Shown piece by piece: positions 1 to 64,000 of a DNA stretch of 64,000 bases. Source of the DNA: Pocillopora verrucosa (lineage: Eukaryota; Cnidaria; Anthozoa; Scleractinia; Pocilloporidae); the NCBI RefSeq assembly GCF_036669915.1, contig NC_089319.1, positions 9,146,080 through 9,210,079 of the forward strand, written 5' to 3'. Position numbers and translations under genes: made by a program. The notes beneath the pieces are model-generated. The model worked only from the letters and a program-made list of their open reading frames with translations, made no database searches and had not been told where the DNA came from. How positions within the stretch are numbered: the stretch's first letter is position 1; each line of letters begins with the position of its first letter.

Positions 1-42
1 TGGGGATGGGGATGGGGATGGGGATGGGGCTGGGGAGGGGGG
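1..42. repeat. TGGGGA hexamer microsatellite
   Basis: Six near-perfect TGGGGA units (one is TGGGGC) followed by a longer G run; the repeat may begin before the window. Four or more G4 tracts separated by two bases fit the G-quadruplex pattern. No gene is visible from here to 460. Confidence 0.9.
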
Positions 43-163
43 TAACCTACCATGAACGGGCATCTCATTTAGTGGAAAAGAAATACTCCATGAGGCTTCA
101 TGTAACATAGACCAGGATAAGCCCCAGTGAATTGTAGGCCATTTGGCCCAAATGAAAGTCTTT

Positions 164-169
164 TTTATT
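164..169 (-). terminator. Candidate poly(A) signal of the secreted Cys-rich gene
   Basis: The minus strand reads AATAAA here, about 290 bases beyond the stop at 462. That distance suits a 3' UTR if exon 3 of the upstream gene is terminal. Single hexamers are common in AT-rich DNA, so this is weak alone. Confidence 0.3.
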
Positions 170-461
170 AAACCCTAATAAGGCTGTGACCCTGTACTTG
201 CTCCGGCAGAGGTTTAAGCTGGAGAAGACTCATTCAAGCACCTCCACCTCTATAGACACCTCAGTGCTTTAAGTGCTTTTGCACATTTCAAATTTTCCAA
301 AAACAGGAAATGCAAATAAGATGAACAGAAACACCAAAAGATTATCTGCTTCCAAAAACAAGTTTGGATGAACTACATGTACCTGTAGAACACTTAAATA
401 ATTTCTAAAGAAAAAAATGATAGCTCCATAACCAGTAACAAGAAATTAAGAAAAGAAAGGT

Positions 462-3400
462 TTAGAAAAAAAAGATTACTATGTGTCTCTGATAACATGC
501 AAACCTGCTGGAAATATTTGATTTAAAAAGGATAGTTTTGTACACAATTTTGTGCCCACCTTTTTTCTTGAGGACCTCCAATATCCGGGAATAATTGACA
601 AAGAAGCATTTCCTGTGTTTTTCAAGTATGTCCATGGATAAAACAAATTTAGGATGTTTTGTAACGTGACAACCAGCCAGTTCACTAATGCACATCCGCA
701 GATTTTTCACCTCTCGGCAAATTGATGAAGAGTTCCGATTAAATTTTTGGTAGCATCTATTGACAAGATCCTCACTACATACTTTTCTATGAACTGCAAA
801 GAGAAGGAGAGTCATTAGAAGCATACTCTTCCAGAAAACAGTTTAAATTGATGCCCCTTTGTACAAGTGTTATAAGTTGAAGGGGTCTACATCTATGTAC
901 AGTAATGATTCAATTTAGCACCCTCTTTCCAATAAGAACCTCCCTCAAATAATATTTGTTGGTAAACGCCCCCATTGAGTAAGCACCTTCATTCCAATAA
1001 GCACCCCTACACTAATTATTGCCCCTATTTTGTTTCTGCAATAGCACTGTTAGAGTACATGTAAGCATGGGTCCCTCTTGCTTTAATTACTTGCTTACAA
1101 GGTAAAAAAAAAGGGGTCTGTTACTGTTACTACTTCATATAACACTTGATCAAAAGCTGCACCAATGCAGTTAAAAAAGGCATACCTTTACTTGGTGGTA
1201 AACAGTCAGGAAAAGAATTTACTTTGTTGATAAGTGATTCATACTGGACTCTTATCCTGGCATGGCTTGGCCAAATGTTATTAGCACAAGCTTTGAGACA
1301 AGACCGTAATTCCAAAATTTCCTGGCATATCTTCAAGTTGTTCTCATTGAACTGATCCTGACAAACTGTCAACCAATGTTCAGTGCAGTTACTACTAGCA
1401 TAAGATTCTGCCAAAAAATTAACAAGAATATCAGTAACTTGAAAGGATTAATGATTAAAAATTATTTGTGTTGAATGATAAACATCCCTACTCCATAACA
1501 CAACAGTTTTAAAAGTACAGATTATGTCTTCCAATACCTTATGAAGTGAAAATTTTTGCAACATATCTGTATTCTAACTCGTATTTAGTGATTCAACATT
1601 TAACTTGGAAAAGAACCTTTGGTTTGTTAGAATTTTTAAAAGAATTTACAACTTCTTTGGTGACAAAATCACTTTGATTGTTTATGTATTTAGAGTCATT
1701 TCTTCATCCACTTTCCAGTGATTAATAATAGTAATTGAACTGAGTGGGGTGCAAGTTGGTCTGAAACATATAAGTTATTTCAAAATTCAATGAGCGCACA
1801 GCTTAAGTTTCATTTGAAATCATACGTATGATTTCTGACTAAAATTGCACGACACAGTCCAGTTACCACTTTGTTACATCCACTTTTAAATCACAAAATT
1901 CAGTTGCTCAAATACAGGATTTTCTAGTCTGTACAAATATTTTAATGATCCAGTACTGAGCTGGTTTGTAAAAAGTTGCAAAATTTGATTTTCATTTCTC
2001 ACTTTCATGGACAGTAAGGTACTGTGTCTACTGACTCTGATGAAAAATTATTAGAAACGGACTGATTTACATTTCACACATACTATTTACATAGTTTCTT
2101 GTAATCGGGTTACGACTACTAGGCTTATCCCTTTGAGGATACATTAACAGAATAATTTTAAAATTAATTAATCCGCATTCTCGAAACATTGTATTTGTGA
2201 ATACCGTAGGATGCGATCGGCATTTCACGCAAAATATTTGCATAGTTTTGTGAAAATAAGTGCCTCCATCATGTAAATGTTATATCAAAAGGAAACTGAA
2301 AAAATATTGCAATGAGCAGGGGGAGAGATCAGAACTACAATTGTTTGAAGAAGTGAAGTTTGAACTGCAATTAGCCAGGAACTGAAGGACTGATAGATAC
2401 AAAATTGTAAGTATTGTTGTTTTTCCTTCACGCTAACAAATGTACGCTATTGTAACTTTTTTCTTATAATTTTTGTAATTTCAGTTGATTAAATACATAT
2501 ATATGTGTGTGTGCCACCAGATCAGATATAGTGCGAATAAATTCTCATTTCCTAGATTCTCGTGGTTGATCTTCAATTCTGTGTCTCGCGCATAGGCACA
2601 GAATATGGATGAAAATTAACATTAAAAAATAACGTTTCAACCGCTTGATGGTCATTTTTACTAACATTTTTACTGACTAAAACTCAATAGAGTTTTAGCA
2701 TATTTACAATTGATTACATAAGCACATGATAAAAATTTTATCCTTCAACTAGAAAATGACGGTTGAGCAGTCAAAACGTACTTGCTTTTTAACCCTTTAA
2801 CGCTATTGTAACTTTTTTCTCATAATTTTTGTAATTTCAGTTGACTAAATACATATATATGTGTGTGTGTGTGTGTGCCACCAGATCAGATATAGTGCGA
2901 ATAAATTCTCATTTCCTTGATTCTTTTGGTTGATCTTCAATACTACCTGTGTCTCGCTCATAGGCACAGAACAGGGATGAAAATTAACATTAAAAAACAA
3001 CATTTCAACTGCTCGGTGGTCATTTTCACTAACTTTTTTACTGACTAAAACTCAATAGAGTTTTAGCATTTTTACGATTGATTACATAAGCGCATGATAA
3101 AAATTTTATCCTTCAACTAGAAAATGACAGTTGAGCAGTCAAAACATCCTTGCTTTTTAACCCTTTAACTTTCAAAAGTGATTCACATGTAACTTCTCCC
3201 TATATTATTCATGCATTCTCCACCAAACAGGTAACAAGACCACCCAACCTTATCAAGTTGAAGGTATTATCTTGATCTAAAATTCTTGCGACTTATTTGT
3301 TTAGCAGCTAGGAGGGAGAATCAACAATCTGACTTTAGGAGTTTAAGGATTAATAAGCATTGAAATCTGGCCTAGTCTCAAAGTCATATGGTGGACAATG

Positions 3401-5077
3401 TACACTCAATACAAGAATAACATGCCACTCCAGTTACCTCGAATGTAGGGAGAATTAAAGGTTGAGGCAACAATTTTCTGAAGAGCTACCTCTCCTTTAC
3501 TTTTTGGGTGAACTTAACTTTGGTTGCTCTTTAAATTAAATAATTGAAATATAACAATTTTCACACCACCAAGGATAGCGGCTGTTGTCAAATATTCCCC
3601 TCAACTATCTCTTGAGCAATATTCTGCAATATTCACTTCACCAAAGGAAAATAATTCTTCATAGCTTTGAAATTACCCAAAGCTGTTTAGAAGCTGGGCA
3701 ATAAATGAGTAGGTGCTTCAAGAGGGTCATGTACCCCCTATGAACAACAGGAAATTGCCCAAAGGCTTAAAATTAACTTGTGGGCAGGAAATTTATCGTC
3801 AAAATTTACACTATAAGGGATATTGCACGAAAGCGCAAAATCACGGTAAGTATGGTTCTCACTTATTTCGCTGCATGATACAAAACCGAATATCGAGAAT
3901 CTGACCTCATTTAGCTGTTTTCAAGTGTCAATTTTCTACGAACGTATCTCATTTAATGATGAAGGAGAGTATTAATTTGATGTAAATTGCTGCTCATGAT
4001 AACAAAACCAGAAGCTTGGCGAAATACTTGAAATAGGAGATGACCCCAGGCAATATTGCCGAGCGAAAGGCAAATTACCACGACACGAACAAGTTTTACC
4101 ACAAGTAAATGTTATCTTTGAATTAATCAAGGCAGAGCATATTTGCCTGAAATAATCCTTTTAATCAATGAAGCCTAAGAGGAGGATTTTGAGTTCAGCG
4201 TACCTTTTTGGCACTAGTAGTTTAGAGAAACTTGACCCGACAAAGCACTTGATAAAAATAAACGAGAAAAGAACAAGTATTGTCAACACAACATTGTGAC
4301 ATTTTTTTTCTTTTTTTGCCTTAACTGGATTATACTAAGATTTACAAATGCGCGATATCAAAATTGAAGCTGAAATCAAAGTTCACTAATGAAAAAAATT
4401 CGGAAACCAAAATATTAGAATACGATTCGAACCCTATCGCAAAAGATTGACACAAAATAGTGGAAGACGGATGATTTGATGTTAACAACAAGGCCTCGTA
4501 AAAACCAAACACGGTAATCAATGCGCGTTGTTTCGACTAGTATAATTGGGAACATTACAAGATTCTTCGGTTGCGTCAAAGTGGAGCGTCAGGCGAGCCC
4601 TCTCTGAGCAAAAGCTTGAATTTTCCACAACTGAAATTTGCATGCACGCAACCACTGTCAATACCTTTCTGGAACAGACCCAAAGGTGAGTGAAATGCAA
4701 GACTCGTTGACTTAATAACGATCTGCATGTTTGCCTAGACAAACTCACCTCTCAAGTAAACAATTCACATTTCCATCAGAAGCACAAAGCACTGAAATAG
4801 TAAAGAGCTTCATGCTTCACTCAAGTCAATGTAAAATCGACGATTAGCCGCGACGAAGATCAGTTCCTATTTTAGTTCACGTTGCTGACTGATCAGCGAA
4901 GCAGAACCATAGAAGCTTTTAATCTTTAAAGAAGCTAAAAACAAAATCTAACTTCTAAGGTCATCTTCAAAGTTAAATGTTTTACTGAGAGCCATTTCCG
5001 TTGCCTTACTTACCTTGTGGAGACATAACAAGCAGGAAAATCAATAAGACGAAGCCATATCCCCCCAAGTTGTCCAT
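462..5077 (-). CDS. Secreted protein with two cysteine-patterned domains (unrecognised family)
   Basis: Three coding exons: 5077-5014, 1407-1186 and 793-462 (or 793-560 if a GTGGGC donor is used and more exons lie outside the window). Exon 1 encodes MDNLGG, a hydrophobic stretch and SPQ, a clear signal peptide, ending at a strong GTAAGT donor in phase 1. Exons 2 and 3 follow CAG acceptors, also in phase 1, and each encodes one similar domain: Cys, 7 residues, Cys, 11 residues, Cys, 8 residues, Cys, then one or two further Cys. Reading through to the stop gives about 205 residues. The product is predicted to be extracellular. I do not recognise the family; the spacing is only loosely like small cysteine-rich domains of secreted invertebrate proteins. 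Intron 1 is about 3.6 kb and full of repeats. The exon structure is well supported; the 3' end is uncertain. Confidence 0.68.
840..1040. repeat. Degenerate AATAAGCACCCC-type repeat
   Basis: Short phrases such as AATAAGCACCCC, GTAAGCACC and AAACGCCCCC recur at intervals of 20-40 bases in the intron between exons 2 and 3 of the Cys-rich gene. The same phrasing returns at about 37665-37990, so this looks like an old interspersed repeat. No terminal structure was found. Confidence 0.45.
1733..2010 (+). repeat. Interspersed repeat family II, copy 1
   Basis: Starts near GTAATTGAACTGAGTGGGGT and aligns for about 270 bases with 36078-36360, sharing the opening ACTGAGTGG, a central TCATTTGAA/GATTTGAA block with ATGATTT, and a closing TTTGTAAAAAGTTG block. 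Diverged copies lie at 13486-13800 and, reversed, at 9128-9242. There is no coding capacity, so it is probably a non-autonomous element. Confidence 0.75.
2445..3168. repeat. Direct tandem duplication (356-bp and 368-bp units)
   Basis: Unit 1 is 2445-2800 and unit 2 is 2801-3168. Both start CGCTATTGTAACTTTTTTCT and end TTAACCCTTTAA. Each contains a TG microsatellite (longer in unit 2), the block CCACCAGATCAGATATAGTG, and a perfect 9-bp hairpin CTAAAACTC-AATA-GAGTTTTAG (2677-2698 and 3045-3066). Weak inverted repeats, about TTTCAACYGCT...GTCATTTT against AAAATGAC...AGCAGTCAAAA, flank the hairpin, which suggests a foldback element that was then duplicated. Confidence 0.85.
3157..3353. repeat. 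TTAACCCTTTA-ended MITE family I, copy 1
   Basis: Begins TTAACCCTTTAACTTTCAAAAGTGA, the family opening, contains ATGTAACTTCTCC and GGAGGGAGAATC blocks shared with 35355-35555, and ends AGTTTAAGGATTAA, a decayed inverse of the start. It lies in intron 1 of the Cys-rich gene. Confidence 0.6.
3354..5013. other. Remainder of intron 1 of the Cys-rich gene
   Basis: AT-rich DNA with short open frames only. No exon-like frame with the Cys pattern of the flanking exons and no recognisable repeat was seen. Confidence 0.5.
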
Positions 5078-6857
5078 GTTTCGTGTTGCATATCTGCAAA
5101 CAACAAACCCCACTGTCGGTTTTTGTCAATGTGTCCTATTATGGAAATTGACTCAAAGGAAAGCACAGTGATTGGCTGGCGAGGAAGAACAGATGTCACT
5201 TTCTTTACAACGTTTGGCGGCTAAATGATTACAGGTCATTCGTGAGCGAAATAAGAGAAAATTGGCGCTATTGTAATAGAACCAATCGTAAATAAGGCTA
5301 TTTTTTTTCGTCGGGAACAACAAAGAATTTCGTTAAATTAGAGTTAAGATGTCGAGAAAGAATGCTTTTTATCCATCGCGTCCAGGGAAATGAATGACTT
5401 CTTACAATGCCGACTCATTAGCATGCAAAGCACAACTTTGCCAAATACTCAAACAAAGGTGGTTTTGAGGCTTTTGTAAGAAATTTCTAGTACCGGTAGC
5501 GAAGCGATGCTTTCACAAAATGGTGCGGAATCTGTTTTCCTTTACTTGATATCCGAGAAAGCACTCGCTCTCTGTTTTTCTTTCTTTCCAAACTTCCATT
5601 TAGAACAACTTTTGAAACGAGACCTTCGAGGTGCTTCATAATTGATTTAAAAAGCTTTTTTTTTCCAGTCATTTAATGACTTCAGAAGAACAGATGATAA
5701 TTCTATAATAGCACTGGCTGACTTCCTCGAATTTAATCGTATTGTATTTCTTTCCTTGAGTTGCCACCCACAAACTTTCTGTATTCTGTTTTCCGACTGG
5801 AAAGAAAATAAATTAAACTTACTTGTAAAGATGTGGCCCGACATGGCAAGGCTATTTTTAATATGGCAACCCAAATTTAGGGGTAGACGTGAAAATATTT
5901 GTTATTTTATCCTGTTTGTTTTAGGAGTGTCTGGGAATGGTTTTGAATCATGGGCCTAAAAGGTGTTGTTATGCCTGTTAAAAGGTAGGCTATTGAATTT
6001 ATTCAGCTTTCTGGTATACAAGTGTCATATTTCCATGTTTCGTTTCTTTTTCCAATCAATAGCATCCAGAGTTCCTTGCGCCGTTTGCGGGAAGTTCAAA
6101 TTTCTAAACAACCAATCAGATCATCGGACTTTCGGTTGCAATCTGCAACGTATTGATGGAAGTGTAGATCGAACACAAAATAACGTGTTATTTACCGATC
6201 GCCTCTGTTATTTTTTGCTTCAGCTTTATTATTGGTTTTTGCTAGTGACAGTCTGATTTCTACAGTTTGTTTTGGTGAGTATCTTGAGATAATGCGCGCT
6301 ATAATCCAGCTTAACGGTTTCCATAATCTTCGAAGATGTCTACGTACTTAAAGATACCATTAATTCTTTTTAAACTAAAAGGTAATGTAGAAAAAGTAAG
6401 CGTACTGTTTTAGAATCTGTGAAATTCACAAACCTCGTGCGCCGCAGAAGCTTTTCTCTAAGGTCACCTATGCATTCGAAAACTTCGTACTTAAAACAGA
6501 TCGATGGTTTAGTGGAATTGATTCGGCGAAATTTCTGTTATATGCATATTTTTTTTATAATTTTCAATTGAATATTGTAGCGTACTGATATGGCAAGCTT
6601 AGCATTTTTAGCATCAGTTATTCTTATAAAATACCTTACCCTGTGACGAAAACAACCAATGCAAATTTTGACTTTTTACCGGTTAAGAACGACCAGAGAA
6701 AGAGAATGAATTGACCAGCCTTAACATATATTTTCAAAAGCTTAAAAGGCAAGGTTAAAAACCAATGCGATTGAATTGATTTACCATGAACCTTTAATAC
6801 TTCTGCAGATATTAAATATTTTTATAACCGCTGGTTCCAGTTCAAGAAGGACTAAAA
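5078..6857. promoter_or_regulatory. Divergent intergenic region between the Cys-rich gene and the kinesin
   Basis: Holds the 5' ends of two divergent genes. On the kinesin side a likely non-coding first exon ends at 6274 before GTGAGT, and a second 5' UTR exon begins at 6809 after TTCTGCAG and runs into the ATG at 6858. On the other side a TTTGTTGTTTGCAG just upstream of the minus-strand ATG could be a 5' UTR acceptor. Small open frames at 5647-6256 have no recognisable product. Confidence 0.5.
6077..6116 (+). promoter_or_regulatory. Candidate E2F/CHR/CCAAT cell-cycle promoter cluster
   Basis: Within 40 bases lie TTGCGCC, GCGGGAA (E2F-like), TTCAAA (the complement of the CHR core TTTGAA, 6095-6100) and CCAAT (6112-6116). 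They sit about 160 bases upstream of the proposed end of the kinesin's non-coding first exon. Genes expressed in G2/M, KIFC1 included, are commonly controlled by DREAM/MuvB (CHR), E2F and NF-Y (CCAAT). The motifs are seen; the role is inferred. Confidence 0.35.
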
Positions 6858-9800
6858 ATGGATCCTACAGAAGTCCAAGTGGTAAGTCAACAACTGTATT
6901 GGCTTGTAATCATTTATATAACAGTGCGTGAAGAGGCACTGTAAGTCAGGGTAAAATATCTGGCCTAAGAACACAGCAAAATGAAGTAAGGGAGTTCCAA
7001 ACCCAGACCCTCTGATTGTCAGATAATAAGCTCCCACTGCTATGCAAGTCAATCTCATAGTGACAAGCATAATTTACCAATACTGATGTACAGAGTAGTT
7101 GTTGATAACTAACAATTCAAAAACTTCATTGTGTATACTACTAACAGTACTGTATTTAAAGTTTGATGACTGACAGTTCTGTATTTAAAGTTTGATGATA
7201 GTAAGGAGAGAAGCTGATGGGGGGAGGGAAGGGTGACCTCGTTTCATGGACAAGGTGCAAAATTTATGTGTCACATGTACTTTAGATAGTATTCAATACA
7301 TCATATAAACTTCAAATTTCACCTTACCTTGTAGGATGAATAGTAAAATTTACACATTATTAATTTTGGGTTCAACCACTGATCACATGAAAAAAAACCT
7401 TTGACACCCTCAGTAATCTTTTTTTTTCCTTCTAGCGTTCTCCATTATCAACTCAAGATCAAAATATAATGGCTAACAAACAAATTGGCAAACCTCAATT
7501 TGTCAGCAAACTGAGGCCTCCATCAGCTGTTAAGAGGCCTCGTGAACAAGCTTTCACTAAAGGAGTACCACCAAACTGTGAAGTATGTATTGATGATAAT
7601 GATGCTGTGCAACATGAAAATTCTGTAGGTTTTAACTTTTGGGGATTGTTTATGATCTGGGGAAATAAATTACTGTTAGAAAAATCTTGCAATAGAAAAT
7701 GAAGTGAAAAATGTTCCTTTTTCTGTCCATTTCACGACTCCAGTGAGGTAGGCTGTGGGTGGGGTTAAGCTTTTCGTCATTGTTTTGTGTAATAGGGCAT
7801 GAGATTTGCCTCAAACTCACCAAGTACAGTAGAATCCTGCTAACTCAAACTCCTAAGAGATACAAAAAATTGTTCAAGTTAGCAGTGTTTTGAGACAGCT
7901 GATAGTGCATGACTAAAAATGAGATCGAGGGAAATCAGATCTTCATTGAGTAACTAGGTGTTTCAGTTAACCAAATTTAAGTTAGCAGGGTTCTACTGTA
8001 ATAAAAGTTGATACTTTATGAAATTAGGTTCCAAGCATGATTTTAAGTTGTCTTGAACTGCAAAGAGTTCTTCTCAAAGAATGCAAAAAATGATAAAATC
8101 TTTTGTAAATTCACTTGCCACAAGTTAATGGGTTTACTTTCAATTCTGAATTTTTACTGAAGACAGGTTGTAGTTTTTTTTTTTTTTTAACTATGATGGG
8201 TATCTGCTGGAAAGATAATTCATTGTGATCTTTTTTATATAAATTATCTGTTTACAATTAGAGTAGTTGGTAGTGTAAATCAATTGTGTTTTCATTTCCC
8301 AGATATAGTTGCTAAACTGAGTTCCATGAGGCAATGATTCTTAATGGAAAAAAAAAATTAGTGGCATCAACACGCAATTTTGTTTTTAACTCCTTTGTAA
8401 AATTTATGATTTGATCACAGCCTGCATCCAAAATGAAGAAATCGTCATCACAAACCTCTTTAAAGTCTGCACCACAGGACAAAACAGTAACAACAAAATC
8501 TACAGTTTCGTCAACTTTAAGGAGGCAAACCTCAGCCAGCACTGTAAGACGAGGTACTTCCACTCAGGCACGACCAGCCACTGCGAATCTTTCTGCTGTT
8601 ACCAAAAGACAAACAATAGCAACAGCAGCTGCAAATGTGAATAAAAATGCCAGTTCAAAGGGTTCTGCCACAGACTCATTGATGGGAGCAAAAGGTTAGT
8701 AAAGAAAAGAAAGATCTTGAAGATGTGCATTCAGATTACAGATGATCACTAATGATTTGAAAATGGATGTTATAAATTCATAAATCATGCTATTTTTTTC
8801 TCCAAAGCGCATCTTTTCCCCAGCTGATTAGAGAGCTAAACTAAACAAAAAACTTAATCAGATTTCAAGGAATGTTTAAAGTAGCCATCAAATTGCAGGA
8901 AAATGAAAGACAAAGATACCTTTGCATAGCAAGTTTGCAACTTTTGTCCCCAAAATGTTTACTTTTTTTCCAAGAAAATGTATGAGTAGCATCAATTTTC
9001 TACAATTTTAGAATAATGGCAATGATGAGATCCTTCAGGCTGAATACCAACATTTTTGGGCTGTTAAATCTTAAGTTACAGTTTTAAAATGAATGCATTC
9101 ATTAAAAGTGGTCATTGAACTTCTTGTCTGAGAAATTTTGATCTGAAATCAAATCAAATTGCACTACATGCTTGTTTGATTTTTAAATCACACAATATAA
9201 TTCCAGAGCAAATTGCACGCCAGTTGGTTCAATTACCATCATAAATCACACTTTAGAGAGCCAATCAGATTGCAAGGATTACCAGCCATTTCAAATACTT
9301 CATATGCAATAAGAGAATTCTGATGTAAATGCCCAAATCACTTTTTTACTTTTTTCTCACTTCCTTTTTATTTTCAGGAAAGAAAAGGCCTGCATGGGAC
9401 TATAAGGGAAGACTGGAAGATATGGAAGGGTTGATGGCAAAATCCAAGTCCTTCATGGAAAACATGACAAAGACAATTGGAGATAATCAGGACAGGATAG
9501 GTTTTCTGGAATCTTTAAACAAACAACTGGAGGGTACTGTGCAAGTTAAACATCAACAAACTGAAGAGGTTAGATCATTTGTATCTTTCCCTCCCTCTGG
9601 CTTTCCTTATTTTTTTTCTTTGCTTACTTCCTTTCATTGGGCCATGACTCTCTTACTTATTGGCTTTGCTACTCGATTCTTGTTTGCTTGTATGCTTTGT
9701 TATCTTCCATCCTTTTGTCATTATTCTTGTCTCCTTCCCTGCCTTTTCTTTCTTGCTTGCCAATGCCTGATTTCTGGCTTCCTTATTTCCCATCAGTCTC

Positions 9801-12800
9801 CTGAGATGCCATCTTGTAAAACCTTTCCTACACACTTGCATTTTACTTTTCTCTCTGGCTTTAAATACATTTCTCTTTACTCACTTATTTTAATACAATA
9901 ACTGGGCTGCCCGAGAGGGGAGGGGGGTTGAATATCCAGACTGGGAAATTATCAGAGCAGGGTTTTATCAAAGAAGTGTGATTGAAAACTTAAAGAGAGC
10001 CAAAAAAAATGTTTTTTTTTCTTTTCCCTTTTTGAGTTGTTAGCTAGAATTATTGAGTACCACATACAGTACGCATTTCTTAGTTTGAAAACGGAAACAA
10101 ATACAGGCATTCCTTTATACAGGTATTGCTTTTTTCTGTAACTCTATCTAGCCCAAACGAATAACTTATACTCCACAGTTTTTGTCTTAAGGAAGGAGGG
10201 CCCAATAGAAATGCGCTGGATTTTATTAAAAACTTCAAGTTTTGGACAGAGGCTCCATGTAAAGAGAGAAAGAGTCGTTTAAAGCGTGTGCGGTACTCAA
10301 ATTTTGAATTAATCCCATGAATTTTCAGGCCTCAGCCAAAATACAGGATCTTCAGATAAAACTAACAAGCGCTGAGGAGGAGGTAAGGTCTCTTCAGTTG
10401 AAGCACGAGTTTGAGATAGAAGTGGAGAAAAATGCCAGGAAATGCCTACAGCGGGAGAAAGACGGTTTAGAAAACGATCTTCACATTTCCAAGCAAGAGA
10501 TCATAGCCTTAAAGTCGACTGTAGCTAAAATGACAGCAGATTCACTCGGAATAAGCACGGAACTACAGGCTACCAAGGTAAGTTTGGTCTAATTCCTGTT
10601 TACAGGAGGTGCCGTTCTGGAATTTTTGCCCCTCCCAACTCTTCCTCTTCTTAAATCCTCCCTAATCCCGAAGCGCGGGAAAACGTAATTGACGAAGTCG
10701 TGATTGGCTGAGGTGTTGATAATGTTACTAGTTAAGAAAGTGGTGCGAGTTTCTGACCAATCACAGAGCGAAGTTAAGCAAAACGAAAGCAATCCCAGAT
10801 AACCTTCGACACTCAATTGAAAATTCCTCTTCTATACCTGATTGGAACCTTTCTTTAAAATTAGTAGAGAAAACAAAAGCTTAAGAGGCCTAAATATCAT
10901 TTAAGATGACATCAGTGCGAAGAGACAAGAAAGGAACTTTGTGATATAATATAATATAAATAGCCTAACTTCTTTTTCAATCTAAAAAATTAATTATGGC
11001 TAGTCAGAAGACTGGGTTTTCGCGCGGTTTCCGTGTTTTCTTATTTTGGTCATTTACCAAAACTAAGTACAAAGATAAAACAAAGTAAGATAAGAATTTT
11101 CAGTTTATCACAAGCTGAGGTATCAAAAGACGAGGGAGTGAAACGGCATTATAAACTTGAAAACTTAAGAGTAAACTCTCTTTAATTAACTCGATAATTT
11201 CCTGTGGGGAAGCGTCGACGTGAATCTCCTCCGTCAAGGAGTTTTTTTTACCTTCACATTTCGTTGTCTACCGAATAAGAATTTTCGTGCGTAAATGCAG
11301 CAGCAAATCAGATCCGCCTTACACGCTAGCAAAGATTTTTCTTTGACGTGGTTCAATTTTTTTTTCTTCCTTCTTCTAAGCTGGAACAGTTGAAATATCT
11401 CTGTTGACGTTTTTTTCTTAAGGTTAATCTCGAAAAAACGATCGCCGAGAGCCAACAGAAAAGCGACATCATCGCAAAACTCGAAGACACCATAAGAGGA
11501 CTTCAAGACAACATGGCGGCTCTAGAATCTAAACTGCGCTCTGAGGAAACCATAAGGCGCGAACTTCACAACACCATCCAAGAGCTGAAGGGTAACATAC
11601 GGGTATTCTGTCGGGTACGGCCCATGCTGGCATCAGAAGAGAGTCAGCGATCGTGTGCGTTTTCTTTTGGGCAAGACGAGAGAGAACTGGTGGTGGAATC
11701 CACGTCACTGAATGAGGTAAGGTTTGTGATCTTAACCTTACTGTGAATCCTCTGTGACTACTCTACTTGGCAACCAACTATCTGACTATGACATTCAGTT
11801 TTCCATCGATTTGCGTCTGGTCGGTTCATTTTGTTTTAAGGGAAAGACACGTTACTTTCGCGGTACCTCCCTCTCCACTCAGTTACAAATGAGTACTGGC
11901 GAACTGTCAGTTAAGTCTGACGAATTTTTGGGGGGGAGGGGGGGAGTTAATCCGCATTGGTCTGGCAATCCATCCATGGGGAGGAGTCGCAATACACTTA
12001 GTCGCTCCAAGCCACAAAGACCGGACAAAACCCGGACCACTAAGCTCGAGTGTACATTTGACTGCAAAATGCAAGGAGAATTACCTCCAACAGACAAGTA
12101 GGTCTGTTAGATCAAGATGTTAGATCAAGTTAACAACTTCCACCTGATGAGTTTGAGTATTCTCATTACCTGTTTGTTAGATAATATGTGGATATTGTTA
12201 GGAGAAGTTACAAGTTAATCACTTAAAGTTAAAGGGTATTGGAACACTCTTAGTCACATAGTGCTTCAGAAACCGGGAACATACAGCCACTGGTGAAGGC
12301 TTTTTTTGTGTCATACAATGAAAAAATATATTCAAGTTCCCTATGGTTCAGCATTCCATAACTTTGTTAAATGGTTAAAAAAAAAAAACCTACCAGTATT
12401 CTCTTTGACCCACTCGTTTTAAAAAGAGAAATTTCTTTCTTTTTTTGTCTTTGTAATGGTGCCTGTTGATTTCCTTCGTAGACTATTTGCGGGAATAAGA
12501 AAGCCGCACCCAAACATGAATTCATGTTCGACAAAGTGTTTACGCCTTCTTCAAGCCAAGGAGATGTCTTTGGTGAAATCTCGCAGTTGATTCAGTCAGC
12601 CCTGGACGGTTACAATGTGTGTATATTTGCTTATGGACAAACGGGCTCAGGAAAAACTTTCACCATGGAGGGAAACCACGGAGATCATGAGGCAAAGGGA
12701 ATGATCCCACGGGCCTTGGAACAAGTGTTTCGGACATCCCAAGACCTCAGAGAAAAAGGTTGGCAGGTGAGAAATGGTTAGATGCTTTTGTCTTTGTGAT

Positions 12801-15800
12801 CTATCACTTAAAAAAAAAAAAAAAAGCATAACTTGATTGATCCTATAATTTGTATAAAACTATGAACTGAAAAGTGAAATATGGAGAAAATTTGCCTTGA
12901 AGCTTACGGCAGTTCGAATATTTTTCTCTGGTTAGCTATTTTTCGTGCCGCAAGAAACACTTTTTCCCTCAGTTTCTTCTTTTCTTGCACTTAAAAAGCT
13001 CCTACGTGTAACTAGGGTCTCCTTTGACAAAATGAAATGCAGAATATTCGTACGGCTGTTTAACCCTTTAACCCCTAAGAGTGATTACTTACAATCTTCT
13101 TCTATCAGTATCAGTCTTAAGACAAACATTGAGGTCATGAGAATAAAGGAAATAATCACCAACTAAAGACGCTCTTGATTATTAAACAAATTCTCTTTCT
13201 CAGCACCATTGGAGATGTATAGAGAACAGTATGGGGTAAATGTATGCTGATGTTAGGGTGTAAAGGGTTAACGAATAGATTCCGTGTTGCCGTGTTTCTG
13301 TTCATTGATAAATCACTGGTGGAGTCAGTGTTGTGATCTGTTACTGAACAGACCCACGGTAACATGAAACCTATTTGGTTTACTATAAATAACACAAAAG
13401 CAAACTGATGTTGATAGTGCATCTGCCCTCCAATAGATCATGCGTGTTTAAATGCGTTTATAATTCAGCTTATCATACAAGGACTGGTAATAGGACTGAG
13501 TGGAGTCCAATTCGGTCTGTTATCATACGAGTGATAACAAAATCGGACGACCGCGCAAATCATGGCAAATCAAAAAATTTATAATTACCGAGAAAAGAAG
13601 AACAGCCAAGTTATGAAAGAAAGGGAAAATTTGCATTACAAGACGGACAAAGGAGGCGTAAATTGTTTATTTGAACCCAAGGTTGTGATTGGTTGATTTA
13701 AACTACAACTTTGTAAAAACTTGACTAGTGTATTAGTGGGAAATAGGAGTTTTCTAAACCAATCACAATCGAGGAAATTGTAATTTATTTTTGTTAATTA
13801 TGATACCATCAATCACTGGATGCGTAGCGTTCTATTTCAGTTCATAAACTTTCATGAAATAATAGCTCTTCTTGTCGTGGACAGAGACCTCCTTTATTTA
13901 TGTTTTCTGGTTTTTATCTCCTGTTAGTACACGATTGAAGCCAGCTTCCTGGAAATTTACAACGAGACTATCAGGGATCTGCTGGGATCTGGTGATTCTA
14001 ACACCAAGCATGAGATCAAAATAGTGAATCCCAGTAACACCGGAGGGGCTTGTGAGGTTACTGTCACGAACGTTAAGACTGTGACTGTCACGTCAGAAAC
14101 ACAGGTTAGTAACTTGCTTTAATTTTCACAAAATGTTTCAAGTGAAATATTGGACCCTTGAAAATAAGAAAAATAAATAAATAAATGACGGTGACGAGAA
14201 TGTTGCGAAACCAAATATTTAATGGGCAGAACAATGGCTCTACACGTGCGTTTTAAAACTTTCCAGTGGTAGATCCAGAGGGAGAGTTCGTGGGGGGCGT
14301 TCTTGACCCCCCTTATCCAACCAAAGGCTTTTTTTTTACCACTCGCACGACTCCAAAGCTCTTACGTCTGAATAATTTTTTTGTGTGAATGTTACCACAA
14401 TTAAAGCATAAGGGTTGGTAATTTCAGACCGGACTCCCTATCAAAAATTCCTTCATCCGCCCCTACTTGCAAGTACATTTCCTAGCCATCCTATGCAGAA
14501 TATCAATTTGAAATCATGACAAATAGATCAGAGTAGTTGTAACGTTTTTACTTTTCGCCCAGGTATACAGTCTTCTGGAAAAAGCGACTCAGAACAGAGC
14601 CGTAGCCGCCACTCAGTGTAATGAGCGATCATCCCGAAGTCATAGCGTCTTTCGACTGAAACTTGTCGGCGAAAATCAACTCACCGGTGAAAAATGCCAA
14701 GGTAAAGAACATAAAAATGAAGCATTGCCATCGGCTAATTACATGTAGATGGAAGAAGACCTCCTCAATCCTGGCTGGTTTTTCTATTTCCAACTTTTGT
14801 AATCTGTTCAACGTTGTCGCCTACTTTTAATAAAAAAAAATCATGTGACAATCGAAATGTTTTCAAAACATATTTCAACTTTTTCTCTTCAGGGACTCTG
14901 AACCTTATTGACTTGGCAGGATCTGAGCGGTTGAGTCAGTCTTGCTCGACTGGAGAACGTCTCCGTGAAACGAAGAACATCAACAAAAGTTTGAGCAACT
15001 TGGGAAATGTAATCATGGCTCTCGCCAATAAAGAGCAACATATTCCGTACAGGAACTCCAAACTGACCTTCCTACTACAAAACTCCCTGGGTGGAAACAG
15101 CAAAAGGTAGGTGTTGAGGAAGAGATCGAACCGGCGTGACGCCAGCGTGACGCCGGGGAATATGGCGAGTGTAACGGTTAGTTTTTTTTCAAAGAAAATT
15201 GCTCTTTGAGGATTTTAAGGAAACAGGTTAGGAACCAGGTTATCGTTCGGGGGAGTTGTAAGTCTATTGATTTCGAAGATTTACTTTTGTAACCGGTGAC
15301 GAATAGTAGTAAACTCTGTTTACATTCTTACTTTATTTTTTGATCAGTTCTGCGAATCCAACTAATCATGGAATTTTTTTCCTCACCAGTTTGATGTTTG
15401 TAAACATTTCACCTAAGGAGGAATCACTGCAAGAGACTCTTTGCTCTCTTCGCTTTGCTACCAAGGTAAAAAAAACTTTTCTGGACCATCATTTAAGTAT
15501 TTTTTGTTTGTGGTTCTTGAGATACAAAGTTGAATTTGAATTTGAAAAAAAATTCAACCCATGCAACTCCCACATCCGGGCTCTACGATGCAGGGCGTGA
15601 AGAAAACCTCCGTCCGTTCGGGAAAAAAATCTGTCTCCCCGGAGATATACAAACCACATCATGAAAGAATTCTCATTTGCTCCACTCCAGTTTTCTGCTC
15701 GAAGCTGCGTGGTTATTTTCAATAGAGTTTCTTCATTGGTTCTGAATTGCATCGGTTCGCCTTATCGAGCCCCGTAATTGGTGAAGAAAACTCGAGCCAC

Positions 15801-15995
15801 TCGCCCAGTCAGATACAAAATTAAAACCGAGCGTGTTTGAATTCGGTTTCTCGTTTTTTTCCACTCATCAGGCATTAAGTGCGTGTTTAACTTCGAATTA
15901 TCAGTGGTTCCTTATGACTTAACCTTTGTTCCTATTGGTCATTGTAGGTGAACCAATGTAATATCGGAACTGCACAGAAGAAGGTTCTCAAGTAA
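6858..15995 (+). CDS. KIFC1: Kinesin-14 C-terminal motor protein, KIFC1/HSET type
   Basis: A minus-end-directed spindle motor. The family cross-links and slides microtubules, focuses spindle poles and clusters extra centrosomes. Twelve coding exons: 6858-6881, 7436-7624, 8421-8694, 9378-9568, 10329-10577, 11423-11716, 12482-12766, 13928-14104, 14563-14701, 14893-15106, 15390-15465, 15948-15995. All have GT-AG borders and matching phases, giving 719 residues (human HSET is about 670). Residues 1-180 form a basic Ser/Thr/Lys-rich tail, the expected second microtubule-binding site. Residues about 185-360 form a coiled-coil stalk. The neck [14 protein letters not shown] (363-376) leads into the motor: P-loop GQTGSGKT (459-466), switch [10 protein letters not shown] (581-589), switch II DLAGSE (614-619). 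The C-terminal motor and this neck are diagnostic of kinesin-14. All catalytic motifs are intact. The ATG at 6858 opens a 24-base exon; it is the only start in frame with exon 2, apart from a later Met inside exon 2. Confidence 0.95.
7827..7998. mobile_element. Pogo/Tigger-like MITE in kinesin intron 2
   Basis: 172-bp element with inverted ends: CAGTAGAATCCTGCTAACT at the left, and AGTTAGCAGGGTTCTACTG at the right, whose complement is CAGTAGAACCCTGCTAACT (one mismatch in 19). TA dinucleotides at 7825-7826 and 7999-8000 match a TA target-site duplication. CAGTAGAACC-type ends with TA duplication are typical of pogo/Tigger (Tc1/mariner superfamily). There is no transposase frame, so it is non-autonomous. 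Confidence 0.85.
9128..9242 (-). repeat. Interspersed repeat family II, reversed copy
   Basis: The reverse complement starts ATGGTAATTGAACC and runs through ATCAAACAAGCATGTAG to TCAGATCAAAATTTC, matching the left 110 bases of the copy at 36078. A GAGAGCCAATCAGATTGCAA block just downstream (9256-9275) also occurs at 36474-36493 beside that copy. Located in kinesin intron 3. Confidence 0.65.
13059..13272. repeat. TTAACCCTTTA-ended MITE family I, copy 2
   Basis: Opens TTTAACCCTTTAACCCCTAA and closes TTAGGGTGTAAAGGGTTAAC, giving inverted ends of about 19 bases. The interior (GAGGTCATGAGAATAAAGGAA, then TATAGAGAACAGTATGG) is shared with the copies at 49804 and 60198. Lies in kinesin intron 7. Confidence 0.8.
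13486..13800 (+). repeat. Interspersed repeat family II, diverged copy
   Basis: Opens GGTAATAGGACTGAGTGGAG, like the copies at 1733 and 36078. It then diverges, retaining a TTTGTAAAAACTTGAC block and CCAATCAC motifs. Right boundary uncertain. Lies in kinesin intron 7, 200 bases after a family I element. Confidence 0.5.
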
Positions 15996-18900
15996 CTCAC
16001 AGACCTTGGGGGAAGAAAAACCATCCTCAAGTAATCCTATCATGTTTTTTTTTTTTAACTGTGCAATCATTTTAAATACTGCAGATAAGAGATTTGTAGG
16101 AATTTCTGACACGGTGTAAATATCGCGTTTTAGTTTTCAAGCAGATAAAGATTTCCTTTTTATAATTGTAAATTCATTAATGAAAGTCCTAGTTTAAACT
16201 TGATTGGGAGGCAGTGTTTCACAGTAACCTCCTCCTGTGACCATCGATGCTATTATTAAGTCTCTTGGACATCGGAATATGGCTTCATATACAAGTAATT
16301 TTACCCTGATTTTGAATGCCATGAAGTAGTATGAGCAGTTTGCCTCTGGAAAAGGATATAAGCTAAAGATGTATAAACTAAACAATATAAATGGTGTCAA
16401 AATGGTTGAAGTAGTTTTTGGTCTATCGAGTTCATCGCTTAAAGCTGTTAGGCGAAATCTTACGACTTCTCATTGCCCTAGAGGACTGGTGTTATAATTT
16501 GCTTGCGTTTTTCTGGGAAGCGGAGACAAACGCGAATCAATAGCGAAGAATGACCTACCCTTTGTGCAGACCTTGCTCTCGCTTCGCGTTTTCATCCGCT
16601 TGCCTTAATATCGTTCCCAGGGCTTTTCCCAATTTTTGAGGGAATAGCCCTAGGAACAAGGTTGCTGCTTTCATGGGAAAAACGCTAAAGAAGGGTCACG
16701 CCTATTCTCTTGGCTACGAATCCGAAGGGGAGGGGAGATTTTTTTTCATCCTTTTCGGTTACTTTGATCACTCATCTGCAAACTTACCCTCATCTGTAAA
16801 TCCTAAGACTTCCAGACTCCTCTGCCATACCAAAACCTTTGGTCAGTAAAAACACTGCTTAGATAGAGGAGCTACTTTAGGTTTAGCATCTGGAGACATT
16901 ATCAAGTTGACCATTAAAATCGTCATAACTTTTCTACATTCTTAGCTATTTGTGTTCTTTCTTGGTTTCTGGTGAATAAACTAAGAAAGATTTGACAGAT
17001 CTTAGATCGGTCGCCGCCATTTTGAAAATCACTTAGCAACCTGGCCGCTGCCTTGTGACGTAACAGTTCAGTCTGTTCGCATTGTGGCTGCGCTTAAACC
17101 TTATGGATTCAAATCGGAGTGCGAGCTCAATGGAAAAAGACAAGTTGCTGACTAAAGTAACAATTGTTTGTTAACTGTATGTGTTCAGTTGGATTATTTT
17201 TTATGGGCATATTTCTCCACTAAGGTTAGAAGGCTAATGGTTTGTCTGTGCTTTCCATCTGTCTGCTTGGTTTATTTTTCAATTCACCAGTCCTTCTAAA
17301 ACAGTTTCTATGTTGTCTTCAGAAAAATCTTTACTGCGCCAATTAAATTATATTAACAGCTGAACATCATTTTTTTAATTTTGGAATGATAAATTTTCTC
17401 ATTTCAATTTCCCATTCTTCGTTTCCCTTTTTTGTTTTTTTATTCAATGTCTTATTCCCTATTCCCGTTTTCCAGGTTTTTGCTGTCTATTTCCGTTTTA
17501 ATCTGCAGATCAAACCCTTAAATATTTATTCAATGTCAAAATAGAGATAAATGATTGTTCGTGACATGAATACAGAAATTGAAAAGGCACAGGTTTTTCA
17601 CCCTTTAGTTTATTCCCCCGACATAAGCTTACAAAATAATTATAAAAAGTGGTTCAGCGCAGTAACCTTAAAGAATAAGCATGAAACCTAACGGATTCAC
17701 TTTAAAAAGGAAAAAGAAAGAAAGAAAATTGGATTAATTTTACTTAAAACGTATTACTTTAACAAAGGTATTGTTTGATCGATCGAAGAGCGGATTGTTC
17801 GGCTGAAGAAATGACAGATTTGAATTGTTTATTACACAATTTATGTAAATGTAAAACGGAAGAGTCTAGAGAAGTTTCTGGAAAGTCTTGCTGCGAATTT
17901 GTCAATTAACTCAGCACATACAATGGCGTTCCATTGTAGTGCAAATTGCCTTATTGTCAGAGCAAGTGACCCCGTGTGTCCACGAAAAGATCACTCCTTG
18001 CTCGACAAACGGAACCAAAATGACCGCAATTCCGCCCCTCGGGTCTTAGAAGTAAATTTGAAAGATGAGATTTGGTTAATCTGAGGGTCGTGACTCTCAG
18101 AAACGAAAATGAAAACTTGCGGTGCGAAACGAAATGATCAAAGTTTATCAACTGATGCAGACGAGCGACCAGCGAGTTGCATTCCTTTACTGTATTTTAT
18201 CTCTGCACGATGTATTTTCCTGATTAGACATCGCTTTCAGTATCTTTCATTCATAGCTATATTCAAAAGTCAGTGGATTAAAGAGAAGTGTTTATATTGA
18301 GTCGAAATCATTTCCCAGATGGTCAAGCTTTTGAGCCATACAGTTTCTTGCCGAGTTTCACGTTGTTTTTCACAGTGGACGCAAATTAGTTAATTCCAAT
18401 TGGTTGAATTTCGCTTTAAAATGAAGAATATAAATCGACTGATATACGAATGAAGCAGAACTTTTTCAAGTACTTGACTAAACAACGGAGTGACTTCGTA
18501 TGCAGTATCGTTGCTAGCAGTTGACTCTGTTCGGTAAATGAGAAATATTTTTGCCACAAACTAGTGTAATTTTTAATGTTTGGAGTGAAAGAAAGATGCT
18601 TTATCGACATGATACGAGTGGCGAGTAAAAAACAATCTCCAAACAAAGTTTCATTCTGTTCTGTGGGAGAACAGGTGTGAATGTGTTTTAATTTTTCTTT
18701 GCTGTGACAAAGATAGAACTTTTCCAAAAATATTTCCTCTCAATTTCTCGTTGGCAGTTATGGCTTTCGTTTACTTTTAAATTATAAATAACGGGTAGCT
18801 GTTGTTCGGCGCAATTTTCTCTCATGAAAAAACAAAAGAATTTGGACTCTGATCAGAAGGCGTTCACGTTTGAATTATTTTTGCGACGAATGATGACATT

Positions 18901-21216
18901 CGTTCGGGGACACTATAATGGAATGCTCGGTTTCCTAAAAAAATTTAGCCACTTTGCCTCAAAATTAACGATTTTCTTTCGTCAAAAGTATCCAACAGCA
19001 TAAAAAACCAGGCAATTCGCTGAAAAGTTAAATAAAACCAATTTATTTTCCCAGCTGGGGCTTATTTTTTTTATAAACATTGATAAGTCCGCGGTTAAAA
19101 ATTGTAATTTTTTTTAAATCGAAATTGTCAAATACTGAAAGCGATACCGGTGTAATTTTTTCATTCGTGAAAGATAAAGAAATGAGGGTCTGTGCCATCG
19201 ACAATCTTCGAAAATTACACTATTTACTCAGAAACAATGAATGAAAATACATATGTACGAAATAATCATATTGCAGCAATATGTGAAACATTTTCAATTA
19301 TTATTCTTCGCTCTGTTCTCCCGTTCAAGATTACTACCATTTCAATTCGAACACTTTCCACTGAAAAAGCCAGCTTTCGCCGGAACACGGCGCTTAAAAA
19401 CTTTCCAGAAGAAAACAGAAAATTATTCTATTTTAAATTCGGAGTGGCTCGGTTATTCAACGGACAAGAGGTAAACAATTGTAGTTTTAATGAAACCATA
19501 AGGCGTTCACGCCAATCACAGAGTAGTATTCCGATTAAATAGTGAGACTCCAAATGTAAAAATATTCATAGGGTCGAAAAAACGTGGTTTTAATGAATTT
19601 GAACAAGAACTTTTAAGATGCCTTCGGTGGACGTGTTGAATAACAAAGGCTAAACTGAAATCAGCAAAGTTCAATCTTTCTTTTAATTCAAAACAATACA
19701 TCACAAAATAGAAATTAGTTCATCACCAAAAACGTAAAAAAAAAACCCGTAGAAATCAGCCCATCTTCTATTTCAATTACTTGTCGCCGAAGTGTCGAGT
19801 CCATAGATGTAAACATCAAAAAAATGTTTGAATCACGTTCTCTAACAATTCCTTAGATTTAAAGAAAATGCATTTGTAGACAAGCTTTCTTCAATAAAAT
19901 TTTTTAATGTTACAAAGGTGTTCTTAATCATTTCCTAGACGCGTGTCCAGCACATCAATTTTACTTGTATTAAAATGGCTTTTGCCTGTAATATTCGACT
20001 GGCCTCCACTCTCTGTGCTTTCAAAATTATACGACACATTTCAAATACGCCAGCCTGTAACGTTCTCCGGTTTGGCCAGAGGATCTTTTTTATGTTTATT
20101 TTTAATAGAAGTTTTAAATTCTACATTGTTTTGGGTCATACCCGTAACCAACGAGTCTGACAGAATATTGTCACATATCACAACATCATATTTCACAAAT
20201 CCCCCTTAGCCAATGTTATTCTACAAAGTATTTCTGTCTTTTTCATTGTTTAGATTTCTCGTTTGTTTTCGATGCTTTCAACAAAAAGTGTCTTTATCGA
20301 AAGCCTCGTTAACGGCGGACTTATCTTGCCTTTGGCTAAAATTCTTAACAATCGTCACCACTTCGTTCATACACTTGACCACTAGAATTTCTTTTCAGTT
20401 AAATCTAAAAGTTGTGGGTATTTAAGTTTCTCAGTGATAGTTTACAGGTCTCGGAAAGCCCTTAAAGTCGCATTTGCTGGGCTCAAAGATGCAAAAATCA
20501 GTTACCCTGGAAATAGTTCGAATTTTCGTATTCAATCCGAGGGTTGTAGGCTCGCAAAATTTTCACCACGGGAACCGAAGAATTGAAAAACGAAAAACAA
20601 GAATATTCCGCACAACTTTGTTGCAAGACACGGAAAGAATAAAAAATATCTCCTATCTCTCTAACTACATGTAACTCGTTATTTCCTACTAGCTTTTATT
20701 CAAATACAAACTAAATTTTTTTGGCTCATCATTCTTGGCCGGTTGGCCGCCGCGTGCTATCTTTGTGCAGCATATCAATTATAAATTAGTGAATTTTACA
20801 TATATAAAAAAAACGAATCCATCTCTTCACGAAGTCAAAGTGGTTACTCTTGGATGTAGCAAAGACTATGTTGCTGTAATTTTTTTCTTTTTTGTTCTAA
20901 CAGCATTACATGATACCTGGATTTTCTGTTTCTTTGGTCACACTGCTATAACAAGCAGGTTATTTCTAATTATTTCACAAGCCGCAAGGAAAAATCTCTT
21001 GTGCTCGCTATTTCGGAGCTTCGCCCGCATTCATTCCATTGGTGCTACGTGGAAAAGTGGCACTCATCCATGTTCCTCGATCTTGGGCGATTTCTGCTGT
21101 GGCGATTCATTCTGCTTGAACGTTCTGACACAGTCCTGTTGTCTGGCAGTTGTACAACTCCGATTTTCCCCCCATACCTCCAAATTATAAAACAATAAAG
21201 AGGGAAAATATCTTCG
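15996..21216. other. Intergenic region between convergent KIFC1 and Kv genes
   Basis: About 5.2 kb lying 3' to both neighbours. It presumably carries both 3' UTRs: an AATAAA on plus at 16975-16980 could serve the kinesin, and TTTATT at 20695-20700 (AATAAA on minus) could serve the channel. The open frames at 19192-19542 and 20735-21190 lack recognisable domains and do not look like proteins. No RNA gene was found. Confidence 0.5.
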
Positions 21217-22755
21217 TTACACCCCCGTTTCAAATCGTATAGTAGAATCAGGATAATCCACAAGAGGCATTGAATTTGCCACAACTGCTGTGTTTGCCTT
21301 GTTCTTGTGTCCTTTAGAATTCGAAGGAATGCTGTCTAGCGATGTTAATAGTTCCATTTCAATGCCAGTTTCAGGTCCGTTCATTCCATTATGATCAACG
21401 GCTCCATATTTTCGTTCTTGCTCCGCTTCTTCCTTCTCTTTCTGAAGTCTTTCGTTTTCCTTGCGCTCCTTCTCCTTCTTGCTCTGTTCGGCTGCTCTCT
21501 GCTCGTTCTCGCGGTGGTAGAAGTAGTTGAAATTCGACACTATCACGGGCACCGGAAGAGCGATGGTCAACACGCCGGAAATAGCGCACAACGACCCTAC
21601 GATCTTTCCCCAGACTGTGATGGGCCTCATATCTCCATATCCGACGGTTGTCATTGTGACTACAGCCCACCAAAAAGCGTCGGGTATGCTTTTAAAATTC
21701 GAGTCGTCCTCGCCGCCTTCGGCATAATACACCGCCGAGCTGAACAAGATGACGCCAATAAGAAGAAAGAAAATTAAAAGGCCTAACTCGCGCAAGCTTG
21801 CGCGAAGTGTATGTCCTAAAATTTGTAGTCCTCTGGAATGCCGCGACAATTTAAAAATCCGAAACACGCGCACCAACCGAATCACCCTGAGAACACCGAA
21901 ACTGGACGCTTTGGTGTCTTGCATGGGTAGTGTTATATAGTAAGGCAAAATAGCTACAATGTCGATCAGGTTTAGAAACGATCGCACAAACACCAGCTTC
22001 TGGGGCGACGAGATAAGCCTCATCAAGTATTCAAACGTGAACCAAATTATGCAGGCCGTTTCAAGGGTAAACCACGGTTGCCTTCGCTTTGTTCCATCCT
22101 CCTCTGTTGGCCTGAATTGCGGTAGAGTCTCGACGCAGAATGTCACAATAGACAGCGTAATCACAACAACCGAAAATATTGCAACAACACGCGCTCCTAA
22201 AGACGTATCAGGAAACTCGAATAACTCCCAGATTTTACGTTGTAATTTATTTTCGGGTAGAATGGGTTTCTCCTCCTCGATGTACCCTTCTTCCTGTTCC
22301 ACTTTGTGTAAAATGTCCTCTCCGAGTTCGTAGAACCGAATCTCGTCAGCAAACACATCCATGGGTACATTAGCTGGACGTAAAAGTTTTCCCCCGGATT
22401 GATAATAGAACAAAATCGCGTCGAATGCGGGACGATTGCGATCGAAGAAATACTCACTCCGAGTGGAATCATAATACTTCGATCGCTTATTCGCATTTCC
22501 TAGCAAGGTCTCGGGGTATTGTTCTAGCGTTTGAACGTGTGTTTCAAATTTCAGGCCACTCACGTTAATAACAAATCTGTCAGCACTCGCTTCAACTGGC
22601 GCCACAACTTGAGGCTTGATTCCAGTCAAGGAGATGATTCCAGCCTGTTGGTCGCGATTGCCTGAAGGCTGTAGATTGTTTCTTCCAGGCGTATAGCCTG
22701 TCAAAGTCCTGTCAGGATCCGCCGTCACAGAGGGCATTCCTGTTAACGCGTCCAT
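21217..22755 (-). CDS. Shaker-type (Kv1) voltage-gated potassium channel
   Basis: A complete intronless 512-residue alpha subunit; four assemble into a K+-selective voltage-gated pore in the plasma membrane. Residues 60-150 are the T1/BTB tetramerisation domain, starting [14 protein letters not shown]. Six membrane segments follow at about 187-208, 229-249, 257-275, 286-305, 322-345 and 385-412. S4 has positive residues every third position (R290, R293, R296, R299, K302, R305). The selectivity filter is TTVGYGD (369-375). S6 carries PVP (401-403), the Kv1-4 gating hinge. Residues 417-449 form a charged helix. The last residues, ETGV, fit a class I PDZ ligand, close to the ETDV of Shaker. T1, S4, PVP and the tail indicate Kv1 rather than Kv2-4. 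Cnidarians have many Kv1 paralogues, so no individual name is given. Confidence 0.95.
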
Positions 22756-22862
22756 CTCTAGTTTACGATCTGTTAAATACGGCGAACCTAAAGCCCGGAT
22801 GCGAGGAGAAATACTTGATTAATAACTGACACGAACTGCCGACCAAAGGGGGATCTCCAAGC

Positions 22863-22894
22863 GCGCGGTATCGTCGAATTCGACCATACCGCGC
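22863..22894. promoter_or_regulatory. 32-bp near-perfect palindrome upstream of the Kv channel
   Basis: Left half GCGCGGTATCGTCGAA; the right half reads GCGCGGTATGGTCGAA on the other strand, a single mismatch in 16. It lies about 110 bases upstream of the channel ATG and is GC-rich in an AT-rich setting. It could be a dimeric binding site, a hairpin in the 5' UTR, or a repeat relic. Confidence 0.55.
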
Positions 22895-25800
22895 CATTTT
22901 TTCGGTCGAGTAAAATCCTTGAAATAAGCGAGTAAAAATTTAAAAATTTGAGAACATGTCCCGCTTGTGAAGCTGAAAGGGCCCGATTCTCATAAATTAT
23001 TGATTCCTTTTAGATCTAAACTTGTAATTTATTAATTCACTGAATAAATTATCACGTCTTCAAATAAACAGGAAATGTAAATAAGGGGATGTAAACATAC
23101 TAAAAACAGAAATGTTTTCCATGCCATTACGACTCACTCGATGCGTTCTGTTCGATTCCGAGCCCACATTCAACCTTCAAACACCGCAAATTAAATTTTT
23201 AGAATCGCATTTCTCGCTCGCTTGTGCGAGTAAAATGTAAATTGGTGTTGCTCGCGTAGAAAATATAAGCAGATGTTTTGCGAAGACTTCGCAGCTACTT
23301 GCGAGTGGTATTATAGCTGTACTCGCGAATCTCACTCGTAAACCAACACACATTTGCTCTAGTGTCGCATAACTTACTTGTGTTGTTCACGGTAGTAAAG
23401 CGAACTTTGATTCCATCGGACAGAAGTTCAATGCGAAGATACAGGGTACAAACGCGGGGACAGATAACAATGTTATACGGCGCGAGTCCAACTGACACCT
23501 CAAAACATAGAGTCAAGAAACATGTTGCCATAAATCCCGCTAGGCACCCACAATTTTCATCGAAATTTCTCCAAAGTCATTGTATCGGTGTCCAAAGGCA
23601 ATTTTTCTTGACACGTGGTCACATTTAGGCAAAAATTAATCTTCAGTGGCCGTTCTTCTGAGTTTGGCGATTCTCCGTGAAATAGCCGACGCGGCACTGG
23701 GAAAGCGAATCAATTCCTTCGAAGGCAGGAATTTACAGTTGCGTTATGAATTGCCAAGCGTGCTTTTCACTCGCGCCGAATGATTGCCTCGACAAACGTT
23801 TCGATGTTATCTGTCGGGCATTCCTTCGAACCAAGAAAAGCTTTCCCAACGGCGAAACAAATTACAAATTGTCGCTCCCAGGTTTTTGAGCACGCGCGAT
23901 TGAAAGTTGTAACTACATTCAAGGCAGTGATAAAAATTTGCATAGTAACACCACGAACGGAAACCTGCTGCTAACAGTCTTGGATCCAAAACTTACCCGT
24001 CCATCTCCCGGTTAGGATGTCTTAGTGAGGCTTTTTTTTCTTTTTCAGACACAGTCATTTTTGCTGCCGAGTACTCACCAGTTCGAAAGCATGAAATGTA
24101 TATATACTAATTTTATGAAGACTTTGCTCAGAACAAAAAATTAGAGCAATAAAAATATGCAAAAATTCGTGGCGCCTGGACGTAAATGCACAAACATGAC
24201 ATTTATTGCAAACAGCGCTAAACAAAGGTTTTTGAATTGAAATACTTTTTAAAACTCGGGTAAGTAATTTTATAGCTCGGTTTCATTGGAAAACAAAAGC
24301 ACAATCCTGAGACAGCAGAAAACCCTTGTCTATTCCTTGGAGACGCACGCAGTGCAGAAAGAATATTTACAGTACTTGGCAACGATATTTAACAAGCAGA
24401 AAAACCTAAAAGTTATCCGCCATTGTTGGGAATTTTATTAGTAAGCTAACACGATGCTTAACTTACAACTATTGTAGTACCGAATCGGTGAAAATTACCT
24501 AAAATATTCAGCATAGATTGAGGGAAAAAGATCTCGCTCTATGTCAATTCTAGTAGAATGTCACTTTGCGAAAGATGGCTGGTGTTTTTCTTTACGCATA
24601 AGGGAAAAAATAGTGTTTTGAGCAATACTCGTTTTGTTTGTTTGTTTGTTTTCGTGTGTACTATTCCTGTTTTCGTTTTATTTGAGCCAGTTTGACAGGG
24701 GTCTTTTACACCAACCCACCCCCGAAGGCGGACAAAAGCTTGTGGTTTCCACCGGTTACTAATAAAATTTTTGTACCTGCTAATGTGAGACCACTGGAAT
24801 TACATTTCATGCAAGAGTTATGAGATGAAAGCGCTCACTTACTGTAAACAACCGTGACGATTGCTGTTTGTCGTTTGTCAGGGATTCTTAGGTGCTATTT
24901 CATGGGATTCGCGCCAGTAAATGTGTTTCTGACGTTTAAAAGTAAAGCAATTTTCTTGCTTGAACCAAATAATTTTCGATAATTTTGTGGTTTGCTATCC
25001 TGCTTCTTTCGATTATGCCGAAATCACCAAGCCACAGACCCACGAGCTTTTTTTTTTTTTTCTCCCTCTTTTTTTTTTGCTTATTTTCAGCTTGAAATCG
25101 ATGGAATAATTCGGACCACCCGCCGAACAGAGAGACGAAATCATTCTACTGTTAAAACAAATCTGTGAGAAAAATACCATATGAGGGTCAAATTAACCAA
25201 ACAAATGCTGCGGTTTCGCCGTCAAAATAGACCCTGTGGGCCTTATGCCAGACCTACGGCTTATCATCGCTCCATCGCTACTGAATGTTTTGAAGGTGAT
25301 ATGAGTCCTACAGTTTTTACGCTACGAACAACAGATCAATTAAAACTGGGCAAAATGGTCACGCGACAACAGTATCGTGCTCAGTGAACCATTTCATTAG
25401 ATATCGTGAAAGGGAATCGTGAATCGACAGAATGTGAAAGCGATGTCGCCAGAACAGGATAATTACATATTTTCAGCCATATGGCAGAATATTCGTGATA
25501 ATTATCACAGACAAAACCTCATTACAAAGCCGCGGACGGCTTGATCATTGGTTCGTTTTGATAGAAAAGAACTGATGGAATTTTGTCCGCCACGTGGGCG
25601 TTCAATTCGTTTGAATCGAAAATTTGACATGGGTTTTAAATCTGAAACCCACGAAAACGTATGCAGCAGTTGCTTAAAAGCCATTTATTTCTCATACCTC
25701 CAAAATCCTACGATTAGCTTGATAAATAAGTGAACATGACAAAGGGAATTTTTTACTCTAATTTAGAGGTGTCATCATAATCTGCCTTTTCGCTCTGCGA

Positions 25801-28800
25801 TATCAAATCATTGTTAAACAAACAGGTAGTCGGAGAGTAAAGATTAGCATTATCCTTTACCACAAAATTCGTCTAACAAAAATATTCAAAAACGTATACG
25901 AGGTTCGTATTTGTCGAGTTTGAACACATTCAATTGATCCTCACAAAAAATGGCAAATATCAAGATTATAAATTCAAATTCAGGGCAGACTCCTGCCCCT
26001 TTAATAGTTCAAAACCACAGAAGGAAGCAGACATGTTTTCAACAGGTACGACTGCAGGGCGAAAAAACGAAAAAATTGCATCGATACTTGATCAGTAACC
26101 TACCTGGCGCGAGAGAGGAGTTCTCTGTTACTGGGGCCTCTCAAAGCGTTTTTAGATAAACATGGTAAGATCTGATATTCGCTCATCCCTTTTGACGCAC
26201 GTTGCTGAATCTCAGCTTTAAATGGCATTGAATAAATCGGCGTGATCAATATATGTCCGGCCTCCCTACAGAGTTTCAACTCTCGCCTATGACCTTGAAC
26301 ACATGGAAGAACAAAAAATCGACCTTAAGTTTTATTATTTTACGGAGAAAATTCCACTTTTGCGTATCGGGATATTTTGCACGCTTACTTATTCCTTGAT
26401 ACAACTCTAGTTTGTTTCGTTGTTTTAGCTTGCCTCAGATCACGCTAAGCCGAAGACACTGAGTTTAAATTAGATTTAAGGCAGAACTCAGGGCCGCTTT
26501 TTTTTTTTCTTTTTTTTTTTTCTTTCTTCTTGGTATCATGTTGGGTGCGGGAGATATATGATACTGAAAAACACGAAGAGTCGAAAATGCGAGTCAGAGC
26601 TGGATTTCAATCAATGAAATGCTTTGTTTGCAACGCGACCCCCAACCGGTTTTTGATTTGTTCAACTGATTGTTTGCCGGCCCTATTGGCTAAGATTTAC
26701 GAATTGAAATAACTGACTTTTGTGAGGTCGCAACTAAGCTTGAAAAGTACTTGTGCTCCACCATTAACAATTTGTGGCTAAGCACCCTTCTAAGCGTAGC
26801 GTTTTCGTTGTTTGTGCTATTTCTAATTGTTATGAGAGCTCTATTAATCTCCATCTCTGTTGAGACGGCAACAACGCGTACATCACTGCTGCATCGCGCG
26901 AGTTAATTGCATTCGAACCATAGCTTAGGTTGGCTTGACAAAATCACTTTAACTTGGAGGAGGATTATTCACGACATAGTGAGAGCTAAATAAGGTCGCG
27001 AAGATCATAAATACAGGCCTCAGTTCAAATACAGAAGATGCTAAAAGGCTTTTTTAATTTACAAAGACTCGTTCGCGAATGATATTAAACCACAAAAAGC
27101 TTATATGGCCTTAAACCTAATCTTTCACTAATTCAATCTAAGATCTGTCCGAGTATGTTGAAAATTAGATTAACTAATTACTTACAATGAAAATATACCA
27201 GCCCCAGGGAAAGTGTCTCTTTCCTCCGTCGGGTTGGAATTAAAAGTGAAACTATGCATCAGATTTTTTAGAAATGATTTGAGATGGTAACTTTGCTGAT
27301 AATTATCAACAGAAACTTGGTTGGAAAGTAAACTCCTGAGCAAACGAAAAACGAACACATTTGTTGACTTCGGCTTTTCCGGTTTTGTGGTGAGTCTCCC
27401 GAATTCTCTAAGTGTGGCGGCGGGCAAATGAAACTTGGGAACCTAATTGAATCATCTTGAAGTAATAAATTGTTCGTTAAAATGTTACTACGATAAGTTG
27501 AGACGCCTTTTTCGTGGATTTTAGCAGGTTCTAGATCCCGAAATGTAACAGCTAGTTACTTATGTTATCTTAGTCGTAAAAAAGCTTGGTTCCAAGCTAG
27601 AACTGTCGATGTGAAGCGTCTGTGTGACTGCCTTCCGAAAGCCTCGCTGTTTCATCACGTTTTTTTGTTCTCTCTTTTTTTTTCCATCGATAACCATTGC
27701 AATTATGGCAATGGGGAGGCAGACTCCGTTTTAAAACATAATCTCAGGGAACCGCTGATTTCTACGAGGTCTAACCACAAATAGGATTAAGGTAATTGTC
27801 ATCAGAGTGGTACTCATAAATATTTTATTTAATTTGTCCGATCGACCTCAAATTCCAGTGTATAATTGGAACACAAAGGCATGCTTATGAAATTGGTCTG
27901 TTATGGAGTAGCTTTTCGATAAGTCCCTTGTTTGACCATGTTCAAAACATACGATTGTAGCAAAACTTCCTAAATTTGCCCCGCAATGAGCACATCAAAA
28001 GACTGTCTCCCACAATGTTTTGTTTTGTTTTGTTTATTTGATTTTTCGACACAGATGGAGACTCTGACCTCAAATACTTAGACAGTTTGAGCCTGGATCA
28101 AATGGCAGTTAAAATTATAAGGCAGCATTCGAGTCAACGTCAGAGATAGGTAGTCAAAATGCGCGGTTACGTTGCCCATCCAATAAGACAAGGCAATGCA
28201 ATCGTTCTTCAGAGTCAAGATTGTCTATCGATGCGTAATGATAAAAATCAGCCAACATTTTGGCTGGATTATACTGGATTGCTTTAATTAAAAAGTATTT
28301 CTTGCAGTTCTTTACGCGGAAAGATATTTCCAAAGATATATTTATTATCACGCCCTTGAAGTGTGCATCATGCAGTCACGGTGAGGAATAATCTTTGGGC
28401 CAACTGCGTCTGCAAAAAACGTCGAGCGTTCATTTCGTCCGAGGAACCAAGTCTTTCGTAGATTTGAATAAGACAATTTTAGGGCATATTGATTGACGAT
28501 TTTTGCCCCCTGATAAGTCATGAAAAATTTTCCGTTGCGCCCCCTTAAATGAATCTAATTTTCAGACAAAAATAGCTCCAACGCTATTACAAATCCAGAA
28601 GTTTAAAGAAATATATTTGAGGTTTGTCCGCCGCGTGGCTATTGAAATCGCGTGAAAGTTGTTTGAAATCGGCCGAACCATAGGTGTTTCCATTCAGTTC
28701 TGCCTCTATTGTATTTTTTCTTGAATTCTATTCTCCTTTAAAATTACTAAAATGTATGAGAATTTAACGAACAACGAACAGGCGATCTTTTACTGTATAA

Positions 28801-31800
28801 AAACAATAGCCTCCATTTGGCGCAAATGTTATACGGACATTTGTCCGCGGACATCTGCTCTTATCTGTTCCGAGATGAGAACAGTTTTCCAAAAGCGAAG
28901 CTCGAGGAATCTGTGAGCCTTGGGGAACAGATAATGTCCAAGGACAACATTTTCACATCAAATGGGGCTATTGTGTTTCATATCCTTCAAATATTTTTTG
29001 CAACTCGCGAGGAAAACGTTAACGAACAACTCACTGTTTGCTGGGTGAAATGTTTACTTTTCAGTCTCATTTGTAGGATTTTATGAACAAACAAACTTCT
29101 TTAACAATACCTTAACGCTTTTTCGTCTTGAATTAAATTTTGAACGAAGACTTTTATCGGAGTGGACGTAAGGTTTGAAAATTGGGGAATTTCACTTGGG
29201 GGATTATCCACGGATATTCCCCAGTTTTAGCTAGGAAAATATTCGGTCACGTAACGTATTAAAAACCAATCACGCACATGCAAAATTTCTGATGGATTAT
29301 AATTAATGTTATCTAATAAAGACTTTTCTCGAGCCAAAACTCCACAGCAGCAGTCGAACAGAACTAGCTCTGTTGAGCATGCCGGAACTTGCAATTCGTA
29401 AAGTGAGCGTATCAGCACACCAAGCGCATCGAATGCGCTCATGAGGTAAACAAGGCTTTTTCGCTTGTTCTGGGGGTTGTGTGTATCTACCTTATCTTTG
29501 TCGAAAGCAATTTAATGATAAAAGGGCGAAAGTCAAAGGCAGCAAAAAATAACCGGTGAGAAGAGCTCGGGAAGTTTTGGTAATTTTATTGAAAAAAGTT
29601 ACGAGAAAAAAGAACCTGAACCCATAAATGGGATTTTTTTTCCGGACTTTTTGCAGCCCTCTTTTGTAACCGGCAACAGGATATTCCGATGCATTTACAA
29701 AGTAATGACGTGAACGGGTCAAAATGATCGAAATTAAGCCGTTGTTAATGGGTAACAGGCAAATGCTAGTGTTGTATTCTGCTGTTGTCGCTGCTTTAAG
29801 TCAATTTTTAAATCATTTGTTTAATTTGTTGTTCTTTATAGTTGATCGTCTGTTTTTGCTGCATTTTGAGTTTTTGACCTTTTGTGCAATGTTTCAGATA
29901 TTACCACATGTTCATTCACTCACCTGAATTGTCGCTGTGGCTATAGGGGTAAAGGTGTCGCATCCTGCTCCCTGAATCTAATGATCAACAAAGAACCGCA
30001 TCAATAGTCAATTACTTTATGCTTTAGAATTAATTGTAACTTAGTGGGCCGAGTTGTTCGCAACCCGGTGATCAGAGCAACTTGCAACTGTTTATCGAAA
30101 GATATCCGGGATTTATTGGATTAGCTTCACTTCATCCTGTAACTGATCTAGAAAACTGGCGCTAACCTCTCCTCCAATAAGTAGCAAAACTTAAACTGAT
30201 CACCACTGGCGTTTTCCCGCGTTTAAAAACTCGAGCCACTCTCTCAACCAATCAAATTTAAATCTCAGTTTGGTCACCCGCATTTTCCCGCGCTTCAGGA
30301 GGTTAACTGGATTTCACTTTGAGTTCTCATTGGCCCATTTCGATATTCATTTGATCGATATTATCAAATAACTGTTTCAGTCTCTGATCTTGATGATCTC
30401 TTGATGCTGATTGCATTGAAGGCTTTTATGCATTGCGTTCGCAAACTTTAACGAGCTTTCATTTTTGTAGAATGCGGCTGTTTGCCTCTCGCTAGGGAGT
30501 AAACGAGCGCCGTCTCTCATTAATCAAACAACCTACACTACCGACCTGTACTGCAATCAAAACTCGTCCTCAGACCTTATAAGTTTCTTGGATTTCAAAA
30601 TTACGAAAACCGAAAGAACCTTGGGGACGAGGCAACTTGTAAAGCTTTTTCGTCAAACAGTTACCTCCAATATCGTCCTTTCCACGTCCAAGTCGTTCAA
30701 GCTGGTATCAAATATGGTCGGCGAGCTTTTTACATCAACAATCCATGTTTACCTGAGAGATCTTTACTTGTAATAATCGTCTAACAGATTTAATGAGTCG
30801 AGATTGCGTTGCTTCCTTAAGAATCGTTCAAAGAGTCAACTAATACTTCGAGTTTTTTCCATCCTCGTTTTTTCCTGGAAATTTTGAATCTGAATCCCAA
30901 TAAACTGAAGCGATTAGTTAGATAATTCATTTCAGTACGATATTTACATCTAAGTCTTTGAAAATTTTGTTATAAATTATTTAAGATAAGCAAAGATAGT
31001 TTATTCTCCTCTCACTGAAGATGACTTCAAGGTGTGATTAATAAAAACTGATAAAATATGTCAAATTGCAATATCATGGTCTCTCGAAAAAAGAAATTAC
31101 GAAAAAGTTTGTACAGAAGTATTCAAATTTTGCATACTACAGGACGTTTCTATCAAACAGACGCTTTCAATCTAAGTTATTGACGTAAACAAAGAGAAAT
31201 GACATGATGTGGTTATTGTTATAGTTTACTAATCACATGCTTTTATCACTGTGACATTCAATGATATCAATGATAATTTAAACCACAAGAATATCTTATC
31301 TTTTACATGAATTAGGCTCGTTTCGTCAGCCTTATCCGCGATATGATGACAGTTTCCATGAACCGTAAAACAAGATTCTCTTGAGCTATGATATGATTTT
31401 CCCCAGAAACAAACCTTAATGGAACCCATAAAATATTTACCTCAGTTGCTTTGCAGACCATTCAATGATCTTTGTCAAATAAATTTGTATCTCCCCAGTA
31501 AACATACAGCACTGCATAATTGATAATCCGTAGGTAAGCTATCACGAATTTCGAAAAAAATTCTTTGCAAATTGTAAAAAGTTCTTAAAATTATCCTCCC
31601 CCCCATCTGACCGTTCGCCTGACTTTCCAAAACATGTTTTCAAGTAGTGGTATTCTACAAGCTTGTAAATTAAGCTCAGACGAAAAACCCTTAGCGAAAA
31701 ATTGTAGAATTAAGAACTCAAGCAGTTGATAGCAACTGAAAAGGACACAGTTCTTCATTACATTTGAGAATAATCCCACGTAATATAACTCTCAAATTTA

Positions 31801-32894
31801 GAGAATATTTATCAAGGAGGCAATTTAGATTTAAGTATCTTTCCATTTGTGACTGACAAAACAGAAAATAAACACTCAATTATTTACGCGCGTCTTATGG
31901 TCGATTTTACACCAACAAAAAAAGCTTCTGCCAGAAATCCCTCGGGGAAAGCCGAAGGTAACCGTCTCCCTCTCCAGCCCAAAATCCATAATCTTTTACC
32001 ACCCGTGCAGTTTTTGGCAAAAATAATCTACAGTTTCTCGATCCATTTACTTTCTTCTGCTCTCTTTTTCATTCTAATTGAGAGTAATTAGATATACTAC
32101 TAAGATGTTTTAAATGCGCTGGTTTTATCAATTACCACCGTATGTCGATATCACCAAAATCCATTACACCAGCTGTCTACGACAATTTTCTTGAAAATTT
32201 CAACTATTTTAAAATACAACATTTTCTTTGCTGTGCCGCCTAATCTTCGCTTCTTGATATCACACCTCGATTTCAAGTTGGTATCTGATACATTCGAAAA
32301 AAGGATGCCAAGACATTTAGATCGTGGATACAAAAATTTCCCAACACGGCACATAAACGCATTTTTCTCGGTGTTGTCTTCGCAAAAATCCTCTAGTCGC
32401 TTACGAAGGCTAATAGCGTGACCCAGACCTTTATATAAAGAACATAAACCACCGTTCATTAGATTTAACCTTACCTGTCACATCGCCCGACGCCTGAGTG
32501 TTCACTAATGAAGCATACATGACGTCTTCCTCTTTAACTCGCTTACACGAAAATCCAAATCGAACTAAAGACTTTCAAAACTGATCATTGTTTCATCAAC
32601 TCAAGGAGATGAGTTTGTTTCTGAATCACGAGCGTCGTTTTCATGCTATGTCGCACTTTCCCACGCCGACTGCGTTCATCGCTCTCCATCCGACAACAGC
32701 GCATGATACCTTATTTGATATGCTTAAGCGACCGCACGGTTTTATTACTAATGGAGATCCGAGTTCATTGCTTACACTTTTGTGACGATGCACCCATTCA
32801 TATGAAGGCGCTGTTATTGGCAAAAATAGAGTTCATAAATACTTCTTAATTATTTATGTTTCTAAGGGTCATTATTCCCAACGTTCCAACAGGT

Positions 32895-32927
32895 GCCGGA
32901 AGTTGAAGCACCGGATTCACTTCCGGC
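32895..32927. promoter_or_regulatory. Head-to-head ETS-like sites
   Basis: GCCGGAAGT and its exact inverse ACTTCCGGC are separated by 15 bases that also contain ACCGGAT. CCGGAAGT is the classical ETS core. No gene is clearly attached; a short plus-strand open frame overlaps. Confidence 0.3.
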
Positions 32928-33756
32928 GATACCTCCTCCTCCTGGAAAATTATGGGATTGCCTAATCGTTCCAGTGACATTAGTCGTGTCTACAATACCA
33001 AATAGGCAAATAAAAAACTGTTTTATCATTTTCATGTCGAATCTACATTTTGAAGCACGAAAAGAAGCCAAGCTAGGTACTAAACCGAAATTTCTTGTGG
33101 TTCTGAGGTTTTATTTCCATCGGTATAATTACACATTTTTTTTTTTGCATAAATTTGAGGATCACATGTACCGCAAATGCATTGCAAACGAAGAGATCAG
33201 CGTCCACTCGTGTGAAAATATGATAAAAGTATTACGGTTAAGGGTTTCTTGGTTTTTAAAGTTCTACTGATCAGTTCGTTATGTCAAAACGGCATGGAAT
33301 AAGTCTGTCGGACAGATGATTTACTCAATAATCGATTGTTTGTAGTGGAAAGGATTTAGTTGCGGATATCCTTCCAAACCTGGCGGTTTTCTGATGATCG
33401 CAGGGTCCCGGCAGCAAATTTTGATCGGGAGGAGGGGGTGGGGGGGGGGGGGTTACAGACGACCGCGTTAGCTTCTGCCAACAAGGCAAGGGAATTGGGG
33501 CATGTTTAGCTGGACAAGTTTGTTAAAAAAAAGTTGGAGGGGAGGGGGCTAAATCACTTTCGACACTCAATTAAAAAAACCGCTCTATTCAACTCTAAAC
33601 CAAAGAAGGTAGACTTACTACAAACGAGTCAGTGAGTTACGAGGAGAGAGCCCAGACCTATGGACCCAAACGATCAGGGAACTCGAGAAAGTTTACAAAG
33701 AAAGGAAAGAGAACATTTTCCAAATAATAACATTAGAATAGACCAGCACTCCGTTT

Positions 33757-36700
33757 TCACAAATCGGAATACATCAGGTACTGTTTTAACGAATGCGGAA
33801 CAGGCAGTTCTGGGATTCGTTGCATTCTACAACTGTTAATCCTCTTTCTTATAACAAGCCGGCAAAAATGTTGCAGTGACCGCGGTGAACTGGTCAGACG
33901 CTCCAGTTTGCGCCATTTCAAGTTAGTGCGCTTTGCGCGAGAGTTTTCGCGGCAAATCTCCCGCGAGTGCGGTCTATTTCCCTCGAATTCTAACAACAGC
34001 TTATACAAGTCTGGATTAAGAACTCTCATGGCGCTAGGGTCTTTAAAAGCTATGCAAGTTCCTTGGTGGAGCTGATCAACGCTTGCTCCAAGCTTGAGAA
34101 AAAGTTTAATGCAATCCAACTGTACTTGAAGAGACTTCTGATTATGGCCATACCCTAACCTAGTTACAGCTATGCTTAACGCTGTATTCTTCCCTCGATC
34201 CACAAAATTGGGATCAGCGCCGAAGTCCAACAGGATCTTACCACAATCATGGGACGAATTCTGCGCAGCAAGAATTAATGGTGTGGTGTATGTCGCTCTG
34301 TTCACATCTGCGCCACGCTCCGCCAAGATTTTAACGCAATCGACGTAGTCACCTTCAACGGAAACCATCAGTGGTGTCTTGGGCAGCATGTCTACATCTT
34401 CATATATGTGGTTAGGATTTGCCCCGCAGTCCAAAAGCAGTTTAGTGCAATCCGCATGTCCTTGACAAGCTAAACAAATTGGAGTCATGTTTCCAGTGTG
34501 TGTTGGTGCGTCAACATTAACACCCGCTGATAAAAGCAGCTCCATGCACTTATAGTGACCTTCCTGACTACTAAGGTGCAGAGGAGTGATTTTCTCTATA
34601 TAGGTTTCTGCGCATGCACTCACCCCCGCATTTAAAAGAATCTCAATGCACTCAGGGTGCCCGCGTTCTGCAGCAGCGTGAAGCGGTGTTGCTCCATCAA
34701 TAACTTTACTTTCAGGGTCTGCCCCTAGAAGAAAAGCAATTAACTGTTAGAAAATACTCTGCTACCCTTTTAGAATGCTGAAACGAAACCAGACTCCAAA
34801 ATCGAGGGCAAAAAAAACTACTCTCAGTAAAAAGCTATGAGAAGTTTTGTCCTCCTCTAACCCAACATCAAGGGAAAAAAATTTGTTGGTTTTTCTGAAA
34901 CTGTATATGGGAATAGCTTATTAAGACTCTGTCTCTAAACAACAGGGGTAGTTTTCTAAAGTTGAGTTGGTTCAAATTCAAAATCAAACTCGTAAAAAGT
35001 TTGGAACAGGCTGAACCAGGCCTAAAAAATGTAATTATATTGAAACATCATGTTGAGCCTCTAAAAGTTCCCAACTGATATCAGTTCAATTGCTAGATGA
35101 TAAAACCAATCCCCACCAGGTGGTTTCTCAGATCAATATCAGTATCTGGGCAACTGCCCACCTACCCCTCCCCTAACCCAACATTAACCTTGATTTGTCA
35201 TCAATTGACTGTTGTTGGGTTAGGGGAGGGGTAGGTGGGCAGTTGCTCAGATACTAATATTGATCCAGTTTCTCCATACATGGCTCCTCCCATAATTTTT
35301 CTTGGAGCCCAACAAAACACCCACAGCATACAGTAACTCTGAAAATTCCTCTCAAACCTTTAAACCCCAGCATTTACATGTAACTTCTCCTTACAGTTCC
35401 AGTTTATCTTGCAAACAGGTTATGGAAACAGAGAAGCTTATAAGTTAGAGGGTGTTGACTTGTTGTAACACTACATTCTCCAATTTAATTAATAAGGAAA
35501 TGTAAGGGAGTTAGGAGGGAGAATTGCTCACTGGATCTTAGGGTTAAAGGGTTAAAAATAGCTCACAACCACAATACTCTGAAAATAAACAGAATTCCTA
35601 CCAGCAGTTAACAGCATGTTGATACAATCTGTTAAGCCTTCCTGGGAAGCAATAAACAATGGCGATGCCTTATCTACAGTCAATAAACTGATATCTGCCC
35701 CCTCTTTTAGTAGTAGCTTTAAGCAAGCCTTATGTCCATATTGAGTGGCAGTGAACAAAGGTGTGGCACCATCACTGTTTTGTATGTTAATGTCTGCCGC
35801 GAATGAGAGAAGTATTTTAATGAAGTCTTCACGACCAGCAAATGCTGCTTCATGTAAAGCACTCCATCCTCCAACATCCTGACTGTTTACATCTAAACTG
35901 CATTCTAAGAAAATCTGAGACGAACCAAAATGAGAAAACAAAGAGGTTACAGATTAATAAATTCATGAATACCATCCTTACCAAAAATGTTAGAGGCAGT
36001 ATGGTAATTTCACTCACAATGTCAAGTATGAAAGGGTTTTAAAAAAGTAGCTTATTCCAGGCATTCAGCAATTTAATTATGGTAATTGCACTGAGTGGAG
36101 TGCAGTTTGGACTGAAATTAAACACATTATTTCAAAATCAAACAGGCATGCAGGGCGAGTTTGATTTGAAGTCAAAAGTATGATTTTAGACCAAAATTTC
36201 ATGACACAAAGTTAAATTTCCATTCTATTACATCTATTTTAAAATGAAAAATGTAGCCCCTTAATAAAAAAATGTTTTTCAGTCTCTACAGATATTTTTG
36301 TGATTTTAAGTATATTGAGCTTGTTTGCAAAAAGTTGTAAAGCTTGATTGACTTCTCTCAACAAGCCTTGAAGTTTGATTGGTTGTTGTGTTAAAGTAAA
36401 CTGTCACATTGGCTGGGAAGACAATGCAGTTTGGAGCCTATAACAATGTAATTTGTCTGTAAATCGCTACAGTGAGAGCCAATCAGATTGCAAGGATTTC
36501 AAAATGGATCTAATCAATCTGTAGATGGTCTGACAGTAGCAGCTGAGTGGAAAACGTGGGGGGTTTAAGTAAGGTTCCATAAACGAAATTATGCAACCCA
36601 TTCCAAACATCCATCACATTTTTCACTCCTTCCCTACTTTCATGCCATTTACTATTAGTGCCTCTATTTATTTACTGAACCTCTGGAACAAGCTAGTAAT

Positions 36701-38806
36701 AGACCATTGATCTTTGTTTGTGTCTCTCTTTAGAGATAGGAAGATGGCACATACGTCCAGCCTAGAATGCTAGCTAGGACTCAGTGGAACAATGACATTT
36801 GCTTTAAACCTCACTGAATTTTTGTCTCATTTTGATAAACTTTTCCACAAGGGTAATCATTTGATGAGATCTCTAAGAATTCTTATAACCCATTTAGCAA
36901 ACTATCTGTAACAGATTGAAGTCTGATAAACACTAGAGGTGAACTGTAATGGATCAGCATCCCATTTACAGTCTGTAGGGGAGGAGTAGCAATACCCTTA
37001 GTTGCTTCATGCTATGTAGACACAGAGAAGTTCTACCATCTTGTGGGTCCCTTAGCTTAGGTTCAGGCTTAACTTTACCATAATTACATCGTCTGTCCCC
37101 TGGTGAATCATTACCTCCTCACTCATTTGAAAGGGATTTAAATATTCTTTTTGTGTTGCTAACAGCATGTATCAAGTAAAATTTGATGTCAGTCAGACGA
37201 GTAATCATGGCATACATCAGTCACACTTGTATGATAGACAAGTTATTACACTGGCCTGAAAACATTACAACACAAACCTTTAAACACTCTAAACTCCCAC
37301 TTTTCACAGAGGCCACCAACAAGTTTACTTCTTCATCATTCATGACATTCACATCAGCTCCAAATTCCATTAGTGTCTTGATGCATTCAACATGGCCATT
37401 CAATGCTGCCAAGAAGAGAGGTGTTTCACCACTGTATGCTCGAGAATCAAGAAGATCCTCATTCTTGTGTTCCAGCAGGCTTCGTAGACAACCAGAGTGT
37501 CCTGCAGCAGCCGCCTCATGAAGAGGAAACCAACCACGATTATCAGAAACATCACAAGGAGATCCTGAAATAAACACAAAAAGAACTGTTTATCTCCTTT
37601 ATTGACAATAAGTTATGGAAAAGTGGCTTTCCTACAATCATGTCCCTGGTCATTTTGAATAGTGTATTTCAATGAGCACCCACCCTTGAATAACCACCCA
37701 CCCTTCGGAAACAATGTTGAACAAGCACCCCTCTAATACAAACACCCCCTCCTCCTTCACTTTCTTAAATAGTAGGGAAATGAGGAAACCCTGTCTCTAT
37801 TGCCACTTTATTTACAATTTTTTTAAGCATAAACTACAATAGAATTGTCAGTACAGGAGAATAGTTTCTTTTCCATGTGCTTGCAGAGATCCTCTATGTG
37901 CCTTATCTGTTGTGCTAACTTAATAAGCATCCCTCCTTGTTTAAGTGGCCTCCTTTCAATAACTTTTGAATAACCCCCAGGTGTCCAATCAAGGAAATAC
38001 CGTCTATAACCTAGTTATGTGATAAATCTAATTTCACTGTAATTTATTTAAAACTAGCATCATTTTTAAAGATGAATTTATATTGTGTGTTGCTTATCAT
38101 ACTGCTTAAATTAATATAAAACAGAGAAGAAGTTAAAACACAACTCCAGGCTCATAAAATAGTTACCAGAAAGAAATTTCAATTTTTGTAAAAGAGGAAG
38201 ACAGCAGTTATTTTCGAAGGTCGACACAATTCTGTCCTGGTCACTCATGGGATTTAAAGGGTTAACATTAATTTTGATTAAAAACATACACTGAAAATTT
38301 TGAAACATTGCTTTGTCTAGGTATAGATCTACTGATATCTGTAGCTTGACTGACTGGTTGAGACATCCAGCGACCTTACAAAACGAGATGGGATTAAATT
38401 ACTCATGAAAATTTAACGCCATTGAAGATATATCTTAATTTCTTGTAAGACAGTCAAGTTTTCGAGGTTTCCCAGTTCATAGTAACATTTAGACTTGTGC
38501 AAGAAAAGAAAACTGAAGGAAAAAAATAGACGAGGAGTATCAAGCGATAAGACTCCCAGCTTGTGATTGTGAGCGAAATGCAACAGCTGCCCACTTGAAT
38601 ATGTACAGATATGTATCATGCAATAACTCGAATGGTATAGAATGCAATGACTCACCATCGGCAATAAGACGTATTAACCTTTCTTCGTCACCTTCTCGAG
38701 CAGCTAATCCAACATTTGAGACTGTAAGATCGTCGGCCCGATCGAAAAACTGTAGTCCATTGCGAACATTTTCCAGATCTTGTTGCATTCCCAGTTCGTC
38801 GGCCAT
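33757..38806 (-). CDS. ASB3: Ankyrin-repeat and SOCS-box protein, ASB3-like
   Basis: Substrate-recognition adaptor for a Cullin-5/Elongin-BC ubiquitin ligase. Four coding exons, 38806-38656, 37564-37278, 35914-35602 and 34724-33757, join in matching phases to 572 residues (human ASB3 is about 520). The N-terminus VGLAAREGDEERLIRLI followed by DNRGWFPLHEAA is very close to ASB3, in which VGLAAREG and DNRGWMPIHEAA occur in the same order. About ten ankyrin repeats follow (residues 30-490). The C-terminal SOCS box has a BC box (SLQHFCRLVI) for Elongin C and the Cul5 box LPVP. The ATG at 38806 opens MADELGMQQD. In exon 4 the true frame continues upstream of the first internal Met to the acceptor at 34724. 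Introns 2 and 3 carry repeats. Orthology to ASB3 rests on my recollection of the family; ASB membership is firm. Confidence 0.88.
35131..35265. repeat. Foldback element with 53-bp arms in ASB3 intron 3
   Basis: Arms 35131-35183 and 35213-35265 are inverted copies with about two mismatches in 53, separated by a 29-base loop. The arms run from GATCAATAT through GCAACTGCCCACCTACCCCT to TAACCCAACA. Such C/G-rich foldbacks behave as MITEs. The RNA would form a very stable hairpin. Confidence 0.9.
35355..35555. repeat. TTAACCCTTTA-ended MITE family I, copy 3
   Basis: Begins AACCTTTAAACCCCAGCATT and ends TCTTAGGGTTAAAGGGTTAA, giving decayed inverted ends. The interior TACATGTAACTTCTCCTTAC and GTTAGGAGGGAGAATT resemble the copy at 3157. 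Lies in ASB3 intron 3, ending about 47 bases before exon 3. Confidence 0.65.
36078..36360 (+). repeat. Interspersed repeat family II, best copy
   Basis: Starts ATGGTAATTGCACTGAGTGG and ends near GTTTGCAAAAAGTTGTAAAG. It aligns along most of its length with 1733-2010. Lies in ASB3 intron 2. Confidence 0.75.
37665..37990. repeat. Degenerate AAGCACCC-type repeat in ASB3 intron 1
   Basis: Recurring phrases GAGCACCCACCC, AACAAGCACCCCTC, ACAAACACCCCC and AATAAGCATCCCTCC. It is related in composition and phrasing to 840-1040. It lies in intron 1, where a right-end fragment of family I (TTTAAAGGGTTAAC) also occurs at about 38251-38265. Confidence 0.45.
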
Positions 38807-39894
38807 TTTGAAAATGTTAGCCTATTGATCTAAGGTAGAATTTGATTGGTTTAGCTGTTCGATAATTTACTGAATTCTCCATCCACCAATCACAACTCGT
38901 TTCCTATTTCTCTGTTGGAAAAGTAGTATTGGCGTTCGGACTGAAGGAAACATGGTCTGTTGGAGTGAAATTTGAAAGTCTGAATCAAAGTTTCTGCAGC
39001 AGCAATATTTGCTTTGCTCGCTGATCTTGTTGAATGTTGTAGGACTGACTTTTCATTTTTCTAGGAAGAATGGAGTAAATTAAAGCTCTTTTGATATCAT
39101 AGTTCACTTGAGCTACAATGCAGGCCAAAAGTCACGGGACACTTACCATGATATTGCTAAAACCTAATATTCTCCCCTCCCCCCAAACAACGTTGAATTT
39201 TGTGCGCTTTGTTAACTTTACTTAGATATGGCGATTGTTCAGTTTTACCAAAATTATAAGAGGGGGGAGGGGAGGTTTTGTTTCAAAAACTGCGCATTAA
39301 AGGGTTTAATCCATCAGAAAAGGAGAGGAAGCTTACCGTGGGTAATTATCCAGAGCATAAAACTAATTTTCGCTATATCTTTTACTGATCCCTCTTTGTT
39401 CCTTTTCTGCTCACAGTTTCGCTCATTCAGTTCCTGCAATGTGCAATCTGCTTCTTCCACATTCGATTGCACTTTACTTTCAATGAAGAATAAAACGCCC
39501 GTGGGCTCGAAAAGTGCGGGCTTGGTCGCTTGTGTCGCAGCCACGCCAATGAGACCTTGCTCGCAGCCTGAAAAATTGCATTTTGCTGCTCCAAGTACAC
39601 AATCAAAAGTAATGTGTGCCGGTTAGCAAGTCTAAGCCACCCTTTTGGTTGGAGGAAGCGAAAGAAAAAGAAAACTTTTTCTTTTCTCTCTGTTCTGAGA
39701 GCTCGGAACGGGATCACGTTAGCGCCAGTGAGTTATTGGTGAGTGGACAAATTGATTATTAAAAGCTCACGATCCTCAATTGCGATACTGCGCTATCTCG
39801 AGAATTTACTTTTACGATAAAAAAGACTTCCCTCACCCATCCGTTTTGATTGGCTGATGAATATTTAACTTGAAATTTATTGCATTAGATGTAT
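38807..39894. other. ASB3 upstream region and 3' flank of kelch gene A
   Basis: About 1.1 kb. CCAAT motifs near 38886 and ATTGG at 38853 could belong to the ASB3 promoter. The open frame at 39228-39626 has no domain. AAAGAAAAAGAAAAC with TTTTTCTTTT at about 39660-39687 could form a short hairpin. Confidence 0.45.
39876..39881 (-). terminator. Candidate poly(A) signal of kelch gene A
   Basis: AATAAA on the minus strand 14 bases beyond the TAA stop of kelch gene A. A very short 3' UTR is implied if it is used. Confidence 0.4.
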
Positions 39895-41742
39895 TTACAT
39901 GATAGAGCATTTTCGTTTTTTTCTTTTGTTACACAATATGTTCTGTGATGGACTAAGAAAACCTTGGAATACTGTCATTGAGCCACCCAAGTGAACGTCC
40001 ATCTCTCCGGTAACTTTCAGCTCCGTTTTCAGTTGCCATACATTGCTTTCAGCGTTGTAACACGCGACTGATAATTTTGTAAAAGTATTCCGGCTCACAA
40101 CGTCTTCTTCCAGAACATACAACTCATCATCGATGGCCAACAGGCCTTGAAATGAGGTCCATCTGTTGAAGCTTTTAATCAGCTGCCATTCGTTGGTTTC
40201 TTCACTGTACATTTCACACGTGAGTTGAATTACGTTAGGCATATCACTCTGGGTTCCGGCGATGAATATTTTTCTGTTTACCGCTGCACCACAAGCCCTC
40301 TCTCTCGCTACTTGGATGTCCGCCAGTTTGTTCCACTGTTTTCTGCGAAGATCATACCTATCAACATCATTCACGAGCTTGCTTTGATACATTCCAGACC
40401 ACACCTTACCACTAACGAAATAGATAAAACTATCGTGGACCACAATACTAAAACGGCTTCTCCAATCCAAATAATCAGTCGATAATATGTCTTCCCATGA
40501 GTCGGAATCTGGTTTATATTTCGCAAGAACGATGCGGTCTTTTTTGTAAAGGAACGGTCTGTACAAGTTACAAACGAAGGAATCTATTACCTTCTCTTTT
40601 GAGAACAAAGCGTACATTTCATCCTCATAAACAAAAAGTTCAAGTAAATCTCTGTTTTCTACAGAAGGCATCGAGTTCCAAGCCTTTGAGTGTAGATTAT
40701 ACCATGTGACATCAAGTCTCCAGGATTCATGATGATACGGGACTAGCTCGACTCTTTTTTTAATATACAAGTTATCACGAAGGAAGAAAACACGTTTCCA
40801 GTTGATTAAGTATACTGGAATTTCATCAAACTTGCACCACCGATCCTCACGAGGAAAATAACCGACAATCGTGAAATAATCTCCGTTCCTAGAGTAGGTG
40901 ATCATAACAGGGGTCTCAAGAGACTTTCTGGGCTTGTGACGAAGAGTATCGAAACTTTTATAGTCAATTAACTCGACAGCCTTTTCCACGAGCTCGATAC
41001 AGTCTTCATTGTCTCTTACCAAATCATTTGTCACGACATCACTGAATAGAAAGTCACGCGATATGTAAACCAGTCGAACGTAACGAAATAACTCGGGAAA
41101 ATGATGTTTTCGTTTGTTTTTGTCGTGATTAATCCAGGCTAGAATGGTATTTAACACATCTTCCTCGGCGCTAACATGTAGCTCATCGCTTGAAATCAAC
41201 ATTGCAAGTTCCTCTCTCGACATTTTCAAAACATCTTCACACTTCGTAGAGAGCAATACATTGAAATTTGCAAGGATTGACTTTTTGGTCTTGCATAAAA
41301 GTTCCTCACAGTGATATTCGCAAGCAAAACGGAGGATTGAAATACAATTTGAAGTATTCAATTTCTGTACCAGAATCTGCGTAGCTAGGGTCTTCAGCTT
41401 TTGAATAAACAAATAATCTGCCATCACAACCAAGTCTCTGGCATCATCTTCATCCAGTATCTGTACATTACCGGTGTAAATAAACTCCAATGTGTTTCTC
41501 ATAACAGATTCGGTAAACATCTCTAAGCGAACCACTCCTTCTTTGGACTCCTTCATGTCGCTGTTCAGCAGCTTTTCAAAGAAAGGACTCGCCTCCGAAA
41601 GAGCTTTTCTGTGAGCTTTGAACTCGCCATCTTTGACCACCAAAGTAACATCGCACGGCTGATAGAGGCCATCTTTTGAGATTTCTTCTTCTGCTGGATT
41701 AACTTCGTCAGATGTCAGAACAGTGTGAGGAATCGATGCCAT
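39895..41742 (-). CDS. BTB-BACK-kelch protein A with C-terminal CaaX box
   Basis: Intronless, 615 residues. BTB domain at about 20-125 (QPCDVTLVVKDGEFKAHRKA), BACK at about 130-240 (ELAMLISSDELHVSAEEDVL) and diverged kelch repeats at about 290-590, with units such as NDVDRYDLRRKQWNKLADIQ and YSEETNEWQLI. Proteins of this layout (KLHL family) usually act as substrate adaptors of Cullin-3 ubiquitin ligases. The ending is the notable part: residues 605-615 read NKRKKRKCSIM, a polybasic run plus CaaX, strikingly like K-Ras4B. Met at the CaaX end favours farnesylation, so the adaptor is predicted to be membrane-tethered; I know of no standard KLHL with this. The start MASIPHT matches the other loci here. 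It is the outlying member of the array, and its upstream DNA is similar to that of B and psi-B'. It does not belong to a named vertebrate KLHL class that I can recognise. Confidence 0.93.
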   Translation of the reverse strand: MASIPHTVLTSDEVNPAEEEISKDGLYQPCDVTLVVKDGEFKAHRKALSEASPFFEKLLNSDMKESKEGVVRLEMFTESVMRNTLEFIYTGNVQILDEDDARDLVVMADYLFIQKLKTLATQILVQKLNTSNCISILRFACEYHCEELLCKTKKSILANFNVLLSTKCEDVLKMSREELAMLISSDELHVSAEEDVLNTILAWINHDKNKRKHHFPELFRYVRLVYISRDFLFSDVVTNDLVRDNEDCIELVEKAVELIDYKSFDTLRHKPRKSLETPVMITYSRNGDYFTIVGYFPREDRWCKFDEIPVYLINWKRVFFLRDNLYIKKRVELVPYHHESWRLDVTWYNLHSKAWNSMPSVENRDLLELFVYEDEMYALFSKEKVIDSFVCNLYRPFLYKKDRIVLAKYKPDSDSWEDILSTDYLDWRSRFSIVVHDSFIYFVSGKVWSGMYQSKLVNDVDRYDLRRKQWNKLADIQVARERACGAAVNRKIFIAGTQSDMPNVIQLTCEMYSEETNEWQLIKSFNRWTSFQGLLAIDDELYVLEEDVVSRNTFTKLSVACYNAESNVWQLKTELKVTGEMDVHLGGSMTVFQGFLSPSQNILCNKRKKRKCSIM

Positions 41743-41789
41743 TTTTTGTTTGGAATTGATAATTAATTTTTTGTCGTTCTCTGACTTAA

Positions 41790-41799
41790 TGCTGACTCA
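41790..41799 (-). promoter_or_regulatory. AP-1/MARE-like motif upstream of kelch A
   Basis: TGAGTCAGCA on the minus strand, 48 bases upstream of the ATG. It contains the AP-1 core TGAGTCA and fits the small-Maf/Nrf half-site TGAnnnnGC. The identical ten bases sit at nearly the same distance upstream of kelch B and psi-B'. This may simply be shared ancestry. Confidence 0.4.
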
Positions 41800-44258
41800 T
41801 AATTGCACTTAGTTTGAATTTTACTCTCAGTTATATTAGCTCGACTCTTCATCCAATTAGAGACAAACGAATGAGTCGCACTGATCCTGATAATGAGATG
41901 TACAGGCGCATTGGACACTTTGACCACACTCAGTCGCCTCCTTCTCTCCTTCCCTTGATTTTATCGTTTTAACCTCGATTGGCTTCAGTCTTTTTATTTT
42001 CCGGCTGCTTTGAGCGTTGTGATAAATTCTTTCTCGACCGTTTGAAAAGTGAAAATTTCTTTGGATCGTTATCGGATTTCCTATAGTCCTCAAAAACGAA
42101 AAGTCAAAAATGGTCCAAATGATAGTGCCAGCATAAGCTTCGTGTTGTAATTAATTTTTTTCTCTCGACCACCACAATACCGTTCACAGCGTTACAATAG
42201 AAATTTGAATTCATTTCATGTAGTGCAGTCATGACTCAGCAATGAGCCTCCTGCCCCGAAGCAATGCGTCATGAACATTCAAATATAAACATCAATCGAA
42301 GTTAAATTTGCATTCATCTCTCATGCCGCTTACACTTCCTAACTTAGGATACAACAAGAATGAAATAAAAAAATTGACTCTGAGCTAAGGTTCGCAAAAG
42401 GTAAATCGCATTAAAATTATAGTTTTGAGAGGATGAATATTACTTTCCGTCTGGCTTTAGAGAGCGTAGTATGCATCCCGCGATTTTCGTTGGAATTGAA
42501 TCTTTAAATAATTCTTAACTGGTATAAAAATATCGCTTGTACCATGGTGTGTAAACCGTCAATCAAGTCAATGTTTCATTTAAAATTTTCTTAGCCATAT
42601 TAACCTCACCAGCTCAAGTTTTCTTTTGACCCTGACGTATGCATATCACCATGAAAAGTTTAAGATCAGACAATTCTTTTTTAACCCGTTCAAGAAAAGA
42701 TTATTCAATTGCGACAAAGTCAGCAACCGTTCATCTACCGTTGATACAATTTGTCTCGACATCATACAACCACTTTTGCCTACTCTAACGACTCTAAAGA
42801 AACTCGGTAAGACTAACGAAAACATTTATCTTCAACGCGAAGAAAAAGTATTGAGAAACGTAAGTTAATAAAGTAAACCACGACATGAACTTCGACAATC
42901 TTTTCCTAATGTTTCTTCACGTGATAATTCGCTCGCGGTTTCCTGATTCACTGAAACTTGTTAAGGAGTGTGATTTGTATGATAGAAACACATCATCTCA
43001 ATTTTGTGTTGGAGACAAATTTCTCTTGTCGGTGCTGATTCTTACTTGAATTAAAAATTTCTTTATTTCATGATTTATTGCTGACGCATGACTGCCGAAA
43101 AAAGGATTCCTTTTCGTCCATTCAGAGATTGATTTGAAAAGGAAAACTTCCGTTTTGGGGTGATGTACATTGAAATAACTCAACAGATTAGTGTGAGGCA
43201 AGCAACTGATAGCCACTTAACAGCAGAATAAAGTCACTAGTTGCCATTTTCAACACAGAGCCTCTCCGGGTCCACTATAAGACTAGGATGATCTTTCTCA
43301 AAGCAAAGTCTTCGATGATTTGAATAATTGCTAATTTATCTTTCCCTTGCATCGTCATTAGCTACCAAACTAAGTAAAAAAATTGACAGAGAAATCAGGC
43401 GACCATGGTCTCTTGGAGAAAAGCAGTTCTGAGCTGATAGAAAAACATACATCACTAGTTTATAATAAACGCTACTGCCTCCTAACTGAGGAGGTCGCAA
43501 AAGCCAATCCATGCAGTACTGAGAGATTTTACATCACAGAGCCAAACAAGCTATGGCATCATTGGGCTGGTCTTTTTTTTCCGTTGCCTTTACGGTTCAG
43601 TTAAAAAGTGAAAAAAAATAAATGATTGTTTGGAGTTTAGATTGGCCTTATGTCAGAAAACTTCTCTTCTGGTTAATTTCTCTTTGTGTCTTGAAGTGTA
43701 TGACTCAAATCAAATTGTCCATTAAATCTTTGATGGACAGTTAAGCATTCCATACACACAACATTGCGGCTGCCAGAGTAAGATGTCATTGAAATATTGG
43801 CTTTTAATCACTACAACAAGAGCGCTCTTGATCCGTAATATGACTTCGCATTAAAAGCAATTGCAAAAGGCAACAACGCTTTGAAGTAAATTCAAATCAT
43901 CCGATGACGACGTCTCTCTTTAAACAACAAAGAAAAAATTACATCCTGTGTTAACCCTTCTTAGGGTATTCTTCATCGAGCTGTGATTGAAAACATTTTT
44001 TTAAAATATCCCGAATCTCGGAGTAGAATAAAGTCTTCAGAGTTCAAAATAACAAGCTGAACAAACAGTTATTGTTACTGATGAGTGATTTTTTTAATCG
44101 CGCGTGGTTTGTGGCTCGATGCAGTCGGATAATAACAAATAAATATTCCTATCATGTATGCAATTTTGACAAAAACTAAAAAAGTTCTTGCAAGAAATGA
44201 AGCAGGCGCCGGAAAAAAGTGAAAGGAGGAGACGTATTCTGTGTAAGAAGTATTGTCA

Positions 44259-44365
44259 CGATCTGATTGGTGCAAGAGACTATCTCTAATGCCTCGATCT
44301 GATTGATGCATGCAACAATACCTCGATGCTGCGATCTGATTGGTGCGAGCATGAAATGATGAGCA
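44259..44365. repeat. Three-unit tandem repeat with inverted CCAAT cores
   Basis: CGATCTGATTGGTGCAAG, CGATCTGATTGATGCATG and CGATCTGATTGGTGCGAG begin at 44259, 44295 and 44332, a period of about 36-37 bases. Two of the three units carry ATTGG, the NF-Y core on the other strand. Confidence 0.7.
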
Positions 44366-44396
44366 TAAGCCACTAACTATCATTTTATTTTTTACA

Positions 44397-44416
44397 GGGG
44401 GGGGGGGGGGGTGGGG
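44397..44416. repeat. G15 homopolymer tract plus GGGG
   Basis: Fifteen consecutive G, then T and GGGG. It could fold as a G-quadruplex and is prone to sequencing length error. It lies about 40 bases before the apparent left edge of the duplicated unit. Confidence 0.85.
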
Positions 44417-44658
44417 ACGTAAAAGGAAGAAGAACACTAAGTGGTCAAGTGGAGCTGAGTCCAAAATGTGTTTTTTGGTAATTAGTCCAGAAGAGCATGA
44501 GTGGACGACGATCGGGAATTCCCGAAGTGATCTGTTTGCTTGCAGTTTTAGACCTCTTGGAAAGTCATAGAGTCGAAGATCTAGGGGGCTAATTATTCAA
44601 CTGCGTTGCATTAGTTCCGAGAGAAGTCTGTATATTGGTAAGTCGGTCGACATTGTGT

Positions 44659-46584
44659 CTATGAACCTAAAGAATTTTCTGTCGATGTCGAAGATCGAGG
44701 CGTATCCTGAGTGGTAACAGATACAAAACTTTTCAATTTTGAATTATCGAGCCAACCTTTGAAAATTCTTATTGAACAAACGTTCAGTACAGAAGACATC
44801 CTCGTCAGGAGTTTGTTCGGGCTCCATCTGTTCCTCTCAAAGTCGTAGTGTTTTACTGTCTGGATTTTCGTGATCACACTTTCAATCAAAGCATACACCT
44901 CGCCATCGACAGTCACGAAGTTTATAATTCTATTTGGATAAGATCCTTCGTTGAAGCCTTCGATGAAGTGCCATTCATTTGTTTCTTCATCGTAAATTTC
45001 ACACTGATTCACTTGTGCTCCCCTCTTAACACCGCCAGAGATGATAACTTTCCCTTTTCCTGCAGCACCACTAGCCCGCTTTCTTGCTATTTGAAGACCT
45101 GTTAGTTTTTCCCACTGGTCTGTGTTAAGGTCGTACCTGTCCACATCATTCAGAAACTCGCACTCGCGTCCGTGCCATTTTATTCCGCCTATGAAATAAA
45201 TGAAATTGTTATGGGCCACAATGGTAAAATGCTGTCTCAGATCCAAATGATTGAAAGATGTGACTTCTTTCCACTTGTGTAATTCAGGTTTATATTGCAT
45301 AATGAAGGAAACATGTTTCTCTTCGGTTCCTTCCTTGGCACATCGTCGGCCGAAAAGACGTTTTGAGTGTCTTCTTCCATTTCGAATCCGCCAACCACGA
45401 TAATGATCCCAACCACATCGTTCCAAGAACAAAGCAAACATTTCATCTTTATTGTTGACAAATATCTTCCAAAGACATGTGTTTCCCTCCGAGACTGGTA
45501 ACGAGGTCCAAGCGTTCGAGTAGGGATCGTAGCATGACATATGCAGTCTACAGATATCTTGTGGGTATTCAACTGACCCTATTCTTGTGCTGTACAACTT
45601 ACTATTGCAGGAAAAACTTCGGCTAGCTCTCGATTCTGAAGGCCTCTCGTCACCCAAAGTATACCAGCTATTTTCACGGGGAAAAAAGCACATTAAATAT
45701 TTTTGACTGTAAGTGATCAAAACAGAGCTTTCAAAAACCTTTCTAGGCGTGTAATGGAGATTATCTGGGAGATTGTCAAAGTTCTTAGAGTCAAGTGTGC
45801 CGATAGCTTTATGACCAAGATCCAGACAACCTTTATTGCCTTTGACCAATTCATTTGTCACGACATCATTGCTCAGAAAGTCACGCGATATGTGAAGTAG
45901 TCGAACGTGACGAAACAACTCTGCGAAGTAATTCTGTCGCTTTCTTTTTGCGTGATGAATCCAGGCAAGAATGATGTTAAACACATCTTCCTCGGTGCTG
46001 ACATGCAGCTCGTCGCTGGAAATCAACATTGTAAGTTCCTTGATCGACATTCTCAGAACATTCTCACGATTATGAGTGAATATGGTAGTGAAATTTGAGA
46101 GGGTAAAAGTTTTGGTCCTAGAGACAAGTTCCTCGCAGTGATATTCATCAGCAAAACGGAAAATTGAAATAAAATTTGAAATATTACATTTTTGAAATAA
46201 AACTTGGGCCGCCAAAATCTTCAAGTTCGGTAGAAGCAAATAATCTGCCAGCATAATCAAATCTCTGGCCTCGTCTTCATCCAGTATCTGTACATTACCG
46301 GTGTATATAAACTCCAATGTGCTTCTCATAAGAGAGTCGGTGAAGATCTCCAAGCGAACTACTCCTTCTTTGCACTCCTTCGTGTCGCTGTTCAGCAGCT
46401 TTTCAAAGAATGGACTCGCCTCTGAAAGAACTTTTCTATGAGCTTTGAACTCGCCATCTCTGACTACCAAAGTAACATCGCACGGCTGATCGAGTCCATC
46501 TTCTAAGAAAAACACTTTACCAGAGATTTCTCGTGTAGGACAAACTTTGTCAGATGTTAAAAAAGTGTGAGGGATCGCTGCCAT
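44659..46584 (-). CDS. BTB-BACK-kelch protein B
   Basis: Intronless, 641 residues. BTB at about 25-130 (QPCDVTLVVRDGEFKAHRKV), BACK at about 136-250 (ELTMLISSDELHVSTEEDVF) and kelch repeats at about 290-600 (NDVDRYDLNTDQWEKLTGLQ, with a clear GG at FIYFIGGIKW and VIISGGV, and YDEETNEWHFI). Predicted Cullin-3 adaptor by family. Unlike A and C' it ends STENSLGS with no CaaX cysteine, so it would be soluble. This is the intact partner of the pseudogene at 54616-56400. Start MAAIPHT corresponds to MASIPHT of its paralogues. The TGAGTCAGCA motif lies 45 bases upstream. Confidence 0.92.
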   Translation of the reverse strand: MAAIPHTFLTSDKVCPTREISGKVFFLEDGLDQPCDVTLVVRDGEFKAHRKVLSEASPFFEKLLNSDTKECKEGVVRLEIFTDSLMRSTLEFIYTGNVQILDEDEARDLIMLADYLLLPNLKILAAQVLFQKCNISNFISIFRFADEYHCEELVSRTKTFTLSNFTTIFTHNRENVLRMSIKELTMLISSDELHVSTEEDVFNIILAWIHHAKRKRQNYFAELFRHVRLLHISRDFLSNDVVTNELVKGNKGCLDLGHKAIGTLDSKNFDNLPDNLHYTPRKVFESSVLITYSQKYLMCFFPRENSWYTLGDERPSESRASRSFSCNSKLYSTRIGSVEYPQDICRLHMSCYDPYSNAWTSLPVSEGNTCLWKIFVNNKDEMFALFLERCGWDHYRGWRIRNGRRHSKRLFGRRCAKEGTEEKHVSFIMQYKPELHKWKEVTSFNHLDLRQHFTIVAHNNFIYFIGGIKWHGRECEFLNDVDRYDLNTDQWEKLTGLQIARKRASGAAGKGKVIISGGVKRGAQVNQCEIYDEETNEWHFIEGFNEGSYPNRIINFVTVDGEVYALIESVITKIQTVKHYDFERNRWSPNKLLTRMSSVLNVCSIRIFKGWLDNSKLKSFVSVTTQDTPRSSTSTENSLGS

Positions 46585-47730
46585 CTTTTCTTTGGAACTG
46601 GTAATTAAATTTTCGTTCTGCGACTCAATGCTGACTCATAACTGCACTTAATTTGAATTTCACTGCCAGTAATATTGGTTCGAGTCTTTATCCAATAGGA
46701 GACAAATGAATTGAGTTAGACTTATTCTGATAGTAAGAGGGACAGGCGTATTGAACATTTTTACCAACCTTGGTCCCCTCCCTTTCCCGCTTTTTTCTTT
46801 CTAACCTCTGAGTGGCCTCTAAATATTTCTAAAGAAAGGTTTTGTAGTCTCCAGGTTTGAATTTTAATTTCGTCTCCATTTTAAAACATGGATTAAATTT
46901 TGACCTGCAACTGAGTTTGCAAGACTGGCAGTTGCTTCTAAACATCAGCTAAATCAACCCACTTTTTAAACACTGCATTTATGTTCTTCGACGCTTAAAA
47001 AAAACTAAAACAAGTTGACTTGTGCCACAATACATATTTCCACTCTCAAGATCAAATACTAAATTAGACTTCGTTTTTATTTCCCGGTTGCCTTGGGTAC
47101 TATGTGATTAATTCTTTCTCGGCCATTTGAAGGGTTAAAATTTTTTTGGATCGTTTTGATTTCCTCCTCAAAAACAAAAAGTCAAAATGGTCCGAAATAG
47201 TGCCAATACACATGCACTTCATGTTAATTGTATTTAGTTTTTTCTTTCGACCACTGCAATACCGTTCACTCCATTAAGGTAGAGATTTTGATATATTTTC
47301 ATGCTTTCTTGTTGACTCAAAAACCAGATCATCCAACTGTGGTAAAGTCAGTGACTTTCATTTAAAGTTGAGTCAATATGTCTTGAAACCGCGCAAGTAC
47401 CATTGCGACTCTTAAGAAACTATGTAAGTCAAAGACTACATGAAGATAATCATCTTAGAAGCGGAAAAAAGTGCAGATAAACGTCAGTTTATGAAGTAGG
47501 CCACAAGATAAACTCAGACCAACTTTCTTGAGTTTTTCTCCACAGGATCGTTCGGTATTTATGCAAAATCAAACCTTATCAAAATTTCCCCTGACAAGGA
47601 ATGTAACATTTAATTGTCTTTACACAATTATAATATGGCAATAGCAAATAAACAAAAAAAAAATCTTTTCAAAGATCAGAAAAATAATATTTGCCAATCT
47701 ATGAAAATTCTAAAGAAGGTAGGGTTTATG
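46585..47730. other. Intergenic region upstream of kelch B
   Basis: Closely similar to 56401-58072 in unit 2 but lacks about 500 bases at 47304/47305. It carries the putative promoter of B and the 3' flank of psi-C. No additional gene was seen. Confidence 0.6.
46629..46638 (-). promoter_or_regulatory. AP-1/MARE-like motif upstream of kelch B
   Basis: The same TGAGTCAGCA as at 41790-41799, 45 bases before the ATG. Confidence 0.4.
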
Positions 47731-49591
47731 TCACACGATTGAGCACTTTCGCTTGTCTCTTCTGTGATGAGTTTGTCTGGTCTGTGATGTATCCTGCGTT
47801 GAAAACGGTGTAAATGGTGAGGAACTTAGAGACCCCTGAAACACTTTCATTGTGTCGCAAATTTTAAACTGTCGCTGGCTCTTTCATCCCATGGAATTGA
47901 AATTTCAGTTTTCAGCTTCCATTCATCGCTTTCTGGGTCGTAACATTGAACTCTTAACAGTCCCGTCACGCTTGGTCGATAATAGCCCACAACATATACC
48001 TCGCCATCTACGGCAATCAAACCTAAAAATGCCTTTAGCTCCACGCTAAAGCTTCTAATAAACTGCCATTCATTTGTTGTTTCATTGTGCACTTCACACA
48101 GGAGTTCATCTTGGCCTGGTTTCATTTCATTTTTAGTCCATCCAGCAATATATATTTTTCCGTTCGCCGCTGCTCCCCAAAGCTGTTTCTGTCTCGCCGC
48201 CTGAATGTCTGCTGGTTGATCCCATTTTTTTTTGCAAAGATCGTACCTATAAACATCGCGTTGGGGCCCTCCTCCCCATGTTTCTATACCACCAATGAAG
48301 TAAACGAAGTTTTCGCTGGGCATAACGCAATAATATCTTCTACAAGCCAGACCCTCAGTGAATAATACATCCTCCCATAAATTGGAATCTACTTTGTACT
48401 TTAAGATGACTATGCTACATCTAGCCGGCCAGAGGATGTCGGTGACAGGCGGCCCTTATGACGTAAGAACAAAGCATACATTTCATCATTGTAAACGAAG
48501 AGTTTCTTTAAAACTAGGCCGTCATTTAATGGTGGTAAAAACTTCCATCTGCAAGAGTGTGGATTATAACAAGAGATGCGAAGTTTCCGAGAATAACTTG
48601 CATTTGATGGTTTTCGCCTTGTACCGTACATTTTATTGCGACAAAAGAAAATACCATCGTCACTTTGCAAATATATTGGCTCTTTTTTATACCAACGGTC
48701 CTCGCGTGGAAAATAAAAAAGGTATTTTCCTTCCGTTTTGTAGGCGACAATTGCAGAGGAATCTAGACACTTTCTCGGTTTGCGATCAAGAGTATCAAGT
48801 GTCAAACTCATCACTGAGTCGATTAATTCAATAGCTCCTTTCGCAAGTTCCAGACAGTCTTCATCGTTTTTAACCAACTCATTTGTCACGACATCACTAC
48901 AAAGAAAGTCACGTGATACGTAAACTAATCGAACTCGACGAAATAGCTCGGGAAAATGACTTCTTCGATTGTTTTTGTCGTGATTAATCCAGACTAGAAT
49001 GATACTGAACACATCTTCCTCGGCGTTAACATGTAGCTCATCGCTTGAAATAAAAATTGCAAGTTCCTCTTTGGACATTTGCAAAACATCTTCACGCTTC
49101 GCAGAGAATAATGCTCTGAAATTTGCAAGGATAATTTGATAGGATGGTCTTGCATAAAAGTTCCTCGCAGTGATATTCATCAGCCAAATGGAAAATTGAA
49201 ATACAATTTGAAATATTCAATTCTTTCAATAAGGTTTGCGTTGCCAGGGTCTTCAGGTTCTGGAGCAACAAGTAATCTGCTATCACAACCACGTCTCTGG
49301 CATCATCTTCATCCAGTATCTGTACATTACCGGTGTAAATAAATTCCAATGTGCTTCTCATAAGAGAGTCGGTGAAGATCTCCAAGCGAACTACTCCTTC
49401 TTTGCACTCCTTCATGTTGCTGTTCAGCAGCTTTTCAAAGAATGGACTCGCCTCTGAAAGAACTTTTCCATGAGCTTATCTCTGACCACTAAAGTAACAT
49501 CATAGGGCTGATCGGGTTCTTCTTTCGTGAACCACATTTTACTTGGGATTTCTCGCTGAGATATGCAAGAAGTCGGTGAAATTGATGCCAT
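47731..49591 (-). pseudogene. Broken BTB-BACK-kelch gene psi-C (paralogue of C')
   Basis: Aligns along its length with the intact gene at 58073-59974 but has several lesions. From the 5' end: a 10-base deletion in the BTB region between 49477 and 49478; a net 4-base insertion near 49135-49145, after the BACK start; a 1-base deletion near 48452 in the kelch region; an 18-base in-frame loss near 48420; and a 1-base loss near 47875. No frame spans more than about 256 codons. The very 3' end still encodes RRDKRKCSIV and a stop in its own frame, so the CaaX tail predates the breakage. ATG position 49591 is still present. Probably non-functional. Confidence 0.9.
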
Positions 49592-51218
49592 CTGAAAAGG
49601 GAGTTTTCACTTTCCCGACTTAGGGCTGAGAGTCAAAGTCATCTGTAAATTTGCCCACAGATTTCTTCCGCTTTGCCATTTGCATGTGCCAAATTACTAT
49701 TGGTCTTCACTGCAATAGTCAAGTGGCAGTACGTGGCTATCAAAGCCGACTTGTAGTTCTAATCACGTACGGTTTATGTGCTCTCGGTCGGATGTACGAT
49801 GCGAGTTAACCCTTTGACCACTAAGAGTGACTAGCATCCAATTTCTCCTTACAATATCAGCCCTGAATCAAACATTAAGATCATGAGAATAAAAGAAATG
49901 ATCCCCAACTTAAGAGGCTTTTGACTGTAAAACAAATTGCCTTTGTCATCACCTTAGGAAACGTATAGAGAACAGTATGGAGAATATGGATTCTGATGTT
50001 AAGGTGTAAAGGATTTACAGTGTATCTGCTTGAGGAATTTTTTGCGCCTTATTTTGGTGAATAGTACCAAATAATAGCTCACTGAGATATTGCGTTGAAC
50101 TCAAATCCTGCGGAGTCCCTTATTTGCGTCATAAGTGTGCAGTGAAAAGAAATTATTTGCATTGTTTTGGTTTCTTGTTCCGTGAACCTTTGAGCGAGCG
50201 AAAAAGACGACAGTCTTAAGGGGGAATGGGGGGAGCTTGGGTTGAAACAGATAGCTTTCTTGTTTGTTTGTTTGTTTTTCTTTTGTTTTGTTTTGTTTTT
50301 GCTCTCTTTTTCCCCAAGAACACGCGCGGACACGGAAAGGCGAAAAAGTTGTTAACGTATATCAGGAGGAACTGATCCCAGTAAATACCTGGTCACATAC
50401 TTAAATTATCCTATACACTTGAAATGAACAGCAGTAGTTGTATTGACCAAGTTCCTTTTTTACTAAGCAACGACCACACAAAAGTAAACAAGAAAAAACC
50501 GCAACAGAAAAAAACTCAAAAGGTTGACGCAAACACTCAGTCAGCAGAATCCGCTAACACTGTTTTGTTCTATGCCACGCTGGCCTTAGGCAATGTTTAG
50601 TTTCTCACTCACAATTATTTCATATAGAAAAGAAACCGCAATTCCTATCGACTCAGTGCATAGCAGCCCACAGTAATATTCGGTCGACACGAGAGAAGCT
50701 CTTCTATCTTTTGCATTCGGCTCTCGATTTGCGAACTTTGTTCCTGTTCTCTTAAAGCTCCTTAATGAATCCCGCGTGGGTTATAGCGTCAATAACCCGG
50801 GAGAAAGTGCGTTTTATCATCTTAAATATATAGCAAAGACACTCTTGATTACAACCATCTTTCAACTTTGTCAACACCTCAGAAGGTGCCTGGTTGCGCA
50901 AGAGATACTTAAAGCTTATAATGCGCGATAGAAAAAAGTCAGTATTTTAAAGTATTTAACCAGCTTCACCGCAAACTTGCGTTACGTCAGTAAACCTGTA
51001 TACGCCATAGGTATGAAGTAACTGAGGGTCAGTCGTGCTACAGAACATTTGGATGATGTACTAACATCTCTTATTTTTACTAGGATGTCTCTCTGTTCCA
51101 TCACCTCAGCTATATGAGGGCTAAATCGGTAATGGTTTGCACTACCATAAGTGGTCTTGATAACTTGGAATTCATCTATACTATGAAGAGTTCTGACCGT
51201 GCCTTCTTGTTCAAGCGT
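49592..51218. other. Intergenic region between psi-C and MGNEVST-1
   Basis: Near-identical to 59975-61510 over most of its length. It contains a family I MITE, a GTTT microsatellite near 50260-50300 and no supported gene. The piece 51062-51218 is the former 3' coding end of MGNEVST-1, cut off by its early stop. Confidence 0.6.
49804..50020. repeat. TTAACCCTTTA-ended MITE family I, copy 4
   Basis: Opens GTTAACCCTTTGACCACTAA and closes near GTTAAGGTGTAAAGGATTTA. The interior ATCATGAGAATAAAAGAAAT and TATAGAGAACAGTATGGAGA is shared with 13059-13272 and 60198-60412. It was present before the segmental duplication, since both units carry it at the same place. Confidence 0.8.
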
Positions 51219-52526
51219 CTAGTTCTTCATATAATCCCGCCATTCTGCGGCTTTAAACGCGAAATGGTACACTTCTCCATTTACTCTGTAGGAGGATCCA
51301 GCCGCTTGCCGTAACGTGGCAAAGTCAATAGCTTCATCAAGTTCATCTGTGAAGTGAACTCCTTCGCCCAAACGTGCCTCACGGTCATCCAAACTGTATG
51401 GGTTTTTACCTTTATTCACGCCTCGGTAAAGTGTTCCATCTTTTGGCTTTGACAAGTGAATAATTTCACACTCCCCTTCGCTAAGTGCGGTCTTCCAAGC
51501 ATGGATTATTGATGATCCACTGCATCCTAAAGGTCTGCCTGTTACACCCGTGCCGCCACTCGACTCTCCTTCATCTGAAACACCTTCTCTTCTCTCGTCT
51601 TCTCCTTCGCTTATCTCTGTAGCTGATAGATACACCCATTCACCGAAATCACTATCTGCTTCGCTTTCAGCACTTTCTGTTTGACCCTCCTCAAATTCTA
51701 TTCGGAACTCATCTCTATCGGCTCTTGTCACGGATGATGACGCACCCAGAACCTCGCTGTTTTCTCCACATTCGAACTTCGCCAAGTCATGATGGTCATG
51801 TGGATGGGTAACTTTGCCTCCTTTAAACAGAGTTCCGACATCATACACTCCTATTCCGTCCATGATGGGGGACATAACACCCTCCACCACGCCCCCGATA
51901 ATCGTCTGTGGGTCTTTACCCGTGGCAACATTAGTCCAAGCTTTGATTTGTCCGGCTGAAGTATACTTCCCTTCTACAGCCGACTCTACTCCAGTTGTTA
52001 TGCCATCCATCACAGCTCCCCCTGCGATACCCCCGGCAACCATTCCCACTGGACCGCCGGATACCCCTAGAACGCCCCCTACGACAACCCCGGTTGACCT
52101 TGAAGCCTTCTTCATTGCCTCATTCCCACTCTTTTTATCCCCGATGGCATAGTGTATTCCACCTTTGATGTGCCCTATCACAGGCATGCCGTTGGCTACT
52201 TCATTGGTGGTGTGAATGACCACTTTGCCAGACTCGACCGCAGCTTCAGCCGTATGCTTTGCTAACTTGACGACCGTCTTATTTAAGGTATCCACCCGTC
52301 CAAAAGTGACTCCAGAAGCGGCTGCCACGGCACCTGTTGCTACGGCAGAGCCTACCGTTTCTCCAACGTGACGCACAACCGTCTTAGAGGCGGCATTTCC
52401 CGTAAACTTGGCGCATTCGACCGCAGCATTATTCAGAGCATCAACCTGACCAAACGTAACTCCAGCGGCAACTGAAGTGGCACCAGTAGCGATTGCTCCT
52501 CCGACTGTACTCACTTCGTTTCCCAT
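51219..52526 (-). CDS. MGNEVST-1: unnamed protein, truncated by a nonsense codon
   Basis: Intronless, 435 residues. Paralogue of the 579-residue protein at 61511-63250 and nearly identical over the first 240 residues. It starts MGNEVST, an N-myristoylation-type motif. Two copies of a motif of about 45 residues follow (GVTFGQVDALN and GVTFGRVDTLN), then a glycine-zipper-like stretch (about 145-175) and an acidic linker that is 82 residues shorter than in copy 2. The last part is a domain beginning TLYRGVNKG. The frame stops directly after WRDYMKN because TGG in copy 2 is TAG here (51219-51221). The sequence beyond remains open up to the SSKCS region, so the stop appears recent. The CSLT ending of copy 2 is also changed here (SVA, then no stop). 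The truncated protein may still be made, or this copy is decaying. I do not recognise the family. Confidence 0.8.
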   Translation of the reverse strand: MGNEVSTVGGAIATGATSVAAGVTFGQVDALNNAAVECAKFTGNAASKTVVRHVGETVGSAVATGAVAAASGVTFGRVDTLNKTVVKLAKHTAEAAVESGKVVIHTTNEVANGMPVIGHIKGGIHYAIGDKKSGNEAMKKASRSTGVVVGGVLGVSGGPVGMVAGGIAGGAVMDGITTGVESAVEGKYTSAGQIKAWTNVATGKDPQTIIGGVVEGVMSPIMDGIGVYDVGTLFKGGKVTHPHDHHDLAKFECGENSEVLGASSSVTRADRDEFRIEFEEGQTESAESEADSDFGEWVYLSATEISEGEDERREGVSDEGESSGGTGVTGRPLGCSGSSIIHAWKTALSEGECEIIHLSKPKDGTLYRGVNKGKNPYSLDDREARLGEGVHFTDELDEAIDFATLRQAAGSSYRVNGEVYHFAFKAAEWRDYMKN

Positions 52527-54615
52527 CTCTCTTTATATTTAAATCTAAAACCAAGAGAATATAATATAGTTTATATTCTTTTGCTGAGACAAAATCGAAG
52601 ACAACAAAAAAGCGTGGGAGGAGAGAGTGAGGAAAAGGATGGTGGAGTTACTTCATTCAAGATTAAGAAAACGGGATAAGCTATAGCAATAAATACAGAT
52701 CAGCCTTAGAGAACTAACATCCTTTATGCTCTCTGTCTACAAGATGGCAATCAAACTCAATTTTGTTTGGTTAATTACCATCAAATGCGAATTTGGGCCG
52801 AAACTCCAATTGATTGTTCAACTGTCTGCTCCACTAATGAATCAATTTTTTTCGCCCTTTAAAGTTCGTTTGTTTTTTTCTTTTTCTAGCTCTTAAGTCC
52901 AAAAACTGTCGCGTTTGCGTGACTGTTGTCCTAGCGTGACATTGGAGGAAACGGATTCTGTTTTGATTAGATCTAACTTTTTCGGTTTTTTTTGTTTTTC
53001 TTTTCTAACCGACAAAATTCAAGGATTTCCTAATTTTTTTTTACAAACATTTATCAAATGTCAACAAAGAACTGATTAGCACACACGAGCACAAGATTTC
53101 GATCAATGGAAACACTTTCTTGTGAATGTAATTATCTGTTTGATCGGTCAAACCATTAAAATCCCCCCTCCCCCCACGTCTCTATTTTAAATGGGGACAG
53201 AGAGCACTAAATCACTAGCATTGTTGATAATTTGGGGTAATAGCATTTTTAACGTAATGTCTATTCAGAAATTCCGTCAAGTGTCACCGCGGTTTGAGGA
53301 ATTACCATTAACGGCTGTTTTATCTAACTACTTGAGAACAAAAGTTGCTATTTACAACGAAAAGTTTCTACATATTCTGCCCAACACTTCGGTATGCTCG
53401 ACTTTCCCTCGATCGTCGCACAAGCACTCTGCTGTCTTTTGAGTGAACTATTCGAGTGTATATGAAATGGCGGAAAACTGAATTTGGACATCATTTCGAC
53501 TCGTCACCTCTCCGAAATTATCAAAAACAACACGAATCGCTCGCGGATTCCGTTATTCTCTTCTTCATTTGCACCTAAAATTTAATTTAGTTAAAACGGC
53601 GATGAAAAATTTTAACATAGGGACATTTGCGTTTACAGATGCGTCGAATTTAATCGACTTAATTTGTGTTTTGAAATAAATTTTCGTCAAGCTAACACTC
53701 ACCTTTTTTTGTGTATTCCAGCTGCGTCTTCTACCTCAAAAAGAGTCTTCCCACTATGGAAAACAACACTGGAAAGCTATGATACAGAAAGTTGATAGCG
53801 TTGAAATCGAGGCCGACGTGATAATGAAATGAGCACTTCTTCCGATATTTACAGGAACCTTCGGGATTTTGCCGATGACATCCACGAGCTTTTGCCCTAA
53901 AATTTCATTCTTAACTACTTGATTCTGTCAAAGTATTCTCTTGACTGTCATATCACGGAGAAGTCACAGAGTTTTTCCCAAAACGATTGGCTCAAAGCTC
54001 CCGGCTCTGTTTTTTTGATGCAGTATCTCGTAAGACATCTGAACTCCAGGAAACTGGAGACTAGTAAGATATCTCCCATAGTCCGTGACCTTGTATTTTC
54101 TTTCGTTTCCTCCAGGAAGATTCCCTTAGATGTTCTTCACTCCAGCAATGTTAACTTATAATTTTCACCTAAATATTTTGAGAAGTAACTGAATAGTGCG
54201 ATTGAAAGAAAGTATTTTCCTGGAGTATCTCACAAGCCCTAGCCATCTTGAATAAATTTACAACTAATGTTAGATTTGATTGGTCAAACCAATCGAGTCC
54301 ATGGATCCTATTTCTAAACGACTAATCATAACCTTGATTCTATTTTTCCCATGGTTCTTAGGAGAGTCCAAAGTATGTTTTTTTGGCAATTAGTTCAGAA
54401 GAGCATGAGTTGACGACAATCGGGAGGTCCCGAAAAGACCTGTTTGCTTGCACTTTTAGACTTCTTGGTTAGTCACATAGTCGAAGATCAGTAAAGGCGA
54501 ACATATGCAGTGTAAATTCACGGCTGAGCACTTTGTGTTTTAAGGCCAATTATTCGACTGCGTTGCATTAGTTCCGATAGAAGTCTGTATATTGGTAGGT
54601 CGGTGTACGCTGTGT
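52527..54615. other. Upstream region of MGNEVST-1 and junction between duplicated units
   Basis: 52527-53230 matches 63251-64000. From about 53231 to 54361 the sequence has no partner in the window. From 54362 it matches the start of unit 1. The open frames at 53191-53442 and 53919-54161 show no domains. The former 3' flank of psi-B' lies at the right end. Confidence 0.5.
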
Positions 54616-56400
54616 CTATGATGCTAAAGAATGTTCTATCAATGTCGAACATCTGGACGTATCCTGAGTGGTAACAGATACAAAACTTTTCAATTTTGAA
54701 TTGTCGAGCCAACCTTTGAATCTTTCAATCAAAGCATACACCTCGTCATCGACAGTCACGAAGTTTATAATTCTATTTGGATAAGATCCTTCGTTGAAGC
54801 CTTTGATGAGGTGCCATTCATTTGTTTCTTCATCGTAAATTTCACACTGATTCACTTGTGCTCCCCTCTTAACACCGCCAGCGATGATAACTTTCCCGTT
54901 TCCTGCGGCACCATTAGCCGCTTTCTTGATATTTGAAGACCTGTTAGTTTTTCTTACTGGTCTGTGTTAAGGTCGTACCTGTCTACATCATTCAGAAACT
55001 CGCACTCGCGTCCGTGCCATTCTATTCTGCTTATGAAATAAATGAAATTTTCATGGGCCACAATGGTAAAATGCTGTCTCACATCCAAGTGATTGAAAGA
55101 TGCGATTTCTTTCCACTTATGTAATTCAGATTTATATCGCATAATGAAGGAAACATGTTTCTCTTCGGTTCCTTCCTTGGCACGTTGTCGGCCGAAGAGA
55201 CGTTTTTAGTGTCTTCTTCCATTTCGAATCCGCCAACCACGACAGTGATCCCAACCACATCGTTCCAAGAACAAAGCAAACATTTCATCTTTATTGTTGA
55301 CAAATATCCTCCAAAGACATGTGTTTCCCTCTGAGACTGGTAACAAGGTCCCAGCGTTCGAGTAGGGATCGTAGCATGACATAGGCAGTCTACAGATATC
55401 TTGTGGGTATTCAACTGACCCTATTCTTGTGCTGTACAACTTACTATTGTAGGAAAAAATTCGGCTAGCTCTCAACTCTGAAGTCCTCTTGTCACCTAAA
55501 GTATACTAGCTATTTTCACGAGGAAAAAATATTTTTGACTGTTGGTGATTAAAACAGGTGTTTCAAAAACCTTTCTAGGCGTGTAATGGAGATTATCCGT
55601 GAGATTTTCAAAGTTCTTAGAGTCGAATATGCTGATAGCTTTATAAACGACATCCACATTCATTGACCAGACCTTTGACCTTTGACCGGTTCATTTGTCA
55701 CGACATCATTGCACAGAAAGTCACGCGATATGTGAAGCAGTCGAACGTGACGAAACAACTCCGCGAAGTAATTCTGTCGCTTTCTTTTTGCGTGATGAAT
55801 CCAGGCAAGAATGGTGTCAAACACATCTTCCTCGGTGCTCAACATTGAAAGTTCCTTGAACGACATTCTCAAAAAATTCTCACGATTCTGAGTGAATAAG
55901 GAGGTGAAATTTGAGAGGGTATAAGTTTTGGTCTTAGAGACAAGTTCCTCGCAGTGATATCCATCGGCAAAACGGAAAATTGAAATAAAATTCGAAATAA
56001 TACATTTTTTAAATAAAACTTAGGCTGCCAAAATCTTTAACTTCGGTAGAAGCAAATAATCTGCCAGCATAATCAAGTCTCTGGCATCATCTTCATCCAG
56101 TATCTGTACATTACCGGTGTATATAAACTCCAATGTGTTTCTCATAAGAGAGTCGGTGAAGATCTCCAAGCGAACTACTCCTTCTTTGGACTCGTTCATG
56201 TCGCTGTTCAAAAGCTTTTCAAAGAAAGAACTCGCCTCTGTCAGAAATTTTTTATGAGCTTTGAACTTGCCATCTCTGACTCCCAAAGTAACATCGCACG
56301 GCTGATCGAGTCCATCGTTTGAGTGGAACACTTTGCCAGAGATTTCTTGTGTTGGAACAACTTTGTGCGATGTTAGAACAGTATGGGGGATCGATGCCAT
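54616..56400 (-). pseudogene. Broken BTB-BACK-kelch gene psi-B' (paralogue of B)
   Basis: Aligns with 44659-46584 but is not translatable. The ATG at 56400 opens an intact BTB domain, then a CAA-to-TAA change (near 56022) ends the frame after KLKILAA. Further on there is a 24-base in-frame loss of the ISSDELHV region near 55839, frameshifts near 55675 and 55205, a 1-base loss near 54917, and an in-frame loss of roughly 115 bases before FKGWLDNSK. A BTB-only product of about 126 residues could still be made from the first frame. The far end still aligns with the C-terminus of B. Confidence 0.9.
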
Positions 56401-58072
56401 TTTTTGTTTGGAATTGATGATTAAATTGTTTTTCGTTCTGCGACTCAATGCTGACTCATAATTGCACTTACTTTGAATTTCACCGCCAGTAATATTGCCT
56501 CGACTCTTCATCCAATTAGAAACAAATGAATTGGGTCGGACTTATTCTGATAGTAAGAGGGACAGGCGCATTGAACATTTTTACCACCATTGGTCCCCTC
56601 CCCTTCCCCGCTTTTTTCTTTCAAACTTCTGAGTGGCCTCTAAATATTTCTAAAGAAAGGTTTTGTAGCCTTCGGGTTTGAATTTTAATTTCGTCTCCAT
56701 TTTAAAACATGAATTAAATTTTGACCTGCAGCTGAGTTTGCAAGACCGGTAGTTGCTTCTAAACATCACTCAGCTAAATCAACCCTCTTTTTAAACACTG
56801 CATTTATGTTCTTCAACGCTTGAAAAAAATAAAACAAGTTGACTTGTGCCACAATACATATTTCCACTCTCAAGATCGAATACTAAATTGGACTTTGTTT
56901 TTATTTCCCGGTTGCCTTGTGCTTTGTGATGAATTCTTTCTCGGCCATTTGAAGGATGAAAATTTCTCTGGATCATTTTGATTTCCTCCTCAAAAACAAA
57001 AAGTCAAAATGGTCCGAAATAGTGCCAATACACATGCACTTCATGTTAATTGTATTTAGTTTTTTCTTTCGACCACTGCAATACTGTTCACTCCGTTACG
57101 GTAGAAATTTTGTTATATTTTCATGTTTCGCTGTCATGACTCAGCAATGAACTTGCCACGAAACAACAAGTCATGGAAATTAAAATTTAACCATCAATCG
57201 AGGTTAAGTTGGATCTCAAAATGAGTTCTCAGAAAGTCAATCACGATAAAATCACAGCTTTTTACTGGCCTGGTTGGGGGGGGAGGGAATAAATCACATG
57301 GTTTCCATGGGGGAAGGGAGAAGGGGGGGGGAATTAAAAAATTAACTGCAAATGAGAGGGGGGGGGAGAATCATAATAATATTACAGCACCTTAGGGGGG
57401 GACTAGGTAAATGTTTTCGTGACACAACTAAAATCCTTCAATCCCACCCTTCTCCCAGACGAGGAATAATAATTATGACCCTCGTGAACATGACGCACAT
57501 ATCATTGAATTGATGTGTGGCAGACAGGCCAATAGTTTAATTTTGACGTCAACTTCTCATTAGCCTGCTCTTTTGACACTGTTTATTATTGATACATAAG
57601 CATATCACCATTAAGAGATCTGGTACTTTCTTGTTGACTCAAAAACCAGATCATCCAACTGTGGCAAAGTCAGTGACTTTCATTTTAAGTTGAGTCAATA
57701 TGGTCAATATGTCTTGAAACCACGCAAGTACCATTGCGACTCTTAAGAAACTATGTAAGTCAAAGACTACGTGAAAATAATCATCTTCGAAGTGGAAAAA
57801 GTGCAGATAAACCTCAGTTTATGAAGTAAGCCACAACATAAACTTAGACCAACTTTCTTGAGTTTTTCTCCACAGGATCGTTCGGTAGCTATGCAAAATC
57901 AAACCTTATCAAAATTTCCCCTGACAAGGAATGTAACATTTAATTGTCTTTACACAATTGTAATATGGCAATAGCAAATAAACAAAAAAAAGTCTTTTCA
58001 AAGATCAGAAAAATAATATTTGCCAATCTATACCGATAATTGATGAAAATTCTAAAGAAGGTAGGGTTTATG
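56401..58072. other. Upstream region of psi-B' and 3' flank of C'
   Basis: Contains a 500-base block at 57126-57625 absent from unit 1. That block includes G-rich low-complexity DNA (about 57275-57410) and sequence similar to the DNA upstream of kelch A (CATGACTCAGCAATGA near 57135), so it is ancestral. No gene was seen. Confidence 0.55.
56449..56458 (-). promoter_or_regulatory. AP-1/MARE-like motif upstream of psi-B'
   Basis: TGAGTCAGCA on minus, 49 bases before the ATG, as in A and B. The corresponding position upstream of C' has degenerated (GGCTGATGGG on plus). Confidence 0.35.
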
Positions 58073-59974
58073 TCACACGATTGAGCACTTTCGTTCGTCT
58101 CTTCTGTGATGAGTTTGTCTGGTCTGTGATGAATCCTGCGTTAAACACGGTGTAAATTGTGAGGAACTTAGAGACCCCTGAAACACTTTCATTGTGTCGC
58201 AAATTTTAAACTGTCGCTGAGCTCTTTCATGCCATGTAATTGAAATTTCAGTTTTCAGCTTCCATTCATCGCTTTCGGGGTCGTAACATTGGACTCTTAA
58301 CAGTTCCGTCACGCTTGATCGATCATAGCCCACAACATATACCTCGCCATCTACGGCAATCAAACCTAAAAATGCCTCTCGCTCCACGCTAAAGCTTCTA
58401 ATAAACTGCCATTCATTTGTTGTTTCATTGTACACTTCACACAGGAGTTCATCTTGGCCTGGTTTCATTTCATTTTTAGTCCATCCAGCAATATATATTT
58501 TTCCGTTCGCCGCTGCTCCCCAAAGCTGGTTCTGTCTTCCTGCCTGAATGTCTGCTAGTTTATCCCATTTTTTTCTGCAAAGATCGTACCTATAAACATC
58601 ACGTAAGAGCCTTCTTCCATATGTTTCCGTACCGCCAATGAAGTAAACGAAGTTTTCGCTGGGCACAACGCAATAATGTCTCCTATAAGCCAGACCCTCT
58701 GTTAACAATACGTCCTCCCATGAATTGGAATCTACTTTGTACTTTGAGATGATGTTGCCGCTTTCCTTTTCAAAACGACATCTACCAGACCAGACGACGT
58801 CGGAGACAGGCCACCACTTATGAAATAAGAACAAAGCATACATTTCATCATTGTAAACGAAGAGTTTTTTCAAAAGTGTGTTGTTATCAAATGATGGTAA
58901 AGACTTCCATCTATAAGAGTGTGGATTAAAACATAAGATGCGAAGTCCCCAAAAATAACTTCTATTTGATAGCTCACGCCTTGTACAGTACATTTTATCG
59001 CGACAAAAGAAAATACCGTCGTCACTTTGCAAATATATTGGTTCCTTTTTATACCACTTATCCTCGCGTGGAAAATAAAAAAGGAATTTTCCTTCCGTTG
59101 TGTAGGCGACAATTGCAGAGTACTCTAAACACTTTCTCGGTTTGCGATCAAGATTATCAAGTTCATCAACACTGTTAGAGTCGATTAATTCAATAGCACC
59201 TTTCGCAAGTTCCAGACAGTCTTCATTGTTTTTAACCAACTCATTTGTCACGACATCATTACAGAGAAAGTCACGCGATATGTAAACCAGTCGAACTTGA
59301 CGAAATAGCTCGGGAAAATGACTTCTTCGATTGTTTTTGTCGTGATTAATCCAGGCTAGAATGATACTTAACACATCTTCCTCGGCGCTAACATGTAGCT
59401 CATCGCTTGAAATAAAAATTGCAAGTTCCTCTTTGGACATTTTCAAAACATCTTGACGCTTTGCAGAGAATAATGCACTGAAATTTGCGAGGATAAACAT
59501 TTTGGTCTTGCGTAAAAGTTCGTCGCAGTGATATTCATCAGCCAAGTGGAAAATTGAAATACAATTTGAAGTGTTCAATTTCTTAATCAAGGTTTGCGTT
59601 GCCGGGGTCTTCAGGTTCTGGAGCAACAAGTAATCTGCTATCACAATCAAGTCTCTGGCATCATCTTCATCCAGTATCTGTACATTACCGGTGTAAATAA
59701 ACTCCAATGTGTTTCTCATAGCAGAGGCGGTGAAGATCTCTAAGCGAACCACTCCTTCTTTAGACTCCTTCATGTCGCTGTTCAGCAGCTTTTCAAAGAA
59801 AGGACTCGCCTCTGAGAGGACTTTTCGGTGAGCTTTGAAGTCGCCATCTCTGACGACTAAAGTGACATCATAAGGCTGATCGAGTTCTTCTCTCGTGAAC
59901 CACGCTTGAATTGGGATTTCTCGATTTGAATTAACTCGCTGAGATATGCAAGCAGTCGGTGAAATCGATGCCAT
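58073..59974 (-). CDS. BTB-BACK-kelch protein C' with C-terminal CaaX box
   Basis: Intronless, 633 residues from the Met at 59974; this start was chosen because MASISPT matches MASIPHT of A and psi-B'. An in-frame Met at 60019 would add 15 residues. BTB at about 25-125, BACK at about 130-240 (ELAIFISSDELHVSAEEDVL), and kelch repeats at about 280-600 (FVYFIGGTETYG, LRDVYRYDLCRKKWDKLADI, NGKIYIAGWTKNE, EVYNETTNEWQFIRSF, GEVYVVGYDRSS, YDPESDEWKLK). It ends RRDERKCSIV, a basic patch plus CaaX; Val is less decisive than Met for choosing between farnesyl and geranylgeranyl. Predicted to be a membrane-anchored Cullin-3 adaptor. Intact partner of psi-C at 47731-49591. Confidence 0.93.
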   Translation of the reverse strand: MASISPTACISQRVNSNREIPIQAWFTREELDQPYDVTLVVRDGDFKAHRKVLSEASPFFEKLLNSDMKESKEGVVRLEIFTASAMRNTLEFIYTGNVQILDEDDARDLIVIADYLLLQNLKTPATQTLIKKLNTSNCISIFHLADEYHCDELLRKTKMFILANFSALFSAKRQDVLKMSKEELAIFISSDELHVSAEEDVLSIILAWINHDKNNRRSHFPELFRQVRLVYISRDFLCNDVVTNELVKNNEDCLELAKGAIELIDSNSVDELDNLDRKPRKCLEYSAIVAYTTEGKFLFYFPREDKWYKKEPIYLQSDDGIFFCRDKMYCTRRELSNRSYFWGLRILCFNPHSYRWKSLPSFDNNTLLKKLFVYNDEMYALFLFHKWWPVSDVVWSGRCRFEKESGNIISKYKVDSNSWEDVLLTEGLAYRRHYCVVPSENFVYFIGGTETYGRRLLRDVYRYDLCRKKWDKLADIQAGRQNQLWGAAANGKIYIAGWTKNEMKPGQDELLCEVYNETTNEWQFIRSFSVEREAFLGLIAVDGEVYVVGYDRSSVTELLRVQCYDPESDEWKLKTEISITWHERAQRQFKICDTMKVFQGSLSSSQFTPCLTQDSSQTRQTHHRRDERKCSIV

Positions 59975-60197
59975 CTTAATTTTCCAATTGAATAGGGAAT
60001 TTTCACTTTCACGACTCAAGGCTGATGGGCAAGGTCATCTGTGAATTTGCGCACTGATTTCTTCCGCTGTCATTTGCATGTGCCAAATTACCATTGGTCT
60101 TCACTGCAATTGTCAAGTGGCAGCACGTGGCTATCAAAGCCGACTTGTAATTCTAATCACGTACGGTTTATGTGCTCTCGGTCGGATGTACGATGCG

Positions 60198-60412
60198 AGT
60201 TAACCCTTTGACCACTAAAGAGTGACTAGCATCTAATTTCTCCTTACAATATCAGCCCTGAATCAAACATTAAGGTCATGAGAATAAAAGAAATGATCCC
60301 CAACTTAAGAGGCTTTTGACTGTAAAACAAATTGCCTTTGTCATCACCTTAGGAAACGTATAGAGAACAGTATGGAGAATATGGATGCTGATGTTAAGGT
60401 GTAAAGGATTTA
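60198..60412. repeat. TTAACCCTTTA-ended MITE family I, copy 5
   Basis: Duplicate of 49804-50020, carried by the segmental duplication, with only a few base changes. Confidence 0.8.
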
Positions 60413-61000
60413 CAGTGTATCTGCTTGAGGAATTTTTTGCGCCTTATTTTGGTGAATAATACCAAATAATAGCTCACTGAGATATTGCGTTGAACTCAAA
60501 TCCTGCGGAGTCCCTTATTTGTGTCATAAGTGTGCAGTGAAAAGAAATTATTTGCATTGTTGTGGTTTCTTGTTCCGTGAACCTTTGAGCAAGCGAAAAA
60601 GACGACAGTCTTAGGGGGGAAGGGGGGGAGCTTGGGTTAAACAGATGGCTTTCTTGTTTGTTTGTTTTTTTCTTTTGTTTTGTTTTATTTTTGCTCTCTT
60701 TTCCCCCAAGAACACGCGCGGACACGGAAAGGCGAAAAAGTTGTAAACGTATATCAGGAGGAACTGATCCCAGTAAATACCTGGTCACATACTTAAATTA
60801 TCCTATACACTTGAAATGAACAGCAGTAGTTGTATTGACCAAGTTCCTTTTTTACTAAGCAACGACCACACAAAAGTAAACAAGAAAAAACCACAACAGA
60901 AAAAAACTCAAAAGGTTGACTCAAACACTCAGTCAGCAAAATCCGCTAACATTGTTTTGTTCTATGCCACGCTGGCCTTAGGCAATGTTTAGTTGCTCAC

Positions 61001-61160
61001 GCCTCACTTAAGTGACAAATTATGAGGAAGGACTCGCTTTAAGCGAAAGCTCCTATTCTACGGGCAGATTGATAAAACTATCCTCAATACTACGCGAAGA
61101 CTAGTTAGTTAAAAACCTACTGTTCATTGTTCCAGTAAACCCACAGAAAACCTACACGTT
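61001..61160. repeat. 160-bp block present only in unit 2
   Basis: Flanked by CTCAC and TCACAATTATT, which are directly joined in unit 1 (50617-50630). Within it are the palindromes TCACTTAAGTGA (61005-61016) and CGCTTTAAGCG (about 61034-61044). It is either an insertion in unit 2 with a TCAC duplication, or a deletion in unit 1 through TCAC microhomology. Confidence 0.6.
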
Positions 61161-61510
61161 TCACAATTATTTCATATAAGCAAGAAACCGTAATTCCTAT
61201 CGACTCAGTGCATAGCAGCCCACAGTAATCTTCGATCGACACGAGAGAAGCTCTTCTATCATTTGCCTTCGGCTCTTGATTTGTGAACTTTGTTCGTGTT
61301 CTCTCAAAGCTCCTCAATGAATCCCGCGTGGATTATAGCGTTGATAACCAGAGAGTTTTATTATCTTAAATGTATAGCAAACGCCCTTTATTACAACCAC
61401 CACCTCGGAAGATGCCTGGTTGCGCAAAAGATACTTAAAGATTGTAATGCGCGATAGAAAAAAGTAAGTATTTTAGAGTACGCCATGGGTATGAAGTGAC
61501 TGAGGTTCAG

Positions 61511-63250
61511 TCATGTTAAAGAACATTTGGATGAGGTACTAACATCTCTTATTTTTACCAGAGTGTCTCTCTGTTCCATCACCTCAGCTATATGAGGGCT
61601 AAATCGGTAATGGTTTGCACTACCATAAGTGGTCTTGATAACTTGGAATTCATCTATACTATGAAGAGTTCTGACCGTGCCTTCTTGTTCAAGCGTCCAG
61701 TTCTTCATATAATCCCGCCATTCTGCGGCTTTAAACGCGAAATGGTACACTTCTCCATTTACTCTGTAGGAGGATTCAGCCGCTTGCCGTAGCGTGGCAA
61801 AGTCAATAGCTTCATCAAGGTCATCTGTGAAGTGAAATCCTTCGCCCAAACGTGCCTCATGGCCATCCGCACTGTATGGGTTTTCACCTTTATTCACGCC
61901 TCGGTAAAGCGTTCCATCTTCTAGCTTTGACAAGTGAATAATTTCACCTTCTCCTTCGCTAAGTACGGTTTTCCAAGCATGGATAATTGATGATCCACTG
62001 CATCCTAAAGGTCTGCCTGTTACACCCGTGCCGCCACTCGACTCTTCTTCATCTGAAACACCTTCTCTTCTCTCGTCTTCTCCTTCGCTTATCTCTGTAG
62101 CTGATACATACACCCATTCACCGAATTCACCATCTGCTTCGCTTTCACCACTGTCTGTTTTGCTTTCCTCGACTTCCCTTTGACTCTCCTCAAATTCTGT
62201 TTCCCTTGCCTCCCCTGCTGAATGCTCCATCCTTCTAAGGACTCCACCCTTTTCGTCACTTCCTAGACCTTCTGCTTTCCTTCCCTCGCCAACCAATCGA
62301 CCCACTCCCTCAGCGTCTTCGCTCGATCTATCTTCTGCCTCCCTTCCATTAGTGTGTGGTTGATCCTCACCTCTATCGGCTCTTGTCACGGCTGATGACG
62401 CACCCGAATCCTCGCTATTTTCTCGTTCCGCCTTGGAATGATTTGATACAGGTTTTGACTTTTCGGAATCGGATTCAATTGGAACTTCTACATGTTCGAA
62501 CTCCGCCAAGTCGTGATGGTCATGTGGATGCGTAACTCTACCTCCTTTAAACAGAGTTCCGACATCATAACCTCCTACTCCGTCCATGATGGGGGACATA
62601 ACACCCCCCACCACGCCCCCGATAATCGTCTGTGGGTCTTTACCCGTGGCAACATTAGTCCAAGCTTTGATTTGTCCGGCTGGAGTATACTTCCCTTCTA
62701 TAGCCGACTCTACTCCAGTTGTTATGCCATCCATCACAGCTCCCCCTGCGATACCCCCGGCAACCATTCCCACTGGACCGCCGGATACCCCTAGAACGCC
62801 CCCTACGACAACCCCAGTTGACCTTGAAGCCTTCTTCATTGCCTCATTCCCACTCTTTCTGTCCCCGATGGCATAGTGTATTCCACCTTTGATGTGCCCT
62901 ATCACAGGCATGCCATTGGCTACTTCATTGGTGGTGTGAATGACCACTTTGCCAGACTCGACCGCAGCTTCAGCCGTATGCTTTGCTAACTTGACGACAG
63001 TCTTATTCAAGGTATCCACTCGTCCAAAAGTGGCTCCAGAAGCGGCTGCCATGGCACCTGTTGCTACGGCAGAGCCAACTGTTTCTCCAACGTGACGTAC
63101 AACCGTCTTGGAAGCGGCATTTCCCGTAAACTTGGCGCATTCGACCGCAGCATTATTCAGAGCATCAACCTGACCAAACGTAACTCCAGCGGCAACTGAA
63201 GTGGCAGCGGTGGCGATTGCTCCTCCTACTGTACTCACTTCGTTTCCCAT
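61511..63250 (-). CDS. MGNEVST-2: unnamed protein with dual lipidation motifs and ART-like domain
   Basis: Intronless, 579 residues, complete. The start MGNEVST fits the N-myristoylation pattern (Gly2, Ser6). Residues 1-47 and 51-96 are tandem versions of one motif (GVTFGQVDALN, GATFGRVDTLN). Residues 105-240 contain PVIGHIKGGIHYAIGD and a glycine-zipper-like run (GGPVGMVAGGIAGGAVMDG, 157-175) that could insert in or pack against membrane. Residues 250-410 are an acidic Ser/Glu/Asp-rich linker. Residues about 440-560 form a folded domain with TLYRGVNKG (447-455) and LGEGFHFTDDLDEAIDFA (468-485). By eye this recalls the opening motifs of ADP-ribosyltransferase-like and DUF3990-like folds; a catalytic Glu was not identified. 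The last residues, SSKCSLT, place Cys fourth from the end, a weak CaaX. There is no signal peptide. The family is not recognised, and the biochemical role is unknown. Confidence 0.88.
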   Translation of the reverse strand: MGNEVSTVGGAIATAATSVAAGVTFGQVDALNNAAVECAKFTGNAASKTVVRHVGETVGSAVATGAMAAASGATFGRVDTLNKTVVKLAKHTAEAAVESGKVVIHTTNEVANGMPVIGHIKGGIHYAIGDRKSGNEAMKKASRSTGVVVGGVLGVSGGPVGMVAGGIAGGAVMDGITTGVESAIEGKYTPAGQIKAWTNVATGKDPQTIIGGVVGGVMSPIMDGVGGYDVGTLFKGGRVTHPHDHHDLAEFEHVEVPIESDSEKSKPVSNHSKAERENSEDSGASSAVTRADRGEDQPHTNGREAEDRSSEDAEGVGRLVGEGRKAEGLGSDEKGGVLRRMEHSAGEARETEFEESQREVEESKTDSGESEADGEFGEWVYVSATEISEGEDERREGVSDEEESSGGTGVTGRPLGCSGSSIIHAWKTVLSEGEGEIIHLSKLEDGTLYRGVNKGENPYSADGHEARLGEGFHFTDDLDEAIDFATLRQAAESSYRVNGEVYHFAFKAAEWRDYMKNWTLEQEGTVRTLHSIDEFQVIKTTYGSANHYRFSPHIAEVMEQRDTLVKIRDVSTSSKCSLT

Positions 63251-64000
63251 CTCTCTTTATATATGAATCTTTATTTTATATCTAAAGACCAACAGAATAT
63301 AATATAGTTTATATTATATTGCTGTTACAAAATCGAAGACAACGAAAAAGCGTGGGAGGAGAGGGTGAGGTAAGGGACGGTTGAGTTACTTCTTTGAAGA
63401 TTAAGAAAACGGGATAAGCTATGGCAATAAATACAGATCAGCCTCAGAGAACTAACATCCTTTATGCTCTCTTTCTACAGGATGGCAATCAAACTCAATT
63501 TTGTTTGGTTAATTACCATCAAATGCGAATTTGGGCCGAAACTTCAATCGATTGCAATGTTCAACTGTCTGCTCCACTAATGAAAAAATTTCGTTCGCCC
63601 TTAAAAGTTTGTTTGTTTTTGCTTTTTCTAGCTCCAAAGTCTAAAAGCTGTTGCGTTTGCGTGACTGTTGTCATAGCGTGATATTGGAGGAAACGGATTC
63701 TGTTTGGTTTGGATTTGACTTTTTCGTTTTTTTTTTTTTGTTTTTCTTTTCTAACCAACAAAATTCAAGGATTTCCTATTTTTTTTTTACAAACATTTAA
63801 CAAATGTCAACAAAGAACTGATTAGCATACACAAGCACAAGATTTCGATCAATGGAGACACTTTCCTGTGAATGTAATTATCTGTAATAGTCGTGTTGTC
63901 CTAGCCTTTTTGATCGGTCAAACCATTAAAATCCCCCCCCCCCACGTCTCTATTTTAAATGGGGACAGAGAGCACTAAATCACTAGCATTGTTGATAATT
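63251..64000. other. Upstream region of MGNEVST-2
   Basis: Near-identical to 52527-53230, with a roughly 25-base extra piece at about 63885-63910 and a longer C run at about 63934-63944. It is presumably promoter sequence shared by the two copies. No gene was seen. Confidence 0.5.

Follow-up and report, generated by a model that had tools for sequence, protein, structure and literature searches.

The closest described relatives of the proteins considered here are the KLHL adaptors, which select what Cullin-3 ligases destroy; the motif by which a BTB domain binds Cullin-3 is named phi-X-E. K-Ras4B, for its part, ends in a run of basic residues followed by a CaaX box (CVIM). Prenyl tails, or motifs for them, have also been described on components of ubiquitin ligases: FBXL2 is reported to be geranylgeranylated by GGTase3, with a consequent change in its location (PMC7729025), and the CaaX motif of RhoBTB3 is reported to contribute to its Golgi location, so that a CaaX on a BTB protein is, by motif, already known (PMC4931677). 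The BTB domains of RhoBTB proteins are further described as capable of forming Cullin-3 ligases. A kelch protein, KLHL18, appears as a Cullin-3 adaptor in a report in which the CaaX belongs to another protein and not to KLHL18 itself (PMC7889997). Among the matches listed in the open-licence literature for CaaX or prenylation together with kelch, KLHL or BTB, we found no prenylated KLHL protein, and neither 'kelch' nor 'KLHL' occurs in the main text of two papers on prenylation (PMC11152559 and PMC7902609).

The stretch of DNA that we analysed (the window: 64,000 nucleotides, C8:9146080-9210079 of a 353-Mb, 52-contig genome assembly) holds five kelch loci, of which A, B and C' are intact and two, copies of B and C, are decayed (Table 1). 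A preliminary description of this DNA had taken kelch A for a BTB-kelch protein, and Pfam agrees (BACK 5e-23, BTB 2e-20, Kelch_6 3e-10): A, B and C' all match BTB, BACK, Kelch_1 and Kelch_6 at or above the cut-offs, and the best PDB sequence matches for kelch A are KEAP1, KLHL3, KLHL11 and KBTBD2. When the ORF of kelch A is read to its stop codon, on a strand that the description had left unstated, it does end in the reported NKRKKRKCSIM; the end given for C', RRDERKCSIV, is equally present, and the tail is in place, as was said, at three loci that include a pseudogene (A, C' and the decayed copy of C). It is therefore found at three of the five kelch loci of the window, being absent from B and from the decayed copy of B. 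In the decayed copy of C, whose stop codon lies at 47731-47733, the frame of the tail differs from that of the ORF upstream.

Table 1. Kelch genes, their C-terminal tails and neighbouring features of the window, with related genes elsewhere in the genome
Feature	Location	Strand	Description
Ankyrin-repeat ORF with SOCS box	33757-34746	minus	Pfam match
Kelch A	39895..41742	minus	BTB-BACK-kelch; single-frame ORF, 615 aa, ATG to stop
Tail of kelch A	39895..39930	minus	NKRKKRKCSIM + stop, read from sequence
Kelch B	44659..46584	minus	intact BTB-BACK-kelch ORF, 641 aa; without CaaX, ends ENSLGS
Decayed copy of C	47731..49591	minus	split into several frames; RRDKRKCSIV + stop kept
First MGN copy	51219-52526	minus	early stop; read on, without stop after KCS
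Decayed copy of B	54616..56400	minus	tail SLAS, without CaaX
Kelch C'	58073..59974	minus	BTB-BACK-kelch ORF, 633 aa; ends RRDERKCSIV
Tail of C'	58073..58108	minus	HRRDERKCSIV + stop
MGN2	61511-63250	minus	intact MGN copy; begins MGNEVS, ends KCSLT (CaaX-like CSLT)
L012	C10		ends GNKKKCSVL
L013	C8, ~4 kb before window		ends HSCCSM; Ser at a2
L014	C7		ends YDKKKCSVM
L017	C10		ends FDKCKCLIM
L018	C10, beside L017		ends WKPVTV, without tail

Comparison of the window with itself shows that ~44.5-53.2 kb and ~54.4-64.0 kb form a tandem duplication (main pieces ~87-92% identical, one end piece 76%), each unit holding B, C and an MGN gene. The two units have decayed in complementary fashion, the first retaining an intact B and the second an intact C and MGN, so that each gene survives whole in one unit only; a haplotype artefact of the assembly may underlie this arrangement. 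Because B and C were duplicated in tandem, the three tailed loci amount to two lineages, A and C, the second of them represented also by a recent copy. A and C' are 59% identical over 597 aligned residues (dN 0.28, dS 0.68); their dS rises to 1.13 when only the kelch half is counted and falls to 0.33 for the BTB-BACK half. All three pairs of A, B and C' show this imbalance, dS in the BTB-BACK half being ~3-4 times below that of the kelch half; gene conversion affecting the first half would produce it, and misalignment of the kelch half may contribute.

Other genes of the window deserve brief mention. MGN2 begins with a sequence that we take to fit an N-myristoylation pattern, and by eye its C-terminal part resembles an ADP-ribosyltransferase, a likeness without search support: its family has no relative above curated cut-off in Pfam, NCBIfam or PDB, and no relatives were found in viral contigs. 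We considered MGN as a general co-duplicated partner of the CaaX kelch genes and rejected the idea: a genome search with MGN2 recovers only the two copies in the window. Close to the kelch array lies the ankyrin-repeat ORF with a SOCS box, presumably another type of ubiquitin-ligase adaptor, and Pfam also identifies a Kv-type channel gene; these two genes suggest that the DNA comes from an animal.

Relatives of these kelch genes are dispersed in the genome. A search with C' gave 86 matches (best 70 of 237 candidates scored), and a second search, with L017, gave 104 (best 71 of 250 candidates scored), in which the same eight genes rank first among the candidates scored: A, B, C', L012, L013, L014, L017 and L018. 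Each of the eight is an uninterrupted ORF that keeps one frame from the BTB domain through the kelch motifs, and the five outside the window again match BTB, BACK, Kelch_1 and Kelch_6 at or above the Pfam cut-offs. The basic run of A fills six of seven positions; the five other members with the Cys have 2-4 basic residues among the six before it, L017 and L013 having two each, and the net charge of L017 over the 12 residues before the Cys is zero. The likeness to K-Ras4B proposed in the preliminary description is thus upheld in part: full BTB-BACK-kelch proteins do terminate in basic residues and a CaaX box, but the strong polybasic run is confined to A, and the box of A is the CSIM of prelamin A. 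A related piece, L056 (C10:20.51 Mb), aligns to the clade proteins only as far as about residue 500. On C12, at 15.27-15.36 Mb, more than ten BTB-kelch ORFs (those of L019-L037 that lie on C12) are placed by the tree close to the CaaX group, and several of this cluster (L019, L029 and L034) end in acidic runs. Searches of viral contigs, with C' and with an alignment of A, B and C', returned no relatives, nor did a search of genome contigs with that alignment.

How unusual is the tail within this genome? At 78 loci we compiled the single-frame ORFs no shorter than 330 aa and removed repeats that share their last 200 residues, which left 67, of which 65 have a BTB-BACK match. This control covers a part of the 150 scored BTB matches, 20 further regions being among those left out, and intron-bearing genes have no true C-terminus in the ORF table. 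A strict CaaX box (Cys at -4 with an aliphatic residue at a2 and a permitted X) terminates A, C' and three further members, that is, 5/8 of the clade, against 1/36 other ORFs with a kelch match and 0/21 BTB ORFs without one; for Cys at -4 alone the corresponding counts are 6/8, 1/36 and 0/21, and among the other kelch ORFs of at least 540 aa, 0/27. The sole exception outside the clade is L004, a 476-aa ORF that ends in CRLS, lacks basic residues and in our judgement runs past an exon end. The enrichment of strict boxes in the clade gives a Fisher P of 0.0003, a value to be read as a description, the rows not being independent of one another. As regards other kelch subfamilies, then, the tail is nearly confined to one clade with paralogues on three contigs, a distinction that is blurred by two clade members without it and by one (CCSM) that is not strict. 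The absence that the preliminary description would have looked for in orthologues is encountered within the genome itself, in the paralogues B and L018, which lack the terminal Cys.

The eight genes were picked by search rank after their tails were known, and the grouping was then supported by a tree from which the tails had been left out (35 kelch ORFs, last 25 residues removed): they form one clade, with support of 100/99. On this tree, Cys at -4 needs three changes, against a mean of 5.7 when the character is shuffled, and a number as low was seen in 2/500 shuffles; the starred branches of the tree alone force two changes. Bearing in mind that L017 and L018 are joined with weak support (72/16), one gain with two losses (in B and L018) costs the same as two gains, with L017 apart, and one loss, in B. 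The position of B within the CaaX clade indicates that its tail was probably lost, and we favour a gain of the box at the root of the clade or close to it.

We consider it probable that the tail is a working prenylation signal. Matches to Prenyltrans (PF00432) number seven in the genome and fall at three loci, which we take to be the number expected for the beta subunits of FTase, GGTase-I and RabGGTase (the loci are not told apart). In yeast, human FTase is reported to have fully modified CSIM and CLIM, and human GGTase-I to have modified them to about 50%; CSIM was cleaved with human Rce1 and not with ZMPSte24 (PMC11152559), and the same contrast is described between Rce1p and Ste24p (PMC9231725). 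The GGTase-I consensus is given as Caa[L/F/I/M/V] (PMC11304957), which covers CSVL and CSIV, although CSIV itself does not occur in the main texts of the prenyltransferase specificity papers searched. With X being M, V or L, some members may go to GGTase-I instead of FTase. According to the authors of PrePS, the ~11 residues that precede the Cys form a linker that is flexible and preferably hydrophilic (PMC1175975). In our structure model of A (mean pLDDT 62, moderate), many strands are predicted with moderate confidence over residues 276-592; residues 595-615, which follow the last strand (583-592), have pLDDT below 50. The linkers were judged by eye, and that of A contains Ile-Leu.

At the other end of the protein, the BTB-BACK region aligns to KLHL3 and KEAP1, the profile dmkes standing opposite DMSES of KLHL3, and by eye the phi-X-E motif is kept as M-[K/R]-E in seven of the eight clade sequences. 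In kelch B, a Thr occupies the hydrophobic position of the motif (DTKEC, compared with DMKES); given this Thr and the absence of a tail, B may have changed its role. We hypothesize that the clade consists of prenylated, membrane-anchored, putative Cullin-3 adaptors, and we put the probability of this mechanism as a whole at about 0.6. The flexible tail of 21-33 residues that follows the beta-propeller would present the Cys to a prenyltransferase, with FTase taking CSIM, CSVM and CLIM and GGTase-I taking CSVL and CSIV; the lipid, aided by the basic residues (strongest in A), would hold the protein on the inner surface of a membrane, where the BTB dimer would recruit Cullin-3/Rbx1 and the kelch propeller would offer membrane-associated substrates for ubiquitination. 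The sequence establishes the domains and the tails; that these proteins are prenylated, sit at membranes, bind Cullin-3 and have such substrates is what we infer.

Several other explanations have to be set against this hypothesis. One holds that the tail has no function: an ancestral 3' end happened to read as CaaX, and its decay is still to come. The absence of the box from B and L018 would fit, as would the fact that the DNA motif as such is not rare; we had considered that it might be and rejected this, for 18 sites in the genome match an 18-base pattern for K-C-S-[I/V/M]-x-stop (five of them the ends of these kelch loci), against 21 for the reversed control. The evidence rests on the placement and the retention of the tail. 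As to placement, a CaaX with at least three K/R in the preceding six residues stands before 3/6882 six-frame stops of the window, where 15 Markov sequences average 0.33, and the three are the three kelch ends; without the requirement for basics there is no excess in the window (16 vs 14.8 in a narrower form, 54 vs 48.9 in a looser one). As to retention, neutral survival of [K/R]CaaX-stop between A and C' has P 0.006 at d=0.68 and ~0.0008 at d=1.13, but 0.06 at the lowest distance, d=0.33, so that this pair alone is suggestive only. The clade as a whole speaks more clearly against chance inheritance: in neutral simulations on the tree, for which we used HKY with kappa 2 and converted branch lengths by assuming a dN/dS of 0.41, the five strict boxes were all kept in 0/60,000 runs at the estimated branch lengths, in 1/60,000 with branches halved and in 128/60,000 with branches quartered; from the ancestor of four, without L017, the boxes were kept in 0, 34 and 1402 per 100,000 (full, half and quarter branches), the last being 1.4% of runs. 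Recent copying is argued against by third-codon letters that differ among the tails and by the occurrence of all three stop codons. The 17-29 residues from the last strand to the box vary in length and hardly align, and K-C-S-[I/V] is nonetheless kept in A, C', L012 and L014; we read this retention of the box beyond neutral expectation, while the linkers diverge, as selection on the tail, and regard a functionless relic as very improbable.

Still less credible is that the 3' ends are mis-modelled and the real last exon lies elsewhere: the only AATAAA within 1.5 kb of kelch A does lie just 13 bases after its stop, but each of the eight ORFs stays open in one frame from the BTB domain to the kelch motifs and beyond, and scattered loci share the tail. 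The basic run of A could instead be a nuclear localisation signal or a nucleic-acid contact, with the Cys at -4 incidental, for KRKKRK fits the classical monopartite NLS pattern; we give this little credence, as other members keep the Cys and an aliphatic residue with fewer basics and an NLS has no need of a fixed distance to the stop. A possibility to be taken more seriously, although we think it rather unlikely, is that the tail is indeed prenylated and that the lipid serves a protein contact, or sorting to endomembranes or the nuclear envelope, in place of a plasma-membrane ligase; Cullin-3 may then play no part. That prelamin A shares the CSIM box (PMC11152559) and that L017 and L013 have so few basics before the Cys would suit such a role, while the strong basic run of A and the near-constant M-[K/R]-E, expected of Cullin-3 adaptors, favour the membrane-anchored adaptor.

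If the clade does consist of membrane-anchored adaptors, their inherited lipid tail would tie a ligase to a membrane, in line with what the examples of FBXL2 and RhoBTB3 suggest of other adaptors. Degradation localised at membranes could then be tested by changing one residue, with the close tail-less paralogues B and L018 as natural controls. A bolder version, in which these are lineage-specific lipid-anchored Cullin-3 ligases whose paralogues are sorted to different membranes by farnesyl (CSIM, CSVM, CLIM) or geranylgeranyl (CSVL, CSIV), seems to us improbable. Were the host a symbiotic cnidarian, the symbiosome membrane would be a candidate target; in Aiptasia this membrane is reported to be labelled by a farnesylated mCherry-CaaX (PMC6219564).

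Among known systems, the likeness to K-Ras4B, with its basic run and CaaX, and to prelamin A, with the identical CSIM box (PMC11152559), lies in the tail only, both proteins being otherwise unrelated. The KLHL Cullin-3 adaptors KLHL3, KEAP1 and KLHL11 have their domain order (by Pfam) in common with the clade, and phi-X-E can be aligned; the clade differs from them in the conserved C-terminal basic/CaaX tail after the propeller. FBXL2, a ubiquitin-ligase substrate adaptor with a prenyl tail, would be a counterpart, but is an F-box/LRR adaptor of Cullin-1 and not a BTB/kelch protein, and RhoBTB3 combines a Rho-GTPase with two BTB domains and a BACK-like end, and has no kelch propeller. Prenyl-tailed ligase adaptors are thus already known (FBXL2 and, by motif, RhoBTB3), and our analysis suggests that this clade is the kelch version of them.
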